In this document: piece by piece, positions 1-64,000 of the stretch | Layout of the letters: each line of letters begins with the position of its first letter | How positions within the stretch are numbered: the first letter of the stretch is position 1 | NCBI GenBank assembly: GCA_025964255.1 | Contig: JAOPZF010000120.1 | Coordinates: forward strand, 1-64,000 | From: Solirubrobacterales bacterium | GTDB taxonomy: Bacteria > Actinomycetota > Thermoleophilia > Solirubrobacterales > 70-9 | DNA length: 64,000 nt | Direction: 5' to 3' | Translations under genes and position numbers: made by a program | The notes under the pieces: generated by a model | The model's database searches: none | Told to the model about the DNA's origin: nothing | The model's input: the letters and a program-made list of their open reading frames with translations, nothing else

Positions 1-1178
1 GCCGCGAGGGGGAGCGGGTGACGCCGCTCGAGCTCTTCTTCGACCTCGTCTTCGTCCTCGCGATCACCGAGTGCACCGCGCTGATGTCGCACCATCCGAG
101 GTGGACGGGACTGGCGCAGGGACTGCTGGTGCTGGGCGTGCTCTGGTGGGCCGGGGCGAGCTACGCCTGGCTGACCAGCGTGATCGACCCCGAGGCGGGC
201 GCGGTGCGCCTCGTCTTCTTCGCCGCGATGGCGGCGATGCTGATCGCGGCGATCTGCGTGCCAGAGGCGTTCGCGAACCTGGCGCTCGCCTTCGCCCTCG
301 CGATCGGCTTCTTCCGGGTTGCCCACATCGCCCTCTTCGCGATCGCCGCCGGCCCCGACGCCACGGCGCTGCGCACCTCGACCAAAGCGCTCGCCGTCTC
401 GACCGCGATCGCGGTCACCCTGCTCGCCCTCGCCTCGGCCTTCGACGGCTGGGCCCAGGCGGCGCTCTGGGTGTTGGCGCTGGCGCTCGACTTCGGCGGG
501 CCCTCCTTCTTCGGCATCGAGGGCTGGCAGCTCGTCCCCGGCCACTTCGCCGAGCGCCACGGCCTGATCATCATCATCGCCCTCGGCGAGTCGATCGTCG
601 AGATCGGCGCCGGCGCCGCCGGGCACCTCGACCTCGGGATCGGCATCGCCGCGGTGCTCGGCGTCGGCGTCGCGGCGGCGCTGTGGTGGGTGTACTTCGA
701 CGTCGTCGCGCTGATCTCGGCGCGGCGGCTCGGCGAAGCCGAGGTGGGCCGCGAGCAGAACGCGCTCGCCCGCGACTCCTACTCCTACCTGCACCTCTTC
801 CTGGTCGCCGGGATCGTGCTCACCGCCTTCGGCCTGAAAACGGTGATCCAGGGGACCGGCGAGGACCTGGGCTGGGTGCCGTCCTTCGCGCTGTCGGCCG
901 GGATCGCGCTCTACCTCCTCGGCCTGGTCGCCTTCCGCTACCGCCAACGCCGCACCTGGAACCGCTACAAACCCGTCGCCGCCGCCTGCCTGCTCGTGCT
1001 GATCCCGATCGGAACGGCGATCCCGGCCCTGGCCACTCTGGCGATTGCGACCGCCCTCCTGGCGATCTTGGTTGCCGCCGAGCACGCCGGCTACGACGAG
1101 CGCCGCGACGAGCTGCGCGCCCGCAACACGATGACCGAGGCGGAGGCCGAGCTGGTTGCCGCTGCCGAGGAGGAGTAG
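1..1178 (+). CDS. Low temperature requirement protein A (LtrA) family membrane protein, 5' truncated by window edge
   Basis: Frame is open to the window edge (REGERVTPLELFFDLVFVLAITE is an LtrA-type N-terminus); multiple TM segments. Confidence 0.85.
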   Translation, partial: REGERVTPLELFFDLVFVLAITECTALMSHHPRWTGLAQGLLVLGVLWWAGASYAWLTSVIDPEAGAVRLVFFAAMAAMLIAAICVPEAFANLALAFALAIGFFRVAHIALFAIAAGPDATALRTSTKALAVSTAIAVTLLALASAFDGWAQAALWVLALALDFGGPSFFGIEGWQLVPGHFAERHGLIIIIALGESIVEIGAGAAGHLDLGIGIAAVLGVGVAAALWWVYFDVVALISARRLGEAEVGREQNALARDSYSYLHLFLVAGIVLTAFGLKTVIQGTGEDLGWVPSFALSAGIALYLLGLVAFRYRQRRTWNRYKPVAAACLLVLIPIGTAIPALATLAIATALLAILVAAEHAGYDERRDELRARNTMTEAEAELVAAAEEE

Positions 1179-1294
1179 GCGCCGTAAGGGCGCTCCCGGC
1201 CGTCTCGCGCCCTTGTTAGTTAAGGATCTCTGAGTGGGAAAAGCGTCTACGCCGAGGCCGGACGAAAGTACGACTTCGACATACTGGCGAACCT

Positions 1295-2353
1295 ATGACG
1301 ACTTCAAACGAGGTACCCAAGGTCCTTGACGAATTGCTGCGCGTCGGCGCGCCCTCGGGATACGAGGGACCGGCCGCCGAGGTCTGGCGCAAGGCCGCCG
1401 GCTTTGCCGAGCTCTCCTACGACGGCATCGGCTCGACGATCGCCCGCGTCGGCGAGGCCGAGCCGCTGGTCGCGATCGTCGGCCACATCGACGAGATCGG
1501 CCTGATCATCACCCACATCGACGAGAAGGGCTTCCTCTGGTTCGAGCCGATCGGCGGCTGGGACCCGCAGATCCTGGTCGGCCAGCGGGTCGAGGTGACC
1601 GGCAGCGACGGTGCCGTCCCCGGCGTCGCCGGCCGCAAACCGATCCACCTCCTCGAGCCCGACCAGCGCAAGAAGGTCGTCGAACTGAAATCGATGCACA
1701 TCGACATCGGCGTCTCAGACCGCGAGGAGGCCGAGGCCCTGGTCCGCGTCGGCGACCCGATCGTGATCCGCACCGAGCCGCTGCAGGTGGCTGGCTCCCG
1801 CCTCGTCTCCAAGTCGATGGACAACCGGCTCGGTGCCTACGTCGCTCTCGAGAGCACTCGCCGCTGCGCCGAGAACGCCGGCCCGGGCGGCTCGATGGCC
1901 GGCGTCGCCGCCGTGCAGGAGGAGATCGGCCTCTTCGGCGCCCGCACCTCGGCCTTCGCGCTGAAACCGGACATCGCGGTCGCCGTCGACGTCACCCACG
2001 CGACCGACGCGCCCGGGGTCGACGAGAAGGAACTGGGCTCGCACCCGCTCGGTTCCGGCCCGGTGATCGGCCGCGGCTCGACCCTCTCGCCGAAGGTCTT
2101 TGAGCTGCTGGTCGAGACCGCCGAGGCGGAGGGGATCGAGTACTCGGTCGCCGCCAGCGGTCGCAGCACCGGAACCGACGCCGACTCGATCCAGATCGCC
2201 CGCTCGGGCATCCCGACCGGCCTGGTCTCGATCCCGCTGCGCTACATGCACTCGCCGGTCGAGATGGTCGACCTGCAGGACGTCGAGGCGGTCGTCAACC
2301 TCCTCGCGGCGTTCGGCAGCCGCATCAAAGCGGGCGTCGACCTGAGTCGTTAG
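1295..2353 (+). CDS. M42 family metallopeptidase (aminopeptidase/endoglucanase-like)
   Basis: GHIDEIGLIITHIDEKGFL, SKSMDNRLGAYVALE and VQEEIGLFGARTSAF motifs. Confidence 0.9.
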   Translation: MTTSNEVPKVLDELLRVGAPSGYEGPAAEVWRKAAGFAELSYDGIGSTIARVGEAEPLVAIVGHIDEIGLIITHIDEKGFLWFEPIGGWDPQILVGQRVEVTGSDGAVPGVAGRKPIHLLEPDQRKKVVELKSMHIDIGVSDREEAEALVRVGDPIVIRTEPLQVAGSRLVSKSMDNRLGAYVALESTRRCAENAGPGGSMAGVAAVQEEIGLFGARTSAFALKPDIAVAVDVTHATDAPGVDEKELGSHPLGSGPVIGRGSTLSPKVFELLVETAEAEGIEYSVAASGRSTGTDADSIQIARSGIPTGLVSIPLRYMHSPVEMVDLQDVEAVVNLLAAFGSRIKAGVDLSR

Positions 2354-3408
2354 TCGACGAAGGTCAAATCTTTGGGAAGCGAGCTGAGATTGAGGATGCC
2401 GTCGTCGGTGACGACGACGATGTCCTCGATCCGCACGCCGAGGTTCCCGGCCAGGTAGATCCCCGGCTCGACGGTGACGACTTCATTCGCCGCCAGCACG
2501 TCGTCGGAGCGAAGTGAGAGTCGCGGGCCCTCGTGGATGTCGAGGCCGACGCCGTGGCCGAGCCCGTGGCCGAAGTACTCGCCGTAGCCGGCGTCACCGA
2601 TGATCTTGCGGGCGACGTTGTCGACGTCTTCGCCCTTCTCGCCGGGGCGGATCGCGTCGAGCGAGGCGAGCTGCGCCTCCAGCACGGTCTCGTAGACCTT
2701 GCGCCCCTCGTCGCCGATGTCGCCGGTCGCGAAGGTGCGGGTGCCGTCGGAGCAGTAGCCGTCGAGCTTCGCTCCCATGTCGAAGACGACCAGCTCGCCG
2801 CGGCCGATCACCCGGTCGCCGGGCTCGGCGTGCGGCTGGGCGCCGTTGGGGCCGGCGGCGACGATCGAGTCGAAGGAGAGGGTGCCGCCGAAGCCGCGGA
2901 CCTTGGCCTCGAAGTAGTCGGCGACCTCGCGCTCGGTCTTGCCGACGAAGGCGTTTTCCAACGTCTGCTTCAGCGCCGCGTCGGCGAGCTTCGTCGCCTC
3001 GGCGATAAGGGCCAGCTCGGTCTCGTCCTTGACCCGGCGCAGCCCCTCGACCGTGCCGCCGGCGGCGACCACCTCGACGCTCTCGCCCAGTTTCTCCTCG
3101 AGTTTGGAGAAGGTGCGGACCGAGACGTGGTCGTCCTCGAAGCCGACCTTGCCGGCGAGGCGCTCGGCGATCCCGGCGAGCCAGTCGCCGGTCACGGTGA
3201 CGATCTCCCACTCGGAGACCTCGGCGGCGGCGCGCTCGGTGTAGCGGAAGTCGGTCAGGAAGACGCGGACGCCGGGGCCGCAGATCGCCGCCCCGTTGGT
3301 GCCGGTGAAGCCGGTCAGGTAACGGACGTTGGTCAGGTCGGTGACGAGGAAGCGGTCGAGCCCGCGCTCGCCGAGGACCGCCTCGAAGCGATCGCCGCGG
3401 CCGCGCAT
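2350..3408 (-). CDS. pepQ: M24 family Xaa-Pro peptidase
   Basis: VFDMGAKLDGYCSDGTRTF, GHGLGHGVGLDIHEGP and VVTVEPGIYL metal-binding motifs. Confidence 0.9.
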   Translation of the reverse strand: MRGRGDRFEAVLGERGLDRFLVTDLTNVRYLTGFTGTNGAAICGPGVRVFLTDFRYTERAAAEVSEWEIVTVTGDWLAGIAERLAGKVGFEDDHVSVRTFSKLEEKLGESVEVVAAGGTVEGLRRVKDETELALIAEATKLADAALKQTLENAFVGKTEREVADYFEAKVRGFGGTLSFDSIVAAGPNGAQPHAEPGDRVIGRGELVVFDMGAKLDGYCSDGTRTFATGDIGDEGRKVYETVLEAQLASLDAIRPGEKGEDVDNVARKIIGDAGYGEYFGHGLGHGVGLDIHEGPRLSLRSDDVLAANEVVTVEPGIYLAGNLGVRIEDIVVVTDDGILNLSSLPKDLTFVD

Positions 3409-3863
3409 CAGGCCGCCACCCCGAGTTCGCGGGCGAGCACGTCTAGCGCCTCGCGGTAGCCGTCGGCGCCCTTGCCGGAGATCTTCTCGATGACCAGGCC
3501 GTCGAAGACGGAGACCTTGCGCCAGTCCTCCCGCGCGTCGACGTCGGAGAGGTGCACCTCGACAGCCGGGAGCGCGGCGACGTCGAGCGCGTCGGCGATC
3601 GCGCGGCTGTAGTGGGTCCAGGCGCCGGCGTTGATCAGCGAGGCGTCGGCAAGGTCAGGCAGTCGGTGCAGGTACTCCACGAACTCTCCCTCATGGTTGG
3701 TCTGGAAGAACAGCGGTTCGAGCCCCGCCTCGCGCGCCCAGCCGGCGATCTGATGCTCCAGCTGCGAGAGCGAGCGGCCGCCGTAGAGGTCGGGATCGCG
3801 GCGCTCGAGGATGTCGAAATTGACCCCGTGCAGGACGGCAACTCGATTTCTCGTGGTGCTCAC
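3408..3863 (-). CDS. aroQ: Type II 3-dehydroquinate dehydratase
   Basis: LHGVNFDILERRDPDLYG, INAGAWTHYS, EVHLSDVDARE motifs; in shikimate gene cluster. Confidence 0.85.
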   Translation of the reverse strand: MSTTRNRVAVLHGVNFDILERRDPDLYGGRSLSQLEHQIAGWAREAGLEPLFFQTNHEGEFVEYLHRLPDLADASLINAGAWTHYSRAIADALDVAALPAVEVHLSDVDAREDWRKVSVFDGLVIEKISGKGADGYREALDVLARELGVAA

Positions 3864-5413
3864 TTCATCAGCTCCTTCACGGCGTCTTCGACCTTAGCGG
3901 GGTCGACCAGCTGGCCGATTCGGGGTTCGCCGGGCTCGGAGAGGAGGACGAAGCCGACGCCGGCGGCGGTCCGCTTCTTGTCGCGGCCGAGCGACTCGAT
4001 GATGTCGTCGACCTCGATCGGCACCTCGACGTGGGTCGGCAGGCCGTGCGTGGCTAGTACCGACTCGACTTCATCGCGGAGCGCCGGCGCGTCAGAGAGA
4101 CGGAGGGCCGCCAGCAGTCCCAGGCCGACCGCCTCGCCGTGTCGGTAGGCGGTGTACCCGGTCGCCGACTCGATCGCGTGGCCGACCGTGTGGCCGAGGT
4201 TGAGCACGTTGCGCAGGCCGGTGTCGCGCTCGTCGGCGGCGACGATCGCGCACTTGTAACGGGCGCAGGCGAAGATCACGTCGTCGAGCTCGGCCGGGTT
4301 CAGCTCCTTGATCGCCCGCACCCGCTCCCACAGCGCGCCGCCCGCGAGCAGCCCCGTCTTCAGCACCTCGACGAAGCCCGCCGCGAGCTCCAGTGGCGGC
4401 AGCGAGGCGAGCGTCTCGACGTCGGCGATCACCGCGGCGGGCTGCTGGAAGGCGCCCGCGTAGTTCTTGCCCTCGGGCAGGTCGACGCCGACCTTGCCGC
4501 CGTAGGCCGAGTCGACCTGGGAGACGAGCGTGGTCGGCACCTGGACCACCGGCACGCCGCGCTGGTAGAGATGGCCGACGAGCCCGGCGAGGTCGCCGAC
4601 GACACCGCCGCCGAGGGCGACGACGTGGTCGGAGCGGGTCGCGCCTTCGCGGCTCATCGCCCGGAGCACCTTCTCGGTGTTGGTGAGCGTCTTGGCCGTC
4701 TCCCCCGCTTCGATTTCGGCGGTCGCGGCGAGCGGCTCGAGCCGCTCCGCGTAGATCGGGCCGACCGAGCGATCGGTGACGAGGAAGCGGCGGCTCTCGA
4801 GCGGCCACCAGTCGGCGTCGAGCAGCCCGCGGCCGACCAGCACCGGGTACTCGCCGCCGGGCGCGCTCGCCCAGAGGAGCTTGGTGCCCGCTGGCATGTC
4901 GGCGAGGCGCCGGATCGTCGGCAAGGCGCGCCGGATCATCTGGCGATCGCCCATCGGGACGACCGCGTCGGCGAGCTCTTCGTAGAGCGGCAGACGGGTC
5001 GCGAGCAGCGTGCCGACCGACTCGGCGGAGCTCGCCAGCGGGCGATCGGAGTGGGCGATGCGGCGCCAGGCCTCGGCCGCGTCGACCTGCAGCCAGACGA
5101 CTATGTGGCGGGCCATCGCGGCGCGGATCCGCGGCGAGAGGACGCTGCCGCCGCCGAGGGCGATCGCGCCGCCGTCGTCGGCCTCCTCCAGCAACGCGCC
5201 GACCACCTCGGACTCGCGCTCGCGGAAGCCCTCCTCGCCGTGGTTCTCGAAGGCCTGCGGGATGGTCGAGCCGAAGCTCGCTTCCATCAGCTCGTCGATC
5301 TCGACCGTCGGCAGCCCTTCGCCGCGTGCCGCCGCCAGCGCGGTCGACTTGCCCGCGCCCATGAAGCCGACGAAGACGATCGAGGGCTGCCGCGACTCGC
5401 CCGCCGCACTCAC
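3860..5413 (-). CDS. aroKB: Fused shikimate kinase / 3-dehydroquinate synthase
   Basis: N-terminal P-loop GFMGAGKST and LGGGSVL (AroK) followed by ALGGGVVGDLAGLVGHLYQRGVPVVQVPTTLVSQVDSAYGGKVGVD and NLGHTVGHAIE (AroB). Confidence 0.93.
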   Translation of the reverse strand: MSAAGESRQPSIVFVGFMGAGKSTALAAARGEGLPTVEIDELMEASFGSTIPQAFENHGEEGFRERESEVVGALLEEADDGGAIALGGGSVLSPRIRAAMARHIVVWLQVDAAEAWRRIAHSDRPLASSAESVGTLLATRLPLYEELADAVVPMGDRQMIRRALPTIRRLADMPAGTKLLWASAPGGEYPVLVGRGLLDADWWPLESRRFLVTDRSVGPIYAERLEPLAATAEIEAGETAKTLTNTEKVLRAMSREGATRSDHVVALGGGVVGDLAGLVGHLYQRGVPVVQVPTTLVSQVDSAYGGKVGVDLPEGKNYAGAFQQPAAVIADVETLASLPPLELAAGFVEVLKTGLLAGGALWERVRAIKELNPAELDDVIFACARYKCAIVAADERDTGLRNVLNLGHTVGHAIESATGYTAYRHGEAVGLGLLAALRLSDAPALRDEVESVLATHGLPTHVEVPIEVDDIIESLGRDKKRTAAGVGFVLLSEPGEPRIGQLVDPAKVEDAVKELMK

Positions 5414-5429
5414 CGGGCCGCCGCCCCGC

Positions 5430-6596
5430 TCACCGCGCGTCGATCCGCGCCTTGTAGGCGTCGATCGCGCCGAGGACGTCGTCGATGTGGTCGCCGCCGA
5501 ACTTCTCCCGGTAGGCGCGCGCGAGGACCAGGCAGACCATCGCCTCGGCGACCACGGCGGCGGCCGGGACGACGGTCGAGTCGGTCCGCTCCCTCAGCGC
5601 CTGAGCTGGCTGGTGGGTTTCGGTGTCGACCGAGCGCAGCGGTTTCGTCAGCGTCGAGATCGGCTTGATTGCGGCGCGCACGGAGAGCGGCTGGCCGTTG
5701 GTCATGCCGCCCTCGAGGCCGCCGGCGCGGTTCGTTTCGCGGAAGTAGCCGTCCACCTCCGACCAGAAGATCTCATCGTGGGCTTCCGAGCCGGGTCGGG
5801 TCGCGACGTCCCAGGCTTCGCCGATCGCGACGCCCTTGATCGACTGGATCGAGGCGACCGCGCCGGCGAGGCGGCCGTCGAGGCGGTCTTCCCAGGAGAC
5901 GTGCGAGCCGAGCCCGGGGACGAGCCCGAAGGCGAGCACCTCGAAGGTGCCACCGAGGCTCTCGTTCGCCTTCCTCAGGCGGTTGATCTCCGCGACCATC
6001 TCTTTGGAGGCGTCGGGATCGAGCGTGCGGACCGGGTCGTCGTCGATCCCGGCGAAGTCGGCGGGCGTCAGGTTCTCGCGCTCGGCGGCGACGACCGAGG
6101 CGATCCGGGACACGTGACTGTGGACCTCGACGCCGAGCGCGGTGAGGAATCCGCGGGCGACCCCGCCGGCGGCAACGCGGGCGGCGGTCTCGCGGGCGCT
6201 GGCGCGCTCGAGCACGTTACGGATGTCGGTGAAGCCGTATTTCTGGGAGCCGACGAGGTCGGCGTGGCCGGGCCGCGGCAGGTGGACCTCTTCGGGCTCG
6301 AAGTCCTTGACCGGCCAGGGGTTCATCCGGTCTTCCCAGTTCTTGTAGTCGCGGTTGGCGACCAACAGGGCGATCGGGCTGCCGAGCGTACGACCGTGGC
6401 GGAGGCCGGAGCGGACCTCGACCGTGTCGGTCTCGATCCGCATGCGGCCGCCGCGCCCGTGGCCGAGCTGGCGCCGCGCCATGTCGCGGTCGAGCGCCTC
6501 GCGGTCGAGCTGCAGCCCGGCCGGGACGCCCTCGACGATCGCGGTCAGCCCAGGCCCGTGGGACTCCCCGGCGGTGGTGAATCGGAAGGCGGTCAT
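5430..6596 (-). CDS. aroC: Chorismate synthase
   Basis: FRFTTAGESHGPGLTAIVEGVPAGL N-terminus; RASARETAARVAAG; RSVDTETH. Confidence 0.96.
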   Translation of the reverse strand: MTAFRFTTAGESHGPGLTAIVEGVPAGLQLDREALDRDMARRQLGHGRGGRMRIETDTVEVRSGLRHGRTLGSPIALLVANRDYKNWEDRMNPWPVKDFEPEEVHLPRPGHADLVGSQKYGFTDIRNVLERASARETAARVAAGGVARGFLTALGVEVHSHVSRIASVVAAERENLTPADFAGIDDDPVRTLDPDASKEMVAEINRLRKANESLGGTFEVLAFGLVPGLGSHVSWEDRLDGRLAGAVASIQSIKGVAIGEAWDVATRPGSEAHDEIFWSEVDGYFRETNRAGGLEGGMTNGQPLSVRAAIKPISTLTKPLRSVDTETHQPAQALRERTDSTVVPAAAVVAEAMVCLVLARAYREKFGGDHIDDVLGAIDAYKARIDAR

Positions 6597-6619
6597 GAAC
6601 GTTCCACCCTATCGACCAT

Positions 6620-7414
6620 CTAGCGACGAACGGCGGTACGCATCGCCTCGATCGAGGGCTCCTCGCCGGTCCAGATACGCATCGAGAGCGCGCCCTGCTG
6701 GACCAGCATCTCGAGCCCGTCGACCGTGGTCGCGCCCGCGGCCGCGGCCGCGGCGAGCAGGGCGCTCGGCTCCTCCGTGTAGACCATGTCGAGGACGACC
6801 TGGCCGGGGACGAAGGAGTCGGCGGTGAGCGGCAGGTGCGCGAACGCGTCCTCGCCACCGAGCCCCACCGCGGTCGTATTGACGATCAGGGCGTAGTCGG
6901 CGGGGTTCGGGTGCTCCATGAATCCAACTTTGAAGTGCGCAGCCAGTTCTTCACCCTTGGACCGGGTTCGATTCCACACATCGACCTTCACCCCCGCGTC
7001 TGCCAATGCCCAGATCGCTGCCCTCGCGGCTCCACCCGCACCCAACACCAAGGCACGCTCACCATCCGGTAGGTAGGGAAGCGAACGCAGCAGGCCGCCG
7101 GCGTCGGTGTTATCGGCGACGATCAGTCCGTCGCGGAAGGTAAGCGTGTTGGCGGCGCCGATCGCGCGGGCGCTCTCGGTCGCCTCATCGGCCATCGCCA
7201 CCGCCGCCTCCTTGTGGGGCACCGTGATGTTCACCCCGGCGTACTCGCCCGCCGCCGACAGTTCGGCGATCGTCGCCTCGAAGTCCTCCGGCGACACGTC
7301 GATCGCACCGTAGGTCCACTCGCCCGCCAGGCCGAGGTCGGAGAGCGCCGCCGTCTGCATGTCCGGCGAGCGCGAGTGCGCCACCGGGTGACCGATCACC
7401 GCCAGTCCGGGCAT
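6620..7414 (-). CDS. aroE: Shikimate dehydrogenase
   Basis: VIGHPVAHSRSP, NITVPHKE, LGAGGAARA motifs. Confidence 0.95.
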   Translation of the reverse strand: MPGLAVIGHPVAHSRSPDMQTAALSDLGLAGEWTYGAIDVSPEDFEATIAELSAAGEYAGVNITVPHKEAAVAMADEATESARAIGAANTLTFRDGLIVADNTDAGGLLRSLPYLPDGERALVLGAGGAARAAIWALADAGVKVDVWNRTRSKGEELAAHFKVGFMEHPNPADYALIVNTTAVGLGGEDAFAHLPLTADSFVPGQVVLDMVYTEEPSALLAAAAAAGATTVDGLEMLVQQGALSMRIWTGEEPSIEAMRTAVRR

Positions 7415-7418
7415 CGGG

Positions 7419-9410
7419 CTATTCGGTGCATTTGGACGCTTCGTACTTCTTCACGTCCACTTCGAATTCCGCTTCGGTCGCGGAGAAATTCAGCGTCTTG
7501 CAGTTCGGGCTGGTGACGAAGAAGAGGAAGTTGCTCTTCGCCGGATGCGCCGCTGCGTTGATCGTCGCCAGCCCGGGATTGGAGATCGGGCCTGGCGGAA
7601 GCCCAGCGTGGTTGCGGGTGTTGTAGGGCGATTCGCTTTCCAGTTCCGACTGGGTCAGCGGCTTGGTGTAGTTACCGGTGGCGAAGCGGACCGTCGCGTC
7701 GCTGCCGAGCGTCATCCCTTCGCGCAGCCGGTTGTAGATCACCGATGCGACCTGCTTGCGCTGGCCCGCGACTCCGGACTCGTGTTCGATGATCGAGGCG
7801 ATCGTCAGCACGTCATAGATCGTCAGGTTTTTCGAGTTCGCGTACTTCATGTTCACGTGCTTGATCTTGCGCCGGAAGTCTTCGAGCTGCAACTGGACCA
7901 GGTTCTTCACCGGCTCGTGTCGCTTCATTTCCCACGTGTCGGGGAAGAGGAACCCTTCGAGGTTCTTCGCCTTCTTGCCGCCGTACTTGGCCGGGTTGAG
8001 GTACTTCGATTTGACCGTCGCCTTCATGTAGTTGCCCTTGAGGCCGTCTTCCCTGGCGAGCTGCGCGGCCTGCTTGCGGGTATAGCCCTCGGGGATCGTC
8101 ACCGTGACGATGCCCGGCTTGGCGGCCTGTTTGGGTTCTTCGGTGAGCTCGTCGATCGCGTCGCCGTAGCTCATCCCTTCCTTCATCGTGAATTTGCCGG
8201 CGAAGAGGTCGGAGCGCTTCCCGGCGATCGTCACGCGGGCCTGGAAGAGGGTCGAGCCGGAGACGACGAAACCGTCGGAGATGACGCCCTTCTTTTCCAG
8301 CAGGGTGCCGACTTCGCCGACGCTCGAGCCCTTCGGGATGTCGACGACGACTTTGCCGTGCCCTTCGCCGACGAAGGGCTGGAAGAGCGAGTTGAGGAAG
8401 ACCAGGATGAGGATCAGGACGACGGTCGCGAGGATCCGGAACGGGTGGCGCAGCAGCGCGCCGAGGAACCCGCCGCGACGATTGCCGCCCTCGCCATGGC
8501 GGCGGCCGGTACGCGCGGCGCCGGCCATGTTCGGGTCGCCCTCGTCGTGGAAGTCCTCGTCCTCGTCGAAGCCCCAGTCGTCGCGCGGTGGCGGCGGCTC
8601 CCAGTCCCCCGCCCCGGTCCGCTCGACCGGCACAGGCAACGGCACCTGCTCGCGGCGCGGCTGGTTGGGATCGAGCTGCGGCGTTTCGGCCGTGCCCGGA
8701 CCGGGATCGGCCTGCGGCGATTCAGCCGCCTGCGCGTGCGGCGCTTCCGTCTCCGGCGGGATCGGCTCAGGGAGAGCCTGTTCCGCGGTCGGAGGAGGGG
8801 CGGCGGGGGCTTCGGCCGTGGAAGGGTCGGGCTGCTGCGGCGCGGCTTGTTCTCCCGTGGGCGGGGCGGCAGGCTGTTCGGTGGTCGGGGGACCCGCGTC
8901 CACGGGCTGTTCCCCCGTCCGTGGGACTGCGGCTGCGGGTTGTTCAGACGTCGGCGGCGCTGGCGGCGGCGCGGGCGTTTCGCCGGTCGGCGGACCGGCG
9001 GGAGCATCGCTCGCTGCATTCGCCGCCGCCGCTCCACCGGCCGCTGCCGCGCTCGCGGAGGCGGCGCGTTTTGCTTTCCGTCGTCCCAGAAGTCGTTTCC
9101 GTCCCCGCTCGGCAGGGGCACTGCTCTGTGGCTCACCACCCGGCTCTGGGACCGGGAGCGGCGGCGGGGTCACGGGCTCGGCGGGCTCGTCCCAGAACTC
9201 CTGCTCCGGGGTCCGCGGCCGGGTAGGAGGCGGTGGCTCTTTCGGCGGGGGTGGCGGCGCGGCGGCCTCCTTCTGCTTGCGCTTGGACGCCTTGCCCGCC
9301 CGCTTCGCTGCGCGTTCGCGCCGGCGCTGCTCCCGCTCGACCGCGTCGTGGTCGTTCGGGTCGATGAACGGGTCGCCGCCCGGGTATTCCGAGCCGTGTT
9401 CGTCGCTCAT
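7419..9410 (-). CDS. mltG: Endolytic transglycosylase MltG with long Pro/Ala/Glu-rich N-terminal extension
   Basis: Single TM then MltG/YceG domain: IASIIEHESGVAGQRKQVASVIYNRLREGMTLGSDATV, PYNTRNHAGLPPGPISNPG. Confidence 0.93.
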   Translation of the reverse strand: MSDEHGSEYPGGDPFIDPNDHDAVEREQRRRERAAKRAGKASKRKQKEAAAPPPPPKEPPPPTRPRTPEQEFWDEPAEPVTPPPLPVPEPGGEPQSSAPAERGRKRLLGRRKAKRAASASAAAAGGAAAANAASDAPAGPPTGETPAPPPAPPTSEQPAAAVPRTGEQPVDAGPPTTEQPAAPPTGEQAAPQQPDPSTAEAPAAPPPTAEQALPEPIPPETEAPHAQAAESPQADPGPGTAETPQLDPNQPRREQVPLPVPVERTGAGDWEPPPPRDDWGFDEDEDFHDEGDPNMAGAARTGRRHGEGGNRRGGFLGALLRHPFRILATVVLILILVFLNSLFQPFVGEGHGKVVVDIPKGSSVGEVGTLLEKKGVISDGFVVSGSTLFQARVTIAGKRSDLFAGKFTMKEGMSYGDAIDELTEEPKQAAKPGIVTVTIPEGYTRKQAAQLAREDGLKGNYMKATVKSKYLNPAKYGGKKAKNLEGFLFPDTWEMKRHEPVKNLVQLQLEDFRRKIKHVNMKYANSKNLTIYDVLTIASIIEHESGVAGQRKQVASVIYNRLREGMTLGSDATVRFATGNYTKPLTQSELESESPYNTRNHAGLPPGPISNPGLATINAAAHPAKSNFLFFVTSPNCKTLNFSATEAEFEVDVKKYEASKCTE

Positions 9411-9802
9411 GCTTCGCCTTTCCGCGCCAGGCTCATCAGGTAGGCCTCGAGTAGGTGCGCCGCCGCGATCGAGTCACGCGAGGCGCCCGCGCCTTCGCGC
9501 CGGCTGACGTCGGCCATGCGGCTGGTCAGTCGCTCGTCGTAGGTGTCGACCGGAATCTCGATCACTTCACCGAGCTCGGCGACGAACGCGCGCGCCAGCG
9601 CCGCCTGGGTCCCCTCCTCGCCGCTGAGGTGGACCGGCAGGCCGACGACGACGCGTTCGACCTCGCGCTCGCGAACGAGCGCCGCGACGGCGTCGGCCTC
9701 GGGCGGCTCGATCACCGGCAGGGGCGTGCAGAGGGTTCCGGTCGGATCACAGATCGCGGCGCCGATCCGGACGGTGCCGTGGTCAAGGGCGAGCACTCGC
9801 AA
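9407..9802 (-). CDS. ruvX: Holliday junction resolvase-like RuvX (YqgF)
   Basis: LALDHGTVRIGAAICDPTG, VVGLPVHLSGEEG, DERLTSRMAD; between alaS and mltG. Confidence 0.93.
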   Translation of the reverse strand: MRVLALDHGTVRIGAAICDPTGTLCTPLPVIEPPEADAVAALVREREVERVVVGLPVHLSGEEGTQAALARAFVAELGEVIEIPVDTYDERLTSRMADVSRREGAGASRDSIAAAHLLEAYLMSLARKGEA

Positions 9803-9805
9803 GCC

Positions 9806-12424
9806 TTACCCCAATTTCTCCTCGATCAAAGCCCGCGCCGCCCCCAGCGCGTCGTCGATCTTCGCCGGCTCGCGGCCGCCTGCCTGAGCCATGTCGTCGC
9901 GGCCGCCCCCGCCCCCGCCGACGACGCTCGCCGCGGTACGCACCAGCTCCGCCGCCGAGAGTCCCTTGGCGATCGCCCCGGGCGTCGCCAGCGTCACCAG
10001 CGCGACTTTGTCCTTGCCGCCGCCGGCCAGCACCTGGACGACGTCGCCGCCGAGCGTGGACTGGATCCGGTTGGCGACGTCGAGCAGCGACTTCTGGTCG
10101 GTGAGCTCGGTGGCGGCGACGAGCACCTGCACGCCTGCCAGTTCGTAGGCCTCGCCCGCCAGCCGTTTCGCTTCCTCGCCGAGCGCCTGGCGCTGCGCCT
10201 GCTCGCCCTGCGCGCCGGCCTCTTTCAGTCGCTCCGCCGCGCGCCGGGCGCCCGCGAGCGCGTCCTGCGGGTTGCCGAGCAGCTCGCCGGCCTCACGCAG
10301 TGCCGCGTCGCGGTCGCGGAAGAAGTCGATCCCGGCCGGGCCGGTGATCGCCTCGATGCGGCGCACGTTTGCGGCGCTCGAGCCCTCCCCGGTCACCTTG
10401 AAGATGCCGATCTCAGCGGTGTTGGCGACGTGCGTGCCGCCGCAGAGCTCGCGCGAGACGCCGTCGATCTCCACCACCCGCACCCACTCGCCGTATTTCT
10501 CACCGAACAGGGCCATCGCGCCGAGCGCTTCGGCCTCCGGGCGCTCCATTTCGAGCCAGCGGACCGGCGCGCTCGCCTTGATCCACTCGTTGACGCGGTC
10601 CTCGACGTCGCGCAGCTCCTCGGGGCTGAGCGACGCGCCGTGGGTGAAGTCGAAGCGTAGTTTGTCGGGACGGACCGCCGAGCCCGCCTGCCGGACGTGG
10701 GTGCCGAGTCGCTCCCTCAGCGCCGCGTGCAGGAGGTGGGTCGCGGTGTGGTTGCGCATGGTGGCGTGGCGCGTCTCGCGATCGACCACGGCCTCGACCT
10801 CGGCGCCCGCGGGGATCTCCTTCGCCTCGATCGCGACGACCTGGTCGCCGCCGACGCGGTAGACGTCGACCACCTCGGCCTCATCGCCGTCCCAGCGCAG
10901 CAGGCCCGAGTCGGCGACCTGGCCTCCACCCTCGGCGTAGAAGGGGCTCGTCTCCAGCTTCAGCAGCGCGCGCTCGCCCTGCGGCTCGATCGCCGCCACG
11001 CCGGTGGTCGCCCGCAGCGTTTCGTAGCCGACGAAGTTGCTCGGCGAGGTCGCCGCGGCGAATTTCTGGACCCGCTCGTGGGTGTCCTCGGAGCCGTGCG
11101 CGGTGGCGGCGCCGGTGCGGGCGCGCGTCCGCTGCTCCTCCATCAGCTCGACGAAGCCGTCGTCGTCGACCGCCAGGCCCTGCTCGGCGAGTAGCTCTTT
11201 GGTCAGGTCGTAAGGGAAGCCGTAGGTGTCGTGCAGTTTGAAGGCATCTTCCGCGTCGATCCAGGAGGTCTCGGACTCCTTCGCCTCGGCGATCAGCCGC
11301 TCCAGCAGCTGTTCGCCGCGCACCAGCGTGCGGCCGAAGCTCTCCTCCTCGTCGCCGACCCAGCGGGCGATGTTCTCTCGCTCGGCGGTCAGCCCCGGGT
11401 AGACCTCGCCCATCAGCTCGATCACGCGCTCGGCGAAGCGGCCGAGCCAGGGTGCCTCGAGGCCGAGCGTGTTGCCCTGCTGGATCGCCCGCCGCATGAT
11501 CCGGCGCAGGATGTAGCCGCGGTCCTCGTTCGAGGGGACGACGCCGTCGGCGATCAGGAAGGCGGCGCCACGCGAGTGGTCGGCGACGATCCGCATCGCC
11601 CTCGTCACCTCCGGCGACTCGTCGTAGGCGTGGCCGGAGAGCTCCTCGGCGAGCGCGATCAGCGGCCGCACGTGGTCGACGTCGTAGACCGAGGGGACGT
11701 CCTGGAGGATCGCCGCCATCCGGTCGAGGCCCATGCCGGTGTCGATGCTCCGCATCGGCAGCTCGGCGAGCGTGCCGTCCTCCTGCAGGTCGAAGGAGAT
11801 GAAGACGTGGTTCCAGAACTCGAGGAAGCGCTCGCCCTCGTCGCCGGGGCGTTCGTCGGCGGTGCCGAAGTCAAGGCCGCGGTCGATGTAGAGCTCCGAG
11901 CAAGGGCCGCACGGTCCGGTCGGCCCGCCCTGCCAGAAGTTGTCGCCGCGGCCCAGCGGGACGATCCGCTCGGCGGGGACGCCGGTCGCTTCCCAGATCT
12001 CGATCGCCTCGGTGTCGAGGCCGAGCCCGAGCTCCTCGTCGCCGGCGAAGACGGTCACCCAGATCTTCTCCGGATCCATGCCGAAGCCCTCGGTGGCGAG
12101 CTGCCAGCCCCAGGGGATCGACTCGGCCTTGAAGTAGTCCCCGAAGCTCCAGTTGCCGAGCATCTCGAAGAAGGTCATGTGGCGAGCGGTGTTGCCGACC
12201 TCCTCGATGTCGGTCGTGCGGAAGCATTTCTGCACGTCGGTGAGGCGCGGCGCGGGCGGCGTTTCCCGGCCGAGGAAATAGGGCTTGAAGGGCTGCATGC
12301 CGGCCGTCGTCAGCAACACGGTCGGGTCGAGCACGGAAGGCACGAGCGAGGCCGACGGCACGATCTTGTGCCCACGCTCCTCGAAGAACGCGAGGTACGT
12401 ATCGCGGATTTGTTGGGCCTTCAT
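9806..12424 (-). CDS. alaS: Alanyl-tRNA synthetase (872 aa; start trimmed from ORF call)
   Basis: MKAQQIRDTYLAFFEERGHKIVPSASLVP start; full class II AlaRS, HTATHLLHAALRERLG, CGGTHVANTAEIG. Confidence 0.96.
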   Translation of the reverse strand: MKAQQIRDTYLAFFEERGHKIVPSASLVPSVLDPTVLLTTAGMQPFKPYFLGRETPPAPRLTDVQKCFRTTDIEEVGNTARHMTFFEMLGNWSFGDYFKAESIPWGWQLATEGFGMDPEKIWVTVFAGDEELGLGLDTEAIEIWEATGVPAERIVPLGRGDNFWQGGPTGPCGPCSELYIDRGLDFGTADERPGDEGERFLEFWNHVFISFDLQEDGTLAELPMRSIDTGMGLDRMAAILQDVPSVYDVDHVRPLIALAEELSGHAYDESPEVTRAMRIVADHSRGAAFLIADGVVPSNEDRGYILRRIMRRAIQQGNTLGLEAPWLGRFAERVIELMGEVYPGLTAERENIARWVGDEEESFGRTLVRGEQLLERLIAEAKESETSWIDAEDAFKLHDTYGFPYDLTKELLAEQGLAVDDDGFVELMEEQRTRARTGAATAHGSEDTHERVQKFAAATSPSNFVGYETLRATTGVAAIEPQGERALLKLETSPFYAEGGGQVADSGLLRWDGDEAEVVDVYRVGGDQVVAIEAKEIPAGAEVEAVVDRETRHATMRNHTATHLLHAALRERLGTHVRQAGSAVRPDKLRFDFTHGASLSPEELRDVEDRVNEWIKASAPVRWLEMERPEAEALGAMALFGEKYGEWVRVVEIDGVSRELCGGTHVANTAEIGIFKVTGEGSSAANVRRIEAITGPAGIDFFRDRDAALREAGELLGNPQDALAGARRAAERLKEAGAQGEQAQRQALGEEAKRLAGEAYELAGVQVLVAATELTDQKSLLDVANRIQSTLGGDVVQVLAGGGKDKVALVTLATPGAIAKGLSAAELVRTAASVVGGGGGGRDDMAQAGGREPAKIDDALGAARALIEEKLG

Positions 12425-12534
12425 GAGGGAGAGCCTACGGTTTGCTGACAGTTCGTGTATCGGATGTTGCGGGCTGGATCGTAGGCGGGCGGCGGGACGG
12501 TGCCGCGCTGGTCGGTCGGGGCGCGGGCGGCGGG

Positions 12535-14037
12535 CTAGGCGGCGGAAGTGATCGTGCCGTGGCCGACGATCGTCTCGCCGTCCATCAGCACCGCGGTCTG
12601 GCCCGGGGCGGCGGCGTCGAACGGCTCGGCGAGCTGCAGCTCGAGCGCCTTGTGGCGGCCCGGCGCGGCGGCGCCGAGCGTCGCGGGCAGCGTCGCCGAG
12701 TGGTAGCGCAGGCGGACGTTGTCGACCCGGGCGCCGTCGCGGTGGAGGACCGCGTCGCGGACACTGACGCGGCGCGTTTCGATGTCCTCGCGGGTGCCGA
12801 CCGTGACCGTGTTGGTTGCGGCGTCGGTGGCGACGACGTACCCAGGCTCGTTCAGCGAGACGCCGATGCCGCGGCGCTGGCCGACGGTGAAGTTGTGGTG
12901 GCCGCGATGACGGCCGAGATTGCGTCCCGCACGATCGACGACGGCACCCTCGCGGTCGACGAGGTTGCCGTGGCGCCGCAGGAAGCCCTGCTTGCCCTGG
13001 CCGGCGAGGAAGCAGAGGTCCTGCGACTCGGGCTTCTTCGCCACCGCGAGCCCGTGTCGCGTCGCCACCGCGCGCACTTCGTCCTTGGTCATGTCGGTGA
13101 GCGGGAAGCCCAGCCTCCCGAGCAGTTCCGGCGGCAACGCGGCGAGCATGTAGCTCTGATCCTTGGCCGCGTCGACACCGGCCGCGAGCAGCGGCCCTTG
13201 CTCGTCCTCGACGATCCGCGCGTAGTGCCCGGTGAGCAGCCGTGTCGCCCCCAACCGCTCCGCCAGGTCGAGCATCGCCGCGAGCCGCACTTCGCCGTTG
13301 CAGAGGATGCACGGGTTCGGCGTCTGCCCTTCGGCGTAGCCGGTGACGAACCGATCGACGACGCGTCGCCGGAAGTCGGCCTCGAGGTCGAGGGTGAAGT
13401 GCGGGATGTCGAGTGAGTGCGCCACCGCCCGTGCCCCCAGCACCGCCTCCGGCGAGCAGCAAGCCTTGGTCCCGTCGGTCTCGGGATCGGCCCAGAGCTT
13501 CACCGTGATCGCGATGACCTCGACGCCGCGCTCGCGTTCCAGGAGAGCCGCCACGGCCGAGTCGACGCCGCCGGAGACGGCCACGGCGACGCGCTCGGGT
13601 CCCAGATCAAGCGTGCCGTCTGCATTTGGGGGCGGTATGCGCCCCGAAACGCAGACGCTCGGGTCCAGCGGCAGGTTTGACGCCGCCGCGGCGCTCAGTG
13701 CGCGATGGAGCGCATCGGTCGCGAGTTGGGCGGCGTGCCGCTTGGACGAGACGAGGCCGTCTAGGAGGGCTTCGGTGTCGTCGATCGACGTCGCGGCCGC
13801 CTCAAGGACGGTGGCGCCCTCGATGGTCTCGGCCAGGGCCGCCGTGGCGGCGCGAGTGGCGCCACAGCCCTCGGTGTCGAAGGTGACCGAGGCGATCCGG
13901 CCGCCGCTCACGGTGAGGGAGAGACGGGAGACGTCGCCGCAGGCCGCGCCTCCGGCTGCACCGGTGAAGGCGTCGTCGGGCACCGGGCCGCGATGCGACT
14001 CATCGTGAAGGAAGTGGTCGAAGAGCTCCCGATCCAT
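12535..14037 (-). CDS. mnmA: Fusion protein: N-terminal IscU/NifU-like scaffold domain + tRNA 2-thiouridylase MnmA (500 aa)
   Basis: MDRELFDHFLHDESHRG...GGAACGDVSRLSLTVSGGRIASVTFDTEGCGATRAATAALAETIEGAT (IscU-like), then VAVAVSGGVDSAVAALLLE-type PP-loop, NPCILCNGEVR, ESQDLCFLAGQGKQGFLRRH, GQRRGIGVS (MnmA). Confidence 0.88.
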   Translation of the reverse strand: MDRELFDHFLHDESHRGPVPDDAFTGAAGGAACGDVSRLSLTVSGGRIASVTFDTEGCGATRAATAALAETIEGATVLEAAATSIDDTEALLDGLVSSKRHAAQLATDALHRALSAAAASNLPLDPSVCVSGRIPPPNADGTLDLGPERVAVAVSGGVDSAVAALLERERGVEVIAITVKLWADPETDGTKACCSPEAVLGARAVAHSLDIPHFTLDLEADFRRRVVDRFVTGYAEGQTPNPCILCNGEVRLAAMLDLAERLGATRLLTGHYARIVEDEQGPLLAAGVDAAKDQSYMLAALPPELLGRLGFPLTDMTKDEVRAVATRHGLAVAKKPESQDLCFLAGQGKQGFLRRHGNLVDREGAVVDRAGRNLGRHRGHHNFTVGQRRGIGVSLNEPGYVVATDAATNTVTVGTREDIETRRVSVRDAVLHRDGARVDNVRLRYHSATLPATLGAAAPGRHKALELQLAEPFDAAAPGQTAVLMDGETIVGHGTITSAA

Positions 14038-15106
14038 TGGGTGAAGGGTACGGAGTGAGGATGCGCCGCAGGTCGGAGGCGACTTCTTGGGGCGTATCGC
14101 GGATGTGATCCCAGGTGATGCGGGCGATGGTGAAGCCTTCGGCGGTGAGGATCCGGTCGCCTTCGCGGTCGTCGTGGAAGGCCTTGGTCGTCTTGTGGGC
14201 GGCTCCTCCGTCGAGCTCGATCGCCACCCGCCGGTCTTCCCATAGACAGTCGATCTCATAGAAGCGACCGCGAACGGCAAGGTGGGCGTTCATCCGCGGC
14301 CGCGGGAGCCCGAAGCGATCGATCAGAGCCAGAAATGCCTCCTCGAGATCGTTGCGCGTGATCCCGACCGGCAGCTCCTTGCGCTCCGCCAGCCGGGCCA
14401 GCACAAGAGACCCCTTGCGCCCCGGATAACGCTCCAGCAGATGAGGCACCGAGAGTCGGCCGCGGAAGCCCCGGAACTCCATCTCGTTCCAGGCTCGCTC
14501 GACTTCCCGCTCCGAGCGGGTCGCCGCGAGGTCGAACATCGTCCGCGGCACCGACGTCACCGGTATCCCCCGCACCCGCACCACTTCATCCCTGAGCAGA
14601 GTTCCACGGTGAGCGACGATCCCTTTCTTGGTCTTCTTCGACCCCGGGCAGGTCACTTCGGGTTCGATGCGACTCCGGGGGTGCAGCCCCCATAACTGCC
14701 CCGCCGAGCGATGGCTAAGCACCGCGTGCGGTCCCTGGGCCAGCACCGCCGCCATCCAGCGCGACTCGACCGTCGTCGCTCGATGTCCCACGGCGTAGAC
14801 ACCTCGATGCAGACGGTTGAGGCCACCGCGCGCGATCCGCGTCTTGATCATTTTCTCGGACAAGCCCAGCTCCTGGAGCTGCCACCGTCCCACCACCCCG
14901 TGCTGCCGGCCCGCCAGCCACGCGACCTTCCGGTCAAGGGTCTCCGTGTTTAGTTCTGGTCCCTGAGGGACCAAAAGTCGACGGGCGTCTTGGCGGGGAC
15001 ATGCCATGACGCCGATGCTGCCGGGGAAATGCGCACGGGTGGTGCGCACTTTGTAAGAAAAGGGGCACCAGCCCGCCGGTACCGCCTCTAGCTTTGATCC
15101 CTTCAA
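14000..15106 (-). CDS. AbiEi-antitoxin-like N-terminal domain + DUF559 (Vsr-like nuclease fold) protein; true start may be internal
   Basis: AWLAGRQHGVVGRWQLQELGLSEKMIKTRIARGGLNRLHRGVYAVG (AbiEi-type wHTH); YEIDCLWEDRRVAIELDGGAAHKTTKAFHDDREGDRILTAEGFTIARITWDHI (DUF559). Confidence 0.8.
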   Translation of the reverse strand: MKGSKLEAVPAGWCPFSYKVRTTRAHFPGSIGVMACPRQDARRLLVPQGPELNTETLDRKVAWLAGRQHGVVGRWQLQELGLSEKMIKTRIARGGLNRLHRGVYAVGHRATTVESRWMAAVLAQGPHAVLSHRSAGQLWGLHPRSRIEPEVTCPGSKKTKKGIVAHRGTLLRDEVVRVRGIPVTSVPRTMFDLAATRSEREVERAWNEMEFRGFRGRLSVPHLLERYPGRKGSLVLARLAERKELPVGITRNDLEEAFLALIDRFGLPRPRMNAHLAVRGRFYEIDCLWEDRRVAIELDGGAAHKTTKAFHDDREGDRILTAEGFTIARITWDHIRDTPQEVASDLRRILTPYPSPNGSGALRPLPSR

Positions 15107-15252
15107 AAGAAGGTGGGTGCCTACTCAGAATCCCAAGGGGTCCCAAGAAATCGGCTCCCGAGCCGTTTGTGTTGGGTCAAACGGTGAGGCGGCTCTCGTA
15201 CGGGCTCGAGCCTTCGCAAACCGTAGCACCGGAGGACCGCTGCGAAGCAGTC

Positions 15253-15549
15253 TCAGTAGTCGGGGACATCAAGGTTGCTGAGATGCATCTCAGCCTCGCT
15301 CCAGCGATCACCGGGGACGCAGAGGGAGATGTCACCGTGGCCGTAGCGGTCGAGGGGCCAGTCGGCGGTCAGCACGGCTTCGATGCCGGCCTCGGTCAGG
15401 GCCTGGTGCCATGCGCGCGCGGTCCGCACGTCGGCGAAGTCCCGGACGACCTCCCAGCGCTCGTAGAGCGGATCATCGACGTAGACCGGAGTCTGGCCGG
15501 GCCCGCGCCCAGCGGTCCATCTGCGGGGTAACCAGTCCCGCAGCGCCAT
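15253..15549 (-). CDS. Small conserved hypothetical protein (98 aa)
   Basis: Intact ORF abutting aspS on the same strand. Confidence 0.6.
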   Translation of the reverse strand: MALRDWLPRRWTAGRGPGQTPVYVDDPLYERWEVVRDFADVRTARAWHQALTEAGIEAVLTADWPLDRYGHGDISLCVPGDRWSEAEMHLSNLDVPDY

Positions 15550-15550
15550 C

Positions 15551-17383
15551 TCAGTGCCCGGCTTTGCCTGGTTTGTGGATGGCGACGCCGACCTCGCGCA
15601 GCTGGACCGCGTCGACCGGGGCCGGCGCGCCCGTCAGCAGGTCGAAGCCGGAGGCCGTCTTCGGGAAGGCGATCACGTCGCGGATCGTGTCCGCGTCGGC
15701 GAGACGCTGGACGAAGCGGTCGATGCCATAGGCGATTCCACCGTGCGGCGGCGCGCCGTAACGCAGCGCTTCGAGCAGGAAGCCGAAGCGCGCCTCGGCG
15801 ATCTCGGGCGCGATCCCGAGCACGTCGAAGACCTGCCCCTGCACCTTGGCGTCGTGGATACGGATCGAGCCGCCGCCGATCTCCTGTCCGTTCCAGACCA
15901 CGTCGTAGGCCTTCGACAACGCTGCGCCCGGATCGCTCGGATCGAGCTCGCCCACCGGTGAGGTGAACGGGTGGTGCATCGCGTCCCAGCGCTTCTCGGC
16001 CTCGCCGTAGAGGAAGAGCGGGAAGTCGACGATCCAGACGAGCCGGTCCTCGTTCTCGTCGATCAGGCCGAAACGCTCGCCGAGGTCGAGGCGCATCTGC
16101 CCGAGCACCGCGTCGGTGACCGGGCGCTTGTCGGCGACGAGCAGCAGCAGGTCGCCCTCCTCGGCCCCGAGCAGGCGGTTCAGCTCCGCCAGCTCGGCGT
16201 CGCTGAGGAACTTCGCCGTCGGCGAGCGCCAGCCGTCGCCCTCGCGGAACGCCCAGACGAGACCCTTGGCGCCGAGCTCCTGGGCCCGCGAGATGAAGCC
16301 GTCGAGCTCTTTGCGCGGCACCTCGCGCTTGCCGGCGTTGATCCCGCGGATCGAGCCGCCGCCCTCGAGCACCGACTTGAAGACTTTGAACTCCGTGCCC
16401 TGCAGCGCCGAGCCGAGGTCGACCAGCTCGAGGCCGAAACGCAGGTCCGGGCGGTCGGTGCCGAAGCGCTCCATCGCCTCCGCGTAGGCCATCCGCTCCA
16501 TCGGCACCGTCACCTCGGGACCGCCCACGGCGCCGAAGACGTGCGCCAGCAGCCGTTCGTTCACCTCGAGCACGTCGTCGACCCCGACGAACGACATCTC
16601 GACGTCGAGCTGGGTGAACTCCGGCTGGCGGTCGGCGCGCGTCGACTCGTCGCGGAAGCAGCGGGCGATCTGGAAGTAGCGCTCGAACCCGCTCACCATC
16701 AGCAGCTGCTTGTAGAGCTGCGGGGACTGCGGCAGCGCGTAGAAGGAGCCCTGCTGCTGGCGGCTGGGGACGAGGAAGTCGCGCGCGCCCTCCGGGGTCG
16801 AGCGGGTCAGCACCGGCGTTTCGACGTCGACGAAGCCCTCGGCGCCGAGGAACTCGCGCATCGCGCTGGTCACCCGATGGCGGAGCAGGAGCGCCTCGCG
16901 CATCGGCGCCCGACGCAGGTCGAGATAGCGGTAGCGCAGGCGCGTGTCCTCGCCGACGTCGTCGGCGTAGCCCTCGATCTGGAAGGGCGGCGTCTCCGAG
17001 TCGGCGAGCAGGTCGGCGGCCGCGATGGCGACCTCGACCTCACCGGTCGGCAGCGCCGGGTTGATCGTCTCGGCGTCGCGCCGTACGACCTTGCCGGAGA
17101 CGCTGAGCACGTCCTCGGCGCGCAGTCGGTGGGCGAGCTCGAAGGCCGGGCCGGAGGTGTCGGGGTGGAAGACGAGCTGGACGATCCCGGTGCGGTCGCG
17201 CAGGTCGATGAAGATCAGGCCGCCGTGGTCGCGCCGGCGGTTGACCCAGCCCGCGACCCGCACGTCGTCGTCGACCCGGTCGGTGAGGACCCGGCCGCAC
17301 CAGGTGTCGCGGTAGCCATTCGCGCTCGGCTCCGGCAGATCGCCCAGCGTCCGCTCCGCCCCAGCCTGCTCCGCCGAACTCAT
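15551..17383 (-). CDS. aspS: Aspartyl-tRNA synthetase
   Basis: RDTWCGRVLTDRVDDDVRVAGWVNRRRDHGGLIFIDLRDRTG; FRDESTRADRQPEFTQLDVEMSF; GIAYGIDR. Confidence 0.96.
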   Translation of the reverse strand: MSSAEQAGAERTLGDLPEPSANGYRDTWCGRVLTDRVDDDVRVAGWVNRRRDHGGLIFIDLRDRTGIVQLVFHPDTSGPAFELAHRLRAEDVLSVSGKVVRRDAETINPALPTGEVEVAIAAADLLADSETPPFQIEGYADDVGEDTRLRYRYLDLRRAPMREALLLRHRVTSAMREFLGAEGFVDVETPVLTRSTPEGARDFLVPSRQQQGSFYALPQSPQLYKQLLMVSGFERYFQIARCFRDESTRADRQPEFTQLDVEMSFVGVDDVLEVNERLLAHVFGAVGGPEVTVPMERMAYAEAMERFGTDRPDLRFGLELVDLGSALQGTEFKVFKSVLEGGGSIRGINAGKREVPRKELDGFISRAQELGAKGLVWAFREGDGWRSPTAKFLSDAELAELNRLLGAEEGDLLLLVADKRPVTDAVLGQMRLDLGERFGLIDENEDRLVWIVDFPLFLYGEAEKRWDAMHHPFTSPVGELDPSDPGAALSKAYDVVWNGQEIGGGSIRIHDAKVQGQVFDVLGIAPEIAEARFGFLLEALRYGAPPHGGIAYGIDRFVQRLADADTIRDVIAFPKTASGFDLLTGAPAPVDAVQLREVGVAIHKPGKAGH

Positions 17384-18624
17384 CCTTCGCCTCCAGTCAT
17401 CTCGCCGAGAAGATTGCCCGTGTCGGCGGCCCGCTGCTCGCCGCTCGTCATGTCGCGCAGCTGCGCGGTGCCGTCGGCCTCGAGGATCAGCACCTGCGCT
17501 GCGCCGAGCCGGTCGGCGTGTTTCAGCTGGCCCTTGAGGCCGCGCCCGCCGAGGTCCATCTCCGCCGAGAAGCCGGCGTTCCGCAGCTCGGTGACCAGCG
17601 CCATCGCCCGCCCGCGCTGCTCCTGGTCGGCGATCGCGACGAAGGCGTCGCGGCCGATCGCGGGCTCCTCCTCGTCGAGCGCCAAGAGGATCCGCTCCAT
17701 CCCCGCCGCCCAGCCGACCGCCGGGGTGGCCGGCCCGCCGAGCTGCTCGATCAGCCCGTCGTAGCGCCCGCCGCCGCCGATCTCCGAAACCGAGCCGAGC
17801 GCGTCGCAGACGAAGCTGAAGATGGTGCGGGTGTAGTAGTCGATCCCGCGCACGAGGGTCGCGTCGAGCTCGTAGTCGATCCCGGCCGCGTCGAGCAGCG
17901 AGCGGACCTCGGCGAAGTGCTCGGCGTCTTCCTCCGACAGCGCCTCGAGGATCGTCGGCGCGCTCGCCATCACGCCCTTGACGCCCTCGTCGTCGGAGTC
18001 GAAGGCGCGCAGCGGGTTGATGTCGATGCGCTCGCGCACGTCCGCGGTGAGGTCGCCCTCGTGCGTGTGCAGGTGCGCCTTCAGCTCCTCCAGGTAGGCG
18101 GCGCGGGCCCCCAGCGAGCCGAGGCTTCCCAGCCGCAGCACCACCCCGGGCACACCGAGCTCCCCGAGCAGGTCGCTCAGCAGCATGATCACCTCGGCGT
18201 CGGCGAGCGGCGAGGCGGTCCCGATCGCCTCGATCCCGAGCTGGTGGAACTGGCGGTAACGCCCCGCCTGCGGACGCTCGTGGCGGAAGAACGGCCCGTA
18301 GTAGGAGAGCTTCACCGGCTGCGCCAGTTTGTGCATCCCGTGCTCGAGGTAGGCGCGGCAGATCGGCGCCGTCCCCTCCGGACGCAGGGTCAGGCTGCGT
18401 TCCCCTTTGTCCTCGAAGGTGAACATCTCCTTGCGGACGATGTCGGTCGATTTGCCGACCCCGCGTTCGAAGAGGTCGGTGTGCTCGAAGGTCGGGGTCT
18501 GGATCGTCTCGTAGCCGGCCCGCTCGAAGATCCCCGCCGCGACGGCCTGGATGTGGGCCCGCGCGCGCATCGGCGCGGGGAGCACGTCGAAGGTGCCGCG
18601 GGGTGCCTGGAACTTTGCTGCCAT
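17380..18624 (-). CDS. hisS: Histidyl-tRNA synthetase
   Basis: PRGTFDVLP, LTLRPEGTAPICRAYLEHG, RHERPQAGRYRQFHQLG, TLVRGIDYYTRTIFSF. Confidence 0.95.
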   Translation of the reverse strand: MAAKFQAPRGTFDVLPAPMRARAHIQAVAAGIFERAGYETIQTPTFEHTDLFERGVGKSTDIVRKEMFTFEDKGERSLTLRPEGTAPICRAYLEHGMHKLAQPVKLSYYGPFFRHERPQAGRYRQFHQLGIEAIGTASPLADAEVIMLLSDLLGELGVPGVVLRLGSLGSLGARAAYLEELKAHLHTHEGDLTADVRERIDINPLRAFDSDDEGVKGVMASAPTILEALSEEDAEHFAEVRSLLDAAGIDYELDATLVRGIDYYTRTIFSFVCDALGSVSEIGGGGRYDGLIEQLGGPATPAVGWAAGMERILLALDEEEPAIGRDAFVAIADQEQRGRAMALVTELRNAGFSAEMDLGGRGLKGQLKHADRLGAAQVLILEADGTAQLRDMTSGEQRAADTGNLLGEMTGGEG

Positions 18625-18660
18625 CTCGCTGGCGACCTTAGCTTGCGCGGGCGGCTCGGC

Positions 18661-19305
18661 TCAGGGAGCCGTGGCCTGAAGGAACGGATTCGTCGCCCGC
18701 TCGGCACCGAGCGTCGTGATCCCCATATGACCGGGATGGACGACGGTCGTGTCCGCGTGCGAGTCGAGCAGCGTTGCGATCGAGCCGGCGAGGGTCGGCC
18801 AGTCGCCGCCGGGCAGGTCGACGCGGCCGACCGAGCCCTGGAAGAGGACGTCGCCGGAGAAGATCGCGTCCTCCCCGCGGACCGAATAGGTGACGTGACC
18901 AGGGCTGTGACCCGGGGTGAAGATGACGTCCAGCGCCAGCCCGGCGAGCTCCAGCGTCTCGCCGCCGGCGACGGTCTCCTCGGCGTCCCAGCTCTCGTAC
19001 GGGCCGAAGCCCTCGAAGGGGACGAAGGACATGATGTCGGCGAGCACCGCTTTCTCCAGCACCGGCACGTAGACGGGCGCGCCGGTCGCGCGGGCGAGCG
19101 GCGCCACGGCACCGACGTGGTCGAAGTGCGTGTGGGTGAGGAGGATCGCGTCGACCTCGGCACCCGTCGCCTCGATCGCCGCGAGCAGCCGCTCGGGCTC
19201 CTCGCCGGGATCGACGACGACCAGCTTGTCGCCGCCCTCGGGCCGGACCAGGAAAGCGTTCTCGGCGATCGGCCCGACCGTCAGCATCTCGACGTCGAGC
19301 GCCAA
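18661..19305 (-). CDS. MBL-fold metallo-hydrolase (glyoxalase II-like)
   Basis: LTHTHFDHVGAV, TPGHSPGHV, FSGDVLFQGSVGR motifs. Confidence 0.9.
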   Translation of the reverse strand: MALDVEMLTVGPIAENAFLVRPEGGDKLVVVDPGEEPERLLAAIEATGAEVDAILLTHTHFDHVGAVAPLARATGAPVYVPVLEKAVLADIMSFVPFEGFGPYESWDAEETVAGGETLELAGLALDVIFTPGHSPGHVTYSVRGEDAIFSGDVLFQGSVGRVDLPGGDWPTLAGSIATLLDSHADTTVVHPGHMGITTLGAERATNPFLQATAP

Positions 19306-19306
19306 G

Positions 19307-19681
19307 CTAGGACTTCCCTTCGCGGTCGCGGATCCGCTGCCGCTCGCGTTTGCGCCACATCGAGAGGTCGATGTAGTAGCCGGTCGGGATGTAGAAGACG
19401 AGCATGAAGAGGCCGAAGATCAACGAGACGGGGACCGGCCGTTTGAAGAGCACGAGCAGGATCAGGACGAAGATCACCGCGGCGCCTGCGCCGCGGATCG
19501 CGGAGCCTTTCCAGGTCGGCGGCAGGTCCCGCTTTTTCGACGCGGCACTCTTGCCTTTGGAGCCGGCGCGCGCTTTCGCCTCCTCGCGGGTGCGCGGGCG
19601 GGCGCGGCGGCCGGTGGTGTCGATGCGGCCGCCCTGGGTGCCGCGATGCTTGCGACGACGCTTGTTGCTGCTTTGGGCCAT
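19307..19681 (-). CDS. Small membrane protein with strongly basic termini
   Basis: SNKRRRKHRGTQGGRIDTTGRRARPRTREEAKARAG N-terminus, two TM segments, RKRERQRIRDREGKS tail. Confidence 0.7.
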   Translation of the reverse strand: MAQSSNKRRRKHRGTQGGRIDTTGRRARPRTREEAKARAGSKGKSAASKKRDLPPTWKGSAIRGAGAAVIFVLILLVLFKRPVPVSLIFGLFMLVFYIPTGYYIDLSMWRKRERQRIRDREGKS

Positions 19682-19690
19682 GGGGTGAAT

Positions 19691-20581
19691 TTAATCGGTC
19701 GGGGCCGCGAGGCGCCGCTCGATCACGTGTTGCCCCGGATCGAAGCCGCGGATCGGCACGTCGGCGGGGTAGTCGACGAGGGCGCCGGCGGGGATCAACC
19801 CGACCAGCTCCGCCTCGACCGGCCGCGCCCCGAGCGGCGCCGCCAGCCCGCGGATGTCCTCGACCACGGTGGCGAGGGTCGTCGTCAGCGGGTCGTGGAC
19901 GTTGGTCGACACCTGGGCGCGGCCGCTCGACAGCATCAGGCCGATCGCCCGCACGCCGGGCAGCCCTCCCCCGGCCTCGCGCAGTTCGGCGGCGACGACG
20001 CGGACGGCGTCGAGGTCGGCGCCCTCGAGCTCGACGTTGAACGCGGCGAGCGGCGGGCGCGCCGTGACCAGAGTGGCGCCGGCGCGCGGGTGCGGCAGCG
20101 GCGGCCCGAAGTCGGGGCGCAGCTCCCCTCCCTGCATCCGCAGCCAAAGCTCGGTCAGCCCGCCGTTGCGGAAGTAGGCGCGCTCGGTATGGCCAGGCTC
20201 GCGCGCCAACTCGCCGTAGAGGAAGACCGGGATACCGAGGCCGCCGATCTGGCCGGCGATCGCGACCGCCTCGGTGCGCGCCGCCGCGTGGTCCTCCTCA
20301 CGCAGCCAGACCAGCGGGCAGACGTCGAGCGCCCCGATCGCCGGGTGGGCGCCGTGGTAATCCGACATGTCGATCGCTTCGGCCGCCTCGGCGGCGCCGG
20401 CGAGCAGCGACTCGGCCAGTCCGCCGGCCTCGCCGGCGATCGTGAAGACGCTGCGCCCGTGGTCGGTATCGGTGTGGAAGTCGAGGACGCGGGCGGAGCG
20501 GCCGAACGCCTCGCCGAGCCGCCCGAGCGCCTCCTCGTCGCCGGCCGTCGAGACGTTGGGGACGGCGAGCAGGTCGGGCAT
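19691..20581 (-). CDS. Glutamate formimidoyltransferase (FTCD N-terminal domain family)
   Basis: DLLAVPNVS, HPAIGALDVCPLV, PVFLYGELA, QVSTNVHD motifs. Confidence 0.85.
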   Translation of the reverse strand: MPDLLAVPNVSTAGDEEALGRLGEAFGRSARVLDFHTDTDHGRSVFTIAGEAGGLAESLLAGAAEAAEAIDMSDYHGAHPAIGALDVCPLVWLREEDHAAARTEAVAIAGQIGGLGIPVFLYGELAREPGHTERAYFRNGGLTELWLRMQGGELRPDFGPPLPHPRAGATLVTARPPLAAFNVELEGADLDAVRVVAAELREAGGGLPGVRAIGLMLSSGRAQVSTNVHDPLTTTLATVVEDIRGLAAPLGARPVEAELVGLIPAGALVDYPADVPIRGFDPGQHVIERRLAAPTD

Positions 20582-20591
20582 CGTCAGCCGC

Positions 20592-21548
20592 TCAGATCAG
20601 CAGCTCGCCGCCGCCGAGGATCGCCTCACCGTCGATTTCGACGGTCGGTTCCTTGATCACGACGTCGAGGTGGACGGGCACCTGGATCGTGCCGCCGATC
20701 CCCGCCGAGGCGCCGAAGGCGACGTGTGCGGTGCCGAAGATCTTCTCGTCCTCGAGGATGTTGCCGGTGAGGATCGCCTCTTCGTTGGTGCCGATCCCGA
20801 GCTCGGCGACGTTGGTGCCGTCGGGGCCGTGCACGGTCAGCAGTTCCATCAGCCGGGCGCCCTGGTCGCCGGTCGCGCCGGTGAGGTGACCGCCCTCGAT
20901 GGTCAGGTGGACGGGTGACTCGACCAGGCCGATCGCGGCGATCGAGCCGTCGACCACCAGCGTGCCCTCGGCGGTCCCTTCGACCGGCGCGATGAACCCC
21001 TCGCCGCAGGGCAGGTTGCCGAAGGCGCCCTTGGCGGTTAGTTCGCCGGCGTCGACGATCCCCTCGCGGCCCTCGAGCGAGAAGCGCAGGTCACTGCCGT
21101 TGCGGTCGGTGATACGCGCCTCGGAGCCGGCGTTGAGCACGTTGACGATCGCCCAGCCGCGCCGGCGCATCTCGTCGAGGTCGCCGTTCATAAGGCGGGC
21201 CAGCATCTCTTCGGTGACGCCGGGCAGCGTCGCGATCCGCACGCCGGCGTCGCTCGCCGCTTTACGCGCCGCGGTATGGGAGAGCGACTGGATGGTCGGC
21301 GCGAGGACCACGTCGGCGGCGCTCATCGCCGCGGCGACCGGGCGCGGCGGCTCAGCGGCGTGCGACTCGCGCTCGGAGATCACGGCCAACGTCGCGTCGG
21401 CCCCGTCTCCCTGCGCCTCGATCCGCATCAAGGCCCCGATCTCTTCCGTCACCGGGTTGCAGATCACCAGGACCTCCTCACCTGCGGACACCCCCATGCA
21501 TTGCCTGACGACCGTCCGCACCGCGCTGTCGAGATCCGCTCCGCTCAC
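20592..21548 (-). CDS. Aminopeptidase (M29-like/leucyl aminopeptidase-like)
   Basis: GNLPCGEGFIAPVEGTAEGTLVVDGSIA and GIGTNEEAILTGNILEDEKIFGTAHVAFGAS motifs. Confidence 0.75.
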   Translation of the reverse strand: MSGADLDSAVRTVVRQCMGVSAGEEVLVICNPVTEEIGALMRIEAQGDGADATLAVISERESHAAEPPRPVAAAMSAADVVLAPTIQSLSHTAARKAASDAGVRIATLPGVTEEMLARLMNGDLDEMRRRGWAIVNVLNAGSEARITDRNGSDLRFSLEGREGIVDAGELTAKGAFGNLPCGEGFIAPVEGTAEGTLVVDGSIAAIGLVESPVHLTIEGGHLTGATGDQGARLMELLTVHGPDGTNVAELGIGTNEEAILTGNILEDEKIFGTAHVAFGASAGIGGTIQVPVHLDVVIKEPTVEIDGEAILGGGELLI

Positions 21549-21721
21549 GCGCTCACCCTAGACGATCGAACCCCGGCCTCAGCACCCCCGGATGACGTGC
21601 CTGGCACGTCGCATCTCGGCGTCCTCGGCCTTGCCTTTGCAACCAGCAGAGGCTGCGCCCTGCGTCCTTGATCTGCTCGGCCACGCCCGCCCCCGGTGCA
21701 CTGAAACCAGGATTCGACCGT

Positions 21722-21949
21722 CTAGCTCGCAGGGTCGTCGTCATGCCGGTGCCCGATCGCCCATCCCATGAACCAGATCAACCCGACCAGCACGATCCCG
21801 AAACCGACGAACGGCGGCAGCCACCCTTTGTGCCGCCCGATCCCGAGCACCAACACGATCCCCGCATCGACCGCCAACAGCATCCCGACGAAGACCGGCC
21901 GCAGCGTCGCCCAGCCCCACATTTCCGGTCCATCAGAACCGCCGGCCAT
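21722..21949 (-). CDS. Small two-TM membrane protein (75 aa)
   Basis: Intact ORF with two hydrophobic segments. Confidence 0.5.
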   Translation of the reverse strand: MAGGSDGPEMWGWATLRPVFVGMLLAVDAGIVLVLGIGRHKGWLPPFVGFGIVLVGLIWFMGWAIGHRHDDDPAS

Positions 21950-21983
21950 CTTCCAAGCATGGCATCGCTACTATGCGCTCCCC

Positions 21984-22057
21984 GCCGGAGTAGCTCAGCT
22001 GGTTAGAGCAGCGGAATCATAATCCGCGTGTCGGGGGTTCGAGTCCCTCCTCCGGCA
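21984..22057 (+). tRNA. tRNA with CAT anticodon (probably elongator tRNA-Met)
   Basis: GCCGGAG...CTCCGGC acceptor stem, GCGGA-ATCATAA-TCCGC anticodon arm, GGTTCGAGTCC T-arm; CCA not encoded. Confidence 0.95.
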
Positions 22058-22117
22058 TCCCCTGGGACTGGTCCTCTTCGGCCTCGCCGTGGTCACCGCC
22101 CCGGCTAATTCGCGCGC

Positions 22118-22519
22118 CTACGGATAGCTACAGTGCAGTCGCTTGTGGGCGCGTTCGTAGACCGTGCGGGTGGACGGGTTGTCGGGGTGGCGCTCCCCGA
22201 AGGCGAGAAAGGTCCAGATGAATCCGCCACCAGAGTCCTGGGCCAGTTGGAAAACGAACCCAAAGGGAGCCTCAGATGCTCCCTGCCGACCCAGCGGCAC
22301 GTAGAGCTTCATGCACCCTGGAAGTCTGGTTGCGTCCGCGCCGTAGGCCTCGCACTTCAGGAGACCGGCAACTGCCGGCGACGCCTCGATCTCGCTGCGG
22401 GCGCGTTCGCCTTGAGTACGTGCCGGTGAGCGCTCCCTCAACCGCTCGACCTCCTCGCGCCACTCCTTCTCGCCGAACTCGATTGGGATTTCGGCGGGGC
22501 TCAGTCCTCTAACGGCCAT
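22118..22519 (-). CDS. Hypothetical protein; candidate toxin of a TA pair (start could also be 22528)
   Basis: Compact ORF (APFGFVFQLAQDSGGGFIWTFLAFGERHPDNPSTRTVYERAHKRLH) downstream of and co-oriented with an antitoxin-like gene. Confidence 0.55.
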   Translation of the reverse strand: MAVRGLSPAEIPIEFGEKEWREEVERLRERSPARTQGERARSEIEASPAVAGLLKCEAYGADATRLPGCMKLYVPLGRQGASEAPFGFVFQLAQDSGGGFIWTFLAFGERHPDNPSTRTVYERAHKRLHCSYP

Positions 22520-22575
22520 GCCTCGCACTCTCCCAGAAGCCCACGCTGACCCCTCGGGGGTGTTCGGGCTAGCCG

Positions 22576-22797
22576 CTAGCCCTCGCCATCGGTTGGTAGA
22601 TCCCCGGCGATCCGCTCAAAATCCTCCGCCGAGGCGGGCTTCCAGCCCCGCTCGGCGTAGAGCTCCGAGACGGGCGTGATCGGCGGCTCGAGGGTCAAAC
22701 CGCCGCCCTCGCGGGCCGGTACGACCTCGTAACGACGCCCGTCGATTTCGACCAGCTCGCCAACGTGAAGATCAAGCTTCTTAACCGTGGTAGCCAC
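22576..22797 (-). CDS. Small AbrB/MazE-like antitoxin candidate (73 aa)
   Basis: TVKKLDLHVGELVEIDGRRYEVVPAREGGGLTLEPPITPVSELYAERGWKPASAEDFERIAGDLPTDGEG; C-terminal F.R..GDLPTDGEG resembles actinobacterial type II antitoxins. Confidence 0.6.
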   Translation of the reverse strand: MATTVKKLDLHVGELVEIDGRRYEVVPAREGGGLTLEPPITPVSELYAERGWKPASAEDFERIAGDLPTDGEG

Positions 22798-22845
22798 AGC
22801 TCAATGGTAGCCGGACCCGACGACCCGTCGGCCCGATTAGGGAGG

Positions 22846-23619
22846 ATGACTGCCGTGGAGGTGGGGGTGTCTGTCGAGCCGCGCGCGGCAAGGGCGCAGC
22901 GGATGCAGGACCGGTTCGAATGGCCGGTCGTCGTCGCTGCGCTCTTGACGGTCCCGATCCTGGTCATCCAAGAGTCCGACTTCGGGGAACCGTGGGAAGT
23001 GGTCGCCTCGATCCTCAACTGGGGCACCTGGCTCGTGTTCCTCACCGAGGCCGTGGTCATGCTGTCGGTCGTCCCCGATCGACGCCGCTGGCTGCGTCAC
23101 CACCTGATCGACCTCGCCGTGGTGGTGATCACGCCTCCCTTCGCGCCGCAGGCGTGGCAAAACGGACGCCTCTTCCGGCTGATACGCCTACTGCGCCTGG
23201 TCCGGGTCGCCGCGCTTCGACGCCTGCTCTCGCTGGAGGGCATGAAATATGCCGCGGCGGTCGCGGTCGGCACCGTGATCGTCGGCGGCGCAGTCTTCGC
23301 CAGCGTCGAAGAAACCACCAAAGAAGGGGTGGCAATCTCAACGTGGGACGGGATCTGGTGGGCCGTTACGACGGTCACCACCGTCGGCTACGGAGACATC
23401 TACCCCGAAAGCACCGCCGGTCGGATCATCGCGATCACGATCATGCTGGTCGGGATCGGGTTCGTCGCTCTTCTCACCGCATTCATCGCCGACCGTTTCA
23501 TCAACGTGCAGGCCGGGACCGAGGCGAAAGAGGATCTGATCCTCGCAGAGTTGCGCTCGATCAGCGCTCGACTCGAAGTGCTCGAAGACGCCGCGCGACA
23601 GTCGGACGGTGGCCGATGA
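22846..23619 (+). CDS. Ion channel family protein (K+ channel-like); start may be GTG 22855
   Basis: Selectivity filter TTVTTVGYGDIYP, voltage-sensor-like RLFRLIRLLRLVRVAALRRLL; GGAGG at 22841-22845. Confidence 0.88.
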   Translation: MTAVEVGVSVEPRAARAQRMQDRFEWPVVVAALLTVPILVIQESDFGEPWEVVASILNWGTWLVFLTEAVVMLSVVPDRRRWLRHHLIDLAVVVITPPFAPQAWQNGRLFRLIRLLRLVRVAALRRLLSLEGMKYAAAVAVGTVIVGGAVFASVEETTKEGVAISTWDGIWWAVTTVTTVGYGDIYPESTAGRIIAITIMLVGIGFVALLTAFIADRFINVQAGTEAKEDLILAELRSISARLEVLEDAARQSDGGR

Positions 23620-23979
23620 CGGACGTATGAACGATGCTTAAGCGCACCCATGGCACGGACCTCCTCGTCCCGCGCACAGCCGGGTGAGGCGGGACCGGCA
23701 CCGGCTCCCTCCAGGCGTGGGAACCGGTGCTGTCGTCCCTCTTGTTACTGGCCCTTCGCGATGGACACAGCGGGCACCAGGACCGCAGTCGCGGACATCT
23801 TCATCACGTCACCCCCCTCCCGATTAGGCGAACGAGTCGTTGTTATTCGCCTTGGCGGACCGGGATGTTTGGACTGCGAGTTTCAAAAGCTTTGACGAAA
23901 CCGCGCATAAATCCGCTTCGTCGGATTGATTCGACGGTATGGTCTAGGTCGTTCCACCACTTGAGGAGGGGATGAGCAA

Positions 23980-24567
23980 ATGGCGCCAACGACCAAAAAG
24001 CGGAAACGTCTCGAAACCACGCTGGCGGCGGCGGTCGCCCATCCGATCCGGAGCAAGTGCCTGGTGATCCTGGCCGAGCGCGTGGCGAGTCCGGCCGAAA
24101 TTGCGCGCCAGCTTCACCTCGACGTCAGCAAGGTCGGCTATCACGTGAGCGCGCTCTCCGATGCCCACCTGATCGAAGAAATCGGCAGTCGCCCCGTCCG
24201 TGGCGCCGTCGAGCACTTTTACCGTGCGGTCCAACTTCCGATTGTCGATAGCGACCAGATGGGCGCCTACACCGAGCAGGAGCGTCGGATCGTCGCCGAA
24301 AGCATCCTCTCGATCCACGCCGCCAATGCGGCCCATTCGCTTGAGGACGGTACTTATCTGGAGCGGCCCGACAGCCACCTCACCCGCCTCGCCTTCAACA
24401 TCGACGAGGAGGGTTGGGGTGAAGCCACCACCGCCTACCTGGAACTCTACGAGCGGATCTTCGAGATCCAGGAGGCCGCTGCGGCGCGGATGACGGACGG
24501 GGACGAGAAACCCTTCCGGGTCATCAGCTTCCAGAGCCTCTTCGAGATTCCGATGAAGCCTGAGTAG
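23980..24567 (+). CDS. ArsR-like helix-turn-helix transcriptional regulator
   Basis: AHPIRSKCLVILAERVASPAEIARQLHLDVSKVGYHVSALSDAHLIEEIG wHTH. Confidence 0.85.
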   Translation: MAPTTKKRKRLETTLAAAVAHPIRSKCLVILAERVASPAEIARQLHLDVSKVGYHVSALSDAHLIEEIGSRPVRGAVEHFYRAVQLPIVDSDQMGAYTEQERRIVAESILSIHAANAAHSLEDGTYLERPDSHLTRLAFNIDEEGWGEATTAYLELYERIFEIQEAAAARMTDGDEKPFRVISFQSLFEIPMKPE

Positions 24568-24687
24568 ATCCTCACAGAATCGGCGGAATCCAAACGCCGT
24601 TCATACCCTTTTCTCAATCTCGCTGCCGATGCAGGAGCCGTAGTCAGACAGCGATGACGGTTGTGCGCCCTCGAAAAGGGTTGTGGA

Positions 24688-25167
24688 ATGAGCAACCGAT
24701 CGAAGGTTCTGCGCACGTTCCTGCGCTGGGCATAGTTGCCTGCATCGCGGGAGCAGGCGTGTTTTCAGCGTTCTCGAGCCAGACCGATAACCCCGGAACA
24801 TCATCACCGCGGGTACGGTGAAACTCGAAGACAACGACGGCGGTACCGCCCTCTACGCGATCACCGTCGCCAAACCCGGTGACACGAAAACGTCGTGCAT
24901 CAAGGTCAGCTACGTCGGCTCCCCGGCGTCGACGGTCAACACTGTTCACGCCGTCGACGATCGGCGAACTCGGTCCCTACGTCAACCTCAAAGTAGAAGC
25001 GGGCACGCAGGCAACCCTCCACCTTCCCGACCGGCCAGACCAAAATGGAAACGAACAACTCGGTCGTCTACAGGTTCACCGCAACGCTGTCCTCGAGCGC
25101 GCCCGAACCGGCGCAGGGCAAATCGACCGGCTCTCCCATCATCCGTTGGGAAGCTCAGAACCAGTAA
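24688..25167 (+). pseudogene. Frameshifted TasA/camelysin-like secreted protein (SipW-dependent-type signal)
   Basis: Homologous-looking segments in different frames: MSNRSKVLRTFLRWA* / LGIVACIAGAGVFSAFSSQTDNPG / NIITAGTVKLEDNDGGTALYAITVAKPGDTKTSCIKVSYVGS / TIGELGPYVNLKVEAGTQAT / FPTGQTKMETNNSVVYRFTATLSSSAPEPAQGKSTGSPIIRWEAQNQ*. Confidence 0.75.
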
Positions 25168-25666
25168 CTGTCTGAACACCCAGGTCGGATAACCGAGGCC
25201 CCCGAAGTAGCGAAGGAGGAGCGCACCTACGAATTCACCGCGACGCTCCCCGAAGCCGGTGAACCGCGCTTCCGGAAACGCGGCGCGGGGAGCTTCGACC
25301 ACCGTCGCCTACTCCTGGGTCGCGAGCGAAGTGACCGGGGAAGAATCCGAAGAAGGCGGGAAGAGGCCCGGCGACGAACTCAGTGCGCCGGAGAGCAAGG
25401 GCGGCGGCCAGAGCGAAGGCAACGGCGGCGTGCGCGGCGAAGTGCCGCTGCTCAAACTGACCCTGCCGAAGAGGCGTGGACGCCTCACCGCATGGACCAA
25501 CTGCACCATGTACGGCGCCTGCCGCATCCCCGCTCGATGCGCGCCTGGATGCGAGCGACCCCCGGGCCGGAGCGTCTCCGCGCCCGCCTCCGCTTCACCG
25601 CCGTCGCCCTCGACGGCGAGCGGGACGTGGTCCGCAAGGTGGACCGCCTCCGCCACCATCGCTGAA
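25168..25666 (+). pseudogene. Second decayed fragment, possibly a related secreted protein
   Basis: EERTYEFTATLPEAGEPRF in one frame continues as GNAARGASTTVAYSWVASEVTGEESEEGG in another; downstream frame switches again. Confidence 0.5.
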
Positions 25667-25729
25667 TTTGTATCCAAAAACGATTGATCAACAATTGAAC
25701 CTTGTGGTCAATCGATCTATCTTTTGAAA

Positions 25730-27064
25730 ATGAAAAACCGTCCGCGAAGTTTCTCCCGTCTTGTCCCTCTACTCGTCGCGTTAGCCGCGCTCACCGGCCT
25801 GATCGTGGCGGTCGCCTCGGCAGACGCGACCACCGCGACCAGCCCGCCGATTGAACCGCTGACCCCCAGTGAGAACGCCGGCGTTCAAGCGAGCGCCGAA
25901 CCGCTCGCGGTCACCTTCACCTGTCCGGCCTTCGCCGCCGAAGAAGGCGAAGTGATCGAAGAACCTGAAGAAGAAGCGGTCGAAGAAACCCTCGAAGAAA
26001 GAAAAGAACGCGCGGAACGGGAACTGCAACAAATAAAAGAAGAAGAAGAAGGCGTTGTCTTCCCTGAAGAAGGAGTCGTTCCGCCGGTTGTCCTGCGCGA
26101 ACCGCCGGTCCTAGGCGGCGGCGAAGAATACGGCGTCCACTTCTCCACCTCCTTCACCACCGACAAATTCGGCCAGCTGGGCACCACCGGCTTCGGCGAA
26201 GCGGGCGAAGGCTCCTCGGAACCGATCAAAGGCTCCGCCGCCCAGTGCAGCTCGGAACTCGAACTGCCGACCAAACCGGTCCCCGCGGCGCTCTACGAAG
26301 GCCGCATCTACTGGCAGGTCTTCCGCGAATCGGCGTTCGGCGAAAACGGGGTCGAAGTCGGCCCGGTCCACTCGTTCATGGTCTTTCCCTTCATCGAACT
26401 ACCGGAACTCATCTTCCGCGAACAGATCTTCGCGGGGTACCTGACCAAGGTCGGCTTCGACTATGAAGCCGAACTCGGCGGCGCGGTCGTGCAGCTGCAG
26501 GAATGGGAAAACGGCGCCTGGAAAACGATTGCCGAAGCGCCCGGCAGCAACGGCGGCGAAAACGCCTTCTACGTGAAGCCGAAGAAGGCAGGGCGGCACG
26601 TGTTCCGGCCGCTGGTCCTCGGCGGCGCCCAGCCGCAGGGGCTCGAATCGGTGTCGAAGGTGGTCCGCAAGCCGACCAAGCAGCGCGTCACCAGCGCCGC
26701 CGACGACGGCAGCTACCTCGCCGCGAGCGGGAAAGAACGGGAAGAATGGCCGATCGAATTCAGCGTCGCGAGCAACGGGACGGTGCTCCGCAACCTGAAT
26801 GTCGAAGCCGAAACGACCTGTAAAGGCCCGACCAAAGCGCAGGACGTGAAGCTCGAAGTCCCCGCCCACCTGCGGAACGCGAAGATCGCGCCTGACGGCA
26901 CGGTCTTTGGCGTGACCAAATCCGCAGCGCCCGAAGAATGGACGGTGACGCTCACCGGCAGCATCTTCCAAGGACGCTTCCAGGGCGAACTGAAGACCAG
27001 CCACGCCAATTGCACCGGCTACCGGACAATCGACGCGGTGCTGCAGAAGCCGAAGAAGAAATAG
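25730..27064 (+). CDS. Secreted/surface protein with Glu-rich segment (unknown function)
   Basis: Signal peptide-like N-terminus; EEGEVIEEPEEEAVEETLEERKERAERELQQIKEEEEG; ORF caller TTG at 25724, ATG at 25730. Confidence 0.7.
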   Translation: MKNRPRSFSRLVPLLVALAALTGLIVAVASADATTATSPPIEPLTPSENAGVQASAEPLAVTFTCPAFAAEEGEVIEEPEEEAVEETLEERKERAERELQQIKEEEEGVVFPEEGVVPPVVLREPPVLGGGEEYGVHFSTSFTTDKFGQLGTTGFGEAGEGSSEPIKGSAAQCSSELELPTKPVPAALYEGRIYWQVFRESAFGENGVEVGPVHSFMVFPFIELPELIFREQIFAGYLTKVGFDYEAELGGAVVQLQEWENGAWKTIAEAPGSNGGENAFYVKPKKAGRHVFRPLVLGGAQPQGLESVSKVVRKPTKQRVTSAADDGSYLAASGKEREEWPIEFSVASNGTVLRNLNVEAETTCKGPTKAQDVKLEVPAHLRNAKIAPDGTVFGVTKSAAPEEWTVTLTGSIFQGRFQGELKTSHANCTGYRTIDAVLQKPKKK

Positions 27065-27114
27065 ACGCGTAGACACAAGCGGACGACTATCGCCGGCGGC
27101 TAGAGTCGCCGGCG

Positions 27115-27396
27115 ATGGTCCATGAATCGCTCGACTCCGCCCACGGCCTCTACGCGATCGGCGCGGTCGTCCTGATCCTCGGCATCATCGCCGCGGTCGC
27201 CGGCTCGCTGATCAAGCGGCGCCTCGACGAAGAGAATCGGGACGAGCGCTACGTCCGCGAACGGCGCGGCGAAGACGTCGTCGCGGTCGAGCCGCCGCGG
27301 ATCGCCAACCTCTTGCAGTACTCCGGTTTCGTGCTCGGAGCGATCGGGATCGTGGTCCTGATCATCGGCTGGACGGTCGCGCCAGGCAAGCCGTAG
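27115..27396 (+). CDS. Small membrane protein (93 aa)
   Basis: Two TM segments, intact ORF. Confidence 0.6.
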   Translation: MVHESLDSAHGLYAIGAVVLILGIIAAVAGSLIKRRLDEENRDERYVRERRGEDVVAVEPPRIANLLQYSGFVLGAIGIVVLIIGWTVAPGKP

Positions 27397-27411
27397 TCCC
27401 CGCCGAAGGAC

Positions 27412-28242
27412 CTAAGCGGCGGCGCTGGTCGTCGCCAGGATCGCCGCGGCGACCGCGTCCGGCTCGAGCGCCATCGGCGCGTGGGCGCAGTCGGGGACGA
27501 TCGTCACCTGGGCGCCGGGATGAAACCGCGCGAGGACCTCGGCATTACCCGGCGGCACCACGGTGTCGACGGAGCCGTGGACGACGGCGACCGGGATGCT
27601 GGGATCGGAGAGCGGGAGCGGGTCCGGACGCCCGTGCCACTCGCGAAGCGTTTCCTCCTGCATGAAGAGCACCCGCGCGGGGAGCTCGGCGCGCGCGGCG
27701 GCGACGATCTCGCCGAAGCGCTCGTCGGCTTCGGCGGCACGGTCGGGCGGGAAGAGCAGTGAGATCAGCCGCGTCGCCTGTTCGCGAGGCGTGCCCGAGT
27801 GGTCGACCAGTTCGCGGGCGACCTCAGGCGCGCCGTTGACGCAATCGGGCCCGCCGGTGTGGGTGGAGATCAGGCCGGCCGAGGTGATCCGATCGGGAAT
27901 GGCGCGGACCAGCGACTGGGCGACGAACCCGCCCATCGACCAACCGACCAGCGCCACTCGCTCGATCGCCAGTGCGTCGAGTAGGGCGGCCATGTCGGCG
28001 GTCATCCCCTCCACCCCGCCGACGGTGTCGTCGGTGGCGATCGGCGAGGCGCCGAGGCCGATGTTGTCGGGACAGATCACCCGGTGGTCCGCGGCAAGCA
28101 GTCCGAGGAAGGCCGGGTCCCAGTCCGCGCCGGTCGGCGCGTAGCCGTTGATCAGCAGGAGTGGCGGCCCGTCACCGAACGCCCGCCAGGCGATCTGACG
28201 CCCGGGCCGCACCTCGACCGTGCCGGCCCCCTCCCCGCTCAC
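27412..28242 (-). CDS. Alpha/beta hydrolase
   Basis: LLINGYAPTGADWDP, LVGWSMGGFVAQ nucleophile elbow, PDCAHAPMALEPD. Confidence 0.88.
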   Translation of the reverse strand: MSGEGAGTVEVRPGRQIAWRAFGDGPPLLLINGYAPTGADWDPAFLGLLAADHRVICPDNIGLGASPIATDDTVGGVEGMTADMAALLDALAIERVALVGWSMGGFVAQSLVRAIPDRITSAGLISTHTGGPDCVNGAPEVARELVDHSGTPREQATRLISLLFPPDRAAEADERFGEIVAAARAELPARVLFMQEETLREWHGRPDPLPLSDPSIPVAVVHGSVDTVVPPGNAEVLARFHPGAQVTIVPDCAHAPMALEPDAVAAAILATTSAAA

Positions 28243-28679
28243 GCCTTCTCCTCGGGCGCCTCGACCTCGACCTCGACCGTCACCGGCCCGTCATTGATCA
28301 GCGCCACGCCCATGCAGGCGCCGAAGACCCCCTTCTTGGCGCCGGTCCTCTCGCAGAAGCGGTCGTACAGCGGCTCCGCGTCCTCGGGCCGGGCGGCCTT
28401 GATGTAGCTCGGCCGCGTGCCCTTGCGCGTGTCACCGTAGAGCGTGAACTGGCTGACGCAGAGGATCTCCCGCTCCGGCCCGAGCGGCTCGTTCATCTTC
28501 CCCTCGGCGTCATCGAAGATCCGCAGCGCCAGGACCTTTTCGGCGAGCCGGTCGCACTCGACCTCGGTGTCCCCAACCTTCACCCCGAGCAGCACCACCA
28601 TCCCCGCCTTGATCTGCGCGACCCGCGTCCCCTCGACGTCGACCGCCGCCTGGCTGCAACGTTGCACGAGCGCCCGCAT
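28239..28679 (-). CDS. dtd: D-aminoacyl-tRNA deacylase
   Basis: MRALVQRCSQAAVDVEG, VSQFTLYGDTRKGTRPSY, GVFGACMGVALINDGPVTV. Confidence 0.95.
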   Translation of the reverse strand: MRALVQRCSQAAVDVEGTRVAQIKAGMVVLLGVKVGDTEVECDRLAEKVLALRIFDDAEGKMNEPLGPEREILCVSQFTLYGDTRKGTRPSYIKAARPEDAEPLYDRFCERTGAKKGVFGACMGVALINDGPVTVEVEVEAPEEKA

Positions 28680-28740
28680 CGTCGCGCAGTCTAGGGACGC
28701 CGCGCGCCACCGTGATCGTCCAAACAAATAACTTTCACTC

Positions 28741-29730
28741 GTGGCCGGGGGGACCATCGAGATCGAGCGTGAGCGCTCCGCGCCCGAATTGGTCTCGACG
28801 ACCTTCTCGGTCTACCAACGCTTTCCACTCCTCTTCCTGATCCTCGCCGCGGGTGTCGTCGTGCCGTACGAGCTGATCGTCCTCGCGGTCACCGGGGCCG
28901 GCCCGCTTTCGCTTCGCGAAGTGAGCGGCACGACCAGCCTGATCCTGGACGTGATCGACATGTTCCTGATCGGACCGCTGATCTCGGCGCTTCACGTTCA
29001 CGCGGTTCAGGAGATCCGTGATGGCACTCAGCCGCGGCTCGCGTCGGTCGCCTCGAAGGCCGTGACTGTCCTGCCGGTCGTGATCGCCGCCGTCATCATC
29101 AGCTGGCTCGGGATCATCCTCGGCTTCGTCGCATTGATCGTGCCAGGCATCCTGCTGTCGCTGCGGTGGGCTGTAGTCGCGCAGTCGGCGGCGCTCGAGC
29201 GCGGTAGCTGGACCGACGCTCTGCGGCGGAGCTCCGAGCTGACGCGAAAGAACTACTGGCACGTATTCGGACTGCTCTTCCTGGTCGGAGTGATCAGCGC
29301 AGTAGTCACGTACGGGCTGGTAAGGGCCTTCGGTCACCCGTCAACGACGGTCGCCTCCTTCGTGGCGGGGACCGCGTTGCAGACCGTCGTCCGCTCCTTC
29401 ACCGCGCTCGCCACCGCCCTCCTCTACTTCGACCTGACGGCACGTAGTCGGACGATGGCCGGATCGGCGGCGGACGAGAAGGCGCCACCCGATCCCGAGT
29501 GGGACGTCCCGCCCACCGGCCACCCGCTCGACCCGAACAGCTGGTCCGACGAGGACCGGCCGCCGGGCTGGTACGTCGATCCGAACTCTCCCTGGGTCAT
29601 GCGCTACTGGGCGGCCGACGGCACACCGACCTGGAGTAAGCGCTCGACGAAGACTCCCCGCGACGTCTTGGCGAAATGGAAAAAGGACCCGGCAGCCGCA
29701 CGGCGCCGCGAAGAAGAAGATCGGGACTAG
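28741..29730 (+). CDS. Membrane protein with C-terminal DUF2510 domain
   Basis: Several TM segments; PPGWYVDPNSPWVMRYWAADGTPTWSKRSTKTP DUF2510-like. Confidence 0.75.
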   Translation: MAGGTIEIERERSAPELVSTTFSVYQRFPLLFLILAAGVVVPYELIVLAVTGAGPLSLREVSGTTSLILDVIDMFLIGPLISALHVHAVQEIRDGTQPRLASVASKAVTVLPVVIAAVIISWLGIILGFVALIVPGILLSLRWAVVAQSAALERGSWTDALRRSSELTRKNYWHVFGLLFLVGVISAVVTYGLVRAFGHPSTTVASFVAGTALQTVVRSFTALATALLYFDLTARSRTMAGSAADEKAPPDPEWDVPPTGHPLDPNSWSDEDRPPGWYVDPNSPWVMRYWAADGTPTWSKRSTKTPRDVLAKWKKDPAAARRREEEDRD

Positions 29731-30899
29731 GGACGCTTCGGGCGCGACTGCGGAGCCTGGTGCTTCGCCTTGTGGCGCCCGTGCCGCGGTTTCGGTTTGG
29801 CCTTGTGGCGCTTCACGCAGCGCTGCTTGCCGTGGACCTTGCGCTTGACGAAGTTGCGCTTGCACTTCAGCGGCTTCTTCGCGACCGGCGGGGGGATCGG
29901 GGTCGCCGGCGCCGGCAGGGCGGTGAGGGATGCGTCGATGTTGTTGACGATCGCCGGCGGAGTGATCTCGATCAGCGCGGCGGAGGCGAAGGTCGATTGG
30001 CCTCCCCACCATTGGGTCGGAAAGGAGTTGGGGCCTTCGGTGCCGGACGGTTCGGGCGAGAAGACGACCTTGTAAGACCCAGGCCAGACGCGCATGAACC
30101 GGTAGGCGCCGGAGCTCGGAGTGTGGACACACCCCAATGGAATCGGCGAGGCCGCCATCGTGACGCAGACCTGAACTCCGCCAAGCGGAGCGCCGGTCGC
30201 GGCCAGGCGGACGGTCCCGGCGATCTGGCCGCCCGGTCCGAGCGCAGCGTTCACCGTCTTGTCTTCTCCGGAAAAGACTTCGAAGGCGCCGCCGGAATAC
30301 GCTTCGGAAACCACGTCGACCACCGCGTCCTGAGCGTAGAAATAGAGGTTCCAGACGCCTCCTGCCAGACCGTCGATGACGTATTCGCCGGCCGCGTCGC
30401 TCCTCGCGCATCGTTCGATTTCGCCTGAGGTCGCGCATGCTTCGACTTCGCCGACCGGCAGCCCCGTCGCCGATGCGGCGACGATTCCTCTGATCGTGGC
30501 GCCCGGGACGAGCGTGGCGTCGACGCCACCCCTAGTTTCGCCGCCGGTCACGGACAGCGGCTCCGCTTGGTTCCAGGTCGGCGCGTTATGCCAAAACTGC
30601 GTTACGAAATTGCCGATCGGCCAGAAGCCGACCTGGTACTTACCTTCCGGCAAATTGGGGACTACATAGGGCCCGCCGTCGGGCAACGGGACGCATTCGT
30701 AACTGCTTTCGTCGACCGCCCTGGCGCAAACTTCCATTTCGCCGATCGGTTTGCCGTCTTCTGCGCTCACCGTGCCGGCGATGCTCCCGGTTTCGCCTTC
30801 GGCTGCCATCGCACTCGCAGGCAGCGCAAGCAATAGCACGCTGAGCAGGAGCGGGAGGAAAAATCGCCGGAAATTGGCACAATCGGGTCGACCCTTCAT
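29727..30899 (-). CDS. Secreted protein with three carboxypeptidase-regulatory-like repeats and K/R-rich C-terminus
   Basis: Signal peptide; repeats starting GSIAGTVSAEDGKPIGEMEVC / ATIRGIVAASATGLPVGEVEAC / GQIAGTVRLAATGAPLGGVQVC; tail LKCKRNFVKRKVHGKQRCVKRHKAKPKPRHGRHKAKHQ. Confidence 0.75.
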   Translation of the reverse strand: MKGRPDCANFRRFFLPLLLSVLLLALPASAMAAEGETGSIAGTVSAEDGKPIGEMEVCARAVDESSYECVPLPDGGPYVVPNLPEGKYQVGFWPIGNFVTQFWHNAPTWNQAEPLSVTGGETRGGVDATLVPGATIRGIVAASATGLPVGEVEACATSGEIERCARSDAAGEYVIDGLAGGVWNLYFYAQDAVVDVVSEAYSGGAFEVFSGEDKTVNAALGPGGQIAGTVRLAATGAPLGGVQVCVTMAASPIPLGCVHTPSSGAYRFMRVWPGSYKVVFSPEPSGTEGPNSFPTQWWGGQSTFASAALIEITPPAIVNNIDASLTALPAPATPIPPPVAKKPLKCKRNFVKRKVHGKQRCVKRHKAKPKPRHGRHKAKHQAPQSRPKRP

Positions 30900-30958
30900 C
30901 GAGCGAGTATAGGTACGTACCTTGACCGCCTAGACGGATTAACGGCTAGAGAAACGGG

Positions 30959-31828
30959 TCAGCCGAAGAACTCGAGCGCGCGCTTGGCGACCAGGTCCGG
31001 TTTCTCGTCGGCGATGAAGTGGCCGCAGCCGGGGACCAGCTCGACCTGCATGTCGTCGGCGTGGTGTTGGTAGCCGGCGAGGAACTGGGGACGCAGGGCG
31101 GTGTCGTCGGTGCCGAAGAGGAGCCGGGTGGGGACGGTGAGACGGTCGTGGGCGTAGCGGCCGCGGAGGATCGCGGGCGACTCGTGGAGTTGGAAGACCC
31201 GGTACATCTGGACGCAGGCCCGGGCGCGGTCGGGCTCGGCCAGGTTGTCGGCGAAGGAACGGAGGGTCGCCTCGTCCCAGTTGCCGCGGACGGTCGAGCC
31301 GCCGACGAGGACTTTGGGCACGAGCTTGCCGCTGGTGTGGGCGCGGTAGCCGATCAACGGTGCGGCGATCACCAACTGGTACCAGAAGCGCCAGATCTGG
31401 GGGACCGCTGCGCGGAGGTCCACCCATGGGGTGAGGATGTTCAGTGACAGGTACTGCGAGAAGCGCTCGGGCGCTCGCAGGCACAAGAGGAAGCCGATCC
31501 AGCCGCCCCAGTCGTGGCCGACCAGCTTCACCCGCTGAAGGTCGAGCGCATCGAGCACGGCGAGGATGTCGGTGGCCAGGTTCTCCTTCTCGTAGCCGTC
31601 GCGCGGCGCGTCCGACCAGCCGAAGCCGCGCAGGTCGATCGCGATCGCCCGGTACCCCGCCACCGCCAACCGCGGCATCAGGTCACGCCACTCGTACCAG
31701 TGCTGTGGCCAGCCGTGCAGGCAGAGGACGACATCGTCGCCCTCCCCCGCTTCGGCTACGTGGAACCGCAGGCCACGCGCCTCGACCCAGCGGTGGCGGA
31801 CGCCGTCTACTACCGGCGGCTCCGCCAC
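30959..31828 (-). CDS. Alpha/beta hydrolase (epoxide hydrolase/haloalkane dehalogenase-like)
   Basis: LCLHGWPQHWYEWRDLMP, LVGHDWGGWIGFLL, GCGHFIADEKPDLV. Confidence 0.88.
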   Translation of the reverse strand: MAEPPVVDGVRHRWVEARGLRFHVAEAGEGDDVVLCLHGWPQHWYEWRDLMPRLAVAGYRAIAIDLRGFGWSDAPRDGYEKENLATDILAVLDALDLQRVKLVGHDWGGWIGFLLCLRAPERFSQYLSLNILTPWVDLRAAVPQIWRFWYQLVIAAPLIGYRAHTSGKLVPKVLVGGSTVRGNWDEATLRSFADNLAEPDRARACVQMYRVFQLHESPAILRGRYAHDRLTVPTRLLFGTDDTALRPQFLAGYQHHADDMQVELVPGCGHFIADEKPDLVAKRALEFFG

Positions 31829-31856
31829 GCGCCAGGCCCCCGCGCCGTCGCTCTGT

Positions 31857-33164
31857 CTAGGCGACGGTCGTCGCGGTGCGGCGGAACTCTTCGAGCTGCT
31901 CGCCCATCGAATCGAGGTTGCAGGCGACCATTTCCGGCCAGGCCTTGTCCGGGTGGTCGGCGATCGTCTTCAGGCCGTTGCCGGAGATCACCGCGACGAC
32001 CGTCTCGTCCGGGGCGATCTTGCCCTGGGCAGCGAGCTGGCCGACCGTGGCGATCGTGGTGCCGCCGGCGGGCTCGGTGAGGATGCCCTCGGTGGCGCCG
32101 AGCAGGTCGATCGCCTCCCAGATCTCCGGGTCCGACGGCGTCGCCGCCGAGCCGCCGCGGGTGCGGACGGCATCGACGACCAGCGGGCCGTCACCGGGCG
32201 AGCCGATCGCCAACGAGTGGGCGGCGGTGTCCGGGGTCTGCGGCTCGATCTCGCCGCCCTCGAGGATCGCCGTGGCGATCGGGTCACAACCGCCCGCTTG
32301 GGCGATGTTGATCCGGCTGCCCGAGGTCTCGGCGAGGCCGACGATTTCCAGCTCGTTGAGCCCCTTGTGGACGCGCGAGGAGAGCGTGCCGCCGGCGGCC
32401 GGGATCACCCAGTGGTCGGGCGAGGTCCAGCCGAGCTCCTCGACGACCTCGAAGGCCATCGTCTTCGCCCCCTCGGCGTAGAACGGACGCAGGGTGATGT
32501 TGGCGAACTCGATCCCGCTCGCCAGCGAGAGCTCACGACAGGCGCGGTTGGCCTGGTCGTAATTGCCGTCGAGCTGACAGACCTGGGCGCCGAGGGCGCG
32601 ACAGGCTTTCGCCTTCCCCTTCTCCATGTTGCCGGGGTAGAAGACGTAGGCGGTGGCGCCGGCCTTGGCGGCGAGCGCCGCGACCGCGGTCCCGACGTTG
32701 CCGGTCGACACGCAGCCGATCTCGTCTTTGCCCAGCTCCAGCAGACGGGCGATCGACATGCTGACGACGCGGTCCTTGTAGGAGAGCGACGGGCGGTTGG
32801 TCGAGTCGTCCTTCAGATACAGGTTCTTCAGGCCGAACTCGGCGCCGAGCCGGTCGGCCTTGATCAGCGGCGTTTTGCCGGCGAACTGGCCGACCCGCGC
32901 CTGGGCGTCCGCCGATGTGATCGGCAGCAGCTCCTCGAAGCGCCAGATGTTCCAAGGACGACCCTCGAGGCCACGCTCGGCGATCGCCGCGGTGGCGCGC
33001 TCATAGTCGTAATCGATGTCGAGGCCGTCGCCGCAGGCCGGGCACTTGAAGGCCCGCTCTTCCAATGGGGCACGGTAGCCACAGTCCCGGCAGACGAGTT
33101 CCGTCGCGCAGGAACTGGTTCGACGGCCGATAGGCCCCCCCAGACGCTGCGTGTCGTTGCTCAT
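31857..33164 (-). CDS. thrC: Threonine synthase
   Basis: Zn-ribbon-like CRDCGYRAP...CPACG; PLP site SLSYKDRVVS; STGNVGTAVAALAAKAG. Confidence 0.88.
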   Translation of the reverse strand: MSNDTQRLGGPIGRRTSSCATELVCRDCGYRAPLEERAFKCPACGDGLDIDYDYERATAAIAERGLEGRPWNIWRFEELLPITSADAQARVGQFAGKTPLIKADRLGAEFGLKNLYLKDDSTNRPSLSYKDRVVSMSIARLLELGKDEIGCVSTGNVGTAVAALAAKAGATAYVFYPGNMEKGKAKACRALGAQVCQLDGNYDQANRACRELSLASGIEFANITLRPFYAEGAKTMAFEVVEELGWTSPDHWVIPAAGGTLSSRVHKGLNELEIVGLAETSGSRINIAQAGGCDPIATAILEGGEIEPQTPDTAAHSLAIGSPGDGPLVVDAVRTRGGSAATPSDPEIWEAIDLLGATEGILTEPAGGTTIATVGQLAAQGKIAPDETVVAVISGNGLKTIADHPDKAWPEMVACNLDSMGEQLEEFRRTATTVA

Positions 33165-33373
33165 CTAACTTCCTCCTTGGCTACCGCCGAAGCGGCTTGA
33201 TTTTGGCGCGGCGCCCTCATGGGAGCCGCGTAACCGCGACCTCAGCACTCCAAGGTAGCGGACGCGTCGGTGTTCTCAAGCGGGAGCGGTGTTTTGTCTG
33301 TGGAACGGTTGTCTGCGCGCCGCGACGATGCGCGGGTGATTCGCGATAAGCATCGGCATCAGAGGCGACCGAA

Positions 33374-33634
33374 TTGACCCCGCAGGAGCGCTTCGCCCAG
33401 AACCTCCGTCGTCGCCGTCTGGCGGTCGGGATCTCGCAGGAGGAGCTCGGCGAACGCACCGACCTGCACCGGACCGAGATCTCGCTGCTCGAGCGGGCCG
33501 GGCGCGAACCGCGCTTCGCCACGCTGCTGAAGCTCTGCGGGGCGCTCGGCACGTCGCCGAACGACCTCTGTGCGGGAACCGGCTGGGACCACGTGAAGCG
33601 CGTCTTCACGGTCGAGCCGCCCGCCGCGGACTGA
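33374..33634 (+). CDS. XRE-family HTH regulator (86 aa)
   Basis: FAQNLRRRRLAVGISQEELGERTDLHRTEISLLERAGREPRFATLLKLCGALGTSPNDL. Confidence 0.85.
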   Translation: MTPQERFAQNLRRRRLAVGISQEELGERTDLHRTEISLLERAGREPRFATLLKLCGALGTSPNDLCAGTGWDHVKRVFTVEPPAAD

Positions 33635-33692
33635 GCGGCCGTCCGGGACAGCGCAGCGGAGCCGGCCCGCGATGGCGGACCGGCGCCGCGTG

Positions 33693-33729
33693 CTTCTCGT
33701 CACCGGGGCCCCGGTCCGGTGACGAGAAG
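33693..33729. terminator. Strong hairpin downstream of XRE gene
   Basis: Perfect 14-bp arms CTTCTCGTCACCGG ... CCGGTGACGAGAAG, 9-nt loop. Confidence 0.65.
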
Positions 33730-33745
33730 AGATTTGAGGCGGGGC

Positions 33746-33768
33746 GGCGCCGACTGCGCGTCGGCGCC
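33746..33768. terminator. Second hairpin in the same convergent gap
   Basis: GGCGCCGA-CTGCGCG-TCGGCGCC. Confidence 0.6.
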
Positions 33769-33988
33769 TTGGGATCGGGTCGTGACGAACTCTGATCCCG
33801 CTCAGCACCAGGTCCTCCTTTGCCACCCCAAGGCGGTTTCCCCGTCTGAGATTGGCCCCGCCTCTGCCTGTCGGTTGATCCCCCGACAGGGATTCCATTC
33901 ATAACAGACCGAGTTGGAGCAATCAAGGCTGCCTGAACAAAAGGATCCCCCTGCGTTTAGGAACGAGACGAGCACCTTTTCCGCACCA

Positions 33989-36232
33989 CTAGGAGGCTGC
34001 GGTGACGGCGTCCTCGGCGGCGACGGCGATCGTGCTCGCATCGGGCCAGACGCCCGGCAGGTCGTCGCTGGTGAAGCGGCCGGAGTTGATCAAGATCCCC
34101 TCGGCGGCGTGCGGGGCGAACGGCTGCAGGGCGCGCGCAACGAGCAGGATCGCAGCGACCAGCGCCTCGGCATCCGCGGTGTCGAGCTGGCCCTTCTTCT
34201 TCAGCTGTTGCTCGAACTGCTGGATCCGCTCGAAAAGGCGGGTCAGGTTGCGGATCGCCTTGTGCATCTGCAGGTTGGCGGTGTCATCGGCGATCCGCTG
34301 CAGCCCGTTCTCGCACCAGCCGCGCAGCTTCTCCCGCTGTTTCTCGGTCGCCGCCGCCTTCTCCGGATCGTGCTTGGAGCCCTCGAGCTCGACCATTCGA
34401 TCGTGCGCGTAGATCCAGAAGCTGCGGAGGAATTTGTTGGCGAAGCGGATCGCCGCGTCGGACCAGTTCAGCGTCTTCGCCGGCCCCGCCGCCCAGAGGA
34501 CGGCGACGCGGATCGTGTCGGCGCCGAACTGACCCACCAGCTCGTCAGGGTTGACGACGTTGCCGAGGTGCTTCGACATCTTGCGACCCTCCGAGATCAC
34601 CATCTCGTGGAAGAGGCAGCCCTCGAACGGCTCGCCGTCGGTCATGTAGGCGAACTCGCCGTGGTCGCGCAGCGCCTTGGTGACGACCCGCTGGTCGAAG
34701 ACGAAGTTGCCGGAGTCGCCACCGGCGACGAGGCGCTCGGCGGGCAGCCACTTCTTCGACTCGGGGTGGGTGAACATCTGCGTCGCCCGGTCCTCCGGCG
34801 GCAGCGTCGCCGGGACCCAGAGGAAGAGCGCGTCGAAGTGGCAGTCGAGCGTGTCGGTCTCCCGCTTCGCCGGCTTCCCGCAGACGGGGCACTCGACGTC
34901 GACGAAGTCGGAGCGCTCGGCGAGCGGATTCCCTTCGCCGGTCGCCACCAGGTCGCGCGGGAGGACGACGGGCAGGTCGGCCTCGGGCACCGGCACCGGC
35001 CCGTGGTCGGGGCAGTGGATGACCGGGATCGGCGTCCCCCAGGAGCGCTGGCGGGAGATCGAGAAGTCGTTGGCGCGGTAGCGCTTCGCCTCCTGAGCAC
35101 CGGCGACCGGCGCGCTCGGCGGCGGTGCGTCGTCGGCGGGGACCTCCCCCACCTCGACACGGTCGACGCGCTCGGCGATGTCGCGGTCGGCCTCGTCGAC
35201 CGCCGGGATGCCAAGGACGGCGGCGGGGCCGTAGCGGGCGTCGACCAGCGGCGAGACCAGCAGGGGAAGCTCGCCCTTCGGCCCGGAGACCGTCAGACCC
35301 GTGCCGATGACCGGGACCTCTTTGGCGTCGCGGGCGCTCCGCTCCCAGCCGCCCGAGCGCAGCTGCTCGAGCTGCTCGCGCACCTCGCCGGCGGCCAGCG
35401 TCTCCACCAACGGGTGCCGCGGCGAGAGCAGGACGAAGGTCGCCAGGCCCGCGGCGTCCGCGTGCGGCGTGAAGACGGTCAGCGGCCCGTCGGGTCCGTC
35501 GACCTCGAACTCGACCCCGTCGGTGCGCCCGAGGATGAAGCGCTGCGAGGCGAGCGCCAGGTCGTCCCACGGCTGCGCCTCGAGCTTCGCCATGTTGGCG
35601 TCGTTCTCCTCAAGATAAGGCGTGATCTTCAGGAACCAGGTCGGCTTGCGGATCAGCCGCACCTCGTTGTGGCAGCGCCAGCAGGTGCCGCCCTCCTCGA
35701 CCTGGATCGTCGCCAGCGTCGTCTGGCAGGTGTCGCACCAATCGACGGTCGCATCGTCGAGGTAGATCAGCCCCATGTCGTAGAGGGTCAGGAAGAGCCA
35801 CTGCGACCAGCGGTACTGGCCCTCGTCGGAGCTGTAGAAGACGCGGTCGTAGTCGAAGCTGTAGCCGAGTCGCTTCATCTGCTCGAGCATCCGCTCGCCG
35901 CACTGCTCGACCCACTCGGCGGCGGGGATCTGGCGCTCGATCGCGGCGAGCTCGGCGGGCAATCCGAAGGCGTCGAAGCCGAAGCCCATCAGCACGTCAC
36001 GGCCGCGGGCGCGCTGGAAACGGGCGTAGGCGTCGCCGATCGTGTAGTCGCGGACGTGGCCCATGTGCAGGTTGCCCGAGGTGAACGGGCTCGAGGACTT
36101 GACGTAGACGCCGCGCTCGCCATCGGCGGGTGGCGTGGGCGCGTCATAGTCGCCGCGGTCGATCCACGCGGCCTGCCGCTCGGTCTCGATCCGGGCAGCG
36201 TCGTAGGGCGGCTTGCGGGCGTTCTCGGTCAT
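33989..36232 (-). CDS. Divergent leucyl-tRNA synthetase-like class I aaRS (747 aa)
   Basis: SSSPFTSGNLHMGHVRDYTIGDAYARFQ, GFDAFGLPAE, KPTWFLKITPY, FSISRQRSWGTPIP, EGRKMSKHLGNVVNPDELVGQFGADTIR. Confidence 0.82.
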   Translation of the reverse strand: MTENARKPPYDAARIETERQAAWIDRGDYDAPTPPADGERGVYVKSSSPFTSGNLHMGHVRDYTIGDAYARFQRARGRDVLMGFGFDAFGLPAELAAIERQIPAAEWVEQCGERMLEQMKRLGYSFDYDRVFYSSDEGQYRWSQWLFLTLYDMGLIYLDDATVDWCDTCQTTLATIQVEEGGTCWRCHNEVRLIRKPTWFLKITPYLEENDANMAKLEAQPWDDLALASQRFILGRTDGVEFEVDGPDGPLTVFTPHADAAGLATFVLLSPRHPLVETLAAGEVREQLEQLRSGGWERSARDAKEVPVIGTGLTVSGPKGELPLLVSPLVDARYGPAAVLGIPAVDEADRDIAERVDRVEVGEVPADDAPPPSAPVAGAQEAKRYRANDFSISRQRSWGTPIPVIHCPDHGPVPVPEADLPVVLPRDLVATGEGNPLAERSDFVDVECPVCGKPAKRETDTLDCHFDALFLWVPATLPPEDRATQMFTHPESKKWLPAERLVAGGDSGNFVFDQRVVTKALRDHGEFAYMTDGEPFEGCLFHEMVISEGRKMSKHLGNVVNPDELVGQFGADTIRVAVLWAAGPAKTLNWSDAAIRFANKFLRSFWIYAHDRMVELEGSKHDPEKAAATEKQREKLRGWCENGLQRIADDTANLQMHKAIRNLTRLFERIQQFEQQLKKKGQLDTADAEALVAAILLVARALQPFAPHAAEGILINSGRFTSDDLPGVWPDASTIAVAAEDAVTAAS

Positions 36233-36273
36233 GCAATCAACGTTAGCTGAGGTGCCAAGCGCCACAGCGCCGC

Positions 36274-36702
36274 TCAGGTGAAGGTCCAGAGCTTGTTGCC
36301 GAGGAAGTTGAACGGCATCGCGACGGCGACGGCGACCGCCTGGGCGCCGAGTTCGCCCATCCCCGAGCGGACCAGCAACTCGAGCACGACCAGGTTGATC
36401 ACCAGGCAGGCGATCGAGACGGCGAGGAAGCGGGCCGCCTGCAGGTGCGCGAGCCCCTCCCCCGGGCCGAAGGTCCAGTAGCGGTTCCAGAGGAAGTTGC
36501 TGGTCACGGCGACGCAGAAGGCGCCGATCGCGGCGACCGCGTGGTAGACGCCGAGGTTGCCGGAGAGGAAGGCGAAGACGCCGAGGTTGATCAGGTAGCC
36601 GGAGCCGCCGACGACGCCGAACTTGAGCAGCTGGAGCCAGCTATCGCGGCTGCGGGCAGCGGCGCCGAGGCGGACAGCGAGCGTGTTCTGGGCGTCGCTC
36701 AT
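36274..36702 (-). CDS. GtrA family membrane protein
   Basis: FGVVGGSGYLINLGVFAFL...TSNFLWNRYWTF...FLGNKLWTF. Confidence 0.88.
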   Translation of the reverse strand: MSDAQNTLAVRLGAAARSRDSWLQLLKFGVVGGSGYLINLGVFAFLSGNLGVYHAVAAIGAFCVAVTSNFLWNRYWTFGPGEGLAHLQAARFLAVSIACLVINLVVLELLVRSGMGELGAQAVAVAVAMPFNFLGNKLWTFT

Positions 36703-36706
36703 CGCC

Positions 36707-38317
36707 TCACGCTTCCGCCGCCCGGCGCGCCGCGAGCGCGTGCGAGGGAGCCGTCCGGGCGTGCTCGCCGAGCGTGCCGCGGCTCGCGGGCGGCCCGTCG
36801 AGGACGGTCGTGTTGGTGGCGTAGCCGGTCTGCAGGGCGTCTAGTTCGTGCATCCAGAGGTGGACAGATTTGGACGAGACGTAGCGGGCGATGGTCAGGC
36901 GGCTCACTCGCAAGACCGCCGCCAGGTGGAACGTGGTCGGAAGGCTAGCCGGATGCTCGGCGACGTTCCGCTTGCCGACCAGGTCGACTTCCCGCACGGC
37001 TTCGCCGCCGCCGTACCAGCGCATCGCGCCGTCGGCGAGGTACCAGCGCAGCGGGTCGCCGGCGAGCCGCCAGCTGACGATCGCGCGCGGCACCCGGGCC
37101 GGGCGGCGGGCCGTCGCGACCCCGCGGTAGTCGGGGCGCTGGAGGTTCGGCGTCTGCGTGACGTAGACGTCGAAGGCGAGCCAGTAGGCGCAGAGGGCCA
37201 CCGCGACCAGCACCCCGGCGAGGCGCCCCCGCGTGGCGCCGAGGCCGAGGGCGACGACCGCGGCGAGCGGGACCAGCGCCGGCAGCAGGTTGCGCTCGAC
37301 CACGTAGTCCTTGCCGGCGAGCGCCGCCGCTCCCGCCAGGGCGAGGACGCCGAGGCCGACGACCAGCGCGATCGCCCCGCCCCGTCGCTCCCGCCGCGTG
37401 CCGAGCGCAAGCAGGGCGAGCGCCGCCAGGCCGACCCCGATCGCGGGCAGCACCGCGTAGTGGACCCGCGGCGGCTCGGCGATCACGTGGCCGGTTTCGC
37501 CGATCAGGAAGCTGACCCCGGTCTGGAAGAAGCGCTCGCCGAGCGCGCTTTCTTCGATCCAGCCGATGTGGTTCGGGTTGGTCTGCGCGGCGATCAGCGG
37601 CAGCAGCGCGGCGCCCGCGGCGCCGACCGCGGCGAGCGCCGGCAGCACCGCCTTCCAACGGTGGCGCAGGGCGACCGCCAGCCAGATCGCCTCGATCCCG
37701 ACGGCGAAGAAGGCGAAGTAGTGGCTGCCGAGGGCGAGGGCCGAGGCCAGGGCCCAGAGCGCCACTTCGCGTGGACGGCCGCCGCTGTCCAACGCCCGCA
37801 GGAAGAAGAGGAACGAGAGCGCGCCGAAGAAGACGAGCAGCGCGTAGGAGCGGGCCTCCTGCGAGTACCAGATCAGCATCGGGTTGAAGGCGAGGAGGCC
37901 GGCGAGGATGAGGCCGACGCGACGGCTCGCGAGCTGCCGGCCGATCGGATAGCCGAGCGCGACGGTCAGCGTCCCGAACAGCGCCGAGAGCGAGCGGATC
38001 CCCCATTCGTCGCGACCGAAGGCGCGCGCCCATCCCCAGGCGAGGACGTAGTAGAGCGGCGGGTTCGACTCGCTCGACTCCACCTCGTGCAGCATGTGGC
38101 CGAAGCTGCCGGGGATCACCCGCATCACGGTGATCACCTCGTCGTGGTGGAAGCTCTGGACGCCGAGCGGGGCGAAGCGGATCGCCGCCCCGGCGGCGGT
38201 CAGTCCGGCGACCGCGGCGACGAGCGCCCAGCGGCGCGCGGACGCTTCGTCCTGCGGGAGGTCGAGCGCCAGCGGGGCGCCTGATGAGGCCGGGATGCCG
38301 GCGGCGGAGCTGCTCAT
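36707..38317 (-). CDS. GT39/ArnT-like membrane glycosyltransferase
   Basis: FHHDEVITV, ESNPPLYYVLAWGWARAFG, multiple TM segments. Confidence 0.8.
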   Translation of the reverse strand: MSSSAAGIPASSGAPLALDLPQDEASARRWALVAAVAGLTAAGAAIRFAPLGVQSFHHDEVITVMRVIPGSFGHMLHEVESSESNPPLYYVLAWGWARAFGRDEWGIRSLSALFGTLTVALGYPIGRQLASRRVGLILAGLLAFNPMLIWYSQEARSYALLVFFGALSFLFFLRALDSGGRPREVALWALASALALGSHYFAFFAVGIEAIWLAVALRHRWKAVLPALAAVGAAGAALLPLIAAQTNPNHIGWIEESALGERFFQTGVSFLIGETGHVIAEPPRVHYAVLPAIGVGLAALALLALGTRRERRGGAIALVVGLGVLALAGAAALAGKDYVVERNLLPALVPLAAVVALGLGATRGRLAGVLVAVALCAYWLAFDVYVTQTPNLQRPDYRGVATARRPARVPRAIVSWRLAGDPLRWYLADGAMRWYGGGEAVREVDLVGKRNVAEHPASLPTTFHLAAVLRVSRLTIARYVSSKSVHLWMHELDALQTGYATNTTVLDGPPASRGTLGEHARTAPSHALAARRAAEA

Positions 38318-38354
38318 GGAACCAGCAGATTGCGCCTCTCAGCTAAATCCAAGA

Positions 38355-40790
38355 TTAGAGCGAGCAGGCGACCTTCGGGGCGGACGTGGCGGGGCCGTAG
38401 GACGGTGGCAGCTGACCGTTCTGGGCCCAGCGGGTCGGATGGTCCGTCAGTTCGAAGCCGAGGGTGCCGCCGGCGGCGAGTTCGCAGTAAGTCGTCCAGG
38501 GACGGTCATGGACGTGGCCGTCGAGGTGGAGGGCGGCGACGTAAGGGGCGGCCGCCGGTGCGGGCGCCTTGCCGTGGCGGGCGGTCCCGGGCGCCAGGAT
38601 CGTCAGCTTCTTGCCATGGGCGAGGCGCACCTCGGCGCGGCCGAAGAGCGGCGCGCCGAGCGCCAGGGTCCCGGTCCCGGGTTGCGCCGGGTAGAGGCCG
38701 AGAGCGCCGAAGACGTACCAGGCCGAGAGCGTCCCGAGGTCGTCGTTGCCGGGGTAGCCGGCCGGGGTCGGGCTGTAGAGGCGGAGCCCGCGGCGGACCG
38801 CCGCCTGCGTCTTCCACGGCCGTCGAAGCCAGTCGTAGAGCCAGGGCGTCTCCAGGGTGGGCTCGTCGCCGAGCAGGGCGTGGTCGGTGTGCGTCCCTCC
38901 CGCGCCGGCGTTGAGGACCTGGAGGAAGGAGTCGAGTCGCGCCGCCGCCTTGGTCGGCCCGCCCATCCGGTGGATGAGGCCGGCCGGGTCCTGGGGGACC
39001 ATCCAGCTGTACTGCGCGGCGTCGCCCTCGACGAACCCGCCACCTTGAAGTGGGTCGTAGGGGTTCGGGAAGGCGCCGCTCGCGAAGCGCGGCTCGATCA
39101 GGCCGCTCGCCGGGTCGAAGAGATTGCGCCAGTTGGCGGCGCGGGCGATGAACTGGTCATAGGTCGCGGCTGCGCCGCTCCGCGCCGAGAGCTGGGCGAT
39201 CGCGAAGTCGTCGACCGCGTACTCGAGCGTCGTCGCCGCCGAGCCCCAGACCGCCGTCTGGCTGCCGTAGATCGAGTTGGCGTTGCGGACGTTGGTGTCT
39301 TCGTCGAAGGGGACGTAACCGTGTTCGAGGTACCCGGCCAACCCCTGCCGCTCGACGTATTCGCCGTTCGGACTCTGGCACGGTTCGGTCGCTCCGCGGA
39401 CCATCGCGGCGAGCGCCGCGCCGCGGTCGAAGTGGTCGGCGCCGAAGGCCGCGGCGGCGGCGATCATCGGGTCGGCCGAGTCGCCGACCATCGTCATCGA
39501 CTGGCCGTTGGCGTAGGGCCAGCGCGGCAGGCAGCCCGACTGTTCGGCGTCGGCGACGAGCGACTGCATCATGTCGGAGGCCCTCCGCGGCTCGATCAGG
39601 GCGAGCAGCGGGATCTCGGTCCGGTAGACGTCCCAGCCGGAGAAGTCGGCGTACTGGGTGCGGCCGTGGGCCTGATGCACGGCGCCGTCCATGCCGATGT
39701 AGTCGCCGCCGACATCGTTGAAGGTGCGCGGCGCGAGCAGCGCGTGGTAGAGCGCCGTGTAGAAGGTGCGGACGTCGCGGTTCGAGCCGCCGCTGACCTT
39801 GACTTTGTTGAGCGCCTGATCCCAGCGTTCCCGCGCCGCCGCACGTATCGCGCCGAAGCCATGGCCCGCGCTTTCGGCGCGGAGCGCCGCACGGGCTCCG
39901 GCGACCGAGACGAAGGAGATGCCGACGCGGACCGCGACGGTGCGATCGCCGCGGGTGTCGAAGGTCGCGTAGGCGCCGGCGCGCGCCGTTACCTTGGGGT
40001 TGGTCGCTGGGGCCTGGGTGTCGGAGGCGGCTTCGCTCCCCGGTTCGAGCTCCCCTTCGGTCCAGGTCCCCGAGGCGGCAAAGGGGCGGGCGAAGCGAGC
40101 GGCGAAGTAGACCTTGTAGCGCGAGCGCTGGCCGCAGAAGAGGCCGCTGCGGGCGCTACCGCTGATTTCGCGAGCGCCCGGGTCGATCTGGACCGCCGCT
40201 TCGTCGTCGGGCTGGGCAGATCCCCCGGCGTTGATGAGGACGCTCGCGTGCGGGCTCGCCGGGAAGGTGAAACGGCCGAAGCCGGTGCGCGTGGTCGCGG
40301 TCAGAGCGATGCCGATCGGGCCGCCTCGCTTCGGCTGGAGCTCGACCGAGTAAAAGCCGGGTGAACCGCTCTCCGACTTATGCGAGAACCCCGGCTCGAA
40401 CTGCCCCGCCAGCCCCGGCCCCGGGTGGGGCGCGGGTGATCCGCTCAGCGCTTCGGTGGTCGGGACGAACGGGAAGTCACCGTAGACGGCGCAGCCCGCG
40501 CCGCTCAGGTGGGTGAGGCTGAAGCCGGTGACGTGGTGGTCGCGATAGTCGTAGCCGCCCGAGTGAGGCGCCGCCGGGGTCGTGTCGGGGCTCCACTGGA
40601 GCATCCCGAACGGCAGCGTCGCCCCCGGGTAGTTGTGGCCGCCGCCGAAGGTGTGCGGACCGGGGCGGGTCCCGGCGAAGACATCGACCTTCGCCGCCGG
40701 GTCGGCGGTCGCGCCGGCGACCGCGATCAGCCAGAGCGCGGCGGCCAAGGTGAGGATGTTTCGGATGTTCCGCGTAATGTCCCGTCTCAT
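38355..40790 (-). CDS. Secreted GH92 family alpha-mannosidase-like protein (811 aa; start trimmed)
   Basis: GGGHNYPGATLPFGMLQWSPDT, GFSLTHLSGAGC, GDSADPMIAAAAAFG, GNDDLGTLSAWYVFGALGLYPAQPG. Confidence 0.9.
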   Translation of the reverse strand: MRRDITRNIRNILTLAAALWLIAVAGATADPAAKVDVFAGTRPGPHTFGGGHNYPGATLPFGMLQWSPDTTPAAPHSGGYDYRDHHVTGFSLTHLSGAGCAVYGDFPFVPTTEALSGSPAPHPGPGLAGQFEPGFSHKSESGSPGFYSVELQPKRGGPIGIALTATTRTGFGRFTFPASPHASVLINAGGSAQPDDEAAVQIDPGAREISGSARSGLFCGQRSRYKVYFAARFARPFAASGTWTEGELEPGSEAASDTQAPATNPKVTARAGAYATFDTRGDRTVAVRVGISFVSVAGARAALRAESAGHGFGAIRAAARERWDQALNKVKVSGGSNRDVRTFYTALYHALLAPRTFNDVGGDYIGMDGAVHQAHGRTQYADFSGWDVYRTEIPLLALIEPRRASDMMQSLVADAEQSGCLPRWPYANGQSMTMVGDSADPMIAAAAAFGADHFDRGAALAAMVRGATEPCQSPNGEYVERQGLAGYLEHGYVPFDEDTNVRNANSIYGSQTAVWGSAATTLEYAVDDFAIAQLSARSGAAATYDQFIARAANWRNLFDPASGLIEPRFASGAFPNPYDPLQGGGFVEGDAAQYSWMVPQDPAGLIHRMGGPTKAAARLDSFLQVLNAGAGGTHTDHALLGDEPTLETPWLYDWLRRPWKTQAAVRRGLRLYSPTPAGYPGNDDLGTLSAWYVFGALGLYPAQPGTGTLALGAPLFGRAEVRLAHGKKLTILAPGTARHGKAPAPAAAPYVAALHLDGHVHDRPWTTYCELAAGGTLGFELTDHPTRWAQNGQLPPSYGPATSAPKVACSL

Positions 40791-41427
40791 GCGGCTGAGG
40801 AAGGCAACCTTGGCGGCGCTGGTCCTGACCGGCGCGGCCGTCGCCCTGGCGATCGTATTCGGGGGCGGTAAAAGCACGGAAAAGGCGAAAGCCGCGGAAC
40901 CGAATCCAGGCCAGCCGACGGTCTCGATCATCTCGCCCCGCAACGGCGAGGTGCAGCCGACCCACGCGGTGGTGGTGAAGGTCGGCATCGAAAACTTTCA
41001 GTTGGCGCCGGCGAGCTTCGGCGAAGAGCCCGAACTCGGCGAGGGCGGCCTGCGCTTCAGCCTCAACCGCGTCCCCAACTGCGTCGATCCCGAAAAGCTC
41101 GAAAAAGCGATCAAGAGCCCGACCGGCAAGGAACGCCTGCAGGGCCAGTCGATGGACTTCCCGAAGAACGCCGGGCCGAACGGGGTCCTCGCCGAACGGG
41201 AAGGGACCGAGGGGAAGTCCTCCCCGGCGACGCGGCCGGAGATCTTCTACCACCAGCTGCCGCCGGGCTTCTACCGCCTGATCGTCAGCCTCGCGCAGAA
41301 CAACGGCACGCCGTTGAGCTACCACGCGGTCACCAACTTCCAGATCCTGCAGAAACCCGGGCACCACTACAAAAAGTGCGAACCCGGAAAGGTCAGCAGC
41401 GCCAAGGCCGCTGCAAGCCTCGAATAG
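40789..41427 (+). CDS. Membrane-anchored/secreted hypothetical protein; several alternative starts (e.g. 40777)
   Basis: MRLRKATLAALVLTGAAVALAIVFGGG signal/anchor then QPTVSIISPRNGEVQPTHAVVVKVGIENF. Confidence 0.65.
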   Translation: MRLRKATLAALVLTGAAVALAIVFGGGKSTEKAKAAEPNPGQPTVSIISPRNGEVQPTHAVVVKVGIENFQLAPASFGEEPELGEGGLRFSLNRVPNCVDPEKLEKAIKSPTGKERLQGQSMDFPKNAGPNGVLAEREGTEGKSSPATRPEIFYHQLPPGFYRLIVSLAQNNGTPLSYHAVTNFQILQKPGHHYKKCEPGKVSSAKAAASLE

Positions 41428-41458
41428 CCCAATACTTCACTTTGTATAGTTGGTGGTA

Positions 41459-43252
41459 ATGCGTACGTACCGCCGGCTGATGGGTTTCCTGCGTCCTTAC
41501 AGGCTCCAACTGTGGGGATCGTTGGCCTTCGCCTGGGCCGCGATGGGCATGACGGTGCTGATCCCGTGGCTGATCGGCCAGGCGATCAACGCGATCCACG
41601 AAGAAAAGAAGGCCAACCTCCTTCCCCTCGCGGCGGTGATCCTCGGCGCCGCGATCCTGCGCATGGGCCTCACCGTGGTCCGGCGCCTGGTCGCGGGCAA
41701 AGTCTCCCTGGCGGTCGAATTCGACCTGCGCCAGATGTTCTACGCCCACCTGCAGAAGCTCGAGCTCGGCTTCTTCGACAGCCAGCAGACCGGGCAGCTG
41801 ATGTCGCGGGCGACGGTCGACCTGGGGGCGATCCGCTTCTTCCTCGGCTACGGCCTGATCTTCATCACCCAGAACCTGCTGACGATCGTCCTCGCCTCGA
41901 CCGTAATGTTCATCATCAACCCGCTGCTGGCGGCGCTGGCGCTGATCCCGGCGCCGTTCGTCGTCTGGGTCGCCTCGCGCTACAACCGGATCTCGCGGCC
42001 GGCCGTCCAGGAGGTGTCCCAGCGGGTCGCCGAACTGACCGCGGAGGCCGAGGAGAACGTCTCCGGCATCCGCATCGTCAAGGCCTTCGCCCGGGAGGAA
42101 TTCCAGCTGCACCGCTTCCAGCGGGCGGTCAAGCGGGTCTTCGATCAGTCGATCTATTCAACCCGGCTGCAGGCCTTCTTCTCGCCGCTGATCGGCCTGC
42201 TGCCGCAGATGGGGATCGCGCTGGTCCTGCTGATCGGCGGGCGGATGGTGATCGAAGGCAACCTCGAACTCGGCAACTTCACCACCTTCTACATCTACAT
42301 GGTGATGCTCGCCGGGCCGCTGCGGATGCTCGGCGTGGCGATGGGGATGGCGCAGCGGGCGGTCGCCTCGGGCAACCGGATGTTCGAGATCATCGACCGC
42401 GAACCGGAGATCCAGAGCCCGGCCGATCCGACCCCGCTTCCCGCCGCCGGCGGCGGCCGGGTGGAGCTGCGCGACGTGACGCTCCGCTACGCCTCGGCGC
42501 CGAGCTCCGAAAACGAGTCGGTCCCGGCGCTACACGACGTCTCGCTCGAAGTCGAGTCCGGCAAGACGGTGGCGCTGGTCGGGCCGTCGGGCTCGGGCAA
42601 GACGAGCCTCGTCGCGTTGATCGCGCGGCTCTATGACCCGAGCCAGGGCGAGGTGCTGGTCGACGGCGTCGACGTCCGCGACGTCGATCTGGCGCAGCTG
42701 CGCTCCGAGATCGCCTTCGTCGCCGACGACAGCTTCCTCTTCACCGCCTCGGTCGCCGACAACATCGCCTACGCCCGCGGGAGCGCCAGTCGCGAGGACG
42801 TCGAAGCGGCGGCGCGCCTCGCCCAGGCCGACTCGTTCATCCGCGAACTGCCCGACGGCTACGACACCCGCGTCGGCGAGCGCGGCCTGACGCTTTCGGG
42901 CGGCCAGCGCCAACGCGTGGCGATCGCCCGCGCCCTGCTCGCCGATCCGCGGATCCTGATCCTCGACGACGCCACCTCCTCGGTCGACGCGACCACCGAG
43001 TCGGCGATCAAAGGCGGGCTGCGCGAAGCGATGGCCGGGCGGACGACCTTCATCATCGCCCACCGCCTCTCGACCGTCTCGCTCGCCGACGAGATCATCG
43101 TCCTCGACCACGGTGCGATCGTCGACCGCGGCACCCACGAGGAGTTGATGGAGGGCTGCGGCTTCTACCGCGAGATCGCCGAGCACGGCCTCGCCGACTC
43201 GGTCTTCCTACAGGCTGACCTCGAGGAGCGCGAGGAGGTGGCTCGACTGTGA
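41459..43252 (+). CDS. ABC exporter half-transporter (TMD-NBD)
   Basis: GPSGSGKTSLVALI Walker A, LSGGQRQRVAIARALLADPRILILDDATSSVD. Confidence 0.95.
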   Translation: MRTYRRLMGFLRPYRLQLWGSLAFAWAAMGMTVLIPWLIGQAINAIHEEKKANLLPLAAVILGAAILRMGLTVVRRLVAGKVSLAVEFDLRQMFYAHLQKLELGFFDSQQTGQLMSRATVDLGAIRFFLGYGLIFITQNLLTIVLASTVMFIINPLLAALALIPAPFVVWVASRYNRISRPAVQEVSQRVAELTAEAEENVSGIRIVKAFAREEFQLHRFQRAVKRVFDQSIYSTRLQAFFSPLIGLLPQMGIALVLLIGGRMVIEGNLELGNFTTFYIYMVMLAGPLRMLGVAMGMAQRAVASGNRMFEIIDREPEIQSPADPTPLPAAGGGRVELRDVTLRYASAPSSENESVPALHDVSLEVESGKTVALVGPSGSGKTSLVALIARLYDPSQGEVLVDGVDVRDVDLAQLRSEIAFVADDSFLFTASVADNIAYARGSASREDVEAAARLAQADSFIRELPDGYDTRVGERGLTLSGGQRQRVAIARALLADPRILILDDATSSVDATTESAIKGGLREAMAGRTTFIIAHRLSTVSLADEIIVLDHGAIVDRGTHEELMEGCGFYREIAEHGLADSVFLQADLEEREEVARL

Positions 43253-45144
43253 GGCGGCGCCGAGACGACGGGCCGACGGCGCGCGAGGAACGCGTGGCCG
43301 CGGCCGAGCGCGGCGAGAACCCGCTGCGCAACATCGCGATGCTCTTCGGCGCGATCTGGCGGACGCTGCGTGGCGCCGACCAGCGCGGCCGTAAGGTGCG
43401 CTGGTTGATCGGCCTGCTGAAGCCCTACCGCATGCGGATGGCGCTGATGTTCGTCGCCCTGCTGATCGAGACCGGCGCCGGCCTGGCGCCGCCGTTCCTC
43501 GCCGGCCGCGCGATCGACGCGGGAATCGAAACGGGCGACCTGAGCGCGCTCGACTGGATCGTCGCCGCCTTCATCGGCGTCTCGATCCTCTACGCGATCG
43601 CCACCTACGCGGAGACCTACCTCGTCGGCTGGGTCGGCACCCGCACCCTGCAGGATCTGCGCGAGCACATCTTTACCCACATCCAGGGGATGTCGATCGG
43701 CTTCTTCACCCGCAACAGGCCAGGCGTCCTGATCTCGCGGATGACCAACGACGTCGAAGCGCTGCAGCAACTGGTCACCGACGGGGTGGTGACGATCTTC
43801 TCCAGCTCGCTGACCCTGATCGGGGTCGTCGTGATCCTCGTGGTGCTCGACCTGAAGCTGGCGCTGATCACCTTCCTCACCTTCCCGCTGCTCCTGATCG
43901 CGAGCTTCATCTTCCGGATCGCCTCGGCGGGTGCCTATCGGGCGACGCGCGAGCGGATCGCCGCCGTGACCGCCTACCTGCAGGAGAGCCTCAGCGGTGT
44001 GCGGGTGGTGCGCAGCTTCGGCCAGGAGCCGCGCCACGTCGACGAGCTGACCGCGCTGAACGAGGCCAACCGCCAGGTCAACATGAAGACGGTCTACCTC
44101 AACGCCGCCTACTTCCCGGCGGTCGAACTGCTGGCCGCGATCGGCACCTCGGTGATCCTCCTCTACGGCGGCACGCAGGCGATCAACGGCGCGCTCGAAA
44201 TCGGCGTGATCGTCTCCTTCGTCGCCTACCTGACGACGTTCTTCGAACCGATCCAGGAACTCTCCCAGCTGTACACGACCTACCAGTCCGGGATGGCGGC
44301 GCTCGACAAGATCTTCGACCTGCTCGACACCGAGCCGGACATGATCGACGCGCCGGGGGCGATCGACCCGGGGCGGATCCGCGGGGAGATCGAGCTCGAC
44401 GACGTCTGGTTCTCCTACTCCGACGAGACGGACCCGGCGAAGGTTCCGGAGGAGGAGTGGGTGCTCGAAGGGGTCGACCTGCACGTGCCGCCGGGGCAGA
44501 CGCTGGCGTTGGTCGGCGCGACCGGGGCCGGGAAGTCGACCTTCGCCAAGCTCGTCGCCCGCTTCTACGACCCGCAGAAGGGGCGCGTCCTGGTCGACGG
44601 CCACGACCTCAAGGGCGTGCAGCAGAAGGCGCTACGGCGCCAGCTCGGGATCGTGCCGCAGGAGGGCTTCCTGTTCAGTGGGAGCGTCCGCGAAAACCTC
44701 GCCTTCGGTCGCCCCGAGGCGACCCTCGAGGAAATCGAGGACGCGATCGCGACGGTCGGCGCGACCGACTTCGTCAACGCCCTGCCCGACGGGATCGAGA
44801 CCCAGGTCGGCGAGCGCGGCGTCACCCTCTCGGCGGGCCAGCGCCAACTGATCGCCTTCGCCCGCGCCCTCCTCGCCGAGCCCCGCATCCTGATCCTCGA
44901 CGAGGCGACCTCCAACGTCGACGTGCGGACCGAGAAAACGATCGAGAAAGGCCTCGAACTCCTCCTCCACGGCCGCACGGCGATCGTCATCGCCCACCGC
45001 CTCTCCACCATCCGCCGCGCCGGCAAGATCGTCGTCCTCGAACACGGCAGCATCGTCGAGCAAGGCACCCACGACGAGCTCATCGCCGCCGAGGGCGTCT
45101 ACGCGAAGCTCTACGGCGCCTGGGAAGAGAACGCCGCGGCGTAG
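43249..45144 (+). CDS. ABC exporter half-transporter (TMD-NBD), probable partner of the preceding gene
   Basis: GATGAGKSTFAKLV, LSAGQRQLIAFARALLAEPRILILDEATSNVD; 4-nt overlap with upstream gene. Confidence 0.95.
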   Translation: MRRRRDDGPTAREERVAAAERGENPLRNIAMLFGAIWRTLRGADQRGRKVRWLIGLLKPYRMRMALMFVALLIETGAGLAPPFLAGRAIDAGIETGDLSALDWIVAAFIGVSILYAIATYAETYLVGWVGTRTLQDLREHIFTHIQGMSIGFFTRNRPGVLISRMTNDVEALQQLVTDGVVTIFSSSLTLIGVVVILVVLDLKLALITFLTFPLLLIASFIFRIASAGAYRATRERIAAVTAYLQESLSGVRVVRSFGQEPRHVDELTALNEANRQVNMKTVYLNAAYFPAVELLAAIGTSVILLYGGTQAINGALEIGVIVSFVAYLTTFFEPIQELSQLYTTYQSGMAALDKIFDLLDTEPDMIDAPGAIDPGRIRGEIELDDVWFSYSDETDPAKVPEEEWVLEGVDLHVPPGQTLALVGATGAGKSTFAKLVARFYDPQKGRVLVDGHDLKGVQQKALRRQLGIVPQEGFLFSGSVRENLAFGRPEATLEEIEDAIATVGATDFVNALPDGIETQVGERGVTLSAGQRQLIAFARALLAEPRILILDEATSNVDVRTEKTIEKGLELLLHGRTAIVIAHRLSTIRRAGKIVVLEHGSIVEQGTHDELIAAEGVYAKLYGAWEENAAA

Positions 45145-45193
45145 GGGCTCCGGGGCGCTCAGGGCGGGCGCCCGAAGCTGAAAGGGGCGGGGG

Positions 45194-45239
45194 CCGTCTC
45201 GACCACGGCGCGGGCAGGCTGTGGCCGTGGCCGAGACGG
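45194..45239. terminator. Large hairpin at convergent junction
   Basis: CCGTCTCGaCCACGG ... CCGTGGcCGAGACGG. Confidence 0.55.
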
Positions 45240-45305
45240 GGCCGGGAGTGCGGGAAGACGTCACAGGCTCAGGCGGAACGCCACGGTTCCACAACGCCTC
45301 CCCGA

Positions 45306-45351
45306 CGACTGGTCACTTAGGCCCCCTATGGGGGTGACAAGTGACCAGTCG
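45306..45351. terminator. Large hairpin at convergent junction
   Basis: Perfect 13-bp arms CGACTGGTCACTT ... AAGTGACCAGTCG enclosing CCCCC/GGGGG. Confidence 0.65.
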
Positions 45352-45442
45352 TGCCTACGCCTGATGTGGACCTATGACGTTCTCGGCGAAACCCGCCCGG
45401 GACGCAACTCGGACGGCCGCAACGGGCCGAACCACCCAAGGA

Positions 45443-46195
45443 TCAGCCGGGACCGATGCCGCCGGATTCGTTGCTTTCTTCCGGCGCCACTTCCGTCGGG
45501 GGCACTTCTTCGATTTCGCCGCCGGCGCCGCCCGTTTCGGGGGCGACTTCTTCTACTTCCGGAGCTATTTCTTCTTCCGGGATGAATTCTTCTTCGGGGG
45601 CGACTTCTTCTTCGGGCAGGGATTCGATGCCGCCGGATTCTTCCGGGACTACTTCTTCTTCGGCCGCCGGGGGGACGGATTCGGGGCTGGGTTCGGGAGC
45701 GTGCGGGGCTTCGGCGCAGGCTTCGAAGCCATAGACCGCCGCCTGCTGCTGGAATTCTTCAAGGGCCGGCCCCGATTCCTGGGCCGCTTCTTCCTCGGCG
45801 ACGAGGTCTTCTTCCTCGCCGGCTTTTTTGAGGTCGCCCTCGACCATCGCCAGTTTTTCGGCCGCCCCCATGAATTCGGAGTAGCCGTCCTTTTCGCCCG
45901 GCTGGCCGAGCCGCTGGATGCTCTCGACCATTCCGGTGTAGAGGTTGGCGACCTGGGTCGTCTGGACAGAGGCTTCGGCGGCCGATTCTTCGGTCGACCC
46001 GACCGCCGTGTTCACCTCGGCACAGATCGCGTCGCCCTGGCTGATGAAGCCCGCTTTCGAGAGCTTCGGCGCCGTCGTCTTCTTCTTCGCCGTGGTGGTC
46101 GTCGTGCTCGAGCTGCCACCACCGCCGCACCCCGCGACAACGAGGGCGACGATGAATAGCGCCAAGGGCGCAAGGAGGAAGTGCCGGAACCGCAT
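45443..46195 (-). CDS. Lipoprotein with Glu/Pro-rich C-terminal half
   Basis: LALFIVALVVAGCGGGGSSS lipobox; repeated (V)(A)PEE(E) segments. Confidence 0.75.
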   Translation of the reverse strand: MRFRHFLLAPLALFIVALVVAGCGGGGSSSTTTTTAKKKTTAPKLSKAGFISQGDAICAEVNTAVGSTEESAAEASVQTTQVANLYTGMVESIQRLGQPGEKDGYSEFMGAAEKLAMVEGDLKKAGEEEDLVAEEEAAQESGPALEEFQQQAAVYGFEACAEAPHAPEPSPESVPPAAEEEVVPEESGGIESLPEEEVAPEEEFIPEEEIAPEVEEVAPETGGAGGEIEEVPPTEVAPEESNESGGIGPG

Positions 46196-46227
46196 GAGCT
46201 ATCGAAGCTAGCAGCGACTTCGGACTA

Positions 46228-46298
46228 CTGCGCCCCAGGGACTCGAACCCCGACTACCTGGTCCAGAACCAGACGTGCTGCCATTACACCAGGGCGCA
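46228..46298 (-). tRNA. tRNA-Gln (CTG)
   Basis: TGCGCCC...GGGCGCA acceptor stem; anticodon loop TTCTGGA; GGTTCGAGTCC T-arm. Confidence 0.94.
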
Positions 46299-46317
46299 AC
46301 GCTGCTTCGTAGGATAA

Positions 46318-47547
46318 CTAGAGGCTCGACAGATTGGCGGTTGCGTCCGCGATCCGGTCCGTCGCGCCCGAGATGTCGACGCCTCCGTAGATCATCCGGC
46401 GGGCTTCGGCGAGGTCTTCGGAGCGGCCCAGGCTGAGGCATCCGGCGACCCTGCCGCCCTTCAGGTACCAGACCGAGAACTCGCCGTCGGCGCGGGAGCC
46501 GCGCCAGATCTCCTGCTCCCAGTCGGCCGCCGGGCCGACGTACTCGAGGCTCGCCCAGTCATCGAGGTCGCTGAAGAAGTAGGGGACGACGTCGTAGTCG
46601 GCGTCCGCCCCGAGCATGTTCTTCGCCGCGTGCATCCCCTGCTGCATCGCCACGTCCCAGTGCTCGACCCGGATCCGCCTTCCGTGGACGACGCTGTCGT
46701 AGCTGCAGACGTCACCTGCCGCGTAGATCCCCGGCGCCGAGGTCCGGAGCTTGGAGTCGCAGATGATCCCGTTGTCGCACTCGAGCCCGGCCCGCTGCGC
46801 CAGCATCATGTCGGGCCGCACGCCGGCGCCGACGACGACCATGTCGCATTCGAAAGCCTTGCCGCTCTCGGTCAGCACCGAGGAGACCCGGCCGTCGCCC
46901 TCGAAGGCGCTGACCGACTCGCCGCCGACGAAGGTCACGCCGTGCTCTTCGAGCCCTTCTTGGAGGAAGCGCCCGGCATCGTCACCGAAGGTGCGCGAGA
47001 GCGCGATCTCCTCGAGGGCGACCATCGTGCAGTCGGCGCCGCGCGCCGCCAGCGAGGCGGCCACCTCGGCGGCGATGTAGCTGCCGCCGACCAGCACCAC
47101 CCGCCCCGCCTTCTCGGCGTCCTCACGGATCGCGTCGGCGTTGCCGTAGGCGCGCAGGTAGTGGATGCCCTCGTTCTCGGCACCCTCGATCCGCAGGATG
47201 TTGACGTTCGACCCCGTCGCCAGCAGCGCCTGGCCGAACCCGACCTCGATCCCGCCCTGCAGTTTCGCCGTCTTCGTCTCGGCGTCGATCGACATCACGT
47301 TCTTGCCGGTCGCGAGCTCGACATCGCTGCGCTCGTACCAGGTGGGGTCGTTGACGTAAGCGTCGGCGCGCGAGGCGTCTCCGCGCAGGTACTCCTTCGA
47401 GAGCGGCGGCCGTTCGTAGGGCGGCTCGGGCTCCCGGCCCACCAACAGGATCGATCCCTCGGCGCCTTGCTTACGCAGCTCCGAGGCGCAGCTCGCCCCG
47501 GCCAATCCACCGCCGACGAGCAGGAAGTCGACCTCGCGGTCAGCCAC
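46318..47547 (-). CDS. FAD-dependent oxidoreductase (ferredoxin reductase-like)
   Basis: FLLVGGGLAGASCASELRKQG, VVLVGGSYIAAEVAASLAARG, GIYAAGDVCSYDS. Confidence 0.88.
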   Translation of the reverse strand: MADREVDFLLVGGGLAGASCASELRKQGAEGSILLVGREPEPPYERPPLSKEYLRGDASRADAYVNDPTWYERSDVELATGKNVMSIDAETKTAKLQGGIEVGFGQALLATGSNVNILRIEGAENEGIHYLRAYGNADAIREDAEKAGRVVLVGGSYIAAEVAASLAARGADCTMVALEEIALSRTFGDDAGRFLQEGLEEHGVTFVGGESVSAFEGDGRVSSVLTESGKAFECDMVVVGAGVRPDMMLAQRAGLECDNGIICDSKLRTSAPGIYAAGDVCSYDSVVHGRRIRVEHWDVAMQQGMHAAKNMLGADADYDVVPYFFSDLDDWASLEYVGPAADWEQEIWRGSRADGEFSVWYLKGGRVAGCLSLGRSEDLAEARRMIYGGVDISGATDRIADATANLSSL

Positions 47548-48223
47548 CCGGGACGCCGCCGTCCCCTCCGGGTCCGAACAGGACCTTCAGCTCGTCCTCC
47601 TTGCCCGGGTCGAGCACGGCCAAGACCTCGTCGCCTTCCTCGAGCACGGTGTCGGCGTTGGGGACGAAGCCCTTGCCCGCGCGCAGCACCGAGATCAGCA
47701 GCGACCCCTCGGGCATGTGCAGGTCGCCGACCCGCCGCCCGGTCACGCCGGAGTCCTTGCCGAGCAGCATCTCGATGATCTCCAGCTGCTCCTCTTGCAG
47801 GTCGAGCAGGTGGACCAGGCCGTACTCGGGCACCTCGTGCTCGAGCAGGCGAAGAATGAGATCGGTCGCCGAGACCGACGGTTTGATCCCGAGCAGGTCG
47901 AAGTGCTGACGATTCCGCGGGTTGTTGACGCGGGCGATGATCTGGTCGACGAGGTACTTCTCACGGGCGACCTGGCAGATCAGCATGTTGTCCTCGTCGT
48001 CGCCGGTGACCGCGATCACCATGTCGGCGCGCTGGATCCCGGCCCGCTCGAGCACCCAGAGCTCGGAGGCGTCGCCGTAGGAGACGTTGTGCTCGAGCTC
48101 CTGCTCGACCGTCAGGTAGCGGCGCCGATCGCTCTCGATCAGCGTCACCTCGTGGTCCTTCTCAAGCAGCTCTCGGGCGAGGTTCCAACCGACCTTGCCG
48201 GCGCCGACGACGATGATGTACAC
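47540..48223 (-). CDS. TrkA/RCK K+ regulatory subunit (RCK_N + RCK_C); GTG start
   Basis: YIIVVGAGKVGWNLARELLEKDHEVTLIESD; C-terminal GSLLISVLRAGKGFVPNADTVLEEGDEVLAVL. Confidence 0.9.
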   Translation of the reverse strand: MYIIVVGAGKVGWNLARELLEKDHEVTLIESDRRRYLTVEQELEHNVSYGDASELWVLERAGIQRADMVIAVTGDDEDNMLICQVAREKYLVDQIIARVNNPRNRQHFDLLGIKPSVSATDLILRLLEHEVPEYGLVHLLDLQEEQLEIIEMLLGKDSGVTGRRVGDLHMPEGSLLISVLRAGKGFVPNADTVLEEGDEVLAVLDPGKEDELKVLFGPGGDGGVPGG

Positions 48224-48225
48224 CG

Positions 48226-48708
48226 CTACGCCTCCCCGTCCGAAGCGCTCTCCAGCGCTTCCTCGGACCCGGCGGCGGGGCGCGCCGTGGAGTCGCGGAC
48301 CGCCGTCTCCAGCATGTCGATCGCGACCCGGGTCGGGCAGACCGTCTGCAGGCCCTGCCGCGCGTACCACTCGGCCCGCAGCGGGTCGAGCACCCGCGCG
48401 ATCACGTTCGGCACGCCGTAGCGGCGTTTGGCGATCTGGGAGATGATGATGTTGGTGTTGTCGCCGTCGGTCGAGGCGATGAAGACGTCGGCCTGGTCGA
48501 TCCCCGCGGCCTCGAGCGCCTCGGCCTCGAGCCCGGCGCCGACCGTGAACTGGCCGCCCAGGTCCTCCCAGCTCTTCTCCAGCCCGACCTCGAGCCGCGC
48601 GTGCGACTCGGGGTCCTCGTCGAGTGCCGAAACGGTGTGGCCTTCGCGGAGCATCGCCCGCGCGACCGAACTGCCGACGCGGCCGCAGCCGACGATCAGG
48701 ATGAACAT
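48226..48708 (-). CDS. TrkA/RCK_N protein lacking RCK_C domain
   Basis: MFILIVGCGRVGSSVARAMLREGHTVSALDEDP, VFIASTDGDNTNIIISQIAKRRYGVPNVIARVLDP. Confidence 0.9.
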   Translation of the reverse strand: MFILIVGCGRVGSSVARAMLREGHTVSALDEDPESHARLEVGLEKSWEDLGGQFTVGAGLEAEALEAAGIDQADVFIASTDGDNTNIIISQIAKRRYGVPNVIARVLDPLRAEWYARQGLQTVCPTRVAIDMLETAVRDSTARPAAGSEEALESASDGEA

Positions 48709-48737
48709 GCGGCGGATACTAGAACGGAGGGCATGCC

Positions 48738-50750
48738 CTAGCGGTCCCGGTCGTCGTCTTCTTCGATCACGATGTCCCCGGGGACCTCGCCGGCGGGCAC
48801 GCTTTCGGGCTCCGGCGGCGCCGTGAGCAGCACCCGGCAGGGGGCTTTTTTGAGGACGTACTCGGTTGCCGAGCCGATCTCGGCGGGCCGCGCCGCGCCG
48901 ATGCCACCGAACCTGCCGCCGCCGCGGATCTTGCTCGGCGGCTCGGCGCCGATCACGATCGCCTCCGAGCCCAGGCGGCGCGCCGCCTCGACGATCCCGG
49001 CCCCGGTCTTGCGGGCGCGGATCACCTCGGTCGAGACCTCGACGTCCTCGTACTCCTCCCCCACCTCGCGCGCCCGCTCCAGAGCGCGCCGCGCCTGCGC
49101 CTCGCGCTCGGGCGGCAGCGCGGCGTCGAGCGGCTCGGTCAGCGGCACCTCGATCACGTAGATCAGCTCCAGCCGCGACTCGCCCTCGCCGCCGGCGTCC
49201 TCGCTCTCGGCGGCGGCTAGCCGGCCCGCGGTGGCGACGATGTCGTCATCGAGCTTGGTCCCGAAGACCGGCACCAGCAGGTTCGAGAACTCGACCTCGG
49301 GGATCTGCTTGGTCAGCGCCGCCTCGCCGACCGAGACCCGCTTGGTCAGGGACGTCCCCTCGACGTACTTGCGGTAGACGACGTAGAAGAGCAGGCCGAA
49401 GGCCATCCAGCCGATCCCCACCCAGCGGGCGGTGGTGTGGAAGGCGAGCACGCTGAGGAAGGCGAGGAAGCTGGCGAGCGCCGCGATCATCGCCGGGATC
49501 GGCAGTTCGGCCGGGCCCCAGGCCATCCCCCAGGGGATGCGGAAGGGCCGCTTCTTGTCCGGCATCGTCACCCGCAAACGGATGATCGAGAGGTGGGCGA
49601 TCGTGATCGCCAGCGTCGCGCCGAAGGCGTAGAGGCCGGCCAGAATCTTGATGTTGGTCGGGATCACGAGACCGAGCGCGATCAGCCCGCAGATCGTGAT
49701 CGCGACGTACGGCGTCGCCCGGCGGCGGTGCAGTTTGCCGAGCCAACTGGGGATCTGGCGGTTGATCGCCAGCGTGTACGTGTGCCTGGAGACACCGAGC
49801 ATCGAGGTCGTCGCCGCCCAGAAGAGGACCGGCGCGGCGACCAGCGCCACCATCCAGCGCATGATCTCGCGGAGCCAGTGCGGATGGAAGGCGGAGACGA
49901 CGCCGAGTACCGGGTCCTGGATGTACTGGCCGCCGAGCGCCGTCTCGGGGCCGTGCGGGCCGGCGACGACGGGTACCGCCATCAGCGCGATCGCCGCCAT
50001 TCCGGCGTAGACCAGCGGCACCGCTATGGCCCCGAGCGAGGCGATCCGTTTGAGGTCGCGGCGGCTCACTTCGATGTCCGGGGCGAGGTCGGAGGCCGCC
50101 TCGATCCCGGCGTAGGCGAGCATCGCGATGACCGCCGCGTAGATGATGTCCTTGGCGTTCGGGTGGCTGAAGAGGTGGATCTGTTCCGTCAGCCGGTCGG
50201 GGTGCATCACGACGACCACGCCGACGGCGATCACCATCAGCTGTAGCGCCAGGTCGGCGAGCGCGAGGAAGGCGAGCGAGCGCTGCTGCCCACGCCCGGT
50301 CACGTTGAAGATGTTCAGCGTGCAGGCGCCGAAGATGACGATCGCGGCGACTACGATTTCGGCGCCTTTGTCGTCGAAGCCGCTCCAGATCGGCACGAGG
50401 TAGTGCGGCACGCTGATCGCCGCCAGCGCGATGACGATCAGGTAATCGAGCAGGATCGCCCAGGCGGCGATGAAGGCGACGAGCTCGTTGAAGGCGTGGC
50501 GGGCGAAGGCCGAGGAGCCGCCACGCTCGCGGAACATCGCGCCGCCCTCGACGTAGGAGAGCGTCGTCAGGCCGAAGAGCAGGCCGGCGACGAGGAAGAT
50601 GAGCGGGGTGAGACCGAGGCCGCGCTCGGCGACGACACCGAGCGAGAAGTAGATCGAGAAGCCGACCGCCGAGTAGGCGGCAGCGAAGAGCCAGGGCACG
50701 CCGAGGCCGCGCCGCAATTTGCCCTTGCGGGCCGCGTGCGGGACCTTCAT
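48738..50750 (-). CDS. APC-superfamily permease with C-terminal USP-like domain
   Basis: GLGVPWLFAAAYSAVGFSIYFSLGVVAERGLGLTPLIFLVAGLLFGLT; FNELVAFIAAWAILLDY; C-terminal USP-like region ending APCRVLLTAPPEP. Confidence 0.88.
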   Translation of the reverse strand: MKVPHAARKGKLRRGLGVPWLFAAAYSAVGFSIYFSLGVVAERGLGLTPLIFLVAGLLFGLTTLSYVEGGAMFRERGGSSAFARHAFNELVAFIAAWAILLDYLIVIALAAISVPHYLVPIWSGFDDKGAEIVVAAIVIFGACTLNIFNVTGRGQQRSLAFLALADLALQLMVIAVGVVVVMHPDRLTEQIHLFSHPNAKDIIYAAVIAMLAYAGIEAASDLAPDIEVSRRDLKRIASLGAIAVPLVYAGMAAIALMAVPVVAGPHGPETALGGQYIQDPVLGVVSAFHPHWLREIMRWMVALVAAPVLFWAATTSMLGVSRHTYTLAINRQIPSWLGKLHRRRATPYVAITICGLIALGLVIPTNIKILAGLYAFGATLAITIAHLSIIRLRVTMPDKKRPFRIPWGMAWGPAELPIPAMIAALASFLAFLSVLAFHTTARWVGIGWMAFGLLFYVVYRKYVEGTSLTKRVSVGEAALTKQIPEVEFSNLLVPVFGTKLDDDIVATAGRLAAAESEDAGGEGESRLELIYVIEVPLTEPLDAALPPEREAQARRALERAREVGEEYEDVEVSTEVIRARKTGAGIVEAARRLGSEAIVIGAEPPSKIRGGGRFGGIGAARPAEIGSATEYVLKKAPCRVLLTAPPEPESVPAGEVPGDIVIEEDDDRDR

Positions 50751-50938
50751 CGCAGCGAACGGCTCGCGATCCAGTAGCGGCCGACGCCGACGGCGACAAA
50801 GAGGATTCCCAGGATGAAGCCGATCGAGATCGGACTGCCACCGTGGGCGATGGTCGCGATCAGGATCGCCAGGCCGACGACGACGAAGATCAGCGAGAAG
50901 CCGCGGATCGCCGAGTGGTAGAAGTTCTCGCGGTTCAC
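50747..50938 (-). CDS. Small membrane protein (63 aa), GTG start
   Basis: Real part of a longer called ORF; VNRENFYHSAIRGFSLIFVVVGLAILIATIAHGGSPISIGFILGILFVAVGVGRYW; 4-nt overlaps with both neighbours. Confidence 0.75.
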   Translation of the reverse strand: MNRENFYHSAIRGFSLIFVVVGLAILIATIAHGGSPISIGFILGILFVAVGVGRYWIASRSLR

Positions 50939-52851
50939 GGCGTCGCCACCTCGGCGAACGCGACGACCGGGGTGCCGGCGGGCTTGTCGGGCGGTTCGGA
51001 GACGACGATGACGCGGCAGGGACGCTCGCCGAGGATCGTCTGCAGCATCTTGTCGTACTGCGGCACGTTGCCTCGGTAGCGCAGCCCGACGATGATCGCC
51101 GCCGCTTTGATCTCCTCCGCCTCCTCGGCGACCGAGTAGCCCGACTGTCCCGGCCGCACGCGGGCGACGTGGCCGGTGACCCGGGCGCCGCCGATCAGCT
51201 TCGCCTCCTCGATCCGCCGCTGCGCTTCGCCCTCGGCGTCGGGCAGGTCGGCATCCAGCGGCAGGTCGGTGGGCACGGTCATCATCGAGTGGACGTGGAT
51301 GCCGCGGCGCCGTTTGGAGGCGAGTTTGATCGCCGTGGCGACCATCTCCGGCGAGAACGATTCGTCGTCCTCGAAGGCGACCAGGACCGAGCGGTACTCG
51401 ACCTCCTCGACCCCGAGCGGTTCCGGCGTCACCACCTTCACCGTGCGGGTCAGGGGCAGCCCCTGGTTGCGTCGGTAGAGGACGTAGATGGTGATCCCGA
51501 GGATCATCCAGCCGGTGCCGACGAAGAGCGTCGAGGGATTCAGTGCCATCACCACGACCCAGGCGGCGAAGGTGCCGAGGCCGCCGAAGACCGCGGTCAG
51601 GGGTAAGTCGAAGCCGAACGCGCGGACGTTCAGCGGCGGCTTCCAGGGGCGTTCGAGATCGCCCTGGCTCTTGCGCAGTTTGATCACCGAGATGTGGGCG
51701 ATCGTGAACGACAGCATCGCGCCGAACGAGTAGAGCGTCGCGAGGAAGTTGGTCTTGCCGGGAAGCATCGTGATGATCGCGACGCCGGCGAAGATGATGA
51801 TCGCGATGTAGGGGGTGCGGTACTTCGGGTGGACCTGGCGCAGGCCCTCGGGCAGCTGCCGGTGCTGGCCCATCGAGTAGGTGAGCCGGGAGACGCCGAT
51901 CAGCCCGGCATTGGTCGCGATCAAGAGGATCACCGCGGCGAGGATGCCGACGTAGTAGCGGAGGATTTCGGTCGGGCCGCCCGAGAGCCCGAGGTTCTCG
52001 ACGATGCCGAGGATCGGGTCGTCGGCGTATTTGGTGCCGAGCAGCGTGTGGTAGCCGGAGCCGACCGTGTTGTGGACGACCGGCATCGCCGACAGCGCGA
52101 CGATCGGGATCAGCAGGTAGAGGCCGAGCACCGCGGCGACGACGAGGCCCGCCGCGCGAGGAACCGTCTTCGTCGCTTCCTTGGCCTCCTCGGACATGTT
52201 CGAGATCGTCTCGATGCCGGTGTAGGCGATCATCGAGACCGCGATTCCGAGGGCGAATTTGCTCCAACTCGGGGCTACGCCGAGGTGGATGTTGTCGATC
52301 AGGACGTGCGGGCTGAGCACGAGGACGACGCCGATCCCGACCAGCACGACCTGGGTGGCGAGGTCGGCGACCGCGAGGACGAGGTTGAGTTTCGAGGACT
52401 CCTCGGTGCCGCGGATGTTGAGCGCGGCGAGGCCGACGACCAGCGCCGCACCACCGATCACGTCGCCAGGGCTGTGCCCCAGCGCGGGCCAGAAGACGGC
52501 GAGGTAGTGGGGCACGAAGAAGGCCGAGATCGCGACCGTGATCGTGTAGTTCAGCATCTGCCCCCAGGCCGCGATGAAGCTGACGAACTCGTTGAAGGCG
52601 TGGCGGGCGAAGCTAGAGGAGCCACCGGCCTCGGGGTACATCACGGTCGCCTCGGCGTAGCTGGCGGCGGTGGCGGCGAAGATCAGCCCGGAGATGACGA
52701 AGGCGACCGGCGTCAGGCCGAGCGCGAAGGCGGCGGTGACGCCGAGGGCGTAGTAGATCGATGAGCCGACGTTGCCGTAGGCGGCGGAGAACAGGGCCCC
52801 GACGCCATGGACTCGACTCAGCGATTCGTCTCGAGGGATTCGCTGGGCCAT
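50935..52851 (-). CDS. APC-superfamily permease with C-terminal USP-like domain
   Basis: SRVHGVGALFSAAYGNVGSSIYYALGVTAAFALGLTPVAFVISG; FNEFVSFIAAWGQMLNY; RPCRVIVVSEPPD USP-like. Confidence 0.9.
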   Translation of the reverse strand: MAQRIPRDESLSRVHGVGALFSAAYGNVGSSIYYALGVTAAFALGLTPVAFVISGLIFAATAASYAEATVMYPEAGGSSSFARHAFNEFVSFIAAWGQMLNYTITVAISAFFVPHYLAVFWPALGHSPGDVIGGAALVVGLAALNIRGTEESSKLNLVLAVADLATQVVLVGIGVVLVLSPHVLIDNIHLGVAPSWSKFALGIAVSMIAYTGIETISNMSEEAKEATKTVPRAAGLVVAAVLGLYLLIPIVALSAMPVVHNTVGSGYHTLLGTKYADDPILGIVENLGLSGGPTEILRYYVGILAAVILLIATNAGLIGVSRLTYSMGQHRQLPEGLRQVHPKYRTPYIAIIIFAGVAIITMLPGKTNFLATLYSFGAMLSFTIAHISVIKLRKSQGDLERPWKPPLNVRAFGFDLPLTAVFGGLGTFAAWVVVMALNPSTLFVGTGWMILGITIYVLYRRNQGLPLTRTVKVVTPEPLGVEEVEYRSVLVAFEDDESFSPEMVATAIKLASKRRRGIHVHSMMTVPTDLPLDADLPDAEGEAQRRIEEAKLIGGARVTGHVARVRPGQSGYSVAEEAEEIKAAAIIVGLRYRGNVPQYDKMLQTILGERPCRVIVVSEPPDKPAGTPVVAFAEVATP

Positions 52852-52958
52852 CTAGGAAGGACAGATGAAGGTATTCGACACTTCTTTATCCGAATATACG
52901 CGCGTCAGGAGCGCTCTCCGCTGCCGGAGGAGCCGGGTCAGGCCGGGAAGCTAGCCGC

Positions 52959-54344
52959 TCAGCCGGCCGCGTGCTTCCGTCGCCGCGGGGCGGGGACGGT
53001 GAAATGGACCACCGCGGGCCCCGCGCCGGTCGCCCCATTGGCCCCCGCAAGCACCCGGAAGACGTGCTTTCCAGGCTTTAATCCCTTCGACGTGAACGGA
53101 GAGGAGCAGGCCTTGTAGCCCTTGCCATCGACCGCGCATTTGAACTTCGCGCCCTTGGTGGCGGACCGGAAGCGGAAGGTGACCGCGGCCGGCCGCGAGT
53201 CGACCCGATGGCCGATGATCTCGACGACCGGAGCGTTCCGGACGCGGGACGGCGGCGAAGGCGCAGGTTCGGCCCCGGGCTGGGCCACCGTCGTGCCCGA
53301 GGGCAGTGAGACCTGGGGCAGCGGGTAGCCGGGGCCGGGTTTCAGTTTCTCGGCGACCGTCAACTCGAAGGAGCCCATCTCGGGTTCACCCGGCGTCCCG
53401 GAGGAGCCCTTGCCGTCGACCGCGATCATGTAGTTCGTCCCGCCGACGACGGGGACGTGGACCGCGACGAGCGATTCCGCCGACGATCCGATCGGGGTCA
53501 AGGAGCCCACCGCATCGCCGGTGTAGACGGCGACGACTCCCGGCACGCCGACCCCCGTGCCGATCGCCGCTTCGCCGGTTTCGGGGGCGACCCAGGAGAA
53601 CCAGACCGAGGCGCCGCCGGGCTCGCCGGCATGTTCGGGCTCGCCGGGCTGCTTGGTCGCGCCCCAGTTGTATCCCTGTACCTGAGTGAGGAAGCCGCGG
53701 TTGCCATCCGGTTCTTCGAAGGTCGGGTGTTCGATCGGCGTCGCGGCTTCGAAGTTGTCATTCGGCGGCACCGGGGTCGCTTCGATCGTCAGCTTGATTT
53801 CGCCTTCGACGACCGGCCGGGGCGGTTCCGGGTCACCCGGCGGCGCGGGCACGTAGAAGCCGTTGCCGTCGGCGGCGATCGCGTAGTGGTGACCCGCGTG
53901 GGCGCGGAAGGTGTAGGTCTTGCCCATCTCGAAGAGGCAGCTCGGCCCTTCGTCGGCGTTGCCTTCGGCGACTCGCGCGAGGGTCGCCAGTTCGGTCCCT
54001 TCGAAGACCGCGACGACGGAGGCGATCGGGCTCTGGCACGTGCTCACGGTCACCCACTCGGTCGCCGACGCTTCCCAGGCCCACCAGATCGAGTGGCCGG
54101 CGCTGCCGAGGGGGCCGAGGCTCGGTTCGCCGGCCTCGCGCGTCGCTTCGACGTTCGACTCGCTGACTTGGATCGGCAGCGGCCCGGTGAGCGGCGCGCG
54201 GTTGGCGAAGTGGTCGTTGGCCGGGGCCGCCATCGCGGCCGGGGCGAGGACGCCGAGCGAGGCGCCGACGGCGATCGCGGCGCAGATGCCGATCGCGCGG
54301 AGGTGTCGTGAGGGACCAAGTCTCAAGGCGCGAGAAACATACAT
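52959..54344 (-). CDS. Secreted protein with tandem NDNF...W-W/W-F-type repeats
   Basis: Signal peptide; repeats APANDHFANRAPLTG...SIWWAWEA and PPNDNFEAATPIE...SVWFSWVAPETG; PRRRKHAAG tail. Confidence 0.75.
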   Translation of the reverse strand: MYVSRALRLGPSRHLRAIGICAAIAVGASLGVLAPAAMAAPANDHFANRAPLTGPLPIQVSESNVEATREAGEPSLGPLGSAGHSIWWAWEASATEWVTVSTCQSPIASVVAVFEGTELATLARVAEGNADEGPSCLFEMGKTYTFRAHAGHHYAIAADGNGFYVPAPPGDPEPPRPVVEGEIKLTIEATPVPPNDNFEAATPIEHPTFEEPDGNRGFLTQVQGYNWGATKQPGEPEHAGEPGGASVWFSWVAPETGEAAIGTGVGVPGVVAVYTGDAVGSLTPIGSSAESLVAVHVPVVGGTNYMIAVDGKGSSGTPGEPEMGSFELTVAEKLKPGPGYPLPQVSLPSGTTVAQPGAEPAPSPPSRVRNAPVVEIIGHRVDSRPAAVTFRFRSATKGAKFKCAVDGKGYKACSSPFTSKGLKPGKHVFRVLAGANGATGAGPAVVHFTVPAPRRRKHAAG

Positions 54345-54366
54345 CGCGCTCAGGGGACTTGTGTGC

Positions 54367-54711
54367 TCAGGCGCCGTCGCGCAGGATCACGTCGACCAGG
54401 CCGGGGAAGCGGCTCTCGAGGTCCTCGCGGCGGAGGCTCACGATCCGGTTCGTGCCGGCCGCCCGGGAGCGGGTGACGCCCGCCTCGCGCAGCTGCCGCA
54501 GGTGGTAGCTGGCGGTCGACCTGGGCAGGCCGAGACGGTCGTAGAGGTCGGTGCAGATCATCTCGCCTTCGGCGTCGACCTCCCGCACCATCTCGATCCG
54601 GACCGGGTCGCCGAGCGCCCGCATGATCGTCGCCAGATCGAACGAATCGACCTCGGGATGGCGGATCCGCTCGGGGCGTGAGGACTTCGTCACAGAAGCT
54701 TTGACGGACAT
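54367..54711 (-). CDS. ArsR-family HTH regulator (start 54711 or 54726)
   Basis: MRALGDPVRIEMVREVDAEGEMICTDLYDRLGLPRSTASYHLRQLREAGVTRSRAAG. Confidence 0.88.
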   Translation of the reverse strand: MSVKASVTKSSRPERIRHPEVDSFDLATIMRALGDPVRIEMVREVDAEGEMICTDLYDRLGLPRSTASYHLRQLREAGVTRSRAAGTNRIVSLRREDLESRFPGLVDVILRDGA

Positions 54712-54735
54712 GGCGACATGGTACAACTATGGAAC

Positions 54736-54751
54736 TTCCAAAACTTTGGAA
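54736..54751. promoter_or_regulatory. Palindromic operator candidate in ArsR/MFS divergon
   Basis: TTCCAAA-AC-TTTGGAA between divergent starts. Confidence 0.65.
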
Positions 54752-54772
54752 CTAACAAACCAGGAGCCGCCG

Positions 54773-56020
54773 ATGTTGTCCGCCAGCTTCCCCGCTTCCC
54801 GCCACCCGCTCTCTCGCCACGCCGCCTACCTGCTCGCCGCGGCGACGATCGGCCTGGCCCTGTTCTCTTCCGGCACCCCCTCCCCGCTCTACGGCACCTA
54901 CAGCCAGCTCTGGGGCTTCGACTCGATCGTCCTGACGCTGGTCTACGCGACCTACGCATTCGGCGTGCTCCTCAGCCTCCTGCTCGCCGGGCGGCTCTCC
55001 GACGAGGTCGGCCGGCGTCCGGTCCTGATCGTCTCGATGGCGGCGCTCGTCGTCGCGACGATCCCCTTCATGCTCGCCGACTCGGTCATCTGGCTCTTCG
55101 TCGCCCGCGCGATCCAGGGTCTCGCCACCGGCCTCGCGCTGAGCGCCGCCAGCGCCGCGCTGCTCGACCTCCATCCGAAACGTGACCCGGTCTCGGTCAG
55201 CCTCGCCAACGGCGTCGCCTCGACGATCGGGATGGGGACCGGCGTGATCATCTCGGCCGCGATCGTCCAGTTCCTCCCCGCCCCGCGGGTTCTCCCCTAC
55301 GTCCTCCTACTGATCCTCTTCCTCGGCTTCCTGGTCGCCGCCTGGCGGATGAAGGAGCCGGTCGAGGTCGCTCCTGGCGCCCACTTCCACCTCACCCCGC
55401 AGCGGCCCTCCGTGCCCGCGGTCGCCCGCCGCCCCTTCATCCTGGCGTCGCTCGCGGTGATCTCCTCCTGGTCGATCGCCGGGCTGTTCCTGTCGCTCGG
55501 GCCGGAGCTCTCGGCACTCGTCTACAAGTCCGACACCCACCTGATCAGCGGCATCGGAATCGTCATGCTGGCGCTGTCGGCGGCGGTCTCGCAGGTCGCC
55601 TTCGGGCGCTGGGCGCCATACCGCGCGGCCGCGATCGGCTCGCTGGCCCTGGCGGCCGGGATGGGCCTGATCGTCGCCGCGGCGGCGGCCGACTCGGCGG
55701 TCCTCTTCACGATCGGCGCGATCGTCACCGGCGCCGGCTTCGGCGTCGCCTTCCTCGGCGGCCTTCGCGCCCTCTCGAGCGCGATCCCGCCCGAGCACCG
55801 AGCGGCGACGATGTCGGCCTTCTACCTCGTGGCTTACGGCGCGCTGTCGATCCCGGCCGTGATCGCGGGCTTCGTCGTCGAACCGCTCGGCGTCCGCGAG
55901 ACCTTCGAGATCTTCGGCTCGGTGATCATCGTCATCGCCCTGCTGGTGACCGCGGAGGCCTGGCGTCAGCGCCCGCGCTCAACCGTCCGGGCGCGCGAGC
56001 TCGCCACCCAGCCGGGCTAG
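54773..56020 (+). CDS. MFS transporter (415 aa; start trimmed)
   Basis: Twelve-TM-like; LAGRLSDEVGRRPVLIVSM; AGGAG-type RBS before ATG 54773. Confidence 0.9.
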   Translation: MLSASFPASRHPLSRHAAYLLAAATIGLALFSSGTPSPLYGTYSQLWGFDSIVLTLVYATYAFGVLLSLLLAGRLSDEVGRRPVLIVSMAALVVATIPFMLADSVIWLFVARAIQGLATGLALSAASAALLDLHPKRDPVSVSLANGVASTIGMGTGVIISAAIVQFLPAPRVLPYVLLLILFLGFLVAAWRMKEPVEVAPGAHFHLTPQRPSVPAVARRPFILASLAVISSWSIAGLFLSLGPELSALVYKSDTHLISGIGIVMLALSAAVSQVAFGRWAPYRAAAIGSLALAAGMGLIVAAAAADSAVLFTIGAIVTGAGFGVAFLGGLRALSSAIPPEHRAATMSAFYLVAYGALSIPAVIAGFVVEPLGVRETFEIFGSVIIVIALLVTAEAWRQRPRSTVRARELATQPG

Positions 56021-56030
56021 CCACCGGTGC

Positions 56031-56069
56031 GTTCGCAGTTTCCCGCGCTATCCGCGGGTTTCTGCGAAC
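56031..56069. terminator. Hairpin at convergent junction
   Basis: GTTCGCAG-TTT-CCCGCG ... CGCGGG-TTT-CTGCGAAC. Confidence 0.6.
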
Positions 56070-56879
56070 TCAACCGGTGCGGCGGAAGCGGTCGGCCGCG
56101 GCGTCCAGGTGGGCGGCCGCGGGAGTCGTGTCCGGTGACCCCGCCGGGGGCGTGCCCTCGGGAGGCGCCGGGCCCCAGCTTTCGCGGCCGTCGGAGGTCT
56201 GGATCGGGATCCGTTGGCCCGCCGTGGCGGGGGTGTCGACGGTCGTGTCCCAGATCGCCTTGACCCGGGCGAAGACCTCTCGGACCGCGCTGCGTTTCCC
56301 CTGGTAGCCCCAGTGGTGCTGGTCGGCGAGCAGGCCGGTGACGTGGATCCCGGCGGCTTCGGCGAGGTAGAGCGCGCGCGGCATGTGGAAGCCCTGGGTG
56401 ACGACGACGGCGTTCTGGATGTTGAAGATCGAACGGGCCCGAACCATCGTCGCCCAGGTGTCGAAGCCCGCGTGGTCCTCGAAGATGTCTTCCGGCTTCA
56501 CCCCTTCGCGGACGAGCGCCTTGCGCATCGTGTCGGGCTCGTCGTAGGCCCAGGTGTGGTGGTCGCCGGAGACGAGGATCTTGCCGACCTTGCCGGCGTG
56601 CCAGAGCTGCGAGGCCTCTTTGACGCGATCGGCGAGCATGCCGCTCATGTGGCCGTTCCGCTGGACCAGGGCGCCGGGGACGATCGCGATTTCGGCGGGC
56701 GGCACGTCGGCGACTTCGTCGGTCGCCTCGCCGCTGGTCGAGAGCAGGATGTAGGCGTTCGAGCCGAGGACGACCAGGCAGAGCAGCGCGAAGAGCCCGG
56801 TCACGCCGCCGACCGTCTTCGGAAAGCGCCGCCAAGGCCAGGTGATCATCCGCCAAACGCTGAGAAGCCCCCGCTTCAT
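56070..56879 (-). CDS. SanA/YdcF (DUF218) family membrane protein (269 aa; start trimmed)
   Basis: IAIVPGALVQRNGHMSGMLADRVKEASQLWHAGKVGKILVSGDH, VVVTQGFHMPRALYLAEAAGI. Confidence 0.85.
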   Translation of the reverse strand: MKRGLLSVWRMITWPWRRFPKTVGGVTGLFALLCLVVLGSNAYILLSTSGEATDEVADVPPAEIAIVPGALVQRNGHMSGMLADRVKEASQLWHAGKVGKILVSGDHHTWAYDEPDTMRKALVREGVKPEDIFEDHAGFDTWATMVRARSIFNIQNAVVVTQGFHMPRALYLAEAAGIHVTGLLADQHHWGYQGKRSAVREVFARVKAIWDTTVDTPATAGQRIPIQTSDGRESWGPAPPEGTPPAGSPDTTPAAAHLDAAADRFRRTG

Positions 56880-56952
56880 CGGTGTGAGGCTAGCAACGGT
56901 ACCCGCGGACCCGGCTGCGGCCAGTGCCCCGCAACGCCTGGCGCACCCGCCT

Positions 56953-56976
56953 GTCTTTACCCGATCGGGTAAAGAC
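56953..56976. promoter_or_regulatory. 24-bp perfect palindrome, operator candidate
   Basis: GTCTTTACCCGATCGGGTAAAGAC in divergent intergenic region. Confidence 0.65.
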
Positions 56977-56983
56977 CCATAAA

Positions 56984-56993
56984 CCTGATCAGG
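56984..56993. promoter_or_regulatory. 10-bp perfect palindrome
   Basis: CCTGATCAGG, 7 nt downstream of the 24-bp palindrome. Confidence 0.35.
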
Positions 56994-57080
56994 ATTATCA
57001 AGAAGGGGTAGAGAGTCCCGCTTGGCCGTCCCGGCCGGCCCGGACACAGCTAGGGACACAAGGAAAGGAATTCTCACCCC

Positions 57081-58442
57081 ATGAACCACTCATCCCCGTC
57101 GATTCCGCTTCGCAAGGCGCATCGGCGCCTGCGCGCACTGACCGCCGCGGTCGCCACCGCCGCGGTCGCGGCACTGGCCACCGGAGGCGCGCTCGCGAGC
57201 TCCGCGGCCGCCGACACCCCCACCGCTCCCCCACCGGTGACGGTCCTCACCCATGGCAGCAATATCGGTAAGGGCGACTTCTTCGTCTCGCCCTTCGGCG
57301 GCACGGCGACCTACGCCAATGGCCCCGAGATCCTCGACCAGAACGGCAACGTCGTCTGGTTCAAGGCGGTGCCGGCGGGCCAGGAGGCCTCCGACTTCCG
57401 CACCCAGACCTACCAGGGCAAGCCGGTCCTCACCTGGTGGCAGGGCACCGGCCTCGGCGGCCTCGCCCAAGGCACCGACTACATCTACAACGACAAGTAC
57501 CAGCAGATCGCTGCGGTGCAGGCGGGCAACGGGCTGAGCGCCGACGGCCACGAGTTCCTGATCACGCCGCAGAACACGGCGCTGATCCTCGCCTACACGA
57601 CGGCGACGGCCGACCTCACCTCGATCGGCGGCCCGGCCAACCAGACCGTGATCGACGGGGTCGTCCAGGAAATCGACATCAAGACCGGCAAGGTCCTGTT
57701 CGAATGGAACAGCGCCGACCACGTCCCCTACTCGCAGTCCGAGCAGCCGCTACCGGCCTCGCCGAGCTCCCCGTGGGACTGGTTCCACATCAACGCCGTC
57801 AAGCAGGACACCGACGGCAACCTGCTGATCGACGCTCGTGACACCTGGACGTCCTACAAGGTCGACCGTCACAGCGGGCAGATCATCTGGCAGCTCGGCG
57901 GCAAGGCGAGCCGGAACAACTTCAACATCCAGGCCGCTCCCGGCCAGGTGCTGAACAAAGCGGGCGTGATCACCGCCTGGCAGCACGATTTCGAGGCGCA
58001 GGGCAACGGCATCTACACCTTCTTCGACAACGAGTCGGCGGGGGTTGCCAACACCGGAGTCGACGCGACGGCCCAGTTCGGCTTCAGCCGCGCCGTGACG
58101 GTGAAGCTCGACCAGCGCACGCACACCGCGACGCTGATCAACTCGTTCAACCAGCCGGAGGGCCTGACCGCCCCCTCGCAGGGCAACAGCCAGCGGACTC
58201 CCGAGGGCAACACCGTCGTCGGATGGGGCTCACTCCCCTACTGGTCGGAGTTCTCCCCGAGCGGCCAACTGCTCTACAACGCCCAGTTCCCGACCGGCGT
58301 GAACAGCTACCGCGCCTACCTGCTCCCCTGGAACCCGAGCAGCAGCTCCGGCGGCCATGGCGGCCCCGGCTACCACCCCGGTGGAGGCTGGAACCACGGC
58401 CACGGCCCCGACTACAACCCGAGCCACAACCACCATCACTAA
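57081..58442 (+). CDS. Secreted arylsulfotransferase (ASST) family protein with His-rich tail
   Basis: Signal peptide; ILDQNGNVVWFKAVPAGQEASDFRTQTYQGKPVLTWWQG, WDWFHINAVKQDTDGNLLIDARDTWTSYKVDRHSGQIIWQLGG; GGHGGPGYHPGGGWNHGHGPDYNPSHNHHH. Confidence 0.88.
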   Translation: MNHSSPSIPLRKAHRRLRALTAAVATAAVAALATGGALASSAAADTPTAPPPVTVLTHGSNIGKGDFFVSPFGGTATYANGPEILDQNGNVVWFKAVPAGQEASDFRTQTYQGKPVLTWWQGTGLGGLAQGTDYIYNDKYQQIAAVQAGNGLSADGHEFLITPQNTALILAYTTATADLTSIGGPANQTVIDGVVQEIDIKTGKVLFEWNSADHVPYSQSEQPLPASPSSPWDWFHINAVKQDTDGNLLIDARDTWTSYKVDRHSGQIIWQLGGKASRNNFNIQAAPGQVLNKAGVITAWQHDFEAQGNGIYTFFDNESAGVANTGVDATAQFGFSRAVTVKLDQRTHTATLINSFNQPEGLTAPSQGNSQRTPEGNTVVGWGSLPYWSEFSPSGQLLYNAQFPTGVNSYRAYLLPWNPSSSSGGHGGPGYHPGGGWNHGHGPDYNPSHNHHH

Positions 58443-58461
58443 CTAGGGCCAGCACTGACCC

Positions 58462-58497
58462 AAGCGCCCGTCGCTCGAAAGAGCGGCGGGCGCTTTT
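58462..58497 (+). terminator. Rho-independent terminator
   Basis: GCGCCCGTCGCTC-GAAA-GAGCGGCGGGCGC followed by TTTT. Confidence 0.9.
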
Positions 58498-58514
58498 GCG
58501 TTGGGCGCGAACCT

Positions 58515-58561
58515 AACCCGTTGTCCTTAGTCACCCACAGGGCTACTAAGGACAACAGGTT
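58515..58561. terminator. Long hairpin at convergent junction
   Basis: AACCCGTTGTCCTTAGT ... ACTAAGGACAACAGGTT (one mismatch). Confidence 0.7.
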
Positions 58562-58577
58562 GCGGCGCCACTTCGGT

Positions 58578-60659
58578 TCAGAAATGGACGATCGGGATGA
58601 TCAGGATCGCGACGATGTTGGCCACCTTGATCATCGGGTTGATCGCCGGCCCCGCAGTGTCCTTGTACGGATCGCCGACCGTGTCGCCGGTCACCGAGGC
58701 GGCGTGGGCCTCGGAGCCCTTGCCGCCATAGGCGCCGTCCTCGATCAGCTTCTTCGCGTTGTCCCAGGCGCCGCCGCCGGCGGTCATCGAGATCGCGACG
58801 AAGAGGCCGACCACGATCACGCCGATCAGCAGGCCGCCGAGCGCGTCGACGCTGAGCAGGCCGACAATCACCGGCACGACGATCGGAATCAGGGCGGGCA
58901 GGATCATCTCTTTCTGAGCCGCCGCAGTGACGATCGCCACGGTCCGCCCGTACTCGGGTTTTTCCGTCCCCTCGAGGATCCCCGGGTGCTCGCGGAACTG
59001 TTTTCGCACCTCCTCGACCACCTGGCCCCCGGTTCTCCCGACCGCCTCGATCGCGAAGGCGACGAAGAGGTAGACCATCATCCCGCCGATGATCAGCCCA
59101 ATCAGAACGTCCGGGCTGGTCAGGTGGAATAACGAGTTCAGGTTGTAGCCCGCCGGGGCTTCGGCTCTCAGTTCCTCGCGGAACGCCGCGAAGAGGACGA
59201 GCGCGGCGAGCGCGGCCGACCCGATCGCGTAGCCCTTGGTCACCGCCTTGGTGGTGTTGCCGACCGCGTCGAGCGGGTCGGTGACGTTGCGCACCGCCTC
59301 CGGCATGTCGGCCATCTCGGCGATCCCGCCCGCGTTGTCGGTGATCGGCCCGAAGGCGTCGAGCGCGACGATCAACCCGCAGAGCGAGAGCTGGCCGACG
59401 ACCGCTATCCCGATCCCGTAGATGCCCGCCAGGTCGTTGGCGGCGAGGATCGCGAGGGCGATCACCAGCGCCGGCGCCGCCGTCGACTGGAAGCCCTGGG
59501 CGAGGCCGGCGATGATGTTCGTCGCGTGCCCGGTCTGCGACGCCGCGGCGATGCTTTTCACCGGCCGGAACCGGGTCGCCGTATAAAATTCGGTGATCCC
59601 GAAGAGCAGCGCGGTGACGGCGATGCCGATCACGGCGCAGAGCCAGAGCTCGGCCACGCTCACGGAGCTGGCCCCCGCGTTGGCGAAGCCGACCCGGAGC
59701 GGTTCGCTCATCATCCAGTGGGTGATCGGGTAGAACGCGGCGATCGAGAGTACCGCCGAGACGAGCAGCCCGCGGTACAGCGCGCCCTCGACCCTGTCGG
59801 AGGTCGTGCGCACGGCGAAGGCGCCGATGATCGAGGCGATGATCGCCACCCCGCCGAGCACGATCGGATAGATCGCCACCTCGCGGGCGAATTCCTGGTT
59901 GAAGGTGAGGACGCCGAGCAGCATCACGGCGACCGTCGTGACCGCGTAGGTCTCGAACAGGTCGGCCGCCATCCCCGCGCAGTCGCCGACGTTGTCGCCC
60001 ACGTTGTCGGCGATCACCGCCGGGTTGCGGGGATCGTCCTCGGGGATCCCCGCCTCGACCTTGCCGACCAGGTCGGCGCCGACATCGGCGGCCTTGGTGA
60101 AGATGCCGCCGCCGAGCCGGGCGAAGACCGAGATCAGCGAACCGCCGAACCCGAGCCCGATCAGCGCATCGACCGCGTCCTTGTCCCCCGTGCCGGTGAT
60201 CACGAGGATCCCGTAGTAGCCGGCGACGCCGAGCAGCGCCAGGCCGACGACGAGCAGGCCGGTGACCGAGCCGCCTTTGAAGGCGACGTCGAGCGCCGGT
60301 GGCACACCGCCCCGTGCCGCCTCGGCGACGCGCGCGTTGGCGCGCACCGAGACGTTCATGCCGATGAATCCGGTCGCGCCGGAGAGCGAGGCGCCGATCA
60401 GGAACCCGATCGCCGTCTTGTAGTTCTGCAGCAGCAACAGCAGCACCGCGATCGGCACCGCGACCGCGGCGATGATCGTGTACTGCCGGGTCAGGTAGGC
60501 CTGCGCCCCTTCCTGTACCGCCCCTGAGATTTCCCGCATGCGGTCGTTGCCGGGCGATTTGGCAAGCAACCGCTGGGTGATCAACAGTCCATATGCAACT
60601 GCGGCCCCAGCACAAACGAGTGCGACGACCACGCCATATTCCCTGAGAAAGCTGGTCAA
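58578..60659 (-). CDS. hppA: Membrane-bound proton-translocating pyrophosphatase
   Basis: [75 protein letters not shown]. Confidence 0.97.
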
Positions 60660-60776
60660 GTCACTTCTCCTCCGGTGGTGTGTAACCCGCCGGCGAGCCT
60701 ACCCCGAAATCGCGAAGTTTGAGCGAATTGTCTCTTTTGTCGGAGTTTTCCTACAAAAGGGGTGGGACGGGGAGAC

Positions 60777-61919
60777 CTAGGTCGGCGACCGGCCGTAAGT
60801 GCGGGCCGTCTCGGCAACCGCGTCGCGGTAAGCGGCCTCCAACGAGCCGGCCGACTCCACCGCGGCACGGAAGCGTTCGCTGCCGCCTTCGTCCGGGAGG
60901 TCGACGTCGATGCCGAGCGCGGCGCGGGCCGGCGCGGTCCAGCCGAGCAGTCCGTCGAGGTAGGCGCGCGTCTCGACCTCCTCCCCGGTCCGGAAGTCGA
61001 TCAGCTTGCCGGCGAGGCCGTAGCGGATCGCCCGCCAGAGGTTCTCCTCGATCTCCCGGTCGGCGAGCGGCGCGGCGGCGGTGCCCTCGTCGAGATCGAT
61101 CGCAGTTTGCGCGACGCAGGCGACGATCAGGCCGGCGAGCGCGCTCCCGTCCTCGCCACGCGTCTGCGCATCGCAGATCCGCACCTCGACCGTGCCGAAG
61201 CTGTGATGCGGGCGCACGCTCCACCAGAGCTGGGTCGACTCGACCACCGAGTTCGTCCGCTGCAGCAGGTCGACGAAGCCCGCGTATGTGTCCCAGTCGA
61301 CGAACGGCGAGGGGACGCCGCAGCGGGGGAAGGTCCGGGTGAAGATCTCCGAGCGCACGCTTGCCAGGCCGGAGTCGCGGCGGTCGAGGTAGGGCGAGTT
61401 GGCGGAAAGCGCGAGCAGCGGCGGCAGCAGCTCCCGCATCCGGTCGCAGACGACGATCGCCCGGTCGGCCCCGCGCACGCCGACGTGGACGTGGAGGCTC
61501 CAGGTGTTGTTGCGCTGGGCGACGTAGCCGAGTTCTTCGCGCAGCCGGCTGTAATGGGGCGTGTCGATGATCGTCTGGTCGAGGTAGCTCCCCCAGGGGT
61601 GCGTGCCCATCGCGCCTAGCGCCAGGCCCATCGAGTCGACCAGGGCGAAGAGGCGGGCGCGGCGCTCCGCTTGGAGGGCGACGGCCTCGGCGAAGGTCTC
61701 GGCGCGGCCGGAGCGGATCTCGACCTCCGAGGCGATCAGCTCCCCCGCCGCCGAATCGGCCAGCACCTCATCGAGGTCGCAGGCCGCCTTGACGTCCTCG
61801 TAGCGGTGCGCCAGCTCGAGCGTCTCGGGGTCGAGGATCGCGAACTCCTCCTCCAGCCCGATGGTGAAGTCGGTCGACTCCTCGAACCGCTCACGGGCGT
61901 CGTGCAGGTCCAACGTCAA
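60777..61919 (-). CDS. GCS2/YbdK-family carboxylate-amine ligase (glutamate-cysteine ligase-like)
   Basis: FTIGLEEEFAILDPETLEL, RNNTWSLHVHVGV, ALSANSPYLDRRDSGLASVRSEIF, VEVRICDAQT. Confidence 0.9.
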   Translation of the reverse strand: MTLDLHDARERFEESTDFTIGLEEEFAILDPETLELAHRYEDVKAACDLDEVLADSAAGELIASEVEIRSGRAETFAEAVALQAERRARLFALVDSMGLALGAMGTHPWGSYLDQTIIDTPHYSRLREELGYVAQRNNTWSLHVHVGVRGADRAIVVCDRMRELLPPLLALSANSPYLDRRDSGLASVRSEIFTRTFPRCGVPSPFVDWDTYAGFVDLLQRTNSVVESTQLWWSVRPHHSFGTVEVRICDAQTRGEDGSALAGLIVACVAQTAIDLDEGTAAAPLADREIEENLWRAIRYGLAGKLIDFRTGEEVETRAYLDGLLGWTAPARAALGIDVDLPDEGGSERFRAAVESAGSLEAAYRDAVAETARTYGRSPT

Positions 61920-61937
61920 GAGATCAGCTCGGGGCCC

Positions 61938-62606
61938 TCAGGCCAGGTAGAAGTACAGCGCGTAGAGCAGGTCGACCGCCGGGCTGGAGGTGTGGACGGT
62001 CACCTCCGGCGGCACCTGCAGCAGCTGCTCGGAGTAGTTGAAGATGATTTTGACGCCGGCTCCCACCAGCTTGTCGGCGACCCCCTGGGCGGCGGCGGCG
62101 GGGACCGCCAGCACCCCGACGACCACCTCCTCGTCGGCGATGATCTGCGCCAGGTCGTCGTCTAGCGGCCGCACCGTGACGTCGCCAATCTCTGTGCCGA
62201 CCTTCTCCTCGTCGACGTCGAAGACGGCGACGACCTGGAAGCCGTGGTCGGCGAAGATCGCCGAGGAGGCGATCGCCTGGCCGAGGTGACCGGCGCCGAA
62301 GAGCGCGAGGTTGTGTTGGCCCGCGGTGCGGAGGATCTTGCGGATCTCCGAGACCAGCGAGTCGACGTTGTAGCCGACGCCGCGCTTGCCGAACTTGCCG
62401 AAGCCGGAGAGGTCACGGCGGATCTGCGTCGGGTTGATGTGGGTGTACTCGGAGAGCTCCTGCGAGGAGATCGTCTCCCGTCCCATCTTGCGCGCTTGAG
62501 TCAGCACCTGCAGGTAGCGCGAGAGGCGCGCCGCCACTCCCAGTGAAAGGCGCTCGCCTTCGACCGGAAGCCCGGCTGCCTGGATCTCGTCGATCAAGTC
62601 GGCCAT
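61938..62606 (-). CDS. rex: Redox-sensing transcriptional repressor Rex (222 aa; start trimmed)
   Basis: SSQELSEYTHINPTQIRRDLSGFGKFGKRGVGYNVDSL; ALFGAGHLGQAIA; SPAVDLLYALYFYLA. Confidence 0.94.
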   Translation of the reverse strand: MADLIDEIQAAGLPVEGERLSLGVAARLSRYLQVLTQARKMGRETISSQELSEYTHINPTQIRRDLSGFGKFGKRGVGYNVDSLVSEIRKILRTAGQHNLALFGAGHLGQAIASSAIFADHGFQVVAVFDVDEEKVGTEIGDVTVRPLDDDLAQIIADEEVVVGVLAVPAAAAQGVADKLVGAGVKIIFNYSEQLLQVPPEVTVHTSSPAVDLLYALYFYLA

Positions 62607-62869
62607 GCCCCCACAGTATCGAGCCTGGCACGCACGGCCGCGTCGTCGTATACAAGCTCGGAGGCGACGATTCCGTCGATCTCGATCACCGGGATGCGCT
62701 CGAGGTGGCGGCGCAGCAGCAGTTCGTTGCTCTCGATGTCGACCTCGTGCAGCTCGAAGCGGTAGCCCTCGTCGTGCAGACCGACGAGTCTCTCGATCGC
62801 CTTCTCGCAGAGATGGCATTCCGGGCGGGAGTAGATGAGGACCTTCGCGAGGTCGTCAGTGTTCGTCAT
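62594..62869 (-). CDS. Glutaredoxin-like protein
   Basis: VLIYSRPECHLCEKAIERL CxxC motif, ERIPVIEIDG; 13-nt overlap with rex. Confidence 0.88.
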   Translation of the reverse strand: MTNTDDLAKVLIYSRPECHLCEKAIERLVGLHDEGYRFELHEVDIESNELLLRRHLERIPVIEIDGIVASELVYDDAAVRARLDTVGAWPT

Positions 62870-63876
62870 GAGGCGGCCGCCATCTTTTCGCCGGTGGCGA
62901 AGGCGTCGAAGCCGAGGTAGTCGGGATAGGCCACCGGGGTCGCCCAGCGGGCAGCGGAGCCGATCATCGCCGCGTTGTCGGTGCAGAGGGTGATCGGGAC
63001 GAGCTTCAGCGCGATCCCCTGGCTGGCGCAGAGGCGGGCGACGGCGTCGCGCAGCGGGCCGTTGGCGGCGACACCGCCGCCGAGCGCGACCGCCTCCCAG
63101 TGGCCCTTCTTCAGCGCCCGCTTCAGCTTCGCGACGAGCTGATCGACGACCGCTTTCTGGAAGGAGGCGGCGAGGTCGGCGCGGCGGTCGGCGACGCCGT
63201 CGGGGCCGAGCTCCCGGCAGCGGTAGACGAGCGACGTCTTGAGGCCGGAGAAGGAGAAGTCGAGGCCGGGGTCGCGCTGCATCGCGACCGGCATCTCGAA
63301 CGCCTCCGGGTCACCGCTCTCGGCCTCCTTCTGGATCGCCGGACCGCCCGGGTAGCCGAGGCCGAGCAGGCGGGCCGACTTGTCGAAGGCCTCCCCGGCG
63401 GCGTCATCGAGGGTCTGGCCGAGCAGCTCGTAGCGCTCGTGGTCTCCGACCGCGGCGAGCAGGGTGTGGCCGCCGGAGGCGACGAGGCAGAGGAAGGGTG
63501 GCTCGAGCGGCTCGGGCTCGAGGAAGTTGGCGGCGACGTGACCCTGCAGGTGGTCGACCGGGATCAGCGGCAGCCGGCGCGCGGCGGCGATCGCCTTGGC
63601 GGTCGAGATCCCGACCAGCAGCGCGCCGATCAGCCCCGGCCCGGCGGTCGCCGCGACCGCGTCGATGTCGTCCAGGGTCACCCCGGCCTCTCCCAGGGCG
63701 GCCTCGACCACCGGCGCGGCCAGCTCGAGGTGGTGGCGCGCCGCGATCTCAGGGACGACGCCGCCGAAGCCGGCGTGGGCGGCGGCCTGCGAGGAGATCA
63801 CGTTCGACAGGATCCGGCCGCCGTCGAGCACGGCGGCGCAGGTGTCATCGCAGGACGTCTCGACAGCAAGGATCAC
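62866..63876 (-). CDS. tsaD: tRNA N6-threonylcarbamoyladenosine biosynthesis protein TsaD
   Basis: MILAVETSCDDTCAAVLDG; VPEIAARHHLE; VDHLQGHVAANFL; CLVASGGHTLL; FSFSGLKTSLV. Confidence 0.96.
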   Translation of the reverse strand: MILAVETSCDDTCAAVLDGGRILSNVISSQAAAHAGFGGVVPEIAARHHLELAAPVVEAALGEAGVTLDDIDAVAATAGPGLIGALLVGISTAKAIAAARRLPLIPVDHLQGHVAANFLEPEPLEPPFLCLVASGGHTLLAAVGDHERYELLGQTLDDAAGEAFDKSARLLGLGYPGGPAIQKEAESGDPEAFEMPVAMQRDPGLDFSFSGLKTSLVYRCRELGPDGVADRRADLAASFQKAVVDQLVAKLKRALKKGHWEAVALGGGVAANGPLRDAVARLCASQGIALKLVPITLCTDNAAMIGSAARWATPVAYPDYLGFDAFATGEKMAAAS

Positions 63877-63892
63877 GGCGCCTTCCGGTCTA

Positions 63893-64000
63893 TCAGTCCA
63901 GCCACATGATCAGCGCGTCCTCGCCGTTGTCGTGGTAGTAGCGAGGACGGACGCCGGCGGAGCGGAAGCCGAAGTATTCGTACATGCCGATCGCGCGCTG
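63893..64000 (-). CDS. rimI: Ribosomal-protein-alanine acetyltransferase RimI, C-terminal fragment (truncated by window)
   Basis: ...QRAIGMYEYFGFRSAGVRPRYYHDNGEDALIMWLD* GNAT C-terminus adjacent to tsaD. Confidence 0.85.
   Translation of the reverse strand, partial: QRAIGMYEYFGFRSAGVRPRYYHDNGEDALIMWLD

What the first reader, a model, noticed from the sequence alone, without database searches (positions are those of the whole stretch)
33989..36232. Divergent LeuRS-like synthetase with altered KMSKS, editing and core motifs and no C-terminal domain
Seen: clearly LeuRS-derived (HMGHVRDYTIGDAYARF, GFDAFGLPAE, KPTWFLKIT, SRQRSWGTPIP), but KMSKS reads KMSKH; the editing-site TTRPDT region reads FTPHADA; the AVMAVPAHDxRD region reads AVLGIPAVDEAD; the GGIEHAxxHLLYxRF segment reads AGGDSGNFVFDQRVV; and it ends near VWPDAS without the VNGKxRxK C-terminal domain. 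Length 747 aa versus about 860 in E. coli. Inference: a paralogue with relaxed/no editing, an antibiotic-insensitive duplicate, or a repurposed amino acid-activating enzyme.
Basis: partly seen in the sequence, partly recalled or inferred. Interest (0 to 1): 0.75.

Follow-up and report, generated by a model that had tools for sequence, protein, structure and literature searches.

The report
LeuRS paralogue with dedicated D-armed tRNA
This gene is a second, reshaped copy of the enzyme that normally loads leucine onto its transfer RNA; across related soil bacteria it travels with its own strange transfer RNA carrying an extra arm in the D-loop, which suggests a natural private enzyme–tRNA pair that standard annotation overlooks.

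Summary
The protein is not the cell's LeuRS: the same genome has a canonical 840-aa leuS, and the window protein belongs to a separate family (LeuRS-P) in 46 of 232 genomes of its order. It keeps the adenylation motifs (HMGH, KMSK, Asp80) and the anticodon-binding bundle, but most leucine-pocket residues are changed, key editing residues are gone, and so is the C-terminal domain that grips the tRNA elbow.

The unexpected result is a partner RNA. Genomes with the window-type protein carry a 96-nt tRNA with an extra covarying 7-bp hairpin inside the D-loop (35 of 39 type-A genomes, 0 of 193 others; anticodon UUC). The sister LeuRS-P branch has a ~210-nt tRNA with a 139–153-nt D-loop next to the gene at 11 of 11 loci.

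Best reading: a dedicated synthetase–tRNA pair whose amino acid is not leucine. In the one near-complete type-A genome inventoried, ordinary tRNA-Glu(UUC) is the only standard tRNA missing, yet GAA still reads as Glu, so the window type may be a LeuRS-derived glutamyl enzyme. The amino acid and use in translation are untested inference.

The parts
33989..36232 (-). LeuRS-P: divergent LeuRS paralogue, 747 aa from ATG (a GTG start at 36265 would give 758 aa)
36056..36067 (-). HIGH motif, reads HMGH (residues 67-70 of the 758-aa reading)
35096..35530 (-). CP1 editing domain with altered TTRPDT (reads TPHADA) and HDxRD (reads VDEAD)
34838..34840 (-). His476, in place of T. thermophilus Phe501 of the leucine pocket
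34568..34582 (-). KMSKS motif, reads KMSKH; His is invariant in the catalytic LeuRS-P proteins aligned
31857..33164 (-). ThrC2: second threonine-synthase-like PLP enzyme; orthologues confined to the type-A genera and usually just downstream of LeuRS-P
33374..33634 (+). Small XRE-type HTH gene between LeuRS-P and ThrC2, conserved in genus g1 only
   Evidence: HTH type by eye

Best explanation
LeuRS-P is an old, LeuRS-derived synthetase that has left leucine and tRNA-Leu and works with its own dedicated tRNA. That tRNA has a normal 7/5 acceptor-T domain and A73 but carries an extra arm inside the D-loop: a 7-bp hairpin in the window's lineage (type A), and a structured insert giving a ~140-150-nt D-loop in the sister lineage (type B). 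Shown: the paralogue, its altered pocket, the lost C-terminal domain, the conserved D-armed tRNA and its near-perfect co-occurrence (type A) or adjacency (type B). Inferred: LeuRS-P adenylates a non-leucine amino acid and transfers it to the D-armed tRNA; loss of the elbow-binding C-terminal domain makes room for the D-loop arm, and the arm keeps canonical synthetases off. Weaker inference (about 0.3): in the window's lineage the UUC-anticodon D-armed tRNA is the GAA decoder and is loaded with glutamate or something read as glutamate, because ordinary tRNA-Glu(UUC) appears to be lost.
For: Second gene beside canonical leuS in nearly all carriers (the exceptions are incomplete genomes); separate clade; purifying selection. 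HMGH, KMSK, Asp80 and the anticodon bundle kept; leucine-pocket residues replaced; C-terminal domain absent. 96-nt D-armed tRNA at 104-118 bits in 35 of 39 type-A genomes (the 4 lacking it are 58-78% complete) and in 0 of 193 others (<=74 bits) (Fisher p about 2e-37, not corrected for phylogeny); its D-loop hairpin covaries, 5 of 7 pairs changed on both sides. Giant form at 11 of 11 type-B loci, 19-222 bp from the gene, with full cloverleaf pairing in all 13 copies and covariation. In G198 the giant RNA is additional to a full ordinary tRNA set. G589 lacks only ordinary tRNA-Glu(UUC), yet GAA aligns with GAG.
Against: No biochemical data. In type A the tRNA gene is not next to the LeuRS-P gene, so the pairing rests on co-occurrence. 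Type-B anticodons vary (UAG, UAA, UUG, UUC), which argues against one fixed codon. The two type-C loci (G599, G715) pair the giant RNA with a degenerate LeuRS-like protein lacking the catalytic motifs, so charging is not obligatory in every branch. Pocket inference rests on alignment only. The tRNA-Glu(UUC) loss is shown for one near-complete MAG and supported by a partial reading of a second.
Confidence: 0.7

Rival explanations
1. The pair is real but serves tRNA-dependent biosynthesis rather than ribosomal decoding. LeuRS-P loads the D-armed tRNA with a special amino acid, made for example by ThrC2 or by SbnA/SbnB, and the aminoacyl-tRNA is the donor for a metabolite, peptide or envelope modification.
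For: ThrC2 is confined to type-A genera and usually adjacent; SbnA and SbnB, both above curated cut-offs, lie beside the second G615 copy; an AurF-like gene and a GNAT gene follow the G706 copy; type-B anticodons vary and the D-loop insert is very large; an ordinary tRNA-Leu(UAG) coexists with the giant UAG tRNA in G198.
Against: In type A the anticodon loop CUUUCAA is invariant and ordinary tRNA-Glu(UUC) appears to be missing, which points to decoding. No transferase-like partner is conserved near either gene.
Confidence: 0.35
2. LeuRS-P activates an amino acid without tRNA, as MshC or the MetRS-like hydrazine synthetases do, and the D-armed tRNA belongs to something else.
For: Lost C-terminal domain and changed pocket; PLP enzymes next to it could supply an unusual amino acid; class I precedents exist (PMC9437257, PMC11705231).
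Against: The anticodon-binding helical bundle is kept, and a tRNA with unusual structure at the elbow tracks the protein.
Confidence: 0.1
3. LeuRS-P is a binding or regulatory protein that no longer charges tRNA, as reported for archaeal LeuRS-I.
For: LeuRS-I makes adenylate but does not aminoacylate (PMC9437257); the LeuRS-like proteins in G599 and G715 have lost the HIGH and KMSKS motifs beside the same giant RNA.
Against: HMGH, KMSK and Asp80 are conserved across type A and type B.
Confidence: 0.08
4. The protein is a spare or antibiotic-insensitive leucyl-tRNA synthetase.
For: LeuRS ancestry; duplicates of this kind are known (PMC9437257).
Against: M40, F41, Y43, F501, S504, Y507, H541 and H545 are all replaced. 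The elbow domain is lost, no resistance or biosynthetic cluster is linked to the window-type gene, and the protein is only 33% identical to its own LeuRS.
Confidence: 0.03

Closest known systems
ProRSx / tRNA-ProA of Streptomyces (Vargas-Rodriguez 2021, as reviewed in PMC9437257)
   Same: Duplicated synthetase living beside the housekeeping copy and co-evolved with its own unusual tRNA whose anticodon does not match the parent enzyme
   Different: Different parent (ProRS). ProRSx keeps its parent's amino acid, whereas here the pocket is rebuilt. No D-loop insertion in the tRNA is described there.
CysRS* / selC* tRNA-Cys and PylRS / tRNA-Pyl (PMC9437257, PMC7609411)
   Same: Natural private synthetase-tRNA pairs with structurally unusual tRNAs
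   Different: Other enzyme families and other tRNA changes (acceptor branch, small D-loop). Here the change is an arm or a ~100-nt-plus insert inside the D-loop.
Archaeal LeuRS-I (Sulfolobaceae) and LeuRS2 (Halobacteria) (PMC9437257)
   Same: LeuRS duplicates that seem to have left ordinary leucylation; LeuRS-I has a disrupted editing domain and a divergent C-terminal domain
   Different: The sampled haloarchaeal plasmid LeuRS falls with canonical enzymes and keeps the leucine pocket. LeuRS-P is of bacterial type, lacks the C-terminal domain and tracks its own tRNA.
Allo-tRNAs (Mukai 2017, reviewed in PMC7609411)
   Same: Non-canonical bacterial tRNAs with varied anticodons; some are proposed to have a fifth arm
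   Different: Allo-tRNAs have a 12-bp acceptor branch (8/4 or 9/3) and their extra loop lies between acceptor and D-arm. The RNA here is 7/5 with its extra arm inside the D-loop.
MshC and MetRS-like hydrazine synthetases (PMC9437257, PMC11705231)
   Same: Class I synthetase catalytic cores repurposed to activate amino acids
   Different: These work without tRNA. LeuRS-P keeps its anticodon-binding bundle and tracks a tRNA partner.

Membership tests
Bacterial leucyl-tRNA synthetase (TIGR00396) | Score above the curated family cut-off | tested here: not met
   436 bits versus cut-off 548
Bacterial leucyl-tRNA synthetase (TIGR00396) | HIGH and KMSK adenylation motifs and Asp80 | tested here: met
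   HMGH, KMSKH and D98 (Tth Asp80) invariant in A1
Bacterial leucyl-tRNA synthetase (TIGR00396) | Leucine-pocket residues | tested here: not met
   M40, F41, Y43, F501, S504, Y507, H541 and H545 replaced
Bacterial leucyl-tRNA synthetase (TIGR00396) | C-terminal tRNA-elbow domain | tested here: not met
   absent throughout the family
Bacterial leucyl-tRNA synthetase (TIGR00396) | Charges tRNA-Leu with leucine | not testable with these tools
   needs an aminoacylation assay
Co-evolved synthetase-tRNA pair of the ProRSx kind | Paralogue beside the housekeeping synthetase | tested here: met
Co-evolved synthetase-tRNA pair of the ProRSx kind | Dedicated tRNA that co-occurs with the paralogue | tested here: met
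   35/39 versus 0/193 genomes; 11/11 adjacent type-B loci
Co-evolved synthetase-tRNA pair of the ProRSx kind | Amino-acid specificity of the parent kept | tested here: inconclusive
   pocket residues replaced, which suggests not; activity untested
Co-evolved synthetase-tRNA pair of the ProRSx kind | Altered decoding in vivo | tested here: inconclusive
   GAA still aligns with GAG; no proteomics
Allo-tRNA | 12-bp acceptor branch (8/4 or 9/3) | tested here: not met
   7/5 in all copies
tRNA-independent class I activating enzyme (MshC, MetRS-like hydrazine synthetases) | Loss of anticodon-binding region / no tRNA partner | tested here: not met
   helical bundle kept and tRNA partner found; that such enzymes lack this region is recalled
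Antibiotic-resistant duplicate synthetase | Parental substrate pocket kept; linked to a resistance or biosynthetic cluster | tested here: not met

The most novel reading that the evidence does not exclude
A LeuRS-derived enzyme has taken over one codon: it loads a D-loop-armed tRNA(UUC), the only GAA-decoding tRNA left in these genomes, with glutamate or a close analogue. That would be a second, independently evolved glutamyl system, or a slot for a non-standard amino acid. Sister lineages run the same machinery on other rare codons through tRNAs with ~150-nt D-loops.
Probability: 0.3. Interest if true: 0.95.

Novelty: new variant of a known kind. Interest (0 to 1): 0.85.

Why it matters
Natural private synthetase–tRNA pairs are rare and show how the genetic code can be extended or bent. 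This one combines a synthetase that appears to have changed amino acid with a tRNA body not covered in the review of non-canonical tRNAs consulted (an arm, or well over 100 nt, inserted in the D-loop). Standard tRNA finders miss or misread it: ARAGORN calls the 96-nt form tRNA-Pro, tRNA-Ala or unknown, and Rfam's tRNA model matches only part of the ~210-nt form. If the relatives that can be cultured (the G198-like Conexibacter) are used, charging, decoding and essentiality can be tested directly. The pair is also a candidate tool for genetic code expansion.

Tried and rejected
(1) Antibiotic-resistance duplicate: pocket replaced, no cluster. (2) Recent copy of the own LeuRS: LeuRS-P is a separate clade. 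(3) Spread beyond the order: a 398-genome phylum sample gave no further LeuRS-P (other hits ≤616 bits versus >1000 for most full-length order members; the most divergent full copy scores 832); plasmids gave only ordinary LeuRS, and the giant RNA has no match in plasmids or phages. Other phyla could not be searched by genome. (4) Reassignment of GAA to another amino acid: rejected, since GAA sites align with GAG at least as well as control synonymous pairs do. (5) 96-nt RNA as tRNA-Sec or a class II tRNA: rejected; the acceptor branch is 7/5, D-stem GCUC/GAGC brackets the hairpin, and the class II reading made by ARAGORN leaves that D-stem unpaired. (6) Group I intron: no Rfam match. (7) Other long tRNA calls in G670 were spurious. 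(9) GluRS was not seen in the half of G670 that was read; uninformative.

Full report
Observation. The reported gene lies on the minus strand, window 36232 to 33989 (747 aa from ATG; a GTG start at 36265 gives 758 aa). The best NCBIfam model is bacterial leuS, but at 436 bits it misses the curated cut-off of 548. An AlphaFold2 model (mean pLDDT 78.5) is closest to LeuRS structures (N. gonorrhoeae, TM 0.74). The genome (a 4.0-Mb assembly of 277 contigs) has an 840-aa canonical leuS on another contig, so the window gene is a paralogue, 33% identical to it.

Family. Relatives were collected by the search for related loci and by whole-genome searches of class, phylum and order. The family, here called LeuRS-P, is in 46 of 232 genomes of the order and in no other genome of a 398-genome phylum sample. 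Nearly all LeuRS-P genomes also have a canonical leuS; the exceptions are incomplete. In a maximum-likelihood tree LeuRS-P is one clade apart from all sampled canonical LeuRS, including Pseudomonadota, Bacillota and a haloarchaeal enzyme (98/96 support). One outgroup row in that tree (Subdoligranulum) was a wrong frame and is disregarded. There are two main groups. Type A is the window's group (genera g1, g306, g27). Type B is the Conexibacter-like genus g21, second copies in G590, G678 and G615, and G706. dN/dS of 0.25–0.29 shows purifying selection (the canonical gene gives 0.16).

Enzyme anatomy. Using the alignment to T. thermophilus LeuRS, the residues that form the leucine pocket are replaced in type A: M40 to S, F41 to S or A, Y43 to F, F501 to H, S504 to A, Y507 to L, H541 to S and H545 to F; type B differs from LeuRS at the same places with other residues. 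Asp80, the HIGH motif and both KMSK lysines are kept. That these residues line the leucine pocket is from general knowledge of LeuRS structures. In the editing domain TTRPDT reads TPHADA, while the two aspartates of HDxRD are kept. The C-terminal domain is missing throughout; the anticodon-binding bundle is kept. Two positively charged residues that may lie near the pocket, K56 (Tth 38) and R511 (Tth 534), are found in type A only. So amino-acid activation is probably intact, leucine is probably not the substrate, and standard leucine editing is probably disabled. These are inferences from sequence.

Neighbours. In type A a second threonine-synthase-like PLP enzyme (ThrC2, window 31857–33164) usually lies just downstream. 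Its orthologues are confined to the three type-A genera, although in G592 the two genes have moved apart. In genus g1 a small HTH gene on the other strand lies between them. The genome has two other thrC-like genes, one beside hom (the likely biosynthetic thrC) and one beside a SAMP1/MoaD-like gene. At the second G615 copy the neighbours are SbnA and SbnB, both above their curated cut-offs (2,3-diaminopropionate synthesis). In G706 the downstream genes are an AurF-like N-oxygenase and a GNAT acetyltransferase. Supply of a special amino acid is therefore a live possibility.

The partner RNA, type B. An inventory of tRNAs in the 6.36-Mb single-contig genome G198 (taken from its size to be Conexibacter woesei; from memory) found a full ordinary set. 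It also found one weak partial match about 220 bp upstream of the LeuRS-P gene. Reading the upstream sequences showed a tRNA interrupted inside the D-loop. A covariance model built from seven copies and run over the order found this ~200–218-nt RNA at all 11 type-B loci, 19–222 bp from the gene on the same strand: upstream in nine, downstream in two. It also found it at two more loci, in G599 and G715, each beside a degenerate LeuRS-like frame. In all 13 copies the acceptor, D, anticodon and T stems pair 7/7, 4/4, 5/5 and 5/5, with A73 and U33 kept and a D-loop of 137–153 nt. The stems and the insert covary. Anticodons are UAG (seven), UAA (one), UUG (two), UUC (two) and CCU (one). Rfam sees only part of an ordinary tRNA.

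The partner RNA, type A. The same search picked up a second class of 96 nt: a tRNA with a 7-bp hairpin inside the D-loop and a constant anticodon loop CUUUCAA (anticodon UUC). In the hairpin 5 of 7 pairs change on both sides and 96.7% of cells pair. A model of this class separates cleanly in the order-wide search: 104–118 bits in 35 genomes, all type A, against at most 74 bits for anything else. Four type-A genomes lack it and all are 58–78% complete. Our own genome has it at G000:C136:11654–11749 (minus), outside the window. One of the 39 genomes counted as type A (G682) has ThrC2 and a LeuRS-P fragment cut by a contig end. ARAGORN reads the 96-nt RNA as tRNA-Pro, tRNA-Ala or unknown.

Mechanism. 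A synthetase with a new pocket and without its tRNA-elbow domain, consistently found with a tRNA that has extra structure at the elbow, is most simply explained as a dedicated pair. The D-loop arm would exclude canonical synthetases, and loss of the C-terminal domain, which in bacterial LeuRS contacts the tRNA corner (general knowledge), would make room for it. LeuRS does not need the anticodon (general knowledge), which fits the varied anticodons of type B. What is charged is open.

Use in translation. For type A there is a pointer. The near-complete genome G589 holds every tRNA species of the G198 set except ordinary Glu(UUC), and instead has two D-armed UUC tRNAs (96 and 91 nt). In G670 (about half the genome read) the Asp–Val–Lys tRNA cluster lacks the Glu(UUC) that sits beside Lys in G198. 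Yet GAA codons are used and align with GAG (60% of non-identical partners are Glu; controls CAA to Gln 48%, AAA to Lys 36%). If ordinary Glu(UUC) is truly gone, the D-armed tRNA decodes GAA as Glu, and either LeuRS-P or GluRS must load it. This step is inferred from few genomes and is held at about 0.3. In type B an ordinary tRNA-Leu(UAG) coexists with the giant UAG tRNA, so a role in decoding is less likely there.

Comparison. The nearest known system by behaviour is ProRSx/tRNA-ProA, a duplicated synthetase co-evolved with its own tRNA (PMC9437257); CysRS*/selC* and PylRS/tRNA-Pyl are further cases. The present system differs in parent family, in the probable change of amino acid and in the D-loop insertion. 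The review of non-canonical tRNAs (PMC7609411) describes acceptor-branch variants and a fifth loop between acceptor and D-arm; no D-loop insert of this kind was found in the passages read or in the literature searches, which cover only open-licence papers.

Limits. Most genomes are metagenome assemblies. Co-occurrence counts are not phylogenetically independent. No charging data exist.

Noticed in passing
L231:5212-7080 (+), 7101-8903 (-), RNA at 5030-5230 (-) (genome G599): A giant D-loop tRNA with anticodon CCU lies beside a LeuRS-like protein that has lost the HIGH and KMSKS motifs, and an ArgRS-like paralogue (87 bits, cut-off 262) sits next to it on the other strand: possibly a pseudo-synthetase plus a new catalytic partner.
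   Followed up: partly
L232:6567-8242 (genome G715): A giant D-loop tRNA (UUC) followed by a degenerate LeuRS-like frame that runs off the contig.
   Followed up: partly
L285:87-177 (+) (G589:C18:27136-27226): A second, 91-nt D-armed tRNA with anticodon UUC, a 4-bp D-loop hairpin and a different acceptor stem (GCCCCCA) in a type-A genome. G592 and G674 carry two copies of the 96-nt class.
   Followed up: partly
L107:5903-8033 (-) (G615:C13): SbnA and SbnB (2,3-diaminopropionate synthesis) divergent to a LeuRS-P copy; a YbdK/GCS2-type ligase lies nearby.
   Followed up: partly
L108:11125-12593 (+) (G706): AurF-like N-oxygenase and GNAT genes follow LeuRS-P on the same strand.
   Followed up: partly
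L109:4469-8498 (-), L111:10771-12464 (+): Type-B copies in G590 and G678 sit divergent to an isochorismatase-family hydrolase and HypE; HypF follows (seen in L109).
   Followed up: no
L051 (genome G461): Another divergent LeuRS (M40 to Y, altered editing motif TTTPEL) in a different actinobacterial family, only 40% identical to our canonical leuS and outside the main canonical clade, in a genome with a second leuS match.
   Followed up: no
L039:1411-3002 (+) (G000:C88): A threonine-synthase-like gene followed by a SAMP1/MoaD-like small-modifier gene; the thrC-like gene is found across nearly the whole order.
   Followed up: no
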